A DNA stretch of 35,742 nt from a virus, in IMG/VR virus record IMGVR_UViG_3300046808_000500, positions 1 to 35,742 of that record. One strand, written 5' to 3'. The notes under the pieces were generated by a model. The model was not told the origin of the DNA, ran no database searches, and was given only the letters and a program-made list of their open reading frames with translations. Made by a program: the position numbers and the translations under genes. Positions within the stretch are counted from its first letter, which is position 1. The number at the start of each line of letters is the position of its first letter. Shown here piece after piece: positions 1 to 35,742 of the stretch.

Positions 1-392
1 AATGAATCCGTGACAGTCTTGGCACTATCAAGTTGTGCTAGTAAACCGTTTCTTCGGTCAACTAACACAGATGTTCTTGTATTTAATGTGGTTACTTTCT
101 TACTAAGTTCTTCGGCTTCTGCTTTTGCAATATCAGCCTTGCCTTCTTGTACTGCCACCATAGCTGCCAATTCTGCAGCATACTTGGTGCTTGAATCGGC
201 AGCCTTTTTATATGACTCATATTCAGCAATATACTTATCCATTTCATCTTGCTTGCCGGTGTTCACAACCATTACTGCCACTAGATATGTTCCTGCAGCA
301 ACTAATACGAGCTTCAGAATAGGCCAAGCTGCATTAAATGTTTCCGCAAACAATTTGATACGTTCTAAAACTTTTTCCCATTTAGTTTTCAT
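1..392 (-). CDS. Spanin-like membrane/coiled-coil protein (partial)
   Basis: The gene starts at 392 behind a good ribosome site (AAAGGAGC) and runs off the left edge, so about 130 residues are visible and the C-terminus is missing. The N-terminus is a short charged segment (MKTKWEKVLERIKLF), then one hydrophobic stretch at about residues 22-44, then a long Ala/Lys/Glu-rich region (about 47-125) with coiled-coil character. That is the plan of an inner-membrane spanin (Rz-like): an N-in anchor with a periplasmic coiled coil. Its position directly downstream of the endolysin is the usual lysis-cassette order. An AATAAATA box overlapping the endolysin stop could give it a late promoter. The spanin role is inferred from topology and context, not from recognised sequence; a structural or holin-like membrane protein is the alternative. 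Confidence 0.55.
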   Translation of the reverse strand, partial: MKTKWEKVLERIKLFAETFNAAWPILKLVLVAAGTYLVAVMVVNTGKQDEMDKYIAEYESYKKAADSSTKYAAELAAMVAVQEGKADIAKAEAEELSKKVTTLNTRTSVLVDRRNGLLAQLDSAKTVTDS

Positions 393-410
393 ATATTGCT
401 CCTTTCTACC

Positions 411-418
411 TATTTATT
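411..418 (-). promoter_or_regulatory. T4-type late promoter box (AATAAATA)
   Basis: On the minus strand this reads AATAAATA, one base from the T4 late consensus TATAAATA. It overlaps the endolysin stop codon and lies 19 bases before the start of the spanin-like gene. The leader would be short but still includes the AGGAGC ribosome site. Confidence 0.4.
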
Positions 419-1022
419 ACTTTAATAATGCGTAAAATTCTTTGAAATGCTTGATTCTATCTTCAAGTCCGATAGACCCACCATTCACTTTCTTGGTCAC
501 AGCAGTTACCACGGCGTCAGTTGCACCTTTATCAGCATCAACATTCAATGAACGACTGTTCCAATACCAGGCAGCTGATAACAATGGATACTTTGTGGCT
601 ACTAAATCTGGTGTTTCAACAATGTTTTCTTCCACAACTTTATCAAAGGCTTGGTAATTCACTTTGCCTGTTAATTGAATATACCCTCTGCCACGATATT
701 TCCATCCATCGCCACTGGCTTCAGGTCCATTTCCCATACGACCACCATATACAAGATTGGCAATCTTTTCAGGCTTTCTGGCATATGCATCAGCCTTTTC
801 GGATGTTGGGAAATATTTTTTAAACACTTTCAATAAAGAAACTGGTCCGTAATTTAAATTTTCTGTCACAGCTTTAAAGTTTGCACTTTCATGAGAACAT
901 TGTGCAAGAAAATGACAAAGACGTAAAGGTGTATTAATTTGAAACTTTTCCATAACAGCCGGAATTTGTGTTAATACACCATCAGGGACATGTCCCTTTA
1001 ATTTGTTTATATCGAGTGACAT
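417..1022 (-). CDS. GH19 chitinase-like endolysin
   Basis: A 201-residue lysozyme-type muramidase/chitinase of glycoside hydrolase family 19. It should cleave the peptidoglycan glycan backbone at the end of infection. The motif HFLAQCSHESANFK places the likely catalytic acid at Glu45, with Glu54 in TENLNYG as the second acidic residue. The family block YGGRMGNG (92-99) and WKYRGRGYIQLTG (107-119) follow, with an NY pair at 122-123. The protein is one compact catalytic domain. There is no signal peptide or clear wall-binding domain, so export would need a holin, which is not visible here. The start has AGGAGAAG upstream. The spanin-like gene is immediately downstream, which fits a lysis cassette. 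Confidence 0.9.
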   Translation of the reverse strand: MSLDINKLKGHVPDGVLTQIPAVMEKFQINTPLRLCHFLAQCSHESANFKAVTENLNYGPVSLLKVFKKYFPTSEKADAYARKPEKIANLVYGGRMGNGPEASGDGWKYRGRGYIQLTGKVNYQAFDKVVEENIVETPDLVATKYPLLSAAWYWNSRSLNVDADKGATDAVVTAVTKKVNGGSIGLEDRIKHFKEFYALLK

Positions 1023-1041
1023 ACATCTTCTCCTGTATTAG

Positions 1042-2331
1042 TTAAACTACTTCTTCCCATTCAAGGGCGCCTACGCATTTGTTACCACTCTGACCAGGAG
1101 AAACAGCAAGAATGAATGTAGTAGGAGTGCTCGTAAAGCTGTTTCTTTCAAGCTGATATTTAAACAATCCAGAATCTAAACTAATAACAGGCGCAGATTG
1201 ATTAGAAACAGTTGTAAATCCTGAAACTAATTCAGTCCCACCTGTGATTGCTGTGCCTGTAATATTATATTCAACTGAAGAATTCGCCATAGGTGACCAA
1301 GTGCCACCTGTAATTGTTCCACCAGAAATGATTTTATATTGATAAGTTCCTGTATTACTTGTGCCAAGAAGGTGTATATTCTTAGGAAGAACAATGCCAT
1401 CTAACCGTGTTGACTTTAAACGAATGGCAACAACAGGATAGTAGGTACCTGCTGTTGTTAGTGTGTAATCAGCAGTGATATCAGTCCCAACCGTTCTTGC
1501 GCGACCGCGAAGTTCATACCCACCTTCTGAAATTACTGTTGCACAAATCACTGTCATTGTGCTTGAACTTGCCGTTGCACCAATGTTTTCTATTTCAGAA
1601 CGGATTGGTAGGCATGCCGTACCCATGTATGTTGTTGTAACACTGTTGGCATGATGGAATGTATGACAATGAATGAATTCACCATCAATTACAAATCCCA
1701 TGCGAACAGAACCAACACCTAACCATTCAATATCAATGAATAAAATTTGTGCTTTTGTTAAATCTAAAGTCTTTCCAGAAATTCCTTGTCCATCTAATTT
1801 GTCCAAATTCCAATTAGCTTGTGTGACTTTGTTTTCCACAATACTGCCAGATGACTTGGAACGAATGACAAAACTAATTTCTGTTCCTAATGTTTGTAGA
1901 AACACGCCATTATCAGTTCCAAAATATCCATATCGTTGGCGAAGATTTTCTTTCGGCGTTGCTAACACAAACGTTTCTAGAATTTGTAATGACTTACCTG
2001 GCTGATAGGCAAACACACGACTGGATTCACGATACACATATGAGCCTGATGTTTGGTCAACAGTACAGGCAACAGTGCTAGAATTGGTATCATGTGTTGC
2101 AGATGCACCTGATGCACTAGTTGCTGTTAGAATTTTTGAATCATCTTGATATCTATGAAACGAGTCAAACAATGTGTATGGATTTGAACTTCGTGCTCTT
2201 CCAAACGCATCAACCGCCATGCCTGTAGGATTGGCAGCACCCACCATGTTGCCATACTTGTCAGCAAGCATCATCACTTCGAATCGTTGCTCGCCATCCA
2301 TTGTTAACAATGGTTTTACATATTGTGCCAT
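1042..2331 (-). CDS. Putative virion structural / tail-appendage protein
   Basis: A 429-residue protein rich in Thr, Ser, Gly and Ala with predicted beta-strand character throughout and no catalytic motif. A central block (about 200-230) with IDIEWLGVGSVRMGFVIDG and then HCHTFHHAN resembles proteins annotated as structural in marine T4-like phages; I recognise this only by memory of the family. The C-terminal third contains repeated TGGT/ITGG units typical of fibre or adhesin-like proteins. Its ATG overlaps the stop of the upstream gene (TAATG), so the two are probably co-translated, downstream of two late promoter boxes. This suggests late expression and a role in the particle, such as a fibre, whisker or decoration protein. 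The exact role is unknown. Confidence 0.5.
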   Translation of the reverse strand: MAQYVKPLLTMDGEQRFEVMMLADKYGNMVGAANPTGMAVDAFGRARSSNPYTLFDSFHRYQDDSKILTATSASGASATHDTNSSTVACTVDQTSGSYVYRESSRVFAYQPGKSLQILETFVLATPKENLRQRYGYFGTDNGVFLQTLGTEISFVIRSKSSGSIVENKVTQANWNLDKLDGQGISGKTLDLTKAQILFIDIEWLGVGSVRMGFVIDGEFIHCHTFHHANSVTTTYMGTACLPIRSEIENIGATASSSTMTVICATVISEGGYELRGRARTVGTDITADYTLTTAGTYYPVVAIRLKSTRLDGIVLPKNIHLLGTSNTGTYQYKIISGGTITGGTWSPMANSSVEYNITGTAITGGTELVSGFTTVSNQSAPVISLDSGLFKYQLERNSFTSTPTTFILAVSPGQSGNKCVGALEWEEVV

Positions 2332-4115
2332 TATTGCATTCCCTCTTGTACGGCTTTCATCAAAGCACGCATGTCTTTTTCACGCATGGTTGATGGAAGT
2401 CCTTTTTTAAAGTTATTGAAATCATCTTTCATGGCAAACTCACGCATTTTACTTGCTGACATGCCTGCTGCACCATCTGCATCTGGGTCACGCTCACCTG
2501 CTGATATCACTTCGGCAATTTTAAATTTGAAATCTTTGCCATTATATTTGTTTATTAATGCTTGATATTCATCCACTCTATCTGACCCAGCAACCATGAT
2601 GACTTTATCATATTGTTTGTTGCTGAATTCTTTCAACCAGCCAATGAATGTCGGCATCAACAATGTTGCCACATCAAGATTGGTGTTCGGGAACATCAAT
2701 TTAGCAAATTTCAATTTATCTTCTGGACTTAGAGGATTCTTTTTTGCATCTTGTGATTTGGACATCACTACAAGATGATCCCCTTTATTACTTTTTGCTA
2801 AACTGATTACTTTATCAATCAATTTCTTATGCCCAATAGTTGGAGGATTCAATCTGCCAAATGCAAACACAATTGTTTTCAATTGTTTATCTACATCTGT
2901 CGGTGCTGCCGCAGGTTTCGCCCAATCTTTTACAGCATTGAAATTGGCTTGTGAAAACTCCATTCGATTCACCAGCTTTACCGCATTGCCCTTCTTGTCT
3001 ACAGCAACATATCCTTCAGGGTCAGTGACCTTGAATCCTTCAGGTGTTTCAATGAATGTGGGGATGCTTTGTGCCCCATTCAATTTTTTCACCAAGATGT
3101 TTTTTATAATTAACAAATTCTCATACAATGAAAACATTGCACGAAGATTGGTATTGTTCTTTTGTAAATAAGCTTCAGTTTCCTTTAATATGCCAGAATA
3201 CCGTGCCTTGGCTGATGCAGTTTTCACACCAGCTTCTTTGGCAGATATTCTTTCCACAATAAAGGATTTTAACCCAGCTAGACTACGCTGCGTTATTGGC
3301 TTACCTTCACGGACCAAGCGATTCACAAATATCTTGAACAGATATCCAACACTTAAATCCGACTCCATGTTAGATAACTCATCAAGAAATTTCTTCGCTG
3401 TTAATGCATTCGTTTTAGCAGAAGCCAGATTAGAACTAACCGTTCGGGTTTCCTGATTCGTCAGCGTCATTTTGCCCGAGACATCTCGGTATGTTGCGTC
3501 TTGAATCCAGGCTGTTGGAGATTTTAGCTTGCTAACGTCTACACTAAACGAAGAGGACATACTATTAACTTGTCCCTTACCAGAATATTTAGTATGGAAG
3601 ACAATTCCAACATTCGCCTTTTCGATACTTTGTGCTAACGGGTCCGCAACAGGAATGGCGTACATTATGGTGTTCGGCTTGAATGTGATGTATTCCACAC
3701 CATCAATTGTTTGTTTCTTTTTTGAGGCGTGCGTGAACATCACATCGCCCTGCAACACATCTTTCATACCCAAATCTTTCAATTCACGATATACATATTT
3801 CAATGTGTCAGCTAATCCGCCTTGATAATACAAATCAATATGTTCTTCACTGAAGCCAAGTTTCATGTCTTTGGCAAAGGCACCATGCTTCGTCGCTACG
3901 AAAAACAATCCCGTTTCCGGGTCTTGACCAGCCACGACAGCAGGGGCGCCGTCCCATTTCACAGTGATGTTCACGGACTTGGCAGAATTACCTTCAAACA
4001 ACTGCAAAAGCGCCTCAACAAACGCTATGGATTGTTGGGCGCCTTTATAACCTAGATTGATGATATCATCTTCTAGATGCTCTAAATGCATGTTTTTTTC
4101 GGATTTTCCTGCCAT
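2331..4115 (-). CDS. Two-domain protein: DUF6267-like KWDG domain + cytidylyltransferase-like domain
   Basis: A 594-residue protein. Residues 1-395 match my memory of a family common in T4-like cyanophages (DUF6267). TVKWDGAPAVVAG places KWDG at 53-56, like motif I (KxDG) of nucleotidyltransferase ligases. PEGYV (366-370) and AVKLV (378-382) resemble ligase motifs IV and V. Residues 411-594 form a nucleotidylyltransferase domain: FAFGRLNPPTIGHKKL carries the HIGH-like TIGH (426-429), and GMSASKMR (551-558) is the family's C-terminal S-x-S/T-K-hydrophobic-R signature, as in NMN or pantetheine-phosphate adenylyltransferases. Substrate and role are unknown. The ligase-like reading of the first domain is my inference. 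Two TATAAATA boxes upstream and the structural-type gene downstream suggest late expression, so a virion or DNA-end function is possible. The start has GGGGCTAGACA before ATG. Confidence 0.7.
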   Translation of the reverse strand: MAGKSEKNMHLEHLEDDIINLGYKGAQQSIAFVEALLQLFEGNSAKSVNITVKWDGAPAVVAGQDPETGLFFVATKHGAFAKDMKLGFSEEHIDLYYQGGLADTLKYVYRELKDLGMKDVLQGDVMFTHASKKKQTIDGVEYITFKPNTIMYAIPVADPLAQSIEKANVGIVFHTKYSGKGQVNSMSSSFSVDVSKLKSPTAWIQDATYRDVSGKMTLTNQETRTVSSNLASAKTNALTAKKFLDELSNMESDLSVGYLFKIFVNRLVREGKPITQRSLAGLKSFIVERISAKEAGVKTASAKARYSGILKETEAYLQKNNTNLRAMFSLYENLLIIKNILVKKLNGAQSIPTFIETPEGFKVTDPEGYVAVDKKGNAVKLVNRMEFSQANFNAVKDWAKPAAAPTDVDKQLKTIVFAFGRLNPPTIGHKKLIDKVISLAKSNKGDHLVVMSKSQDAKKNPLSPEDKLKFAKLMFPNTNLDVATLLMPTFIGWLKEFSNKQYDKVIMVAGSDRVDEYQALINKYNGKDFKFKIAEVISAGERDPDADGAAGMSASKMREFAMKDDFNNFKKGLPSTMREKDMRALMKAVQEGMQ

Positions 4116-4127
4116 TGTCTAGCCCCG

Positions 4128-4135
4128 TATTTATA
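4128..4135 (-). promoter_or_regulatory. T4-type late promoter box (TATAAATA), proximal
   Basis: Minus strand reads TATAAATACGG, an exact match to the T4 late -10 consensus. It is only 12 bases before the ATG at 4115, so a transcript starting here would have a very short leader. The distal copy is the likelier start. Confidence 0.5.
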
Positions 4136-4145
4136 TCTATCTTAC

Positions 4146-4153
4146 TATTTATA
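4146..4153 (-). promoter_or_regulatory. T4-type late promoter box (TATAAATA), distal
   Basis: A second exact TATAAATA on the minus strand, 18 bases upstream of the first. It contains the TAA stop codon of the preceding gene (4149-4151). Its spacing leaves room for the GGGG ribosome site of the 2331-4115 gene. Confidence 0.65.
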
Positions 4154-4430
4154 CTTTGGCTAGAATAACCTCTTCAATTTTCTTCTTTCTGTCAAACAAA
4201 ATTTGCATTACATAGGCGGAAAGTAGTGTTTCCATCACAAATTCATAAACGCTGTCATCAATATGAGGCTTTTCTTCAATATCTTTTACTAGAGCCTCGT
4301 ATTCAATAATGGCTTGTGTTAGATTCTCTGTATGTGCCCGTGCATCTTCTTTTTCCCATTCATCCCAATTGATTTCATATTCATTGGAGATGCTTTCAGC
4401 AATCTTACGAAGGGCTTCCAACTTTTTCAT
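4149..4430 (-). CDS. Hypothetical 93-residue protein
   Basis: Not recognised. A small, acidic, largely helical protein (MKKLEALRKIAESISNEY at the start) with alternating Glu/Lys and Ile/Leu. A hydrophobic patch (residues 66-80, VMETLLSAYVMQILF) may pack against a partner rather than cross a membrane. The start overlaps the end of the upstream membrane-protein gene by 26 bases, which suggests translational coupling. The stop sits inside a late promoter box. Confidence 0.65.
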   Translation of the reverse strand: MKKLEALRKIAESISNEYEINWDEWEKEDARAHTENLTQAIIEYEALVKDIEEKPHIDDSVYEFVMETLLSAYVMQILFDRKKKIEEVILAKV

Positions 4431-4764
4431 ATGTGTGTCCAGATTTAAAGTTGACTAGGTTTTTCCAACGAAGCTGTCTTTCAAACTCTGCCTTTTTGAT
4501 AATCCAGATGTTTCTACTAGACGTTGGAGCAGATTCAATCATCCTGTTTAAATTATTTAGAATATTCAAATCACGTTCCATTTCGTAATCATCCCTGACC
4601 ACAAGGTGGGGGCGCACAGATATTTCAAAATCAAGAGCAGTTTCTTTTAGGTTTTCACCATCAAGTGCCCTATCCAGTTTCCTAAAAAACCAAACTGGGG
4701 AGAACAACATGAGCATGAACGTTAGAAAAATGATACCATGATACCACTTCATGAAGTCCAGCAT
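4405..4764 (-). CDS. Hypothetical single-pass membrane protein
   Basis: Not recognised. The protein has 119 residues from the ATG at 4764, which is preceded by a very strong ribosome site (GGGGGAGAACGAC). A TTG five codons further upstream is in frame, but it lies on top of the ribosome site and is unlikely to be used. Residues 6-27 (WYHGIIFLTFMLMLFSPVWFF) form one transmembrane helix; the rest is a charged, soluble, probably cytoplasmic domain. It follows the HTH gene by 22 bases and overlaps the next gene by 26 bases, so all three are probably on one message. Confidence 0.65.
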   Translation of the reverse strand: MLDFMKWYHGIIFLTFMLMLFSPVWFFRKLDRALDGENLKETALDFEISVRPHLVVRDDYEMERDLNILNNLNRMIESAPTSSRNIWIIKKAEFERQLRWKNLVNFKSGHTYEKVGSPS

Positions 4765-4786
4765 GTCGTTCTCCCCCAATTAGTTA

Positions 4787-5032
4787 TTAGAGTCCGCCGA
4801 AGGGACGGCTTCCAGCGATGCGATAAGCGATGCTTACCATGGCACGATTCGGGGTGCCGACGCGGTAGGAAGTGGCGTTACCAGTACGGTTGGTGTACAC
4901 GCAAACGCCAGAGTTACGAAGGTCGCTGATACGGGCGCGAAGGTTACGGATGCCGAAGCGCGAGCGAGCCTGAGCTGAGGTGATGCTACGTCCAGTTGAA
5001 AGGAAACGTGCAAGACGGTCGTTCTGAGTCAT
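4787..5032 (-). CDS. Small helix-turn-helix DNA-binding protein
   Basis: An 81-residue basic protein. The start at 5032 is chosen because AGGAGATTTATT precedes that ATG; an in-frame ATG 12 codons upstream lacks a ribosome site. Residues 4-45 (NDRLARFLSTGRSITSAQA, then RFGIRNLRARISDLRNSG) resemble the winged helix-turn-helix family seen in many T4-like phages (HTH_39-like). The likely recognition helix is Arg-rich (IRNLRARISDLR), followed by a short beta wing. Such proteins are thought to regulate transcription; the target is unknown. It lies just past a terminator, so expression may depend on read-through. GC content is clearly higher than in the genes further left. Confidence 0.7.
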   Translation of the reverse strand: MTQNDRLARFLSTGRSITSAQARSRFGIRNLRARISDLRNSGVCVYTNRTGNATSYRVGTPNRAMVSIAYRIAGSRPFGGL

Positions 5033-5065
5033 AATAAATCTCCTAATTGAAATGAATGCCCTTTT

Positions 5066-5101
5066 CAAAAATAGCGCGCGGCGGGCATGTTTACCGCGCG
5101 C
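5066..5101 (-). terminator. Rho-independent terminator
   Basis: On the minus strand an 8-bp perfect GC stem (GCGCGCGG at one arm, CCGCGCGC at the other, 5074-5081 and 5094-5101) with a 12-base loop is followed by TATTTTTG. It sits just after the 5114-5431 gene and before the HTH gene. Confidence 0.8.
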
Positions 5102-5113
5102 CTATCTATGATG

Positions 5114-5431
5114 TTACTTAGAGGTCTTTGTCGCCTTCGGCGCCTTCTGGGCGGGGAGAAGGCGGGACGCTGCCTTGTTAATAGCGTCCTGATAGACCTG
5201 AGTGGTCAACGTGTTGTCGTTGCTATTACGCAGATATGCGATAGCCGACGCCTTGGTCATCGGGTTCGGAAGGTCAACCCAATGCACCTCAGTTGCGCCG
5301 AGCTTAGCCAGAGCCTTGGTGTAGCGCGTACGGTCGTTCGTGAAACGAACCTTAGTACCGATGGTCTTAGTGCCATCGCGCGACCCGCCGGTCGAGAAGC
5401 AAACGAATGAAACCATGTCAGTGTTCTTCAT
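5114..5431 (-). CDS. Hypothetical early basic protein
   Basis: Not recognised. The protein has 105 residues with a mixed alpha/beta first half (MVSFVCFSTGG; TKVRFTNDRTRYTKALAKLG) and a Lys/Ala/Pro-rich basic tail (LLPAQKAPKATKTSK) like those that contact nucleic acid or ribosomes. It has the best expression signals in the window: a consensus sigma70 promoter with exact 17-bp spacing, a full AAGGAGATATATT ribosome site, and a strong terminator after the stop. It should therefore be an abundant early product. GC-rich codon choice, unlike most neighbours, fits high expression. A host-takeover or nucleic-acid-binding role is a guess. Confidence 0.65.
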   Translation of the reverse strand: MKNTDMVSFVCFSTGGSRDGTKTIGTKVRFTNDRTRYTKALAKLGATEVHWVDLPNPMTKASAIAYLRNSNDNTLTTQVYQDAINKAASRLLPAQKAPKATKTSK

Positions 5432-5473
5432 AATATATCTCCTTGAGAGAGGTTGTTGTTCACTACACTATTA

Positions 5474-5502
5474 AGTATAACTACTTGGTTGCTGTTTGTC
5501 AA
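5474..5502 (-). promoter_or_regulatory. Sigma70 early promoter for the 5114-5431 gene
   Basis: On the minus strand the -35 box TTGACA is at 5497-5502 and the -10 box TATACT at 5474-5479, with a 17-base spacer. The TGA stop of the upstream small gene lies inside the -35 box, so the two genes are packed to the base. Confidence 0.88.
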
Positions 5503-5675
5503 GCCCGGTCTGAACTATTTTCACCATTATTTCCGAGAATTTCATCCAGAATGGAAAGGTCAAAATAGCCTTCACCAAAACTCCAAAGACGGTCCAAAAA
5601 CTCCTCTTCATCCGTGAGGGCTATGGAATTTAATAGGTTTGCCTGTTCGGCAGGCTGCGGCTCTTTTTCTACCAT
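5499..5675 (-). CDS. Hypothetical small acidic early protein
   Basis: Not recognised. The 58-residue protein starts at the ATG at 5675 with GAGGGAACT upstream. The open frame extends to a TTG at 5747, but that TTG is part of the -35 box and lies upstream of the transcription start, so it cannot be the start. The product is strongly acidic (MVEKEPQPAEQANLL; LTDEEEFLDRL; LDEILG), perhaps a DNA mimic or an anti-host peptide, but nothing specific supports this. It has its own sigma70 promoter and upstream stem-loop element, which marks it as an early gene. Confidence 0.55.
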   Translation of the reverse strand: MVEKEPQPAEQANLLNSIALTDEEEFLDRLWSFGEGYFDLSILDEILGNNGENSSDRA

Positions 5676-5718
5676 AGTTCCCTCGGTCGTGATTTGGTTG
5701 TCTTTTGAACCATACTTA

Positions 5719-5747
5719 AATATAACACATTCTCCGTCATTTGTCAA
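5719..5747 (-). promoter_or_regulatory. Sigma70 early promoter for the 5499-5675 gene
   Basis: Minus strand: TTGACA at 5742-5747, TATATT at 5719-5724, spacer 17. The flanks (GTGT before the -10 box; TTAAGTATGGTTCA after it) are nearly identical to those of the promoter at 23815-23843. Confidence 0.88.
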
Positions 5748-5755
5748 GTGCCTCG

Positions 5756-5780
5756 TAAGTGCTTTAAAATCAACAACTTA
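5756..5780 (-). promoter_or_regulatory. Conserved stem-loop element upstream of the promoter (copy 1)
   Basis: A 25-base element with arms TAAGT and ACTTA, lying 8 bases above the -35 box. Its first TAA on the minus strand is the stop codon of the 5778-6464 gene. Near-identical copies lie at 23853-23877 and 26155-26179. It may act as a weak terminator or insulator for upstream transcription, or as a cassette boundary. Confidence 0.7.
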
Positions 5781-6464
5781 CACGACTAGGGGACCCTGTG
5801 CTGAGGGGAGCCAGCGCCAAATCTTACGCAAAAGAGACTTTTTGAGTCGATCCCAATCAGTTCCCCGAAATGTATTCAGGTAAAACCGATAACTGTATAA
5901 TTTCTTATGTTTATCAATATGCTTGATAACTGTTTCCGGTTTAATATCGGGATAATACTCATTGATTTCCATTGCTATGTCATGAGCATAGGCTTCAATT
6001 TCACACCATTCGCGCAAATAATCAATTTGTTTAATACGTTCTTTGGAGAGTTTATCGGAATGATATACTTTCACTAATCTATTTGCCTGGTCTGGACGAA
6101 ATGCATATTGGCTTTTATGAATGAACTCATGTTGCACTACTTGTGAAAACATGAAAATGAACCCATTGTAATTGGTTCGGGTGAATTTAAATGTTTTGCG
6201 CGATGGTGTTAAATGAATGTTCAAAACAATTGCATTTTTCTTCTTACCAGTATCGAAATATCCTGAAAATGAATAGGGTTGTATTCTGTTTCCTTTTCGC
6301 ATTTTCAGAGTTTTATCCCGATTCACCCGGATTTTCGCTCCCATCGGGCGTAAAATGTTGTTAAGCATTTTACTGATTTCCCCATATGGGATTTCACGAC
6401 CAATAATGTCATTGGGGGCGAAATGAATGTTAAGTTCCTTGTGTATCTTACTAGCCAAGTACAT
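5778..6464 (-). CDS. HExxH zinc metalloprotein (putative peptidase)
   Basis: A 228-residue protein with HEFIH at 112-116 (two zinc histidines and the catalytic Glu) and a downstream EIEAYAHD block (155-162) whose Glu could be the third ligand, as in gluzincins. Proteins with this pair of motifs occur in many T4-like phages with no proven role. The N-terminal half is basic and beta-rich. The last segment is very basic (DRLKKSLLRKIWRWL). A late promoter box 23 bases upstream and an SD-like CGGAGG suggest late expression, so a maturation or virion-associated protease is possible. The stop codon is part of a conserved stem-loop. Confidence 0.65.
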   Translation of the reverse strand: MYLASKIHKELNIHFAPNDIIGREIPYGEISKMLNNILRPMGAKIRVNRDKTLKMRKGNRIQPYSFSGYFDTGKKKNAIVLNIHLTPSRKTFKFTRTNYNGFIFMFSQVVQHEFIHKSQYAFRPDQANRLVKVYHSDKLSKERIKQIDYLREWCEIEAYAHDIAMEINEYYPDIKPETVIKHIDKHKKLYSYRFYLNTFRGTDWDRLKKSLLRKIWRWLPSAQGPLVV

Positions 6465-6486
6465 GGAACCTCCGGGTGATTACACG

Positions 6487-6494
6487 TATTTATA
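6487..6494 (-). promoter_or_regulatory. T4-type late promoter box (TATAAATA)
   Basis: Exact TATAAATA on the minus strand in the 42-base gap between the gp41 gene and the HExxH gene. It is correctly placed to transcribe the latter. Confidence 0.7.
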
Positions 6495-6506
6495 TTTTAC
6501 CACTTT

Positions 6507-7898
6507 TTAGAATTTAATGTTGTCAAAGTTCTTCTTCACGAAATTCTTGGATGATACAATAGCTGGCTTGAATGATTCTGTCTTTTCTTCTTCCTTGTAC
6601 AAATTTCTTTGAGCTGACATATCCAAATCATACAAGCGCATCTTTGCTCTGTCAACACCCACCACAAATCGTTTATGTGAGTTCGGATCTGCATACCGAT
6701 TTTTCAATTGTTTCACCATGAGTTGTCCGAGCTTTTCTAAATCCTCTGTACTGATGAGAGCAAACATAAAATCAGCAGTTGCTGGAAGTCCGAACGATTC
6801 AGAAGTATCAGTAAGTTCAACGTCAGAATTTGCATAACCACTCCGAGTAGTTTGTGTTGCCGAAACAATAGGTACATCGAATTCAACTGCGAGACCACGA
6901 AGTTCTTCAGCGATGCCCTTGATATATGTGTAACTGTTTACCGAACCCGACATCTTGAACCGACTACTCGCACAAATGTTCAAATAGTCAATGAAGATGA
7001 TGTCAGGTCGAAATTCCTTTTTCAAATTCAATTCATTCAACAAGGCTCTGAAATGTCCGGCGTGAGCTGAAGCTGTCGGATATTCCTTGATAATCAATTT
7101 ACCTTCAGTTTTATTCTTGATTCTGGAAACTCTGTCATCAAACATCTGCTTTGGAAGATTCTTCAAATCATCCATGGATACATTCATCAAGTTAGCGTCA
7201 ATACGTTCTGCAATTCTTTCCTCTGACATTTCCATTGTGATGTACAGTACATTCTTGCCCTGTGACAAGGCACCTGCTGCCATATGACACATGAACAAAC
7301 TCTTACCCACACCTGTACCTGCCAAAGCAATATTCAATGTCTTGTTCGGAATACCACCTTTTGTAATCTTGTTGAACATTTCCAAATCAAAAGGCAAGCG
7401 TTCCTCGTCCCGATGATAGAATTCATACCGGGATTCCGAATCCAGAAGATAATCATGACCTACACTGTTGTCAAAGCTAACGCCTAGAGCGTCTTTGAGA
7501 ATGTCTGGTATAGCTTCTGAAGAAAACTTTTTATCTTTGCCATCAATGATTTGAATTGACTGAAGAATTGCATTATATACCGCCTTGTCTTTACAAAATT
7601 TTTCCGTTTCATCCAATAGCCATTTGCTATTCTTTTCCTTTTCTGCATTTAGGCTATCCAATACTTCTGTAACCTTTTCATACTCATCCTCAGTTAACGT
7701 CTTATCATTTTGAAATGTGATAACCAAGGCTTCAGGAGTGGGAGGAGCATTATACTCCTCCACAAACTTCTGAATGTTTTGAAACACTTTTTTCTCTGAC
7801 CAATCTATGAAATATTCGTCACGAATAAAAGGAATAACTTTTCTTAGATATGTATCATCCTTCAGTAGGTTGTTCAGTATCAGTGTTTCCAGTTTCAT
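6507..7898 (-). CDS. 41: Replicative DNA helicase gp41 (DnaB-like)
   Basis: The hexameric 5'-3' helicase that drives the fork and works with primase. From the ATG at 7898 the protein has 463 residues (T4 gp41 has 475), and its start (MKLETLILNNLL, then FIRDEYF) aligns with the T4 N-terminus. Longer in-frame starts lie deep in the upstream gene and are rejected. An N-terminal helical domain (about 1-140) precedes the RecA-like ATPase: Walker A AGTGVGKS ending at residue 200, the NVLYITMEMSEERIAERI block after it, and Walker B DIIFIDYLN. The gene overlaps the preceding one by 44 bases. The primase (gp61) is not in this window. Confidence 0.95.
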   Translation of the reverse strand: MKLETLILNNLLKDDTYLRKVIPFIRDEYFIDWSEKKVFQNIQKFVEEYNAPPTPEALVITFQNDKTLTEDEYEKVTEVLDSLNAEKEKNSKWLLDETEKFCKDKAVYNAILQSIQIIDGKDKKFSSEAIPDILKDALGVSFDNSVGHDYLLDSESRYEFYHRDEERLPFDLEMFNKITKGGIPNKTLNIALAGTGVGKSLFMCHMAAGALSQGKNVLYITMEMSEERIAERIDANLMNVSMDDLKNLPKQMFDDRVSRIKNKTEGKLIIKEYPTASAHAGHFRALLNELNLKKEFRPDIIFIDYLNICASSRFKMSGSVNSYTYIKGIAEELRGLAVEFDVPIVSATQTTRSGYANSDVELTDTSESFGLPATADFMFALISTEDLEKLGQLMVKQLKNRYADPNSHKRFVVGVDRAKMRLYDLDMSAQRNLYKEEEKTESFKPAIVSSKNFVKKNFDNIKF

Positions 7899-8199
7899 TA
7901 TCTTCCCCATGTACCAAAGTTTCAAGAACAGTCTGCAATACCGATGAAATTTCTTGTTCAATTCTTTGCTTATCTTCTAGTAAATTAACATGTTCCGGGA
8001 TAAACAACAAGTCATAATCAAAACTAATGTTTCCATTACCTTCTTCATCTTCACCTAAGAATTCAACCTTACCAAAGGCGAAGTGTGTGCCAATAAAAGG
8101 TCCTTCGGTGATTTCAATGTAATGGTCTGCTGATGTTGATTCATAAATGGGTTGTTCATCTTGCGTATTACTTCTAACAGTGAATTTAGGCATTTTCAT
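7855..8199 (-). CDS. Conserved small protein between uvsX and 41
   Basis: A 114-residue acidic protein. The visible core ITEGPFIGTHFAFGKVEFLG followed by ISFDYDLLFIP is beta-rich, and the C-terminal half is helical and very acidic (ETGNTDTEQPTEG). A protein of this kind sits between uvsX and gene 41 in marine T4-like phages, the place of gene 40 in T4, but it does not resemble the T4 gp40 membrane protein. It overlaps uvsX by 14 bases and gene 41 by 44 bases, so all three are coupled. Function is unknown; a structural link to replication or recombination is suggested only by position. Confidence 0.7.
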   Translation of the reverse strand: MKMPKFTVRSNTQDEQPIYESTSADHYIEITEGPFIGTHFAFGKVEFLGEDEEGNGNISFDYDLLFIPEHVNLLEDKQRIEQEISSVLQTVLETLVHGEDNETGNTDTEQPTEG

Positions 8200-9235
8200 A
8201 TTCCTCGGTTATAATTTCATCGGTGAATTCACCAACGAGTGATGAGTTTGAGATGGCAAAACGTTCTGTGATCCATTGCTGGAACTCAGCATCCTTCAAT
8301 ATAGGTAGCCAGAACTCACGGGTGTATGTGTCTGCCTGCCGATATTTCTTTTCTTCTCCCTTCTTTTGATACCAACCATTCTGTGGCTTCACAACATGTC
8401 CAGATTCTAGTGCAACATCCAGCAAGCCTGACCATGTACTGATACCACCTTCGAATGATACTTCAACAGGAATCTTACTCTTTTCACGAACATATCGGGA
8501 CTTCTCAACATTGATGATGAAGTTATATCCTGTGATATCCGTTCCCGTCTTTTCTTGCTGACGACCAATGATGAAGATGTTATCAGCCGAGTAATAGATG
8601 CCTGTACCACCAGATACAATATCCTTCGGGAACATACCAATTTCCTTATATGTATGATTCACAACAACCATCGGGATGTCCTTGATGGTCAAGTGAGGCG
8701 TACACATACGGAACAAACTCTTGAGCTGCTTGGCGCGAGTCATGTCAGCTACCGATTTACCTTCTAGCGCATCCTCAACTTCCTTTCGTGACGCCAAATT
8801 ACCCACAGAATCAACAATAATAATAACATGTTCTCCTCGTTCAATACTATTAATCTGAGACATCATATCATGCTTGAGTTGCTCAATGTCAGTAATCGGT
8901 GTGTGAATCACGCGGTCGGTATCAATACCGAAGCTCTTGAAGTATCCCGCCGGCGCGCCAAATTCTGAATCATAAAATAGAATGGCAGCGTCCTCGTACT
9001 TTTCCATATAGGACTTTGCGAGAAGCATGGCGAACGCTGTCTTGAAATGTTTGGATGGACCTGCGAACACTGTCAAACCAGGCGTTAAGCCACCATCAAG
9101 ACGACCTGATAGAGCAACGTTAATCATCGGGACAGGAGTTTGAATCATGTCCTTTGCTGCAAAAAACTTACTATCGGTTAAAATTTCAGTTTCACGAATT
9201 GTACTATTCTTTCGTAGCTTGTTCAATAACGACAT
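8186..9235 (-). CDS. uvsX: UvsX recombinase (RecA-like)
   Basis: The phage strand-exchange protein. It forms filaments on single-stranded DNA and pairs homologous duplexes in recombination-dependent replication. It has 349 residues. Walker A is GPSKHFKT at 59-66, matching T4 UvsX GPSKSFKS in form, and Walker B is HVIIIVDSVGNL. The VVNHTYKEIGMF and VSGGTGIYYSADNI blocks correspond to the DNA-binding loops and ATP cap. The acidic C-terminus is typical of the family. The ribosome site AAGGAGATTAT directly precedes the ATG. It is followed by the linker protein and gp41, and preceded by gp43. Confidence 0.95.
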   Translation of the reverse strand: MSLLNKLRKNSTIRETEILTDSKFFAAKDMIQTPVPMINVALSGRLDGGLTPGLTVFAGPSKHFKTAFAMLLAKSYMEKYEDAAILFYDSEFGAPAGYFKSFGIDTDRVIHTPITDIEQLKHDMMSQINSIERGEHVIIIVDSVGNLASRKEVEDALEGKSVADMTRAKQLKSLFRMCTPHLTIKDIPMVVVNHTYKEIGMFPKDIVSGGTGIYYSADNIFIIGRQQEKTGTDITGYNFIINVEKSRYVREKSKIPVEVSFEGGISTWSGLLDVALESGHVVKPQNGWYQKKGEEKKYRQADTYTREFWLPILKDAEFQQWITERFAISNSSLVGEFTDEIITEEYENA

Positions 9236-9244
9236 ATAATCTCC

Positions 9245-11758
9245 TTAAAATAAATCATCTAAAGTAGCAACTGGAGTTGTTCTCCAGCCTAAACAATCCA
9301 TAACAGTCTTAATCGGTTCCAAGAAACTCTTTTCGAACATTGTAGTATAATCTACATATCTATGTAAGTCAAGCTCTTTTGGTAAAACACCAGAGAAGGC
9401 AATACTATTCTCACGAATAGGATTCGGTTCCTTCAAGTAGAGATATTTAACCTTGTCACCTTCTTTAATCAATTCATATTTCTTATCCAACTTCTTACTC
9501 TTGATATGATGATTGTACAACAGGGCGCCGCGAACGTGAAGTGGCGTTGCCTTTACATAAATTGTAGCTGATGATGAATACTTTGCCAAGTTGTTCGCGC
9601 CTCGCGGAAATGCAATTTCTTCAGGTTCCATCTTCATGAAACGAGCTTCCAAATCAGAAATGAAATTTTGCAATTCTTGTTCAGTAGATGTGAGCGCCAT
9701 CTTCACGGCGTCACGAAGATATTGGCGAACACTACCTGGCGTACTACTCCGAACAATTTCAAGACCCTGAACCTTGAGCTTTGGTTCCTTGTATCGAACA
9801 CCTTCACTGTCATAGACATTCAAGGCATACCGCTTCTTCGCCACCCAAATGGCTCGGTCGGCAATCACTTCTCGCTTGAATTCCATCTTGTTCACATAGG
9901 CATGTGTCTTAGTGGCAATCTCAGCACATGCTGTGTCCAATACTTCTTTAATCTTTTCCTTACACAGCTTGTCAATCACATCAGTGATTTTATTTTTATC
10001 CAAATCCTTCCAATGTGTTTGAACCAAACGATCCAATGTGACATAACAACTATCGGTATCTGAATAGAATGTGTATTCCACATCCTTGGTCTTACACACC
10101 TTGTTCAAAAATTCATTCAAGGCGCGTCCTACATGTTGAATGATATATTGCCCTGTTAACGTGATACCTTCGGCAATTCTGTCATCGTAGAAACGAAAGT
10201 ATTGATTGGCCCAGGCGCCATACAAACTATTCAACTGAATCTTACGAGCCATTTGAATGTTGTTGTATTTGGAAATCAACTTCACCTGTTCAGCATCTTT
10301 CGTCTTTTCATATTCTTTTTGTGCTTCAATCATCTTCTTCTTATAAAACACACGTTCGCTGAAAATCTTTTCAACAATTTCCGGGAACAAGCCTTGATGC
10401 TTTTGTGTGTAACAGAAGCCATTTGCCGCCATGGCAACATCATGGTCAATCAACACATCTTCAAAACTCAATTTGTCATCCAAAAGAATTTCAGGCGAAC
10501 AATCCATGACAACAGAAGAATCCAAAGTCTCAGGCGACATGTTGTACTGCATGATGATGCTAGGATATAGTGAGGCGGCATCGAAACTCACCACCCAATC
10601 ATACTTACCGGGAACTGGTTCCTTCACATAGGCACCTGCAATTGTTCTGCCCTCCTTGTCTTCCTTTTGTTGAACAATGATGTTCTTGTTCCACAAATGA
10701 TTGTACAGAATACAATCCCAGGTTCGCACAGCCGAGAAGATGTCACTAAAGTTACACTTAGCGTCATATGCCATAGTGATAATCAATTCAATCAATTTCA
10801 TCTTATCTTCAAGCGCGTCAACCAGTTCTACGTCAACCACGTTATATTCAACGAACGACTGCCAATCGTTTGTGTAATGGTCTTTGAATGTTTCATAACC
10901 ATGCTCGAGCTTCTTTCTACCCAACTCCTGCTGGGCGATGTAATCGAGCTTATAACTTTCTTGTGCTGAATATGTGAACTTCTTGTACAAGTCCAAATAA
11001 TCCAAACTGCTGATGCCGAAAATATCAGCCGTCAACAACTCACGCCCATTCAACGTAACTGTTCGGTCATTCACAATACGCCATGGCGACAAGTCCTTGG
11101 CTTTGTCATCACCAAGAACACGACGAATTCTTTGTAGAAGATACGGCATGTCGAACAACTGTGTATTCCACCCTGTGATGATATCTGGGGCGGTCATTTG
11201 CCAAAACTTCAAAAACGTTGATAACAAATCCGCCTCATCACGACACCGAATATATTCGAAATTATTCTTGTTTGTGATGTGCTTGATGTTATCAACGTCG
11301 AAACGCTTCACGCCAAACGTAGTAATCTTTTTTGTATTATTATCTTGAACTGAAATCAGGAGTACTTCTTCAATAGGATTTTCAATACTAGGAAATCCAT
11401 ATTCAGAACCTGTCTCAATATCTAGTGTAAGAATAGTGAGTTGGCTGATGTCATAATCCACTTCAGTGGGAAAATTTTCTGTGATGTATTGATAGGCATA
11501 TGATGTATTGCCGAAGATGGGAAAGTTTTCCACATCCTTGTACTTCTTCACAAATTCTTTGGCGTCATTGATATCGCCAAACTTAATCGGCTCTAGATTG
11601 TCTCCAAAAAGGGAACTGTACTTGCTTTCTCCCTTGGACTTGATAAACAACGTGGGGCGAAACTCCACTTTGTGCGCATCTTTCTTGCCATTCTTTACCT
11701 CTCGGACAAGAACCTTGTTGCCGTACTGCAAGACATTCGTGTAAAAATTCTTCATCAT
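9245..11758 (-). CDS. 43: DNA polymerase gp43 (family B)
   Basis: The replicative polymerase with proofreading, 837 residues (T4: 898). Exo I TLDIETGSEYG has D113/E115, Exo II is TGWNTQLFDMPYL and Exo III is YNVVDVELVDAL. Polymerase motif A is DAASLYPS (393-400), motif B RKIQLNSLYG (505-514) and motif C YSDTDS (565-570). KKRYALNVYD lies in the thumb-proximal region. The C-terminus ends TPVATLDDLF, a clamp-binding type tail like that of T4 gp43. Two adjacent ATGs are possible; the second (11755) gives MKNFYTN, which matches the T4 start. The gene is intact. The preceding frame runs 176 bases into it, probably because of a single-base frameshift in that gene. Confidence 0.97.
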   Translation of the reverse strand: MMKNFYTNVLQYGNKVLVREVKNGKKDAHKVEFRPTLFIKSKGESKYSSLFGDNLEPIKFGDINDAKEFVKKYKDVENFPIFGNTSYAYQYITENFPTEVDYDISQLTILTLDIETGSEYGFPSIENPIEEVLLISVQDNNTKKITTFGVKRFDVDNIKHITNKNNFEYIRCRDEADLLSTFLKFWQMTAPDIITGWNTQLFDMPYLLQRIRRVLGDDKAKDLSPWRIVNDRTVTLNGRELLTADIFGISSLDYLDLYKKFTYSAQESYKLDYIAQQELGRKKLEHGYETFKDHYTNDWQSFVEYNVVDVELVDALEDKMKLIELIITMAYDAKCNFSDIFSAVRTWDCILYNHLWNKNIIVQQKEDKEGRTIAGAYVKEPVPGKYDWVVSFDAASLYPSIIMQYNMSPETLDSSVVMDCSPEILLDDKLSFEDVLIDHDVAMAANGFCYTQKHQGLFPEIVEKIFSERVFYKKKMIEAQKEYEKTKDAEQVKLISKYNNIQMARKIQLNSLYGAWANQYFRFYDDRIAEGITLTGQYIIQHVGRALNEFLNKVCKTKDVEYTFYSDTDSCYVTLDRLVQTHWKDLDKNKITDVIDKLCKEKIKEVLDTACAEIATKTHAYVNKMEFKREVIADRAIWVAKKRYALNVYDSEGVRYKEPKLKVQGLEIVRSSTPGSVRQYLRDAVKMALTSTEQELQNFISDLEARFMKMEPEEIAFPRGANNLAKYSSSATIYVKATPLHVRGALLYNHHIKSKKLDKKYELIKEGDKVKYLYLKEPNPIRENSIAFSGVLPKELDLHRYVDYTTMFEKSFLEPIKTVMDCLGWRTTPVATLDDLF

Positions 11759-12098
11759 TCAACCGCCCCCGGGTCTTGAATGTTACATTATCTAATAAAC
11801 CATAACTGAAACGTGCAGTATACTCACAACTACTACATGCATCATAAAATATAACATCACCATGGAAGTCTGTCAAGGGAACCAAACGATAACTCCCATC
11901 TATTTTTTGCATATGTCCTTTTAAAAATAGTCGGTCATCATCCATCCATTCCATATCCCATTCTTCACGATAGATGTGGTAATCTGTTGTCACCAAATAG
12001 CTATCCATACAGCATTCCAGGGATTTGGTCTGCCATTCATGCATGACACCTCTCCCTGGAATTTCAAACTCAAACCGTATGGTATCAAATAATCCCAT
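11583..12098 (-). CDS. Conserved small protein upstream of gp43, probably frameshifted at its end
   Basis: The first 110 or so residues (MGLFDTIRFEFEIPG and on) look like a small protein family found beside replication genes in marine T4-like phages; the function is unknown. The core is beta-rich and acidic (YREEWDMEWMDDDRL). As written, the frame reads through to 171 residues and its last 58 codons lie inside the polymerase gene in another frame. The last sensible residues, NVTFKTRG, end at a run of five G (minus strand, 11766-11770). Four G would give ACC CGG GGC GGT TGA and stop right at the polymerase start. I therefore take about 114 residues as the real product and treat the tail as an indel artefact or a true frameshift. 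Confidence 0.6.
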   Translation of the reverse strand: MGLFDTIRFEFEIPGRGVMHEWQTKSLECCMDSYLVTTDYHIYREEWDMEWMDDDRLFLKGHMQKIDGSYRLVPLTDFHGDVIFYDACSSCEYTARFSYGLLDNVTFKTRGRLNDEEFLHECLAVRQQGSCPRGKEWQERCAQSGVSPHVVYQVQGRKQVQFPFWRQSRAD

Positions 12099-12391
12099 TA
12101 TGGCACAAGTTCAATTTTAGGTACAACGATACCCTTGCCGGTAATTCTGTTATAATCGTTTCGAAGTTGGTCGGCAGGTTCACACATCAACACCACATGG
12201 TTCTTCGGGAAGGAAAACTTCTTCGTGGAAGAAAACAACATGTACGGTGCTAAACCAATTGTATATTGTCCTTGCTGTGCAGGCACAATCATAATCATCA
12301 ATGGCGTATCAATTTCAACTGTATCCTGGTGTACAGTAACTTCGCCAAGTAAATCTTCGCCTAAGGCGGTCTTAATACAAGTTAAAGCCAT
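12098..12391 (-). CDS. Conserved small beta-rich protein (possibly Sm-like barrel)
   Basis: A 97-residue protein. TALGEDLLGEVTVHQDTVEID followed by a proline-flanked strand (PLMIMIVPAQQGQYTIGLAPY) looks like a small five-stranded barrel of the Sm/Hfq type, with the VLMCEPADQL block near the end. I recall relatives next to DNA polymerase in marine T4-like phages. An RNA-binding role would be in keeping with the fold but is not shown. The TGG end of the gene meets the ATG of the next (TAATGG), so the two are translated together. Confidence 0.6.
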   Translation of the reverse strand: MALTCIKTALGEDLLGEVTVHQDTVEIDTPLMIMIVPAQQGQYTIGLAPYMLFSSTKKFSFPKNHVVLMCEPADQLRNDYNRITGKGIVVPKIELVP

Positions 12392-12401
12392 AATATACTC
12401 A

Positions 12402-12937
12402 ATTGTAGGGTGTTAGGAGGATTACTTAATTACAAAATGTCAATCTTACGAGGCTTCTTATCTTCTGGAACAATTCGTTCCAGCTTGATGGATAGAACAC
12501 CATCCACAAGAGAAGCGTCACGAACTACTACATCTTCGGCAAGTGTCCACTTACGAGTAAATGCGCGCTTTGCCAATCCACGATGTACATATTCTACTTC
12601 TTCATCATTATGTTCTGCCTTGGCAGTAATGGTGATAACACCTTCAGCCAATTCAATATCAAGTTCATCACGCTTGAAACCAGCTACAGCCAGTTCGATG
12701 CTCCAATTTTCAGCATCGTGCTTGATGATGTTGTATGGGGGATAGTTACTTGAACTATTAACCGTTTCAATGTCATGCAAACGGTCACGTAGATAATCGA
12801 ATCCGATTGCCCACGGTCCACCCAGTGATGCAGCGTTAAATGTATAGGTACGTGTCATAATTCCTCCTTTGAGCGAATGTGTTAGTGATACCCTGTCGGC
12901 GTATCTTAGGTTAATTTAACTCCTAACACCCTACAAT
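12402..12937. repeat. 18-bp perfect inverted repeat flanking the hsp20 gene
   Basis: ATTGTAGGGTGTTAGGAG at 12402-12419 recurs as its exact reverse complement at 12920-12937. The two copies enclose the whole heat-shock gene and its leader (536 bases in all). They may mark a mobile or exchangeable cassette, or pair in RNA. Confidence 0.75.
12430..12858 (-). CDS. hsp20: Small heat-shock protein (Hsp20/alpha-crystallin)
   Basis: A 142-residue ATP-independent holdase chaperone of the IbpA type. The alpha-crystallin domain covers about residues 42-133: YNIIKHDAENWSIELAVAGF, then ELDIELAEGVITITAK, then HRGLAKRAFTRKWTLAEDV. The conserved GVLSIKLER motif is near the end, and KIDI at the C-terminus resembles the IxI/V tail that binds neighbouring subunits. 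Phage Hsp20 is widespread in marine T4-like phages, where a role in virion assembly or protection has been proposed. The start is marked by AAAGGAGGAATT, one of the strongest ribosome sites here. The 86-base leader and the flanking inverted repeat separate it from the replication genes on both sides. Confidence 0.93.
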   Translation of the reverse strand: MTRTYTFNAASLGGPWAIGFDYLRDRLHDIETVNSSSNYPPYNIIKHDAENWSIELAVAGFKRDELDIELAEGVITITAKAEHNDEEVEYVHRGLAKRAFTRKWTLAEDVVVRDASLVDGVLSIKLERIVPEDKKPRKIDIL

Positions 12938-12944
12938 CAAGTAC

Positions 12945-13364
12945 TTACTTCTTTTTTCCTATATTATATTTCGCCACTAAATTCCAATCTCGCTTTTCAC
13001 CGAAAGCCAAGACTTTAATTTGTGATAACGGCGCCGTATCTTCACAGATGTCTGGATTCACAATATCAACCAAGCCCCAATCTTCTAGAAGATGAGCCAC
13101 GGTGTTTCTTCTTTGTAAATCGTTATCTGTTAAATCAGCATGCTTGCCATCAAGAGCAAATAGTTCCTTGAAGTGTACAATGAAATATCTACCTTGTTTA
13201 TGCAAGATGTGGCAACTCTGATAAAGAGTTTGGTCTTTTCTTGACGCCACACCGATACGTGTCAACGTTTCCCGAACCTTTAGAAAGTCATCTTGATTCA
13301 CCAAGGTAACTTCTAGCGGGTTATACCCTGCTATTGAAGGGATATTTATTAAGTCATGTGCCAT
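12945..13364 (-). CDS. regA: RegA translational repressor
   Basis: An RNA-binding protein that represses translation of phage early messages by covering their start sites. It has 139 residues (T4 RegA: 122). It shares with T4 RegA the blocks DDFLKVRETLTRIGVAS, LYQSCHILHKQGRYFIVHFK, LLEDWGLVDIV and the end LVAKYNIG. An N-terminal extension of about 17 residues (MAHDLINIPSIAGYNPL) is not in T4; a shorter start would be possible only at non-ATG codons. It overlaps gene 62 by 11 bases, the same order as in T4 (44-62-regA). Confidence 0.93.
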   Translation of the reverse strand: MAHDLINIPSIAGYNPLEVTLVNQDDFLKVRETLTRIGVASRKDQTLYQSCHILHKQGRYFIVHFKELFALDGKHADLTDNDLQRRNTVAHLLEDWGLVDIVNPDICEDTAPLSQIKVLAFGEKRDWNLVAKYNIGKKK

Positions 13365-13806
13365 TTGTCAATCCACCTGTGTTCAATCGTTCCTTAATTG
13401 TCTGTAATTGCTCAGGCGTCAAGATACGTAGGGCTTGCTGTGCTTTCTCAGTATTATACTTATAGTACTGTTTCACCACTTCAAGGTCTTCGATTTTCTC
13501 AGCCTTTAACCATTTGTTGAATCTCTTGCGAGGTCTAATGGTATTTATAAGGAAATCAAACTGAAGGCGTTTTTCCAAATGGGGACGACTGTTCATTTCG
13601 TTGGCTGCAATAACTGTATCAGCCCCGAAACTTAAACTTTTATTGATGACAAATGCATTATATTGCTTCTCACTCCAATCATCTACAATTAAAGGTTCCT
13701 TTGTATAATGAATGGCGTTCACGAAATCGAACGGACTGATTTTCGGTGCTTTATATTCTTCCACCTTTTCTGGTGTTTGAATTTCTTCACCGTCCAGATT
13801 CATCAT
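13354..13806 (-). CDS. 62: Clamp loader small subunit gp62
   Basis: A non-ATPase subunit that joins four gp44 subunits to load the sliding clamp. It has 150 residues (T4 gp62: 187). Typical features are SPFDFVNAIHYTKEPLI near the start, YNAFVINKSLSFGADTV and the FLINTIRPRKRFNKW block. Its ATG overlaps the TGA of gene 44, and its own end overlaps regA by 11 bases, so the clamp-loader genes and regA are translationally coupled. Assignment rests on these blocks and on the T4-like order. Confidence 0.9.
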   Translation of the reverse strand: MMNLDGEEIQTPEKVEEYKAPKISPFDFVNAIHYTKEPLIVDDWSEKQYNAFVINKSLSFGADTVIAANEMNSRPHLEKRLQFDFLINTIRPRKRFNKWLKAEKIEDLEVVKQYYKYNTEKAQQALRILTPEQLQTIKERLNTGGLTNGT

Positions 13807-14747
13807 GACTTCATCTCACATGCAGCCATGATTTCTGTTAGGCATGCCACAAGATTGATTTCAGCATCAGCCACGAATGCTGCCTTGTACTGATAATCAG
13901 CCAAGAGCAACACCAACTGAGGAACTTGAACCACTTCAGACATCAGCGAGTCATACAACTTTCGGAACAACACGTTCGGGTCATTGTCCAGATTGTTCAC
14001 AACCCATGTACGCATCTTCTTGAAGTCCTTGTCTCGCAGAGCAGACAACAACTCCTTGAGATTGTCATCACTGATGGAACTGAGGATACCTGCGTCAATT
14101 ACTCCTGACGAAGAATACCGCTGAAGTTCATTCAACACACGCCGATAATCAGGGAAGTGCTTGTTCAACAACTCGGCAACCACCTTGTTGTCGAATGTCA
14201 CACCTTCTTCATTCAAGATTTCAGTTAGTCGCTTGAAGAAGCGAGCTGCCACCTTGGGTCTATCTTCCTTAGTGAGCTTGAAATCAATGACTGTGGTACG
14301 ACTATGAAGCGGCGGAATGATTCTGTTCTTGTAATTACATGTGAAAATGAAACGACAATTCTTGCTGAATTCTTCAATGAAGCCACGAAGTGCCGGCTGT
14401 GTTGAATTGGGATTGAGGTAATCAGCCTCGTCAAGAATAACAACCTTGATTTTTCCAGCCAGTGATACTGTACTGGCAAAGTCCTTAATCTTGGTTCTTA
14501 GAACATCAATACCCGATTCCTCAGAACCGTTAATGATGATGTAATCACATCCCAACTCCTCACAGAGCGCCCGCGCAATGGTTGTCTTACCAGTACCTGC
14601 TGTGCCAGACAATAACATGTTCGGGATGTTATCCTGTTCAACAAATTCCAGAAATGTATTCTTCAAATTATCCGGAAGAATACAATCAGACACCTTACGC
14701 GGACGATACTTCTCAACCCAAAGAAACTGCTCACGATTTACTTCCAT
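13803..14747 (-). CDS. 44: Clamp loader ATPase gp44
   Basis: The AAA+ subunit of the clamp loader, which uses ATP to open the gp45 ring and place it on primed DNA. It has 314 residues (T4: 319). FLWVEKYRPRKVSDCILP is the standard opening of RFC-like proteins. Walker A is GTAGTGKTT at 48-56 and Walker B is VVILDEAD with DEAD at 106-109. Sensor 1 is FIFTCNYKNRIIPPLHSR, whose final SR contains the arginine finger. The C-terminal helical collar follows. The ribosome site GAGGTG lies just upstream. Confidence 0.96.
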   Translation of the reverse strand: MEVNREQFLWVEKYRPRKVSDCILPDNLKNTFLEFVEQDNIPNMLLSGTAGTGKTTIARALCEELGCDYIIINGSEESGIDVLRTKIKDFASTVSLAGKIKVVILDEADYLNPNSTQPALRGFIEEFSKNCRFIFTCNYKNRIIPPLHSRTTVIDFKLTKEDRPKVAARFFKRLTEILNEEGVTFDNKVVAELLNKHFPDYRRVLNELQRYSSSGVIDAGILSSISDDNLKELLSALRDKDFKKMRTWVVNNLDNDPNVLFRKLYDSLMSEVVQVPQLVLLLADYQYKAAFVADAEINLVACLTEIMAACEMKS

Positions 14748-14771
14748 AATTTCACCTCGTTAAAGAATGGC

Positions 14772-15452
14772 TTACGCCTTGGACGAAGTATCAGCTGCAA
14801 TCAAATATGTTAAATCACGGTTCAAACATTCAAAGAAAAACACCAACACCTTGCCTGACTTGGCAACGGCATGTGCAATACGAACATTGTAATCATCAGG
14901 CACCACCTTGAAACTATCAATGGTCATCTTCACATTGAACGTGGCGTCTGAGGCGTCAAGCGACTTCTTGTACGAATGGGATGTGCTGTTCTTCGGGTCA
15001 TTGATGGACAATGTAACCTTCCCCTTGTCAGCCACGATGTTCAACATGGTTGCTGATACGATACTTGCCGTCTTGATGATGGTGTTGATTTCACCTGATG
15101 TCATCTTGAATGTGTAAATGTCCTCAAGTGTAGGAGCATTCTCAGAAGGCGCCGTCACCAGACTTTCATCTGCATAGAAATATTCAATCTCACCACCATT
15201 GTCAGAACGAATTGTCAAACTCTTTTCCCCAAATTCAATTTCAGGATTCTGTGATACTGAAACGAGAGACAGGAGCTGATTCAAATCGTAAATGGCAAAC
15301 TGCCGAGGAAATGTTTCCTCAACATTGGCGCGAGCTTGAATACTGTTTACTGTGTTTCTAGTTGCAATCTTACTACCAGGCTTCACTAAAAGATTACTGC
15401 TAATCTGTGAAAAACTTTGTAGTAGACCAATCGTCTTTGAACTAAGCTTCAT
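14772..15452 (-). CDS. 45: Sliding clamp gp45
   Basis: The trimeric processivity ring for gp43. In T4 it is also the mobile enhancer of late transcription together with gp33 and gp55. It has 226 residues (T4: 228) from the ATG at 15452, with GAGGAGG upstream; an in-frame start 15 codons earlier lies inside the preceding gene and lacks a ribosome site. Typical content is MKLSSKTIGLLQSFSQISSN at the start, ATRNTVNSIQARANVEETFP and the FAIYDLNQLLSLVSV strand. Since TATAAATA late boxes occur in this window, the clamp probably also serves late transcription here. Confidence 0.93.
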   Translation of the reverse strand: MKLSSKTIGLLQSFSQISSNLLVKPGSKIATRNTVNSIQARANVEETFPRQFAIYDLNQLLSLVSVSQNPEIEFGEKSLTIRSDNGGEIEYFYADESLVTAPSENAPTLEDIYTFKMTSGEINTIIKTASIVSATMLNIVADKGKVTLSINDPKNSTSHSYKKSLDASDATFNVKMTIDSFKVVPDDYNVRIAHAVAKSGKVLVFFFECLNRDLTYLIAADTSSKA

Positions 15453-15741
15453 TTTTAAGAACCTCCTCAGTAGTTGAAATATATGTATCATGTACATGTA
15501 GTAACATAATAGCGTAATGTAGAATTTTCAAGATGTCATCACGATTATGACCATTCTTTTTCCCGTATCTTTGAGCATACTTCATGATGTTGCCTACGGT
15601 GAAGCCGACACCATGACCATTATCAAAAATGAATTCTGATGCTTGAAATTTGCTACGTGAGTAATGCTGACCATAGGTCTTGTCAATATAGGACTTCAAC
15701 TCCTTAAGAATTTCATCCTCATTATATCGGTATGTGCTCAT
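15442..15741 (-). CDS. DUF3310-like protein (SaV-type)
   Basis: A 99-residue protein. QASEFIFDNGHGVGFTVGNI followed by MKYAQRYGKKNGHNRDDILKI closely matches the phage DUF3310 pattern (EFI, G-F-GN-IKY--RY-KK-G--D). That family is sometimes annotated as a nucleotide kinase on the basis of phage SaV; this is not well proven. The end overlaps the clamp gene by 11 bases. The start shares its A with the stop of the upstream gene (TAATG). Confidence 0.75.
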   Translation of the reverse strand: MSTYRYNEDEILKELKSYIDKTYGQHYSRSKFQASEFIFDNGHGVGFTVGNIMKYAQRYGKKNGHNRDDILKILHYAIMLLHVHDTYISTTEEVLKNEA

Positions 15742-16097
15742 TAAAATGGCTCCACTGCTTCACGCCCTTCGGCATGCTCATCACATAGCGTGCGATACCA
15801 TCCGCCCTTACGAAGGAATCCTGGCTTACCACATACTTCACACATGGTGAAACTACGCTTCTCCACATCACGAATCTTTGCATCCAACCCATCATGAACA
15901 ACATCCGTGTAAATTCGGAGACCGCCCCACTTCTCTTTGACCTGAACAATCTTGGAATACACTCGATTCTTTTCAATGTATTCAAACACTTCCCGAATAA
16001 GCGGAGCCCAGCCTTCTCCGACCGATTCCAGAGCAAGCTGTATATCATAACCTTCGTAAATCACATATGTAGGATATCTTGGACTTGACGCCTTCAT
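15741..16097 (-). CDS. Conserved phage protein with C-terminal zinc-type motif
   Basis: A 118-residue protein. VQVKEKWGGLRIYTD (52-66) is the hallmark of a family scattered across many tailed phages, and the C-terminal CEVCGKPG with TLCDEHAEG supplies three Cys and a His suited to one zinc ion. The function is not known. It starts the run of small accessory genes lying upstream of the clamp gene. I am confident the gene is real but cannot give it a role. Confidence 0.7.
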   Translation of the reverse strand: MKASSPRYPTYVIYEGYDIQLALESVGEGWAPLIREVFEYIEKNRVYSKIVQVKEKWGGLRIYTDVVHDGLDAKIRDVEKRSFTMCEVCGKPGFLRKGGWYRTLCDEHAEGREAVEPF

Positions 16098-16100
16098 AAT

Positions 16101-16265
16101 TCATTCCTCTATTAAATCTTCAACAGTAAAATCCGGAATATTTAACATCCGGTATGGACCCTTCATATCTACCCGTGTTTTGGTTCTTTGTTCAATAGTT
16201 TCCCACACACCTCGTAAATAGGCTTTCTTTAACATAACTAAAAGTTGTTCTCTTGTCAACGTCAT
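16101..16265 (-). CDS. Hypothetical 54-residue protein
   Basis: Not recognised. The start at 16265 follows AGGTGG and lies just after the stop of the upstream gene; a longer in-frame start overlaps that gene without a ribosome site. The sequence (MTLTREQLLVMLKKAYLRG) forms an amphipathic helix of a kind often used for protein contacts, and the end is acidic (FTVEDLIEE). Confidence 0.55.
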   Translation of the reverse strand: MTLTREQLLVMLKKAYLRGVWETIEQRTKTRVDMKGPYRMLNIPDFTVEDLIEE

Positions 16266-16267
16266 AT

Positions 16268-16537
16268 TTAACCACCTAAAAATGTTGATGAAATCCAAAT
16301 TCCTAGATAACTTCCTACCACACTTCCTGCTGCATATCCCATCCATTGGTGCAAATGGTCTTGCCCTTGTGCAATTTTCCTGATAACGAAAAACTGAATG
16401 GAAGCAATCATGAAATCACTCATTGCCGCGGTATGATATTGTGCGTTGGCAACTGCACGAAAGTTTACACACCAAATGGTATAACTTAATAGTTGAATGA
16501 AAAAGAGGACAGATGCTTCTTTCAGTTTTGTTATCAT
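16268..16537 (-). CDS. Small multi-pass membrane protein
   Basis: An 89-residue protein with about three hydrophobic segments: 8-24 (ASVLFFIQLLSYTIWCV), 38-53 (AMSDFMIASIQFFVIR) and 66-87 (MGYAAGSVVGSYLGIWISS). The NFRAVANAQYHTAAMSDF block resembles a membrane protein I recall from other T4-like phages; it has no assigned role. The gene begins with an ATGA overlap and CGGAGT ribosome site. Confidence 0.6.
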   Translation of the reverse strand: MITKLKEASVLFFIQLLSYTIWCVNFRAVANAQYHTAAMSDFMIASIQFFVIRKIAQGQDHLHQWMGYAAGSVVGSYLGIWISSTFLGG

Positions 16538-16812
16538 AAATTACTCCGTAACTCCATTTCTAGTTTGGCAATTTTTTCATATAATTCTTGTTCAATTTTC
16601 ATTCTTTCCATTTCATCACGCTTGTGCATATCAGCCCATTCACAAATGATATCCCTGAGTCCAGTTTCACTGTAACCTAAACCTTTTACAATGGTTTGAA
16701 ACGCATCAAACAATTCATCCAGATTGGAATCTTGGGGAATCTTTACCATGACTTCACGATTATATGCTGTAGCCGTCAGCGTCAGTTCGCTGAACTTATA
16801 TTTAGTATACAT
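16534..16812 (-). CDS. Hypothetical protein with C-terminal coiled coil
   Basis: Not recognised. It has 92 residues: a beta-rich N-terminus (MYTKYKFSELTLTATAYN), then an amphipathic helix and a Glu/Lys-rich coiled coil at the end (DEMERMKIEQELYEKI). The ribosome site is GGGGAA. It overlaps its neighbours by 4 and 11 bases. Confidence 0.6.
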   Translation of the reverse strand: MYTKYKFSELTLTATAYNREVMVKIPQDSNLDELFDAFQTIVKGLGYSETGLRDIICEWADMHKRDEMERMKIEQELYEKIAKLEMELRSNL

Positions 16813-17044
16813 TGTTCCCCTTAATGTGTCCGTTTCGAATCATCTCACCAAATAGGTCCATCATATCACTGAACCGCTGATTGTAAATTGCTTGCATACC
16901 ATGCAACATATTCATCAAGACATCCATATCCTTTGCCGGAATTTTTGATTTTTCCATATAACTCAGCACTGTTTCCATATCATCCGTGACATGCCAGCAC
17001 TGCATAATCATTGTTTCTAACATAAATCTATCACGATTCTGCAT
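16802..17044 (-). CDS. Hypothetical helical protein
   Basis: Not recognised. It has 80 residues from the ATG at 17044, which follows AAGGAGAAGAACA. The longer open frame upstream overlaps the zinc-ribbon gene and has no ribosome site. Composition is Met-rich and helical (MLETMIMQCWHVTDDMETVL; MDVLMNMLHGMQ). Confidence 0.6.
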   Translation of the reverse strand: MQNRDRFMLETMIMQCWHVTDDMETVLSYMEKSKIPAKDMDVLMNMLHGMQAIYNQRFSDMMDLFGEMIRNGHIKGNNVY

Positions 17045-17618
17045 TGTTCTTCTCCTTTGGTAAGTAAACGGTACCACCGCATTCTTCAATGAACGTAATG
17101 AACTCCTCAACACTTGCACCAGCATACAACGCTTTGTCTGGAAACTTCGTCAACCACGGCACGAGTTTCTTATTAATTGTCTCTACTGAATAACGGCTGT
17201 TAGGTCCAAAGATTTCAGATGGAGTATCTGCGCCACAATAATCGTAGGCAACCTTATAGATTTCAAACTTCGGGGTACCATCTTCGTTCCACTCCTTTAA
17301 ATCTTTTTCCCTGCGACCATCTGCGTAATAAAAGATTCTTGGTTCATACGGAGTACCTGCATTATGTTCATAAGGAGCATCATTCCAATCATCACCCCAC
17401 TGCTTGTCAAGCTCTTGGGTGGTGAAGTAGGCAAAGTTTTCGGCAATGAAACACAACTTGAAATCTTTCTTCATCTTAGTATTTTCGGTAAGTGTCAAGG
17501 TACAATCACACAACTTGTGCGTACCATAATTAGTACTATTACACTTCATACAAATCCATTGCTGATTGTAGGTTTTCCAATACCGCTTCTTTCCGGCAAA
17601 TTCGATTGAATTATTCAT
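17031..17618 (-). CDS. Conserved phage protein with N-terminal zinc ribbon
   Basis: A 195-residue protein. The N-terminal 45 residues carry CMKCNSTNYGTHKLCDC (CxxC and CxC), a small zinc ribbon. From residue 49 on the sequence (MKKDFKLCFIAENFAYFTTQ, then DKQWGDDWNDAPYEHNAG) matches a conserved protein that I recall as a free-standing product in other tailed phages, so this may be a fusion of two modules. The function is unknown. The gene starts behind GGAGTAAAT, which forms the last codons of the small frameshifted gene upstream. Confidence 0.65.
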   Translation of the reverse strand: MNNSIEFAGKKRYWKTYNQQWICMKCNSTNYGTHKLCDCTLTLTENTKMKKDFKLCFIAENFAYFTTQELDKQWGDDWNDAPYEHNAGTPYEPRIFYYADGRREKDLKEWNEDGTPKFEIYKVAYDYCGADTPSEIFGPNSRYSVETINKKLVPWLTKFPDKALYAGASVEEFITFIEECGGTVYLPKEKNNAES

Positions 17619-17620
17619 AT

Positions 17621-17774
17621 TTACTCCGTCACAAAAGCGCGAACAACGGTAGACAACTTTTGTACTGCCTCATGAAATTCGGTATCCGAACCTTCACCAT
17701 TTGACTGCCGCATCAACAGCGGTAAAGTTTTCCAAGGGACGACGAAGCTTGGTAATAATCTTGTGTTCTTTCAT
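17621..17774 (-). pseudogene. Small gene split by a one-base frameshift
   Basis: From the ATG at 17774, which shares ATGA with the stop of the upstream gene and follows a GAGG ribosome site, the frame reads MKEHKIITKLRRPLENFTAV and stops after 26 residues. Another frame continues from that point as NGEGSDTEFHEAVQKLSTVV and ends in TAA at 17621-17623, right at the next gene's ribosome site. Dropping one A from an AAA run (GTCAAATGG on the minus strand) joins them into one 50-residue protein. The span is 154 bases, 51 codons plus one base. It is either a sequencing or assembly indel, or a real lesion. Confidence 0.6.
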
Positions 17775-18220
17775 ATAGAATCCTCATACGGGGTTTCTTT
17801 CAAACTCATCAGCGCCTTATGGTCTTCATCAGTGGCGTCACTAATGTAAAACGAACACGCCTTCACCGCCGATTCTACATAAGTATTGCCAAAGTGCCAC
17901 TTCCCATCCTGATAGGTTACGCCTTTATGATTGCGGAGTTTCTTTCCTCCTTCCTTTTTTGCTTCTTCAATCAATGCCTGCAAGACTGGTAAATCCACAA
18001 GCAACGGGCCTTTAAGTGCGGTTTGTGGATGCCCCACATCATGTATCGTAATAAAGCGATGAGGAGGAATATCATAAAACTTTGACAAATGCCGTGCGAA
18101 TGCCCCACTATGCACCAACATCTTGGCGTCAGGATGCTGCTTAAGGCAAAGGATTAATGCGTTGGTGCTTCCGAGATGTCTATTTGAGTTGAGGAAACTA
18201 ATTATTTTATTGGTATTCAT
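17771..18220 (-). CDS. Hypothetical Rossmann-like protein
   Basis: Not recognised with confidence. It has 149 residues from the ATG at 18220 (GGAGAAAATAAT upstream). Alternating strands and helices (STNALILCLKQHPDAKMLVH; FITIHDVGH; GPLLVDLPVLQALIEE) look like a cut-down alpha/beta nucleotide-binding fold without a Walker motif. Similar degenerate P-loop-like small proteins occur in many phages. The middle is Lys-rich, and a beta-rich C-terminal segment follows (HFGNTYVESAVKACSFYI). Confidence 0.6.
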   Translation of the reverse strand: MNTNKIISFLNSNRHLGSTNALILCLKQHPDAKMLVHSGAFARHLSKFYDIPPHRFITIHDVGHPQTALKGPLLVDLPVLQALIEEAKKEGGKKLRNHKGVTYQDGKWHFGNTYVESAVKACSFYISDATDEDHKALMSLKETPYEDSI

Positions 18221-18221
18221 A

Positions 18222-18470
18222 TTATTTTCTCCGTAGATAGTTGCCAAGTCTTTTACCAATCCACACGGGAAATGCTATGATACCCATCATAATTGATACC
18301 GCAAGAAATATAGGCCAAAACAATGCAACCAGTATTGCAATAACGGTGTCATCCGCATTTTCTTCGTACTGCAATCCAATACCAATCAACAATAAAACTG
18401 TCCCAATACCCCATGCCCAACCGTTAAAAGTGGGATTTTGAAGCGTGATAATCTGTATAAAGGTGTCCAA
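18222..18470 (-). CDS. Small membrane protein with TTG start
   Basis: An 82-residue protein with two hydrophobic regions (GTVLLLIGIGLQY; VIAILVALFWPIFLAVSIMM) and a basic end (WIGKRLGNYLRRK), so probably two or three passes with a cytoplasmic C-terminus. I place the start at the TTG at 18470 because it follows AAAAGGAGAAACA and because the in-frame ATG at 18506 lies upstream of the transcription start. It has its own sigma70 promoter, which marks it as an early gene. A role in changing the host envelope or excluding other phages is conceivable but unsupported. Confidence 0.6.
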   Translation of the reverse strand: MDTFIQIITLQNPTFNGWAWGIGTVLLLIGIGLQYEENADDTVIAILVALFWPIFLAVSIMMGIIAFPVWIGKRLGNYLRRK

Positions 18471-18494
18471 TGTTTCTCCTTTTAAGTATACTGA

Positions 18495-18522
18495 AATATA
18501 ACACAATTAGGGGAAAAGTCAA
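18495..18522 (-). promoter_or_regulatory. Sigma70-like promoter
   Basis: Minus strand: TTGACT at 18517-18522, TATATT at 18495-18500, spacer 16. The -10 box is preceded by GTGT as in the promoters at 5719 and 23815. A 12-bp palindrome (CCTATTAATAGG, 18527-18538) lies 4 bases above the -35 box and includes the stop codon of the preceding gene. Confidence 0.75.
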
Positions 18523-18530
18523 GTTTCCTA

Positions 18531-18974
18531 TTAATAGGCATTTTTTACCTTTCCCGTATCCAGTAGGTCATCCACACAAGTTAAACAATAATTTCTGCCG
18601 TTCCACCAATGCCATAAAAAGGTAATCACCATTCCTTTACTGTGATGGTAGTCAATCGTTGGGACATTTTTTGTTTGGCAGAGGTCACATGTACTTTTCG
18701 GTAAATTCAATTTGTGAATATATTGCTTGAGACACGGGGCACAGAGTTTCTTCCAATGTGCGTTAACCGCAAACTCACTTTGAATATTATCATACCCCAT
18801 GTGATGTCCCGTGCGATATTTGAAATAAATGGGATATTCCACGGGGAGTTTGCAGTTACATGAATAACACCGTGGTGGATGGAAAAAGAGTTTAATCTTC
18901 TTCTTCCACTTCACCCATTGATGACGCGTAGGAATCCAGCGGGGAATGTTAATTGTTATCGTTCTTGTTCGCAT
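18531..18974 (-). CDS. Zinc-binding protein with four CxxC pairs
   Basis: A 147-residue basic protein. Four Cys pairs (CYSC and CNC near 36-41, CAPC, CDLC, CLTC) suit two zinc sites, and DYHHSKGM in the third quarter adds histidines. The pattern DLCQTKNVPTIDYHHSKGM resembles HNH-type or zinc-ribbon proteins in which two Cys pairs flank a DYHH segment. An HNH endonuclease is therefore possible, but I do not see a complete active site and do not claim one. The N-terminus is very basic (WIPTRHQWVKWKKKIKLFF). Confidence 0.55.
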   Translation of the reverse strand: MRTRTITINIPRWIPTRHQWVKWKKKIKLFFHPPRCYSCNCKLPVEYPIYFKYRTGHHMGYDNIQSEFAVNAHWKKLCAPCLKQYIHKLNLPKSTCDLCQTKNVPTIDYHHSKGMVITFLWHWWNGRNYCLTCVDDLLDTGKVKNAY

Positions 18975-19326
18975 CTTCCTTTCCTACCATGGAAGGTTGG
19001 CGCTTATAAGGCAACTCAAATATGTAATGGCCGCCACGCTTAGATTGCACCCATGTGAACATCCAAATCACATGGTTTTCTTGGAGGGCACTAACCAAAC
19101 CTTCATTACCACTCCACCCACCTGTACTGATATTGTAGGTAATCTTTTCCCCATCATCCGTCTGCGTCCACATCATGTTATTCCATTGCCACATCTGCCG
19201 AATGAAATTGAAACATCCATCAGTATCCTGCCAAGGCCAACTCTTAATCAGTTCCAAGGCATCTTCCGTAGGATATCCATCTTCATCAAAGAATTCGTCT
19301 ACGTCAACAGGAGAATTATCAAGCAT
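18949..19326 (-). CDS. Conserved phage protein of unknown function
   Basis: A 125-residue protein from the ATG at 19326, chosen because AGAGGA lies 8 bases upstream; the ATG at 19350 lacks a site. The sequence (FDEDGYPTEDALELIKSWPW, later ISTGGWSGNEGLVSAL and WMFTWVQSKRGGHYIFELP) belongs to a family I recall from many phages, often annotated only as hypothetical. The GGWSGNE and RGGHY segments look like conserved binding surfaces. Overlaps on both sides (26 and 8 bases) place it in the accessory operon. Confidence 0.7.
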   Translation of the reverse strand: MLDNSPVDVDEFFDEDGYPTEDALELIKSWPWQDTDGCFNFIRQMWQWNNMMWTQTDDGEKITYNISTGGWSGNEGLVSALQENHVIWMFTWVQSKRGGHYIFELPYKRQPSMVGKEDANKNDNN

Positions 19327-19621
19327 CAGTCGTTTCCTCTTCGTCGTCATTGTAATACATCACCGCGTTCAACACATGCGGATAAATGCTACGGAACATT
19401 TGTGCCATATATTCATGCGAAGGATATGTCTTGTGTGAATAAGTCGTATTCTTGATAATCTGATTGGCACGATAGATGGCAGTTTCAATTTCTTCAAGGG
19501 TGGCAACTTGGGCGTTTGTCGTCGTAGTCGTAAACATCGGTTCCTCTGAAAGTTTAGATGTAAGTTCCGTAAAGTTATTTAATGCTCGTGCTTCTCGTTC
19601 AATCCATGCCCAACTATTCAT
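19319..19621 (-). CDS. Hypothetical protein
   Basis: Not recognised. It has 100 residues from the ATG at 19621, chosen because it forms an ATGA overlap with the stop of the upstream gene. It is helical (MNSWAWIEREARALNNF) with a short Thr run (TTTTT) in the middle and an acidic end (YYNDDEEETTDA). Confidence 0.6.
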   Translation of the reverse strand: MNSWAWIEREARALNNFTELTSKLSEEPMFTTTTTNAQVATLEEIETAIYRANQIIKNTTYSHKTYPSHEYMAQMFRSIYPHVLNAVMYYNDDEEETTDA

Positions 19622-19839
19622 TGTTCTCGTACCTCTGCTTTTAGTGCTCTGAATAATGCTACCCATTTAGATGATGAGCGTGCCAATTCGCGTTGTAGTG
19701 GTTCAATTCGGTTTGGAATTCCTTTGGACGGAACAATCCATACACACCATGTAGAATCACCAAATGGTTCCATCCATACCAATTGAGCATACAGTGCGTC
19801 ATGCTTTCGTTTCAGATGGCACATAATCATCTTCATCAT
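19618..19839 (-). CDS. Hypothetical early basic protein
   Basis: Not recognised. It has 73 residues and is Met/Lys/Arg-rich (MMKMIMCHLKRKHDALYAQL) with a tryptophan-rich strand (WMEPFGDSTWCVWIVPSKG). It is the first gene after a strong sigma70 promoter that carries two dyads, so it and the genes coupled behind it are probably expressed early and may be regulated. Confidence 0.6.
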   Translation of the reverse strand: MMKMIMCHLKRKHDALYAQLVWMEPFGDSTWCVWIVPSKGIPNRIEPLQRELARSSSKWVALFRALKAEVREQ

Positions 19840-19855
19840 AAATGAATTCCTTGGC

Positions 19856-19905
19856 TAGTATACATTAAATATACTAGGAACCCCTACTCTTGTCAAGTAG
19901 GGGTT
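19856..19905. promoter_or_regulatory. Two dyads overlapping a promoter
   Basis: CTAGTATA and TATACTAG (19856-19863 and 19870-19877) form a perfect 8-bp dyad over the -10 region. AACCCCTACT and AGTAGGGGTT (19879-19888 and 19896-19905) form a perfect 10-bp dyad with a 7-base loop covering the -35 box. Either could be an operator; the second could also fold as a terminator hairpin for the gene ending at 19912, though no U-run follows. Confidence 0.7.
19868..19896 (-). promoter_or_regulatory. Sigma70 promoter for the accessory operon
   Basis: Minus strand: TTGACA at 19891-19896, TATATT at 19868-19873, spacer 17. It drives 19618-19839 and the coupled genes below. Confidence 0.85.
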
Positions 19906-19911
19906 GAAAGT

Positions 19912-20238
19912 TTACGCCTTAAATTTTACACATTCAAAATTCAAACCATATGACATTCTGTAATGTGGATACACCATTTTATCTATGAATGGATAACAGT
20001 ATAAATCTTTTTTATATGCACGCATTATAACTTCAATGACATCGGTCTTTTTACCATATCCAACAGCAACAGAATCTATCTCGTTCTGGCTTTTATGATT
20101 CATATGATGAATTGTTTTTTCATTTCTATTCACAATGATTTCCAAACTATCATATTTCCATCTATCATAGCTGTAGACAACACGGATAGGTTGTTCTGTT
20201 TGCAGATTAACTATCAGTAATAGTTTTACAAGGAACAT
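19912..20238 (-). CDS. Hypothetical small protein with hydrophobic N-terminus
   Basis: Not recognised. It has 108 residues, with a short hydrophobic start (MFLVKLLLIVNLQT) that could be a weak signal or anchor, then a basic, tyrosine-rich domain (YSYDRWKYDSLEIIV; DVIEVIMRAYKKDLYCYPF). There is no ribosome site at its ATG. The start lies 13 bases inside the end of the upstream exported-protein gene, so it probably depends on re-initiation. Confidence 0.5.
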   Translation of the reverse strand: MFLVKLLLIVNLQTEQPIRVVYSYDRWKYDSLEIIVNRNEKTIHHMNHKSQNEIDSVAVGYGKKTDVIEVIMRAYKKDLYCYPFIDKMVYPHYRMSYGLNFECVKFKA

Positions 20239-20876
20239 GTTTCATTTTGAATTGTCCCTCCACCTACTGCCTGCCAATTTAAACATACCGTGTTGGCATT
20301 TCTTTGCCGAGCACCAGTATTCTTTCTAACAGTCAACGGAAACTTATCATATTCCGTTAAACACTGCGGTATCGTCCTGTCTTTATCTCGCATCACAATA
20401 CTACCGTCATTATATTCTAGAAAGGCGCAGAATTGCACTGTTCGTGCCGCCACATTTGTTGTATCTGCTACGGCTGCACTATCTATACGCACACTATCAG
20501 GCTTCACATGTAGCCGAGTGAGCTTGTAATAGGAATCGGCATTGAAAAAGAAATTCACATTTGCTGGTTGGCTTGTAAGCCCTCTACGAACATTCACTAA
20601 CAGAAATCGGTATGTGGTGGTGTCATCCGGAATATTGAATGACACCGTATCAGGATTTTTTGTTCGTTTATATACAACAGGAATGGTATCTGTGGATAGA
20701 AATACTGCAATCATTGTACTATCCACTTCTTGTGGCTGTACCCAATTCACACGAAAACTTATCAACTTCAATGTACTTGACAACTGTGCTGAACCAACTA
20801 CCTGTTGTGGCTGAATAGGTTGTGCTTGAACTGCTGTAGCCACACATGTCAAAATACCCCATAACAATGTACGCAT
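20226..20876 (-). CDS. Exported protein, paralogue of its upstream neighbour
   Basis: Function not recognised. A 216-residue protein with a clear signal peptide (MRTLLWGILTCVATAVQAQP, cleavage probably after AQA). The mature part is beta-rich, likely an immunoglobulin or fibronectin-III-like fold. It shares three blocks in order with the next gene upstream: ISFRVNWVQP, VRRGLTSQPA and PDSVRIDS match INIRVSWKAP, VRRGLQSTSPA and PDSIRVDT. The two therefore arose by duplication. Being exported, it may act in the host envelope, for example in superinfection exclusion or as a surface factor. The end carries three Cys that could form disulfides. There is no clear ribosome site; coupling to the upstream gene (2-base gap) is likely. 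Confidence 0.6.
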   Translation of the reverse strand: MRTLLWGILTCVATAVQAQPIQPQQVVGSAQLSSTLKLISFRVNWVQPQEVDSTMIAVFLSTDTIPVVYKRTKNPDTVSFNIPDDTTTYRFLLVNVRRGLTSQPANVNFFFNADSYYKLTRLHVKPDSVRIDSAAVADTTNVAARTVQFCAFLEYNDGSIVMRDKDRTIPQCLTEYDKFPLTVRKNTGARQRNANTVCLNWQAVGGGTIQNETCSL

Positions 20877-20878
20877 AG

Positions 20879-21523
20879 TTATTTCAAATTATGAATTGTT
20901 ATATATGTTGTGTTTCCAAATTGTACTATATCGTATTCTTTGGTTGGAAACAATGTGTTGAATGATGTTTTGTTCACTTCTGTTAACAACGATGAACGTA
21001 TTGCTGTTAACGGTGTTGAAGGTGCTGCGGGTACTACGATGGTATCAACTCTAATTGAGTCTGGTGGTAATGGTGCTCTGTCGCCGCGGCGAACGAACAA
21101 TCTACCTACAGCAGGACTTGTGGATTGCAATCCTCTACGAACTGACCACACGTTAGATGTTAATGTAACCGTGTCATTCACTTTCTTTAATGATATTCTT
21201 GCTGTGTCAGCTAATCCATTCACTTGTTTCAAATTAGGTAGATTACCTGTTGATGTGTCAGTAACAACCTTGGATGCTGTCATGGTATGACGATAGAAAT
21301 CTGGAGCGCCATATGGGTCGTTAGGGGCTTTCCATGATACTCTGATATTGATGTTGGTGTCAGTGGCAGTTATTATACTGGATAATAGCGCAAATGAAAC
21401 GCCAGCATCATCAGGTGCTACTATCGGTGTTTCTGCTTGTGTAGGTGTATCGGTACATGCATATGCAACTGCTCCCATAACGAATAAAAGACTCACAAGT
21501 TTCTTAACATTCTTGTGAAACAT
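20879..21523 (-). CDS. Exported protein, possible lipoprotein
   Basis: Function not recognised. A 214-residue protein with a hydrophobic leader (KKLVSLLFVMGAVAYACTD). Cys23 could be a lipid-modified cysteine, but the box AYAC is not a good lipobox, so ordinary cleavage is also possible. The mature part is Thr/Ser/Asp/Val-rich and beta-type; the WKAP and VRRG blocks match the downstream gene, so the pair are tandem paralogues. A late-type box lies in the loop of a perfect inverted repeat just upstream, and GAGG precedes the ATG. The leader and domain type are unusual for phage replication-region genes and look acquired from a bacterial host. Confidence 0.6.
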   Translation of the reverse strand: MFHKNVKKLVSLLFVMGAVAYACTDTPTQAETPIVAPDDAGVSFALLSSIITATDTNINIRVSWKAPNDPYGAPDFYRHTMTASKVVTDTSTGNLPNLKQVNGLADTARISLKKVNDTVTLTSNVWSVRRGLQSTSPAVGRLFVRRGDRAPLPPDSIRVDTIVVPAAPSTPLTAIRSSLLTEVNKTSFNTLFPTKEYDIVQFGNTTYITIHNLK

Positions 21524-21533
21524 GGTGGAATCC

Positions 21534-21571
21534 TCATTAAAGTTACATATATTTATTACAAACTTTAATGA
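21534..21571. promoter_or_regulatory. 11-bp perfect inverted repeat enclosing a late-type box
   Basis: TCATTAAAGTT (21534-21544) and AACTTTAATGA (21561-21571) are exact reverse complements around a 16-base loop. The loop contains AATAAATA on the minus strand (21550-21557), so the dyad brackets a putative late promoter for the exported-protein pair. Confidence 0.6.
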
Positions 21572-21606
21572 AATTCAGGTTTTTAATCATTAATAGATTT
21601 TCATGA

Positions 21607-21750
21607 TTACAGGTGCATCTCCTTAATATAATCCTGCATAAGTTTAAATCGTTCATCTAATGGTAAGGTCAAATATTCCCAACGAAGATTGTGCACTTCA
21701 AGAGAAGATGTGTATGCTTTGATTAAAGCTTCTTTAAGTTCTTGTGTCAT
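21607..21750 (-). CDS. Hypothetical 47-residue protein
   Basis: Not recognised. It starts at the ATG at 21750, which follows AAGGAG and shares ATGA with the stop of the methyltransferase gene; the longer frame upstream is noise inside that gene. The C-terminus DYIKEMHL nearly repeats the last eight residues of the methyltransferase (DYIKEMYL). The helical body (MTQELKEALIKAYTSSLEV) has no known motif. Confidence 0.6.
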   Translation of the reverse strand: MTQELKEALIKAYTSSLEVHNLRWEYLTLPLDERFKLMQDYIKEMHL

Positions 21751-22355
21751 AGATACATCTCCTTGATGTAATCCCAGCAGATGATGTTCATGGCTGCTGA
21801 GACATTGAACGAGCGCATCACACCACGCTGTGGGATACTGACCTTGTGTTGGAACTGGTCCGACACTGAGCGAGGAATACCATGACTTTCTGAACCGAAT
21901 ATGAATAATGGATTCTTTTTTTTGAAAAATGACCATGTTGTGGTACTACCTAGTTCATGTCCACCTGTTTCGCATAATACAATATCATGCCCCATCATCT
22001 TAGTTACATCATTCAACTTGGTGGCAATTTCCATGTCGGCGTGGATCGGGTCATCAAACACATATTGGACGATATTAATATAATTCTCGGCACCTACAGT
22101 GCTACGCTTATCAAACTTATTACGTCCAAAGATATAGAAGTTCTCTGCCCCAAACAAACACGCCGACCGGATCATCATCCCGACATTCAATTCTCCTGTA
22201 ATGTTAATACAGCCTACTGAGAATTTCAAGCGGTCGTTATTACAGATGGCGATATTTTCCTGAACACTATTATCCTTATACTCATCTCGCACGTTATAGT
22301 GGTTGCTCGTAGTTTCAGCAATAATGTTTGAGTAATTCACCATCGGATTTTCCAT
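21747..22355 (-). CDS. SPOUT (TrmH/SpoU) RNA 2'-O-methyltransferase
   Basis: A 202-residue member of the SpoU/TrmH class, which uses S-adenosylmethionine to methylate the ribose of tRNA or rRNA through a trefoil-knotted dimer. Motif 1 is GELNVGMMIRSACLFGA with Asn57 and the catalytic Arg63. Motif 2 is LFIFGSESHGIP (150-161). Motif 3 is RSFNVSAAM (181-189). All key residues are present, so it is probably active. The target is unknown: a host or phage tRNA is the usual guess. It sits with small genes, not with other RNA genes, and I see no tRNA in this window. The ribosome site is AGAGGATTAATT. Confidence 0.85.
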   Translation of the reverse strand: MENPMVNYSNIIAETTSNHYNVRDEYKDNSVQENIAICNNDRLKFSVGCINITGELNVGMMIRSACLFGAENFYIFGRNKFDKRSTVGAENYINIVQYVFDDPIHADMEIATKLNDVTKMMGHDIVLCETGGHELGSTTTWSFFKKKNPLFIFGSESHGIPRSVSDQFQHKVSIPQRGVMRSFNVSAAMNIICWDYIKEMYL

Positions 22356-22357
22356 AA

Positions 22358-22600
22358 TTAATCCTCTACCTTGACCACAAACATATACGCAGATTTTTCA
22401 TCAAGTCCCTTCATTTTAGCAAACGCTTTACCAAAGAAGGTTGGCTTTGTAAATGTCATCTTATACTTCGAGAATTCTGCAAGTTGTTCGTCGGTAATAA
22501 CCTTTTTCTTATTTAATGTAGATAGAAAGATATCTACTCCGGTATTTACCATGTGGGTAGCTTCTGTTTCTGTCCACTCAAAGATGGATACATTTGACAT
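22358..22600 (-). CDS. Hypothetical 80-residue protein
   Basis: Not recognised. It is compact and basic in the middle (STLNKKKVITDEQLAEFSKY; MTFTKPTFFGKAFAKMKGL) with a hydrophobic end (SAYMFVVKVED). It lies between the AAA+ ATPase gene and the methyltransferase gene with gaps of 16 and 2 bases, so it is on the ATPase transcript. Confidence 0.6.
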   Translation of the reverse strand: MSNVSIFEWTETEATHMVNTGVDIFLSTLNKKKVITDEQLAEFSKYKMTFTKPTFFGKAFAKMKGLDEKSAYMFVVKVED

Positions 22601-22616
22601 AGTAAGTCATTCCTTA

Positions 22617-23768
22617 TTAGAAGGGAATTGAATCTTCCTCTACCACCTCAGCCGCCTGTTCGGCTGGGGTGGGCATCTCCACACCTGCGTCAACCTTCGT
22701 ATAGAGGTCGAGGAAGCTGGTCTTGGTCTCCTCGTCAAAGCGAGCGATACAGAGGTTGATTGCCTTCATGCGGTCATTGAACATGGCGAACGCATTTACA
22801 ATGTGCTCAAGACGGCGAGTGGAGATGAGGTCGTCAATGGCACCTTCCTTGAAGGTCTTACGGATAATTTCAGCCCATGATACGAGCTTGTCCGCAAAAT
22901 CCTCGTCCACCTTTTCCACACGCGCCATCTTCTTCATGATAATCTTCTTTTCCACCTTCGGCGAGGGGTATTCCTGCTCGATGGTGACAGCGAAGCGCTC
23001 AAGGAAGGCATCGTCCAGAATCTGAGCAGACATGTACTTGCCTTCATCGGAACCCTGACCCTTGGTGTTCGCCGTGGCGATGATATTGAATCCGGGCTGC
23101 GGATAAATGGTCTCGCCGGTCTTCTTATTGAAATACGGCTTGCCTTCAAGAATTGCCTGCAAGCACATGAGCTTGTTGCTGCCGCGGTCAGACTCGTCCA
23201 GAATCACGATGGCTCCGCGCTTCATACCGATGGTGACGGGACCTTCACGGTACACCACATTGCCATCCACGAGCGTGTTACCACCAATGAGGTCGTCCTC
23301 GTCAGTTTCAATGCTGATGTTCACGCGGATGCATTCCCGCTTCAGTGCGGCACACACCTGTTCCACCATCGTAGTCTTACCGTTACCGGACAACCCCGTA
23401 ATGAACACCGGGTAGAATGCCTTGCTGGCAATGATGGTGCTCAGATCCTTGTGAAAGCCGAACGGCACATAGGTGATGTCCTTGTTCGGCACAAGGTTCT
23501 GAATTTCCACCTGCAACTTCGGCTGCACAAGCATCATAGTAGGCTTGGGCTCCGCCTTGAACGGCGTGGGCTCTGCCGACCCAGCCACGGGTGCCGCGGT
23601 GGCGTCAAGTGCCACACCATACAGCCCGCGCTTAATCTTATTTGAATGATTGGACAGAAACGGACTCGGATTCACACCGATGCCATTAGCGATTGCCACA
23701 ATTTCAGGGCGAGTAAACTCGGTCTTACCAGACGCCTTGAGAGCGTCAACCAAACGCTGATTGTTCAT
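22617..23768 (-). CDS. MoxR/CobS-like AAA+ ATPase
   Basis: A 383-residue ATPase from the ATG at 23768, with GGAG upstream. The open frame reaches 24002, but that part runs through the promoter and the end of the next gene and is rejected. Residues 1-50 form a small DNA- or protein-binding type domain, followed by an Ala/Pro-rich linker. The AAA+ core has Walker A GLSGNGKT (125-132), Walker B VILDESD (188-194), the sensor NIIATANTKGQGSD and DDAFLERFAVTIE. It is the type seen with VWA proteins, named CobS in cobalt chelatase, and the VWA partner is directly upstream. In phages such pairs are often mislabelled as cobalamin genes; a remodelling role is likelier. GC-rich codons and its own promoter suggest strong early expression. 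Confidence 0.85.
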   Translation of the reverse strand: MNNQRLVDALKASGKTEFTRPEIVAIANGIGVNPSPFLSNHSNKIKRGLYGVALDATAAPVAGSAEPTPFKAEPKPTMMLVQPKLQVEIQNLVPNKDITYVPFGFHKDLSTIIASKAFYPVFITGLSGNGKTTMVEQVCAALKRECIRVNISIETDEDDLIGGNTLVDGNVVYREGPVTIGMKRGAIVILDESDRGSNKLMCLQAILEGKPYFNKKTGETIYPQPGFNIIATANTKGQGSDEGKYMSAQILDDAFLERFAVTIEQEYPSPKVEKKIIMKKMARVEKVDEDFADKLVSWAEIIRKTFKEGAIDDLISTRRLEHIVNAFAMFNDRMKAINLCIARFDEETKTSFLDLYTKVDAGVEMPTPAEQAAEVVEEDSIPF

Positions 23769-23814
23769 GACTTCTCCATGATGTAGTTTTGATGTCCTTC
23801 CTGAACCATACTTA

Positions 23815-23843
23815 AATATAACACTATTGGACCTGTTTGTCAA
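23815..23843 (-). promoter_or_regulatory. Sigma70 promoter for the AAA+ gene
   Basis: Minus strand: TTGACA at 23838-23843, TATATT at 23815-23820, spacer 17. The flanking bases GTGT before and TTAAGTATGGTTCA after the -10 box match the promoter at 5719-5747. Confidence 0.88.
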
Positions 23844-23845
23844 GT

Positions 23846-23898
23846 GGGGCGCTAAGTGCTGAAAAATCAACAACTTAGCGCCCCTTCCCCTAGGGGAA
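23846..23898 (-). promoter_or_regulatory. Stem-loop upstream of the promoter (copy 2) plus palindrome
   Basis: A 12-bp perfect stem (GGGGCGCTAAGT at 23846-23857 and ACTTAGCGCCCC at 23873-23884) contains copy 2 of the shared 25-base element (23853-23877). A perfect 14-bp palindrome TTCCCCTAGGGGAA (23885-23898) lies next to it, directly after the stop of the VWA gene. No U-run follows, so it is not a standard terminator. Confidence 0.8.
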
Positions 23899-26076
23899 TT
23901 ACGAGATATATTGGACAAATTGATTAAGGAACACGCGCGAAACCATTTTGGTATTCTGCATCTTCTTGAACGCCCGGAGCAAATCACCCTTTTTCGCATC
24001 ATGACGGTGCAGTACCTTGGACATATTTACTTCCTCAATGTTCAGGTCTGAACCTGGAACCATGTAGTAAACATCATACCCCTTGGACTTGACACCGAAG
24101 AATCGGTGATTACCGAATTCCTCCTTGTACTGCTTGTCAAACTTCAACTGGTCGAAACCATCCGCATACCCTACCTTGCGATAAATCTGGCTCTTGTAAT
24201 TGTTGCCAGCCATCAGATAGATGCCAATGTTACGGGAGCCGGTCACCATCTTGTACATTTCCAGCAAACTGTCTGTCATGTCACCACGATAGTTGTTCAA
24301 CGACACCTGGTTGTTGCCATGTTCCAGAATAAACTTATGCCCATAATCCATACCCGTAGGTGCATCATTGTTAACATAAGCCAGATTGTATGAAGCATCA
24401 CCGTCAGTAAGGATGATGGTGTTCAGCACCTCAATCTTGGTTTCCTTCTTGAACTGTTCAGCGATACCCGACAACACCACAATTGTTTCATTCAACGGCG
24501 TACCACCAAGCTGCATGCTAGTGGGAACCTTAGCATTACTGGAATAGTAGTAATAACCGCGGCTGGTTTCAAAAGCGTTTGCCAGAAGCAGTAAACTCTT
24601 GATGGCGTGATTGAACTCCGACAACTTCATTTTGTAATTCAGAAGCTGCTTGAGGCGGAACGTGGCATTGTTGATAAACAAATCACGATTCTTTGCCTTG
24701 TTCCGATCCTTAATGATGTGCGGGATACCACACTCGGCAAACTCGGTGGTGTAGAATCCATTGTCAACAAAGCCGTACACATCAAATGGAATATTCACCT
24801 TACGGCAGAACATTGCCAATGCCACCACCTGTTCGATGGTACCAGAAATGTTTTCTGACATACTGCTAGAAAGGTCAATCACCATCAGCATGCCATGATT
24901 CTTACCCTTCGGGACCACAGTGCTCTGAAGGAACAAATCCTCGGAGAGCTTGTAGCTCCACACCTTGTCCACATCCAACTTACCCGTCTTGGACACCTTC
25001 GCCTTGGCGAACTGCTTGGCGTTACGGCGAAGCTCAAATTCCTTGACAAGATAGCTGATATAACGCTTATTCACACCCATGAACTTATTGTAAATGTTCT
25101 GACGCTTCTCCTCGTGGAGAGGCTCAAACACCATGTGCTTGTAGGTCACCTTGTGAGGTACAACCCAATTCTTAGGATCCACCTTAGGCCAATTCACATA
25201 GGCAATCGGAAGTGCATCCTCGTCAAGCAGAGTATTTTCCTTGGACCGGAATGCATCCTCAGTGATAGAGGTCGGCTTGGACTCCTGCATCCAATCACGG
25301 AGCTTGTCAAGAGCGCGCGCCGAGGCATTTTCAAGTGCGTCCGCCATTTCATTCTTGCCGGCGTCACGCAGCTTGTCAATTACATCCTGTACCTTTTCCT
25401 GAAAGTCCTGACCGTCGGACGACTCACCCTCTGAACCCGGCTGACCAGAACCTGCCTCGTCCAGAGCATCCATGGCTTCCATGAGGTCGTCGAACAAATC
25501 ATCCAACTCGGACTTTTCATCCTTCGCCGCCTCGTACAACTCCTTGGACAACTCCATCACCTCTTCCCACGTTTCACATTCCTCGATACGGTCAACGAGG
25601 TTCTGCTCCTTCTCATTGAAGGAAACATCGGCACGGGCGCCGAGCTTGAAATATACATTCAAGCGGTCGGCGAATGGCAGGTGCTTCATGTCCTGCATCG
25701 GCACACCAAAGAACTTACGCTCCACCAGTTCCGTGTAGCCATTATACATGGGCTTACGGAGACCCGGGTACTTGCGCTTCATCTTCTTTTCAATACGTGC
25801 ATCCTCAACAATATTGAGGAATGACTTGAAATTGCTTCCCATCGCCTTCACCTCGTCCATCCAACCATCGGTCGGCGTGAACAGAGCATGCCCCACCTCA
25901 TGACCAATCATGAGGTCGTACAAATCGGCGTTCATGTCCTTCCAAATCGGAAGAACCAGTAGGCGCTGCTTCACATCAAAATAGGGACCATGTACCTTCT
26001 GGTGTTCGATTCGGATGTTCTCCGAAGCGAGCAACTTACCAAGCTGACTCTTGGAACTGTCAAGAATGTTCGACAT
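23899..26076 (-). CDS. HExxH-VWA (CobT-like) protein, partner of the AAA+ ATPase
   Basis: A 725-residue protein. Residues 50-100 carry a zinc-peptidase signature: HEVGH at 59-63 (two His and catalytic Glu) and NIVEDARIE (Glu91 as third ligand). Residues 165-265 are acidic and helical. A VWA domain follows with the metal site DLSSSMS at 401-407, VDNGFYTTEF after it and TDGDASY further on. VWA proteins act with MoxR-type AAA+ ATPases, and the ATPase gene is next to it. The combination of peptidase, VWA and AAA+ suggests an ATP-driven complex that processes or remodels a protein target, rather than cobalt chelation, for which no other gene is present. The start has GGAGAAAAC upstream. GC is high, as in the partner gene. 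Confidence 0.82.
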   Translation of the reverse strand: MSNILDSSKSQLGKLLASENIRIEHQKVHGPYFDVKQRLLVLPIWKDMNADLYDLMIGHEVGHALFTPTDGWMDEVKAMGSNFKSFLNIVEDARIEKKMKRKYPGLRKPMYNGYTELVERKFFGVPMQDMKHLPFADRLNVYFKLGARADVSFNEKEQNLVDRIEECETWEEVMELSKELYEAAKDEKSELDDLFDDLMEAMDALDEAGSGQPGSEGESSDGQDFQEKVQDVIDKLRDAGKNEMADALENASARALDKLRDWMQESKPTSITEDAFRSKENTLLDEDALPIAYVNWPKVDPKNWVVPHKVTYKHMVFEPLHEEKRQNIYNKFMGVNKRYISYLVKEFELRRNAKQFAKAKVSKTGKLDVDKVWSYKLSEDLFLQSTVVPKGKNHGMLMVIDLSSSMSENISGTIEQVVALAMFCRKVNIPFDVYGFVDNGFYTTEFAECGIPHIIKDRNKAKNRDLFINNATFRLKQLLNYKMKLSEFNHAIKSLLLLANAFETSRGYYYYSSNAKVPTSMQLGGTPLNETIVVLSGIAEQFKKETKIEVLNTIILTDGDASYNLAYVNNDAPTGMDYGHKFILEHGNNQVSLNNYRGDMTDSLLEMYKMVTGSRNIGIYLMAGNNYKSQIYRKVGYADGFDQLKFDKQYKEEFGNHRFFGVKSKGYDVYYMVPGSDLNIEEVNMSKVLHRHDAKKGDLLRAFKKMQNTKMVSRVFLNQFVQYIS

Positions 26077-26096
26077 GTTTTCTCCAGAAATTGTTA

Positions 26097-26133
26097 ACCT
26101 CAGATGCTATACAATAAGTATAACACCTGAGGT
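26097..26133. promoter_or_regulatory. Symmetric dyad over the -10 box
   Basis: Two nested repeats share a centre at 26115: ACCTCAG/CTGAGGT (26097-26103 and 26127-26133) and TATAC/GTATA (26108-26112 and 26118-26122). The inner arm overlaps the -10 box. This is operator-like. Confidence 0.55.
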
Positions 26134-26145
26134 CCGTTTTGTCAA
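26117..26145 (-). promoter_or_regulatory. Sigma70 promoter for the VWA gene
   Basis: Minus strand: TTGACA at 26140-26145, TATACT at 26117-26122, spacer 17. The leader is about 34 bases long. Confidence 0.88.
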
Positions 26146-26154
26146 GCCCTATCG

Positions 26155-26179
26155 TAAGTGCTTGAAAATCAACAACTTA
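26155..26179 (-). promoter_or_regulatory. Conserved stem-loop element upstream of the promoter (copy 3)
   Basis: A third copy of the 25-base element (arms TAAGT/ACTTA), 9 bases above the -35 box. The TAA stop of the ClpP-like gene is its first codon on the minus strand, exactly as in copy 1. Confidence 0.75.
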
Positions 26180-26797
26180 GCGGCTTTTCTTCCCTCTGGA
26201 GGGGGTCTTTTTAGTGGTTTTGGTAGTCTTTTTCGCGGCTTTTGGTGGCTTAAACTTATTCTGTAATCTCTTGGAGACTTCTTCCGCAGACATCCAAATA
26301 TCCTTATTTTGTAGAATGGATTGAATTTCTGTTTCATTTAAGAATCCAGAATATACATCCTTCCATAATTTATGACTCCATTCACGTTCATGGGTAATAT
26401 GGTCGAACAACTCGCCCCCTTTACCAAAACTTCCTGAACTGTAGTTATGGAACATGAACATGGAATGATTGGAAATTTCCCAATGCTTTGCTGACAAGAA
26501 AATCACTGTGGCAGCACTCATACATGCACCTTCAACTGATGCCACAATGTTCGCCTTGCTTTCGGCAATCACACGCATGAACTGGATGGCTGTGAATAAA
26601 TCGCCGCCGTAACTATTAATATGAATAACAACAACATCATTCTCTGAACTGTTTCGAATTGTTTCAAACCAGGGAATATATTCAGATGGTGATTTGATAT
26701 CACCTGAAAGATAGAACTTATGCACCTTGGAAATGGGTCTATCGGTGAATGCAGTTTGTGTTAAACTAAATGGAAGATCCATTGGTTTATCAGTCAT
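26177..26797 (-). CDS. ClpP-like serine protease
   Basis: A 206-residue ClpP-fold protease. VVVIHINSYGGDLFTA is the oxyanion region, EGACMSAATVIFLSA gives the catalytic Ser94, and FMFHNYSSGSFG gives His117. In bacteria ClpP degrades proteins with an AAA+ partner. Phage ClpP-like proteases occur in some T4-like relatives and in head-maturation systems of other phages. The C-terminus has a Lys/Thr-rich tail (KPPKAAKKTTKTTKKTPSRG) absent from ordinary ClpP, perhaps a DNA- or partner-binding element. Its neighbour downstream is the HExxH-VWA gene. Whether it is a prohead protease or a regulatory one cannot be told. The ribosome site is GAGG. Confidence 0.85.
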   Translation of the reverse strand: MTDKPMDLPFSLTQTAFTDRPISKVHKFYLSGDIKSPSEYIPWFETIRNSSENDVVVIHINSYGGDLFTAIQFMRVIAESKANIVASVEGACMSAATVIFLSAKHWEISNHSMFMFHNYSSGSFGKGGELFDHITHEREWSHKLWKDVYSGFLNETEIQSILQNKDIWMSAEEVSKRLQNKFKPPKAAKKTTKTTKKTPSRGKKSR

Positions 26798-27161
26798 AAA
26801 ACCTCGTTACCTGTAAAATTTTTTCAATTTGTTTTTGTATGATATCTTTACGGTTAGGCCAGTGAATATATTCTTTATCAGGATTCTTCTGGAGATTGTA
26901 AAGAAGCGGTAGAATCATTTGTTCAACTTGCTGTAATTTCCCCCTAACTTCTGATGTGAGTAATTCCTTATGTTGTTCAATTAAACTTGAAGTGTCACCT
27001 GTGGTCAATTCTTCAAGTTTCATTTCCAATAATGAAATTTTATCTAATAGCTCACTTTTAAATTCTGTATCTACAGCAGTTTGTGTAGGTACGGGTTCTG
27101 AAGTAGAGGAATCATTGTCCTCAAATGTGAACCCAAAATCGAAATCATTGCTTTCTAGCAT
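26790..27161 (-). CDS. Conserved coiled-coil protein
   Basis: A 123-residue protein with an acidic start (MLESNDFDFGFTFEDNDSS), a leucine-rich coiled coil (SELLDKISLLEMKLEELTTG) and a conserved end (NPDKEYIHWPNRKDIIQKQI). The DFDFGF opening and the DKEYIHWPNR block recall a family from marine T4-like phages that often lies near these genes; no function is known. It overlaps the deformylase by 17 bases and the ClpP-like gene by 8, so the three are coupled. Confidence 0.65.
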   Translation of the reverse strand: MLESNDFDFGFTFEDNDSSTSEPVPTQTAVDTEFKSELLDKISLLEMKLEELTTGDTSSLIEQHKELLTSEVRGKLQQVEQMILPLLYNLQKNPDKEYIHWPNRKDIIQKQIEKILQVTRFYD

Positions 27162-27687
27162 TCTTCATCCGTTTTAATTGTTTCACCTGCTTCTTTCGCA
27201 TCTTGTTCAACTCATGCTTCAATTTAAAGTTTGAGGCGTGATATGTAAAGTTAATTCCTTCCATGTGGTCATATTCATGTAGAACGATACGGGCAGGGAC
27301 GCCTTTGATAGCGATAGTTTGTATCACTCCCTTTTCATCTTGATATTCCAAGGCAATTTCAGCAGGGCGGCGGAGAGTTAATGTGAATCCTGGAAAAGAT
27401 AAACATCCTTCCTCTATAGCAACCTCTTCTTTGCTGGCGCCAATGATGTTGGGATTGAACATGGCAAATCGTTTTTCTTCATTGCCAAATACAAACATCC
27501 GATATGGCAACCCTACTTGATTGGCAGATAGCCCCACACCACCTAACTGAAGCATCTTCTTATATAGAACGTCCACTAATTCTTCAGCCTTGTCTCCATC
27601 CTTTTCAAAGTCAAAGGCAGGCGGACGAACATTCATACGGGGGTCTGCAAAATGAATCAATTCCAATTCGTCAATATTAAAATTCAT
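27145..27687 (-). CDS. def: Peptide deformylase
   Basis: Removes the formyl group from nascent proteins. It has 180 residues with the three family motifs: GVGLSANQ at 50-57, EGCLS at 93-97 with metal ligand Cys95, and HEYDH at 137-141 (two His ligands and catalytic Glu138). The C-terminus is longer and strongly basic (MRKKQVKQLKRMKNARKQ), where most phage forms end soon after the active site. In cyanophages the enzyme is thought to help process photosystem proteins; here the benefit is unknown. A late-type box lies 26 bases upstream and GAGG precedes the ATG. Confidence 0.95.
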   Translation of the reverse strand: MNFNIDELELIHFADPRMNVRPPAFDFEKDGDKAEELVDVLYKKMLQLGGVGLSANQVGLPYRMFVFGNEEKRFAMFNPNIIGASKEEVAIEEGCLSFPGFTLTLRRPAEIALEYQDEKGVIQTIAIKGVPARIVLHEYDHMEGINFTYHASNFKLKHELNKMRKKQVKQLKRMKNARKQ

Positions 27688-27712
27688 TATTCCTCACAAC
27701 GTCAATTTAAAA

Positions 27713-27720
27713 TATTTATT
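27713..27720 (-). promoter_or_regulatory. T4-type late promoter box (AATAAATA)
   Basis: One mismatch to TATAAATA on the minus strand, overlapping the gp46 stop and 26 bases before the deformylase start. It may drive the deformylase, coiled-coil and ClpP-like genes. Confidence 0.4.
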
Positions 27721-29431
27721 AGGCAATTACAGAAAAATTCTGTCTTTTGGTAAACTTCATGATGTGGCTGAACTTATCGAACAACTGGTCGCCCTTGTGT
27801 GAAATCACCCACACATTAGTTCCATCTCCGAGAGCATTCAATAAATTCATCACGTAATCTGTTGCACTGTTATCTAAGCTACTATCAAATACTTCATCAA
27901 GAATAAGAAGATTAGTGCTAGCAGAATTTTTGAGCTTGGCGATTGTACGCCACGTAAAAAGAAGCGCCAAATCAATTCTTTGTTTCTCGCCTTCACTAAA
28001 GCTCTCATAACTAAAATCATCCCGATAACGTGATTTAATAACCTCATCAAATTTCTCATCAAGGGTAAACTGGACAAAGAAGTCCATGGACGTTAAAAAC
28101 TTATTCACAAGTTTATTTATCGCCGGCAAATATTGCTTGATGATTTTAGTTTTAATACCAGAATCTTTTAACAGAATAGATGCAATATCATAGTAATCAC
28201 TTTGTTCATGTAACTCACTTCGTTCCTTGACAATGGTGAGTGTATCCTTTGCCAAGTCCTTCAACTTCGCCTTTTCCACTTCAATGTTGCCTACCTTCTT
28301 ACTCACATCAGCTTTTTCCAATTCAAGACGCTGAATGAAGCGTTCACTAGTGGTGATGTCATTTTTCACCTCTGTGATTTGAGTGGTCAACTTGGTAATC
28401 TTGGAATTAATGGAATCAATCTCGTTCAATCTTTGTAGAAGTTGTTGATATGTAGCGGCAACTTCATCCTTTTTATCTTTGGTCACCGACAATTCTTGTG
28501 AATGCTCGGTGATGATTTCATCCTTGAAGTGATGTTCGATACCTTGCTTACACTTGGGACATGTATCATTGTTATGATAAAAGGCAATTTCTTTTTCTAT
28601 CTTACTTAACGAAGTTTCAAATTCTTGAATTTGCTGCGAAACCATTTGGATGCTTCTACTAATATCAGATGCATCCCCAATACTATTAATAAAATCGTCC
28701 CTTCTAGTATCAAGATTAGTAAGGTAACTGCGTCTTTCAGCAATCTCATGGTGAGCCTCTTGAATTTTAGTTTCTATTTCGGCAATTCGTGCATCGCGGT
28801 CATCTTGTAATGTCTTGATGTACTCTTGTTGGATTTCAGCCTTGTTCTTTGCCAAAGTAATTTTACTTTCCACTTCAGATAACTTGTTCTTCAACTCCGT
28901 GACTTTTTCCTTCAACACAACATTCATTGAAGTGAAAATTTTAATATCTAAAATATCTTCAATCACTTCACGCCGAGCTGCCGCAGGAAGTTGCATGAAC
29001 GGCGTAAATGAAGCTGACCCCAGAATGACAATCTGTGTGAATGACTTGTAGTTGAGCTTTAAGATGTTTTCTTCCAAATACTTTTGGTAATCACGACTGG
29101 CAGCATCTTGGTTGATGAGTTGTCCGTTCATCCATATCTCAAAGATGTTCGGCTTCATACCGCGAATAATCTTATATTGCTTATTACCAATATGAAATTC
29201 AATCTCAACAACACAATTTTTATTGTTGATGGTGTTCACCAACTGAGGCTTGTTCACATTTCGATATGGCTTTCCGAACAAAGCAAAACAAATGGCATCC
29301 AGTAACGTACTCTTGCCACTACCATTCTCACCTACAATTAACGTAGTAGGGCGTTCATCTAATTGTATTTCTGTGAATGCGTTTCCTGTCGAGAGGAAAT
29401 TACGCCAACGAACTTTTTGAAAGTGAATCAT
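27719..29431 (-). CDS. 46: Recombination nuclease subunit gp46 (SbcC/Rad50-like)
   Basis: The ATPase half of the gp46/gp47 nuclease, which resects double-strand ends for recombination and helps degrade host DNA. It has 570 residues (T4: 560). Walker A is GENGSGKS at 34-41. Long coiled coils run to a zinc hook CPKC at 291-294 and back. The ABC signature is FSEGEKQR (478-485) and Walker B is LLILDE (508-513). The gene shares ATGA with the end of gene 47, the T4 order. Confidence 0.97.
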   Translation of the reverse strand: MIHFQKVRWRNFLSTGNAFTEIQLDERPTTLIVGENGSGKSTLLDAICFALFGKPYRNVNKPQLVNTINNKNCVVEIEFHIGNKQYKIIRGMKPNIFEIWMNGQLINQDAASRDYQKYLEENILKLNYKSFTQIVILGSASFTPFMQLPAAARREVIEDILDIKIFTSMNVVLKEKVTELKNKLSEVESKITLAKNKAEIQQEYIKTLQDDRDARIAEIETKIQEAHHEIAERRSYLTNLDTRRDDFINSIGDASDISRSIQMVSQQIQEFETSLSKIEKEIAFYHNNDTCPKCKQGIEHHFKDEIITEHSQELSVTKDKKDEVAATYQQLLQRLNEIDSINSKITKLTTQITEVKNDITTSERFIQRLELEKADVSKKVGNIEVEKAKLKDLAKDTLTIVKERSELHEQSDYYDIASILLKDSGIKTKIIKQYLPAINKLVNKFLTSMDFFVQFTLDEKFDEVIKSRYRDDFSYESFSEGEKQRIDLALLFTWRTIAKLKNSASTNLLILDEVFDSSLDNSATDYVMNLLNALGDGTNVWVISHKGDQLFDKFSHIMKFTKRQNFSVIA

Positions 29432-30477
29432 AGTTCAAGATGCTGTGCCTCAATGTATAATGTTTTCAACAAAGTTTTCAACTTCTCTTTGTCTTTATCA
29501 GACTCCACGGAATCCACATATTCAGATAACAAGGTCATGGTATCTTCAATGTTCACATTGCCTTCGTCCAAGGCGTTGGATTCAAACTCTGAAAAATCTT
29601 CGTGAATTGTTAATTCAATCACTTCATTATTATATAGTGAATCAATGAACTTGTCAAACTTCTGATAATCTGCTTTGTTCACAACAATAATTTTCACACA
29701 TGCCTTTTTAAAGTCCACTGGATTCGGCAAAGGCTTTCTGTCATCATAGTAAATTTTATGGAAGATTTCATTGGGATTCTGAATGAATGTCAACTCATCA
29801 TCATTGGTTTCATACACATGAAATCCTCTGGCGTCATCATAATCAGACCAAGTGAATCCATAAGGACTGCCAAGATAATAGATGTTGTCATTGGTGCTTC
29901 TGTGATGAAAATGACCAGTTAACACCATCTCAAATTGCTCAAGAATTTTTCTATCCATGCCGCCGTCATTCTTCACGCCACGGAACATGTCGAACCCTTC
30001 AATTTCAAAATGTCCAAGACATACAGTATTAGCATGGTCTTCTTGTAAGAAGGTCATCACTTCATCATAATTTTCCGAGCATAACCAAGGCACAAATGAG
30101 AACGTTTTATTACCAACAGTCTTTCGTGTCGGCTGTTCCACAATGTGGATGTTATCATATTCACGAAGCAACAAATCCAATGAATTCACTTCATTCGTGT
30201 TCTTGTAATATGTATCATGATTGCCAGGAATCACAAACATATCCACGCCAAGGTCCTTTAATGGCTGAAAGAAATATTTCTTACAGGAGCGCAATGTGCT
30301 GAAGTTGATGTATTTTCTTCTATCAAACACATCACCTAAATGAAATACTGTTTTAATTCCATGTTCTTCAAGATACGGGAAAAACACTTCATCATAAAAT
30401 TTTCTAAAGAAAACATCAAAATGGTGCGAGTCATTTCTCGCACCAAAATGAGTGTCTGTGATAACAGCAATTTTCAT
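29428..30477 (-). CDS. 47: Recombination nuclease subunit gp47 (SbcD/Mre11-like)
   Basis: The metallophosphoesterase half of the gp46/gp47 complex. It has 349 residues (T4: 339). Metal-binding motifs are ITDTHFG (D8, H10), GDVFDRR (48-54), GNHD (85-88) and GHFHHR (188-193). The C-terminal part is acidic and helical and probably caps the gp46 coiled coil. The start follows directly on the stop of the QueD-like gene (TAAATG). Confidence 0.97.
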   Translation of the reverse strand: MKIAVITDTHFGARNDSHHFDVFFRKFYDEVFFPYLEEHGIKTVFHLGDVFDRRKYINFSTLRSCKKYFFQPLKDLGVDMFVIPGNHDTYYKNTNEVNSLDLLLREYDNIHIVEQPTRKTVGNKTFSFVPWLCSENYDEVMTFLQEDHANTVCLGHFEIEGFDMFRGVKNDGGMDRKILEQFEMVLTGHFHHRSTNDNIYYLGSPYGFTWSDYDDARGFHVYETNDDELTFIQNPNEIFHKIYYDDRKPLPNPVDFKKACVKIIVVNKADYQKFDKFIDSLYNNEVIELTIHEDFSEFESNALDEGNVNIEDTMTLLSEYVDSVESDKDKEKLKTLLKTLYIEAQHLEL

Positions 30478-30924
30478 TTATCCCTCGTAGATTGCTGAAT
30501 TCGCTCCATGTTCAAACACTTCTACACTCTTTAACCGAACACGCCCATTGGTCTGTTCCAGAATGGTTGTACAAATATCTGTATACACAATCTCAGCAAA
30601 ACGTTCACACCCTACACTATCCAGAATTCGAAGTGTGCAAACACCAAGAGCATCCAACTCCTTGAAGTTATCTAAATGCGGGTCATCGGCAGAAACAACT
30701 GTTGTATGGTCAAACAGTTCTTCCAAATAACTCTTGATCCATCCTGTATTACCGAAATCATATACCCAATTTCTTTCATCCAAAGTATCAGCTTCAAAAA
30801 TGAAGTGAAAGCCTAAACTATATCCATGAATTTGATTACAATGTGACTTGGCTCGCCATTGACGAAACGCGCAACTAAATCCACGGTCATTACCATAAGT
30901 CTTTGTTGAATAGTATTTCGGCAT
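30478..30924 (-). CDS. queD: QueD-like 6-carboxytetrahydropterin synthase (variant)
   Basis: A 148-residue T-fold enzyme; in the 7-deazaguanine pathway QueD converts dihydroneopterin triphosphate to 6-carboxytetrahydropterin. The start at 30924 follows GAGGTAAT. The block ERNWVYDFGNTGWIK (50-64), FDHTTVVSADDPH (71-83) and VEVFEHGANSAIYE (134-147) are clear. The zinc site is not canonical: the usual F-S-A-A-H reads FSCAF and the usual C-x3-HGH reads CNQIHGY, so only His33 (and perhaps His28 or His40) matches. I recall the same variant in other phages. It is followed by gp47 and preceded by the glycosyltransferase. Confidence 0.85.
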   Translation of the reverse strand: MPKYYSTKTYGNDRGFSCAFRQWRAKSHCNQIHGYSLGFHFIFEADTLDERNWVYDFGNTGWIKSYLEELFDHTTVVSADDPHLDNFKELDALGVCTLRILDSVGCERFAEIVYTDICTTILEQTNGRVRLKSVEVFEHGANSAIYEG

Positions 30925-30925
30925 A

Positions 30926-31951
30926 TTACCTCGCAAGTTTGCTGTACATGATGTCTGCATTTAAATATTGTAAAGCTAAGATACCACGTTGATGTTCTAA
31001 ATCCTTTTGATACTTCTCGTAATTTACTATCTTGTCCTGTATAAAGTCAAGTAGTAATTGCTTATTTGTGAGGTAATTATCATAGGAGCTTGTCCACTCA
31101 GAAGGATATTTAAATTGATTTAAATACATTTCCGAATAACTGCATCTATCTGGGACAACAGGAATGGCTCCTGCCAAACATCCTTCCATTACACTGATAC
31201 CAAGATTCTCATGTAATGCACAACTGAAAATCACCTTTGCTGACCCTAACGTCTTGTAGTATCCTTCTTTGGATAAAGACATCTTTTGTGTAATCACCAC
31301 GTTTAATGCGTCCGACAAATCAACCGCGATTTCAGGTTGTTTATCTGAATTATATCTATGAGGCCACATCACCACATCTTTCTTCTCATCATTGATGTAA
31401 TTTGCCAACCGTGTGATGTTTTGTTTATGTGGCTGACCACTGCGAATTGCCTTGTTTCTATCAACAATATTTAAATTGTTCAAAAACATTTCCTTATGAA
31501 ATTCAGTGGCAAAGTAATTGTAATCACATGCGTTATACCAGGCAATTTCTTGATTCACCGCCCAATCGCCCATCTTCATACCGAGAATGTCAGAGGGGTC
31601 ATAATGACCGGCATGCCAGATGCCATGAATCTCAACAGGAATTTCCAACAAGTCACTCATGTAACGAATGGCAGTAACAGCAAAGTTCCAGGCATCCGTG
31701 ACAAGAAACTTATCACCAGGCTTCACCTTGCCATTTTGAAAATGTAACGCGATGGCTTGAATCTGTGATGCCTTGTATGCATTCGTAAATGCAAAGTTTA
31801 AAAAGGCACCTGAAGTGGTGTTGTTCGTGCTTTCCAATCCATCAATAGTAGTAACTTCCAATCCTTTTTCTTGTAAATCATTAGGAATGTTTTCATACCA
31901 TTGCTTCGTGTATCGTTGGTCAATAGGTTCAATAGGTACAATGAAAATCAT
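30926..31951 (-). CDS. GT-B glycosyltransferase, resembles queuosine-tRNA mannosyltransferase
   Basis: A 341-residue two-domain GT-B protein. The donor-side half has VVMWPHRYNSDKQPE (193-207), ALHENLGISVMEG (245-257, with the E-x7-E pair Glu248 and Glu256) and PVVPDRCSYSEMY (264-276). These three blocks resemble the WPHRWEHDK, HEFFGV-MLEA and CPDRL-YPE segments I recall from GTDC1/QTMAN (DUF3524), which puts mannose on queuosine in tRNA. The N-terminal acceptor half (HGIWHAGHYDPSDILGM, 109-125) is less clear. The gene lies inside the run of 7-deazaguanine genes and shares ATGA with the small T-fold gene, so its acceptor may be the modified base in DNA (inference). A general GT4-type enzyme acting on another acceptor is the alternative. 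Confidence 0.72.
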   Translation of the reverse strand: MIFIVPIEPIDQRYTKQWYENIPNDLQEKGLEVTTIDGLESTNNTTSGAFLNFAFTNAYKASQIQAIALHFQNGKVKPGDKFLVTDAWNFAVTAIRYMSDLLEIPVEIHGIWHAGHYDPSDILGMKMGDWAVNQEIAWYNACDYNYFATEFHKEMFLNNLNIVDRNKAIRSGQPHKQNITRLANYINDEKKDVVMWPHRYNSDKQPEIAVDLSDALNVVITQKMSLSKEGYYKTLGSAKVIFSCALHENLGISVMEGCLAGAIPVVPDRCSYSEMYLNQFKYPSEWTSSYDNYLTNKQLLLDFIQDKIVNYEKYQKDLEHQRGILALQYLNADIMYSKLAR

Positions 31952-32322
31952 GTTACACTCCCCATAGGACTGTATTGAAGGATGGCACCGTTTTCTCCAT
32001 CCTCGCTAACACCTACTTCGATATAACGACCTGGATATTGTTTAGAAATATAATCAATCAAATCCTCGGCAATCATTTCACAGCTCTTGTAATCAAGCAA
32101 GAACAATTGGTCGTTATACAATGCCTCAAGTTCACGTTTGAACATGATGAATTCAATGTCTCGGTCATTATGTGTTACTGAGACACGCACACGGAAATGA
32201 AAAATATGGCGATGAGGATAACCAAGAAAACTCACAGAAATTAACCGAGGGTCTTCCAATGCTGCGGGATACTTATGAATACCTTCGCGCTGAAATGTCA
32301 CTTCAATGTATCGTAAAATCAT
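31948..32322 (-). CDS. Small QueD-related (T-fold-like) conserved phage protein
   Basis: A 124-residue protein. YPHRHIFHFRVRV (35-47) and IEVGVSEDGENGAILQY (101-117) mirror the His cluster and the E-x-G-A/N end of QueD-like T-fold proteins, and LLDYKSCEMIAEDL (75-88) provides a Cys and Glu in the middle. I recall this family in many phages, usually as hypothetical. It may be a distant 6-carboxytetrahydropterin synthase relative or a non-enzymatic partner. Its ATG overlaps the dpdA stop (TAATG) and its stop overlaps the glycosyltransferase start. Confidence 0.65.
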   Translation of the reverse strand: MILRYIEVTFQREGIHKYPAALEDPRLISVSFLGYPHRHIFHFRVRVSVTHNDRDIEFIMFKRELEALYNDQLFLLDYKSCEMIAEDLIDYISKQYPGRYIEVGVSEDGENGAILQYSPMGSVT

Positions 32323-33575
32323 TAGAAATCCTCCGGTAATGTTGCTGGTAATCCATCACGAATAGGTTGACTCGACAAATATACTCCCACTTCCTTTTCC
32401 CAGTGCTTGAAATCTTCCATGGTCTTCACTTGACGGAATGCATCCATGGCTGATACTTCTCTATCATTCATCAGATGTTGAATTTGCATAAAGTCCTTTG
32501 ATACAGTATCCACATGACGCATGAAATTCATTGTTGATGCCACAAAGAAGGCACTGAAGGCTTCGATGGGCGGTAGAAATTCACCGTTATGTTTTCTCTG
32601 ATATGCTCTCACAGGAATGTTCATGGCTTCATGAAAGAATCTATCATCTACAACATAATCTGTTACCACCTTACGAATATCTTCATTAATCATAATATAA
32701 TCAGGACCAAAATCTCTGCCTGGTGTTACCCATTCAAAGTTGGGACCATAATACCGACCCATCTGAACACCTGAGGTATGAGTTGTACTATCATAACTAA
32801 TCCAAATATCTTTATGATATGCGCCACTCTCCTTCATTGCCAGAATAGGCACAAGGCGAGACAATGACCCTACTCCCAATAAGTGGAGATGATGATTGTT
32901 TTCTGCGAGGGGTATTTGTGAATAATAAAATGCTCTCTTACAATCTTCAAGTGTTCCTGTGCCTAATGCCACGGCGCCCATCGCCACTCCGCCGATACGT
33001 TCATGTAGCTCCTTCGGAATTTCTTCCAAAGCCAACTCCACCCACCGAACATAGGTGTCACAATCGGTGCCTTGAGCAATAAACATGGGCTTGGCATCTG
33101 AACCCATCTTGATGAACGTTTCAATCTGGTCACGAACATTCTTTCCAGATTCACGCGCGCACCATTCAAACTTTTGTCTATCAAAATATTTGTTACTGGT
33201 ATCTGAACGAGCTGAACGTGTTCCCACCAATGAAACGGGAATTTCATCAAAGCTCATGGCACAATCCGAATACTTACCTTGATTGGTGTACACATCCTGC
33301 TTCAATTGTGGTGTGATGGTTTTGCCCAATGTAATCATTTGCAAGCCACCTGAGTCAGCATAAATTTGCTTTACGCCATGACCACGATACACATTATAAA
33401 AGAAATCTCCAAATTCCTTTTCAATAAAGGCATTGTACAAAAAGGAGAATTCGTGGTTGTGTTGCCCACGAAGTAATGACCAGATATGATTCAATCTGTC
33501 AGATGTAGGTTTCCTATGTGACTCAGCAAATCGAACGCGCAAAAAGGATAATCCTGATGCAACATATTCAAACAT
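32322..33575 (-). CDS. dpdA: DpdA-like DNA (guanine) transglycosylase, TGT family
   Basis: A 417-residue protein of the tRNA-guanine transglycosylase superfamily. In phages and in genomic islands DpdA swaps guanine in DNA for a 7-deazaguanine such as preQ0. YADSGGLQ gives Asp74 in the position of the TGT general acid/base. HLLGVGSLSRLVP (231-243) is the substrate-binding strand. WISYDSTTHTSG gives Asp262 as the likely nucleophile, with the sequence context of DpdA rather than a tRNA enzyme. A tRNA-binding zinc site (CxC, CxxC) of classical TGT is not visible, which supports DNA as the target. FolE and a QueE-like enzyme precede it, and two QueD-like proteins and the glycosyltransferase follow. 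Confidence 0.88.
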   Translation of the reverse strand: MFEYVASGLSFLRVRFAESHRKPTSDRLNHIWSLLRGQHNHEFSFLYNAFIEKEFGDFFYNVYRGHGVKQIYADSGGLQMITLGKTITPQLKQDVYTNQGKYSDCAMSFDEIPVSLVGTRSARSDTSNKYFDRQKFEWCARESGKNVRDQIETFIKMGSDAKPMFIAQGTDCDTYVRWVELALEEIPKELHERIGGVAMGAVALGTGTLEDCKRAFYYSQIPLAENNHHLHLLGVGSLSRLVPILAMKESGAYHKDIWISYDSTTHTSGVQMGRYYGPNFEWVTPGRDFGPDYIMINEDIRKVVTDYVVDDRFFHEAMNIPVRAYQRKHNGEFLPPIEAFSAFFVASTMNFMRHVDTVSKDFMQIQHLMNDREVSAMDAFRQVKTMEDFKHWEKEVGVYLSSQPIRDGLPATLPEDF

Positions 33576-33577
33576 AA

Positions 33578-34090
33578 TTAACTCCCAAGAATTTGAATCA
33601 AATGATTAGCCTGATGTTTTGCATCATCTAATGCATTATGATAGGTACCTTCACGTGGCTTTTGAGGAATTTGAATCACTTCCTTCATGGTTCTGTAACA
33701 TCTATCATCCCAAGGTGTCCAAGGACGTTTCATTCCTACCGCCTTGTAGGCGTTTTCAATAATCACATTATCAAATCCTGCACCACACCCCCATGTGGGC
33801 AATGACTTTGTGCCATACCACTTGGAAAATGTTGTCAAGGCATCTTGTAGTGGAACATTGTTCCATCGTAGCTCTTCTAATACTTCTTTTGGTTGCTTTG
33901 ACCACCAACGTACTGTATCTGCTGAAATAACTAATCCATGTTTCTTGCAATCGGCTGCATCAACCGTGCAGTAAAATTCATCAATGATACCCTCATCTAA
34001 TGAAAACTTTACTGCACCAATTGAACAAATGGCAGCGTTGGACTCGGTGCTCATGGTTTCCAAGTCCAACATGACATTTAACATTTTCAT
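33578..34090 (-). CDS. DEDDh 3'-5' exonuclease (DnaQ/RNase T-like)
   Basis: A 170-residue exonuclease with the DEDDh set: MLDLETMS (Asp9, Glu11), AGFDNVIIENAY (Asp107) and HNALDDAKHQ (His151, Asp156). RWWSKQPKEVLEEL is the RNase T/exonuclease VIII-type segment. T4 has a comparable exonuclease, DexA. Its place between folE and dpdA may be by chance, or it may trim unmodified or host DNA. The start shares TAATG with the folE stop. Confidence 0.88.
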   Translation of the reverse strand: MKMLNVMLDLETMSTESNAAICSIGAVKFSLDEGIIDEFYCTVDAADCKKHGLVISADTVRWWSKQPKEVLEELRWNNVPLQDALTTFSKWYGTKSLPTWGCGAGFDNVIIENAYKAVGMKRPWTPWDDRCYRTMKEVIQIPQKPREGTYHNALDDAKHQANHLIQILGS

Positions 34091-34791
34091 TACTTGATAA
34101 GGTTCATGAATTCTGCACGAAGGGCAGGATCCGTCTTGAAATTACCACCCAACTTACTAGTAATGGTGCTTGAATCTGGATCCTCGACGCCACGTGCCTT
34201 CACACAGAAATGTTCAGCGTCAATCACAACTGCCACATCATCCGTTTCAAGGATGAATGCCAGTGCATGATAAATCTGTTCTGCCAAACGTTCCTGTACT
34301 TGCGGGCGGCGTGAGAAATATTCCACAACACGATTCAACTTGGACAATCCAAGAACCTTCTTACGTGGAATATATGCTACGTGAGCTACACCACTAATAG
34401 TTACGAAGTGATGTTCACAGCATGATGTGACGTTGATTCCCTTTTCAAGAACCATCTCATCATAACCCATCTTGTTTTCAATTGCTGTACACTTTGGAAA
34501 CATTGCGGGGTCAAGACCCCAAAACAATTCATTGACAAACATCTTGGCGACACGACGAGGACTATCCTGCAAACTATCATCAGTCAAGTCCAAACCCAGA
34601 ATCTCCATGATTGCTGTAAAATGCTTTTCAATCTTCTTCACCTTTCGGTCAGAGAACTCACCTGTTTCTAACACAGGTGTTTCAACACCCAGAGATTGAA
34701 GATGCTTCTGAACCTTCAATCCTAGCTCGGGGTCACACTTACCTAAAGCGTTTCGGATAGCATTTGCGTTATACCGCTGCTGTGACTTCAT
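34090..34791 (-). CDS. folE: GTP cyclohydrolase I (FolE)
   Basis: Converts GTP to dihydroneopterin triphosphate, the first step towards 7-deazaguanine (and folate). It has 233 residues from the ATG at 34791 (GGGAGATAAT upstream; a TTG four codons earlier is less likely). CCEHHFVTISGVAHVAYIP gives the zinc Cys125 and His128, and DAEHFCVKARGVED gives Cys196. GLSKLNRVVEYFSRRPQVQE (148-167) is the conserved substrate segment. TSKLGGNF completes the family signature. The first 40 residues are less conserved. QueE lies directly upstream and dpdA one gene downstream. Confidence 0.95.
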   Translation of the reverse strand: MKSQQRYNANAIRNALGKCDPELGLKVQKHLQSLGVETPVLETGEFSDRKVKKIEKHFTAIMEILGLDLTDDSLQDSPRRVAKMFVNELFWGLDPAMFPKCTAIENKMGYDEMVLEKGINVTSCCEHHFVTISGVAHVAYIPRKKVLGLSKLNRVVEYFSRRPQVQERLAEQIYHALAFILETDDVAVVIDAEHFCVKARGVEDPDSSTITSKLGGNFKTDPALRAEFMNLIK

Positions 34792-34792
34792 A

Positions 34793-35698
34793 TTATCTCC
34801 CAATTACGTTGCCAAAGACATAACAATGATTTCGTGTGGCAACATTATATCCACGATTCATTGCTTCAATACACAAATCACCAATATCAGTTTGTTCCTG
34901 TGCATCTTTTGTAGCACCAACGGGCATCACCCATACATGGGGCATGTACCGCCCACATAGTAACTTAATGTTATTTAGGTGATTGTCAAGTTCATTCCAA
35001 TTTTCTTCTGTTCCATTACATACAAACTTCAAAATGGAAGTACTATTGGTAAGAGCATAATCATAAATGTTCTCACAATTTACCACATTCTCCTCACCTG
35101 AAACAGTGAACAATTTCGGACTCATTGACCAATGCCAACGACTTCTACCAGGACCGAGGAAAGGAAATTCACTTGAAAGAAAATTTCGTAATTCATCGGA
35201 GAGAGGGCGAGTTGCATTAGTTTCAACTGTAACAAGTTGAGGGGCGTTATTTCTCCTATGCAATTCACGAATGATTTCAATCATCGCCTTTTGCTGCATC
35301 ATAGGTTCACCACCAGTGAAACACAACATGATGTTCTGCTTTGTCACGGGATGAACAAACAAGCCTTCAGGATTATGCTTGCTTTTATTTGCCTCAATCA
35401 ACCGGTCAGCAATTTCTGCGGGTGAGGCATCATGTGCTAGATGCTTGTACTTCTGTGACCAAGAATAGGAACTATCACAACCATACTTCCAAACAGGAAG
35501 TTGATTCACATCATTCACAGATGTGGTGTCAAATGTTTCATATGGTAGAATCCATGTTGATGGGTCTGTGGGATTCGTTTGACCAAACCCATTACAATTC
35601 AAATTACATCCAAAAAAACGAAGCCAAACGGAAGGAGTTCCTGCCAGTTCAGCTTCGCCTTGGAATGAGTAAAATATTTCTGAGTATCGAATACGCAT
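34793..35698 (-). CDS. queE: QueE-like radical SAM 7-carboxy-7-deazaguanine synthase
   Basis: Converts 6-carboxytetrahydropterin to 7-carboxy-7-deazaguanine using a [4Fe-4S] cluster and SAM. I place the start at the ATG at 35698 (MRIRYSEIFYSFQGEAELAG); GTG and ATG codons 2-3 positions upstream are alternatives. WLRFFGCNLNCNGFG supplies two of the cluster cysteines (Cys34 and Cys38, numbered from the longest form). The third is probably in KYGCDSSYSW (Cys77), so the spacing is C-x3-C-x38-C instead of C-x3-C-x2-C. I recall the same layout from other phage enzymes. CFTGGEPMMQQ (SAM site) and VTVETNATR follow. The pathway genes folE and queD are in the same cluster. Confidence 0.87.
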   Translation of the reverse strand: MRIRYSEIFYSFQGEAELAGTPSVWLRFFGCNLNCNGFGQTNPTDPSTWILPYETFDTTSVNDVNQLPVWKYGCDSSYSWSQKYKHLAHDASPAEIADRLIEANKSKHNPEGLFVHPVTKQNIMLCFTGGEPMMQQKAMIEIIRELHRRNNAPQLVTVETNATRPLSDELRNFLSSEFPFLGPGRSRWHWSMSPKLFTVSGEENVVNCENIYDYALTNSTSILKFVCNGTEENWNELDNHLNNIKLLCGRYMPHVWVMPVGATKDAQEQTDIGDLCIEAMNRGYNVATRNHCYVFGNVIGR

Positions 35699-35742
35699 AA
35701 GCATCACCAGGTAATTATAAAGAAATAGGTATATGACTGAAT

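Follow-up and report, generated by a model that had tools for sequence, protein, structure and literature searches.

Analysis of a 35.7-kb viral contig (35,742 nucleotides, hereafter the window) revealed a gene that joins a DUF6267 domain to a HIGH-type nucleotidyltransferase domain within a single protein. This fusion is real and conserved, and it belongs to a widespread phage family. We consider it probable that the protein is a lysine-nucleotidyl transferase for nucleic-acid ends, coupled to an NMNAT-like enzyme and made late. Beyond what an initial annotation of this DNA had covered, signs of head packaging were detected in relatives of the fusion, in the form of a leader peptide and of detection in virions.

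The fusion gene and its relatives

The gene was found to be one ORF that runs from window position 4115 down to 2331 on the minus strand and specifies 594 aa and a stop; the plus strand of this region carries many stops. The KWDG, EGYV, VKLV (residues 379-382), GRLNPPTIGH and SASKMR motifs listed at that time were located by script at exactly the residues given, and the conservation of key residues in them among homologues indicates that the motifs are not due to chance. The whole 594-aa protein was modelled by AlphaFold2 at a pLDDT of 91.5 (97 aligned sequences). Neighbouring genes in the window are T4-like and include a gp41-type helicase, UvsX, a DNA polymerase and a clamp loader. Coordinates of the fusion gene and associated features are collected in the table.

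Late promoters had been suggested upstream of the gene, and two TATAAATA boxes were indeed present there, the more distal of which is the more plausible. In related loci this box was found 213 times on the coding strand compared to 9 times on the other. The window holds four TATAAATA boxes (two within 4128-4153 and one each at 6487-6494 and 13542-13549), all on the minus (coding) strand.

Features of the fusion gene, its surroundings and the associated kinase
Feature	Position	Strand	Remark
Next gene, PHROG 1645 virion structural protein	1042..2331	-	Shares one base with the stop codon of the fusion gene
Fusion protein gene (DUF6267 + HIGH-type nucleotidyltransferase)	2331..4115	-	594 aa
HIGH-type nucleotidyltransferase domain, residues 412-594	2334..2882	-	PPAT/NMNAT fold; structure match and profiles
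ISSTxxR-type motif SASKMR, residues 553-558	2442..2459	-	Conserved
HIGH motif GRLNPPTIGH, residues 420-429	2829..2858	-	Conserved
Linker, low confidence, residues 397-411	2883..2927	-	pLDDT < 50 at 397-408
DUF6267 domain, residues 8-396, predicted covalent (lysine) nucleotidyltransferase of RNA/DNA-ligase fold	2928..4094	-	Pfam and model
Motif V-like KLVNR, residues 380-384 (K380, R384)	2964..2978	-	K and R invariant in 61/61
Motif IV EGYV, residues 367-370	3006..3017	-	E, G and V invariant in 61/61
Mostly helical insert, residues about 207-352, between motifs IIIa and IV	3060..3497	-	Predicted secondary structure
Motif III-like QGD, residues 122-124, Asp in place of the usual Glu	3744..3752	-	Invariant in 61/61; on a strand
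Motif I KWDG, residues 53-56, candidate catalytic Lys53	3948..3959	-	K, D and G invariant in 61/61
T4-type late promoter -10 box TATAAATA, nearer the ATG	4128..4135	-	Upstream of ATG
T4-type late promoter -10 box TATAAATA, more plausible of the two	4146..4153	-	Upstream of ATG
Zeta/PNK-like P-loop kinase, beside or fused with the HIGH domain	L082 7721-8380; L044/L046 5197-6492; L105 8579-11983		

In the collection, 532 phage records, mostly of cyanophages, matched one or both domains of the fusion protein. The DUF6267-HIGH pair occurs widely among T4-like aquatic phages, in most cases with the genes side by side: the two were neighbours, as that pair alone, at 58 loci and fused at 31, and DUF6267 was present on a further 39 loci, many of them short, on which no HIGH gene was found. 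On a tree of DUF6267 the window fell within a well supported clade of nine rows, all fused, and fusion was observed at three separate places, including S-PM2d and L075, which have long branches and unsure positions. In the newer record of S-PM2 the gene (L083 5992-7771; L233 792-2567) forms a single frame, and in the older one it is split in two, perhaps through a difference of sequence or annotation. By search of plasmids no DUF6267 was found. In a bacterial genome collection there were 35 DUF6267 loci, the titles of which mostly indicate metagenome-assembled, binned or single-cell genomes. In one phage group a DruA-like protein (Pfam DruA, E 1.7e-9) is encoded upstream of DUF6267 (L036 1743-2852).

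A P-loop kinase accompanies the pair in part of the family. In HTVC008M it is gp129, encoded between the DUF6267 and HIGH genes and matched by Zeta_toxin (E 3e-13) and the PNK family PHROG 505 (E 9e-8). Similar kinases were detected near DUF6267 at about 30 loci; in L044, L046 and L105 the kinase and the HIGH domain form one protein. No kinase was found in the clade of the window, as represented by the window record and the records of five relatives, including a 177.9-kb contig, in a search that carried no internal positive control.

Predicted folds and motifs of the two domains

The first domain, which the initial annotation had likened to DUF6267, matched that Pfam family (PF19782) over residues 8-396 with E = 3e-104 and 349.7 bits against a cut-off of 27, spanning profile positions 1-376 of 376. 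By PHROGs this part of the fusion belongs to family 455 (function unknown), and a literature search returned no papers naming DUF6267 or 'cytitidyltransferase'. The name 'ribonucleotide reductase' on some relatives comes from database records.

Residues 1-400 modelled alone with AlphaFold2 gave a pLDDT of 88 and a pTM of 0.82. When the model was compared to the PDB by Foldseek, nothing was returned at E <= 0.001; several ligases were among the weak matches, including the NAD+-ligase adenylation domains 3jsn and 1b04. Foldseek's top 1000 were realigned with VIA-align, and by this approach the best 50 rows were all RNA or DNA ligases, with Z of 6.0-9.1. The best match was the N. gruberi RNA ligase (Z 9.1, rmsd 3.6, 181 residues aligned), and further ligases included REL1 (Z 8.2), T4 Rnl2 (7.8), Trl1 (7.7) and T4 Rnl1 (7.2), with archaeal RNA ligases and DNA ligases at Z 6-7. 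Capping enzymes were absent among these 50 rows, which does not exclude them. In the alignment with T4 Rnl1, residues 2-392 corresponded to 47-251; provided that no gaps fall near the ends, K53 would lie no more than one residue from K99, E367 from E227 and K380 from K240. The same end-of-range arithmetic for T4 Rnl2 gave a fit at K380 only. A PDB sequence search, run with the complete protein and also with the DUF6267 profile, returned no meaningful match. Comparison of the DUF6267 profile to the T4 Rnl1 and Rnl2 families also gave no match, a result that carries no weight, as the positive control (Rnl1 compared to Rnl2) gave none either. RNA_lig_T4_1 matched one of 61 DUF6267 members (E 0.017).

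The ligase assignment is persuasive because the VIA-align rows were unanimous, though their Z values are modest, and with moderate confidence the predicted structure places DUF6267 as a remote relative of RNA and DNA ligases. The initial annotation had allowed that the N-terminal domain might have no nucleotidyltransferase fold; the fold predicted was of the ligase type. It had also suggested comparison to both ligases and ATP-grasp proteins, of which RNA/DNA ligases matched and metabolic ATP-grasp enzymes did not. A metabolic ATP-grasp reading was dropped, as the structural matches are ligases.

The motifs of DUF6267 follow a ligase-like order: KWDG at the end of a strand, QGD124 on a strand, F145-x-P-N-T, E367-G-Y-V370 and K380-L-V-N-R384. 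K53, D55, G56, D124, E367, G368, V370, K380 and R384 were invariant in all 61 homologues. Across these homologues and SSCSM1_257, the KxDG motif varied at x only (W or F, with M in SSCSM1_257). Motif V has a single invariant lysine (K380) together with R384, the second lysine of KxK being absent, and the spacing of 13 between E367 and K380 is the same as that between E227 and K240 of T4 Rnl1. An insert of about 145 residues, predicted to be mostly helical, separates F145 and motif IIIa from motif IV. No OB domain is present, and the split DUF6267 proteins end without a further domain past motif V. SSCSM1_257 (294 aa, KMDG) retains the motifs with the insert shortened. This short DUF6267 of S-SCSM1 (L277 1907-2791) lies about 132 kb away from the HIGH gene of that phage.

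The second domain, annotated from the start as a HIGH-type nucleotidyltransferase, was found to have a Rossmann-like fold with intact HIGH and ISSTxxR-type motifs. Residues 412-594 matched phosphopantetheine and NMN adenylyltransferases in structure (best Z 14.7, rmsd 2.8, 148 residues aligned), and the HIGH (GRxNPPTxGH) and ISSTxxR-type (S-x-S-x-x-R) residues were kept in 18-19 of 19 homologues. Pfam CTP_transf_like matched weakly at residues 418-474, and PHROGs assigned this part to cytidyltransferase families 3041 and 395. Among the 19 HIGH members, profile matches were of the NadD type in 17 (best 3e-8), NadR in 16 and CoaD in 8. None of the 19 reached the curated cut-offs of NadD, NadR, NadM or CoaD, nor was the NMN adenylyltransferase equivalog score attained. 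The domain also has a conserved stretch of its own, SAGERDPDADG. By sequence it appears nearest to NMN adenylyltransferases, ahead of PPAT, and is described here as NMNAT-like; NMN or a similar phosphate is most likely its substrate, to judge from weak profile scores that all lie under curated cut-offs.

Leader peptides and virion location

Many split members of the family carry a leader (MKxFxxYLxE) like that of T4 internal proteins. The N-terminus of T4 ipII and ipIII is MKTYQEFIAEA, which we take to be a capsid targeting sequence cleaved at L/I-x-E. The internal proteins of T4 are a diverse defence set that have only the capsid targeting sequence in common (PMC3012670). With a stricter leader pattern, 40/95 split DUF6267, 21/60 split HIGH and 5/22 kinase proteins were matched, compared to 31/529 other ORFs, none of 58 helicase/UvsX-cluster proteins and about 1% of shuffles. 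A looser first pattern matched 57, 23 and 7 of the same three sets, respectively, versus 55/529 other ORFs. The size of this excess is approximate, since the stricter pattern was devised after the family had been viewed and after the looser version, and related sequences were counted repeatedly. The fusion of the window starts with MAGKSEKNMHLEH and has no leader, and none of 15 fused proteins matched the stricter pattern; the fused proteins of L072 and L075 matched the looser one from an internal Met. A T4-like leader was also observed on other small proteins near DUF6267 (L103 6439-7880, L128 9137-9631, L017 5776-6192 and L005 9319-9621). With several further small proteins bearing a leader that resembles capsid targeting, the DUF6267 region may be a cargo cluster.

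Virion data are available for some relatives. The published virion proteome of S-SZBM1 includes its HIGH protein (362 aa, MRFRQFIIEA), and the tag expected for the leaderless DUF6267 neighbour does not occur in the text of that paper; in the present analysis tags were assigned to genes by protein length and order. For S-SCSM1, the HIGH protein (MKSFLQFLKEA) is listed among virion proteins but the leaderless DUF6267 protein of this phage is not. A cytidylyltransferase is also present in S-CREM2 virions. The authors of the S-SCSM1 and S-CREM2 studies caution that such proteins may be carry-over from purification. The leader is not the sole mark of virion proteins, as gp137 of S-SZBM1 was detected in the virion and has none. 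The suggestion that the fusion acts late, perhaps in the virion, is borne out in part: the late boxes are present, and in relatives the separate HIGH protein has been detected by virion MS and has a T4-like leader, but the window fusion is leaderless, and for it a virion location is no more than a possibility despite its late promoter boxes.

Proposed function, alternatives and known systems

We infer the lysine-NMP chemistry, the substrates and the purpose of the fusion as follows. The enzyme would be produced late in infection. Its DUF6267 domain (residues 8-396) would represent a divergent member of the RNA/DNA-ligase superfamily of covalent nucleotidyltransferases, with a helical insert and none of the additional C-terminal domains that such enzymes usually have. 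An NMP, most likely AMP from ATP, would be taken up by Lys53 of KWDG and passed to an acceptor, most likely the 5'-phosphate of a nucleic acid, leaving the end activated, sealed or capped. Residues 412-594 would function as an NMNAT/PPAT-type adenylyltransferase, most likely combining ATP and NMN into a dinucleotide such as NAD+. Both domains may serve one task, probably to repair or protect nucleic acid (and/or NAD) in the face of host damage. The zeta/PNK-like kinase would join the pair in many relatives, and in some the HIGH enzyme would be carried in the phage particle. Nucleic-acid ends are favoured as the shared target because a zeta/PNK-type kinase accompanies the pair in relatives; the nucleic-acid reading leans on these relatives, as the kinase was not found in the clade of the window.

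A reading that we regard as unlikely is one of NAD metabolism, in which the HIGH domain, joined in relatives by the kinase, would rebuild NAD+ during infection, for example against an NAD-depleting defence, and the ligase-fold domain would move AMP to a small molecule or protein instead of a nucleic acid. NadR has a HIGH-type domain followed by a kinase, and the HIGH-kinase order of L044 and L046 is similar. The NMNAT families that top the weak profile matches and the HIGH enzyme reported in S-SZBM1 and S-SCSM1 virions are likewise consistent with this reading. By contrast, the kinase profile had its best PDB matches in adenylate, seryl-tRNA(Sec) and zeta kinases, with nicotinamide riboside kinase absent among the matches listed, and the reading leaves unexplained why a ligase fold travels with an NMNAT.

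That a KxDG enzyme is paired with an NMNAT-like domain would, together with the weak Foldseek matches to 3jsn and 1b04, also suit an NAD+-dependent ligase with recycling, where DUF6267 takes AMP from NAD+ and frees NMN, and the fused NMNAT remakes NAD+. This is improbable, given that the N-terminal 45 or so residues lie within the range aligned to the region preceding motif I of ATP-dependent RNA ligases, that an NMN-binding Ia domain was not recognised, and that DUF6267 also occurs at loci without a HIGH gene. The invariance of all motif residues argues for catalysis and speaks against a role of the ligase-fold domain as a virion assembly or structural factor with catalysis secondary, in the manner of T4 Rnl1, which doubles in tail-fibre attachment. 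The late promoters are in keeping with such a role, as are the overlap of the stop codon with the start of a virion structural gene and the annotation of T4 rnlA as both RNA ligase and tail-fibre attachment catalyst; with the expected DUF6267 tag missing from the text of the S-SZBM1 virion paper, we give it little credence.

The preferred reading, of a lysine-nucleotidyl transferase for nucleic-acid ends, may be extended, although only tentatively, to a scheme in which DUF6267 is a new lysine nucleotidyltransferase branch that forms, with the NMNAT-like enzyme and the zeta/PNK-like kinase, a nucleic-acid-end/NAD kit. In many T4-like aquatic phages this kit would be loaded into the head by its T4-type leader and injected with the DNA; in the lineage of the window two of its parts would be fused, late and leaderless. 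DUF6267, previously without function, would gain a testable lysine-NMP chemistry and a partner enzyme, and the leader may predict which copies of DUF6267 and HIGH proteins get packaged. If packaged with DNA in relatives, these proteins would count, like T4 Alt and the internal proteins, among injected enzymes, here in phages that are abundant in aquatic environments.

Residues 8-396 match DUF6267 (PF19782)/PHROG 455, cyanophage T4-like GC 71, from end to end; PHROG 455 itself covers both DUF6267 and the HIGH domain, and the function is unknown in both libraries. Compared to the ATP-dependent RNA ligases (N. gruberi Rnl, REL1, T4 Rnl1 and Rnl2, Trl1), the domain is alike in predicted fold and in the order of motifs I, III, IV and V, but differs in its motif III Asp, its KxVxR motif V and the helical insert of about 145 residues between IIIa and IV. 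Past motif V it is followed only by the HIGH domain or the end of the chain, and the sequence match to these ligases is not significant. The HIGH domain shares its fold and its HIGH and ISSTxxR-type motifs with NMNAT/NadD/NadR and PPAT (PF01467), yet falls under every curated cut-off and has its own SAGERDPDADG stretch. In relatives, a leader similar to that of T4 ipII and ipIII is found on many of the split DUF6267, HIGH and kinase proteins, unlike the fusion of the window. The same two-domain fusion is present in an isolated cyanophage, S-PM2, as S-PM2d138 (LN828717, 591 aa), which is about 38% identical to the window protein.

Follow-up and report, generated by a model that had tools for sequence, protein, structure and literature searches.

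What does a glycosyltransferase do in the middle of a gene cluster for 7-deazaguanine DNA modification? The question is raised by a 35.7-kb virus fragment from IMG/VR (35,742 nucleotides, here called the window), at whose right end the minus strand encodes, in order, queE, folE, an RNase T-like gene, dpdA2, a small T-fold gene, a glycosyltransferase (GT) gene and queD, followed by gp47- and gp46-like genes (Table 1). The gp46/gp47-like genes, together with the gp55-like and UvsW-like genes described below, suggest that the window comes from a T4-like phage. In phage DNA, sugars have been described on derivatives of cytosine and uracil, and 7-deazaguanines occur there as well; dCDG and 7-deazaguanine bases have reportedly been found. 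A literature search that covered few subscription papers returned no report of a glycosylated 7-deazaguanine in DNA. We consider the best explanation of the locus, at a probability of about 0.7, to be that the GT decorates a 7-deazaguanine in phage DNA with a sugar, which would most likely be a hexose.

Table 1. Features of the modification cluster, with positions in the window and the basis for each assignment.
Feature	Position	Strand	Basis
QueE, 7-carboxy-7-deazaguanine synthase	34793..35707	-	phrog_2076 2.2e-46; PDB 4njg 2e-5; NCBIfam QueE models
FolE, GTP cyclohydrolase I	34090..34803	-	Pfam PF01227 1.1e-62
RNase T/Rv2179c-like 3'-5' exonuclease inside the operon	33578..34090	-	Pfam PF16473 2.6e-46
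DpdA2-type DNA guanine transglycosylase, DSGGLQ and SYDSTT	32322..33575	-	phrog_10773; alignment with nt-1 DpdA2; TGT motif match
Small T-fold (QueD-like) protein, 124 aa	31948..32322	-	phrog_17812 4.4e-34
GT4-type glycosyltransferase with QTMAN-like C-terminal domain, 341 aa	30926..31951	-	ORF, model, Foldseek, hhalign
E248-x7-E256 retaining GT4 catalytic/donor motif (HENLGISVMEG)	31184..31210	-	invariant in 51 sequences; D/E-x7-E also in QTMAN
P267-x-R-x-x-Y-x-E274 signature (PDRCSYSE)	31130..31153	-	common to QTMAN
QueD, catalytic Cys/Asp/His kept	30478..30924	-	Pfam PTPS 1e-16; phrog_2389 3.6e-38; corrected start

An earlier note on this DNA had described the GT as a GT-B protein carrying WPHRYNSDK, HENLGISVMEG and PVVPDRCSYSEM; we confirmed that its 341-aa reading frame is intact and contains all three. 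The start/stop overlaps that it saw with the QueD-like genes probably hold on one side only: the T-fold stop and the GT start share the four bases ATGA at 31948-31951, but 30960 is probably not the true queD start, as homologues start at the M of MPKYYSTKT, and the preferred ATG (30924-30922, with AGG upstream) lies one base past the GT stop. Similarly, dpdA belongs to the same operon as the GT but stands one gene apart, the T-fold gene intervening. FolE, QueD and QueE are all encoded in the cluster, and QueC was found neither in the operon nor in the whole of a 177,878-base relative (G001). Contig L141, nearly identical to the window and with an identical DpdA, extends about 1.2 kb beyond the window end and carries, upstream of queE, genes that by eye were named as a sigma factor like gp55 and part of a UvsW-like protein, so that no queC is hidden just past the edge. 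By eye, the window QueE is longer by about 40 residues from its second cluster cysteine to its third (CNLNC...GCDSSYSW). Elsewhere in the window, positions 27145-27687 hold a peptide deformylase gene (Pfam 4.7e-34).

In an alignment of 51 relatives with 42-72% identity to the window GT, residues H113, H198, R199, K204, E248, E256, R269, Y272 and E274 are invariant; because these relatives keep both the residues and the gene company, the GT is not a chance reading frame. The AlphaFold model built on this alignment (mean pLDDT 93.7, pTM 0.90), used in place of a single-sequence prediction with a pLDDT of 31.8, has the two Rossmann-like domains of the GT-B fold. Foldseek matched the model to GT-B/GT4 enzymes, with E-values down to 2e-10 and with BshA, MshA and glycogen synthases as the best matches in a PDB set without a QTMAN structure. 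E-x7-E is the usual motif of retaining GT4 enzymes. In the profile search against GT4 proposed earlier, the window GT reached Pfam Glycos_transf_1 only weakly, at E 0.06 (13.3 bits, below the 26.4 cut-off); 14 of the 51 relatives match that family at E 0.01, the best at 5.4e-5. Sequence and model together indicate that the window GT is an intact and probably active GT4-type enzyme. A PDB sequence search with the GT profile gave no trustworthy match, a plasmid search gave no match, and in Pfam the window GT matched no DNA glucosyltransferase family; a Pfam match to Rsbr_N was judged to be chance.

The GT had previously been likened to the GTDC1/QTMAN (DUF3524) family of queuosine-tRNA mannosyltransferases. 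DUF3524 is now Pfam QTMAN_N (PF12038) and covers the N-terminal half of QTMAN; we gathered 12 bacterial QTMAN proteins through PF12038 and aligned them. The GT-family profile matched the QTMAN profile at 98.3% (P 1.8e-14), and hhalign placed the GT family against each of the 12 proteins at 94-98%. None of the 22 control ORFs, which comprised generic GT4s (WaaG, GlgA, BshA-like), heptosyltransferases and non-GT neighbours and included LPS and glycogen GTs, exceeded 7.5%. This likeness resides in the C-terminal donor halves (98.8%, P 5e-17; control C-halves at most 11.9%), whereas the N-terminal halves gave no alignment (0.5%, P 0.12), and the Pfam profile search found no QTMAN_N match in the window GT or in any of the 51 members. 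Moreover, the combined motif [ED]x7E...PxRxxYxE occurs in 50/51 GTs and 12/12 QTMAN proteins and is missing from every control ORF. The family likeness therefore stands for the donor half, but the assignment to DUF3524 does not: as the half that defines QTMAN_N is absent, the GT should not be filed as QTMAN, and by sequence it is akin to QTMAN on the donor side without being a member.

GT-B enzymes hold the nucleotide sugar in the C-terminal domain and the acceptor in the N-terminal one, and a similar donor half joined to an unlike N-terminal half is consistent with a donor like that of QTMAN and another acceptor. The resemblance to a queuosine-tRNA mannosyltransferase makes GDP-mannose the first donor candidate, a guess by analogy that we hold to be somewhat less than an even bet. 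The N-terminal domain yields no family clue at the sequence level. QTMAN and the window GT thus have in common the GT4 C-terminal domain, E/D-x7-E followed by PxRxxYxE, and a link to 7-deazaguanine; they differ in the acceptor domain, which is unrelated by sequence, and in that the partner of the window GT is a DNA transglycosylase in phages devoid of QueC and QueF.

The window DpdA aligns with DpdA2 of Vibrio phage nt-1, in whose DNA 7-deazaguanines have been measured (PMC6884629), at 28% identity over 100% of the query (3e-30). Among aligned DpdAs, D74, S75, G76, G77 and Q79 of DSGG(L/F)Q and D262 of the nucleophile Asp region are invariant. A second, PA5oct-type DpdA is homologous to the window type (98.2%) and both keep DSGG(L/F)Q; a PDB sequence search with the PA5oct-type profile gave no trustworthy match. 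IMG/VR holds at least 580 relatives of the GT, from which 80 loci were examined. Combined with the window, its re-fetched copy L007 and 6 annotated phage loci, they make 88 sources, of which 82 have the T-fold gene with the GT, 73 FolE, 58 QueE and about 75 a DpdA (of the window type in 12, of the PA5oct type in 63). Genes of 7-deazaguanine clusters accompany the GT in 238/241 loci. These counts, and those for QueC below, include many related contigs, some entered more than once, in a common replication-module setting and so do not represent independent trials. When loci were instead anchored on DpdA2, with at least 4 kb on either side, the GT was present in 39/42 and the T-fold protein in those same 39. 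Complete GT-bearing genomes encode a DpdA too, and the linkage recurs in several phage groups that are unrelated to one another and represented by complete genomes. Gene order varies among the window, Phosso, Paride/PA5oct, ACP17, X1 and BUCT-ZZ01, implying that inherited gene order alone does not account for the linkage. The gene company in relatives thus bears out the original placement of the GT inside a 7-deazaguanine DNA cluster.

The association extends to bacterial genomes, mostly of Alphaproteobacteria, in which the GT and a DpdA-like gene are direct neighbours and folE and queE are lacking; a queuosine-precursor-transporter-like gene and a tyrosine recombinase often lie close by. Seven alphaproteobacterial contigs (L095, L096, L098, L099, L100, L103 and L108) show this pairing of GT and DpdA-like gene without folE/queE, several with a Vut_1/queuosine-precursor-transporter-like membrane protein and most with a small tyrosine recombinase. 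From their gene content, these islands appear to be a bacterial mobile-element version of the system.

QueC and the GT are almost mutually exclusive. In the stretches examined, QueC lies beside the GT in 1/241 fetched loci, the exception being Xanthomonas phage PhiXhv-15, where it takes the form of Gat-QueC. The 3/42 DpdA2 loci without GT also lack the T-fold protein, and all 3 carry QueC. At the level of whole genomes, a full QueC is missing from the GT-positive phages Phosso, Paride, ACP17, X1 and BUCT-ZZ01, and the GT-negative DpdA2 phages nt-1, pf16 and YB07 have one; short, partial matches to the QueC profile turn up far from the cluster in a few metagenomic contigs with the GT. QueF is absent from the complete GT-bearing relatives. 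Five phages, Cellulophaga phiST, Rhizobium RHph_I1_18, Vibrio Bakedbeans, Vibrio D479 and Aeromonas Ahp1, have the T-fold protein but no GT, and QueC is absent from 4/5 of these, with only a partial match in D479. It therefore seems, from gene content, that the T-fold protein, mostly together with the GT, takes over at 7-carboxy-7-deazaguanine (CDG) where other phages use QueC, the two acting on the CDG branch in place of preQ0 synthesis. With no full QueC and no QueF, and with QueA, QueG and QueH reported absent from viruses (PMC6884629), such a phage is unlikely to make the cyclopentenediol of queuosine. The acceptor of the GT is probably a CDG-derived base, rather than queuosine.

The alignment of the T-fold protein with QueD spans its length, and the equivalents of the Zn-ligand triad His16/31/33 and of Glu110 are retained, but the catalytic Cys27/Asp70/His71 of QueD (CPH4 synthase) are lost, and its profile matches E. 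coli QueD weakly (hhalign 42.9%, P 2.5e-4); judged by these residues, it is not a normal QueD. A PDB sequence search with the T-fold profile gave nothing trustworthy, and bacterioferritin matches there and a Pfam match to DUF6137 were judged to be chance. The phage QueD shows the reverse pattern, with Cys27/Asp70/His71 kept and, in most members, two of the three metal-ligand histidines lost (HGY for HGH; Phe or Tyr for His16). As each protein keeps what the other lost, we considered a QueD/T-fold hetero-oligomer with a split active site, and dropped it because PhiXhv-15 has the same QueD type and no T-fold match in its record. In Vibrio phage Bakedbeans (L305:7233-8384), the T-fold protein forms the rear part of a fusion whose N-terminal domain, about 260 aa long, is unrelated.

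We infer from these genes a pathway in which FolE, QueD and QueE would convert GTP to CDG, which, for want of a phage QueC, the phage would not carry on to preQ0. The T-fold protein would act on CDG or present it, DpdA2 would swap guanine in DNA for the CDG-type base, and the GT would move a sugar from a nucleotide sugar to that base, in DNA or just before insertion; a sugar so placed might protect the DNA against restriction. Several points count against this explanation. Among them, the host QueC may supply preQ0, and CDG offers no obvious hydroxyl as acceptor, so that the sugar would have to be esterified to the carboxylate, or the T-fold protein would first make another handle. A CDG decarboxylase has reportedly been proposed for phiST-like phages. 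Should the T-fold protein be that decarboxylase, the sugar needs an unusual attachment; should it not be, the sugar is likely to sit on the carboxylate or on something made from it. We regard as unlikely, though worth stating, a novel linkage in the form of an acyl (ester) glycoside on the CDG 7-carboxyl, or, were the T-fold protein to take off that carboxyl, of a sugar bonded through carbon at C7, with the GT-DpdA pair also modifying the DNA of bacterial mobile islands. We know of no nucleic acid with such a linkage.

The order of the last two steps bears on a rather improbable alternative, in which the GT puts the sugar on the CDG-type base while this is still free, or on its nucleotide, ahead of insertion by DpdA, and not on DNA. 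The tight coupling of the GT to DpdA and base synthesis would suit this order, as would its top structural matches, BshA and MshA, which are GT4s with small-molecule acceptors; however, QTMAN, the closest relative by sequence, acts on a base already in tRNA, and the known phage DNA glucosyltransferases act on DNA. It is considerably harder to maintain that the GT mannosylates queuosine or its precursor in tRNA as QTMAN does, the cluster serving to boost tRNA modification: despite the donor-half similarity and the queuosine-precursor-transporter-like genes that adjoin the GT in bacterial islands, its constant partner is DpdA and not a tRNA TGT, the QTMAN_N half is missing, and so are QueC and QueF from complete genomes. 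That the GT is an ordinary surface-modifying (LPS, capsule, serotype) enzyme sitting in the replication region by chance is very improbable, for although the GT4 fold is common to such enzymes, WaaG, WaaB and the other control GTs score far below QTMAN, and the company of 7-deazaguanine genes persists through several gene orders in those 238/241 non-independent loci.

Glycosylation of 7-deazaguanine in DNA, which we prefer, can be set against several known systems. The DpdA2 modification of phage nt-1 (PMC6884629) shares FolE, QueD, QueE and a homologous DpdA2 with the window, but there QueC is present where the window has the GT and the T-fold protein. The alpha/beta-glucosyltransferases of T4, which produce glucosyl-hydroxymethylcytosine, would follow the same logic of a phage sugar on a modified DNA base; here the base would be a 7-deazaguanine. 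QueC-less phages such as phiST share the T-fold protein with the window but, unlike it, have no GT of this family. BshA and MshA, UDP-GlcNAc GT4s of bacillithiol and mycothiol synthesis, are the best Foldseek matches (6n1x, E 2.1e-10), and BshA pairs with BshB much as the PhiXhv-15 family member stands behind a PIG-L deacetylase; they differ from the GT in their low identity to it (11-13%), in the thiol pathway, which the window lacks, and in that a deacetylase adjoins the GT in only one phage type.

On the preferred reading, the DNA of these phages probably contains a sugar-bearing form of guanine that is not known to have been described. If this is right, it would account for many 7-deazaguanine phages without QueC, a large class, and the so far unassigned protein family phrog_17812 would gain a function; a common ancestry would also be suggested for the donor domains of a DNA- and a tRNA-glycosylating enzyme. 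As the GT family is common, with its several hundred IMG/VR relatives, and occurs in isolated phages, the claim is testable now. The PA5oct genome sequence is 286,783 bp (PMC6950013), and its DNA runs at about 375 kb in a pulsed-field gel (PMC3936114); bulky DNA could cause such slow migration, as could terminal redundancy or gel calibration.

Further genes recur in these clusters. Proteins of about 170 aa, encoded in most cases between dpdA and the T-fold gene, form a family present in 43/88 sources (for example L008:8484-8999 and L004:6233-6718) and absent from the window; it has no convincing Pfam match. A phosphoribosyltransferase (L002:10324-10758 and 53 others; L308:3456-3917), annotated as the xanthine-guanine type in Synechococcus phage BUCT-ZZ01, may salvage the guanine released by DpdA. 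BUCT-ZZ01 has two GT4 genes (L308:5373-6716 and 8364-9530) flanking dpdA and the T-fold gene, and a disaccharide on its base is conceivable.

PhiXhv-15 encodes in a row (L006:5609-9695) Gat-QueC, annotated as a GlmS-like aminotransferase, a PIG-L deacetylase, a distant GT-family member (5.9e-28) and a GFO_IDH oxidoreductase, with GNAT and Leu/Phe-tRNA transferase genes upstream. By gene content this looks like a separate hypermodification cluster, and the GT beside Gat-QueC shows the family in the company of 7-deazaguanine genes also where the pathway takes another branch. The PIG-L deacetylase was rejected as a general GT partner, since PhiXhv-15 is the one phage in which the two adjoin; another genome has a single match, not linked to the GT. 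Finally, the DpdA2 cluster of Stenotrophomonas phage YB07 has between folE and queC a gene annotated as inositol-1-phosphate synthase (L311:2508-3758), a possible sign of another hypermodification.
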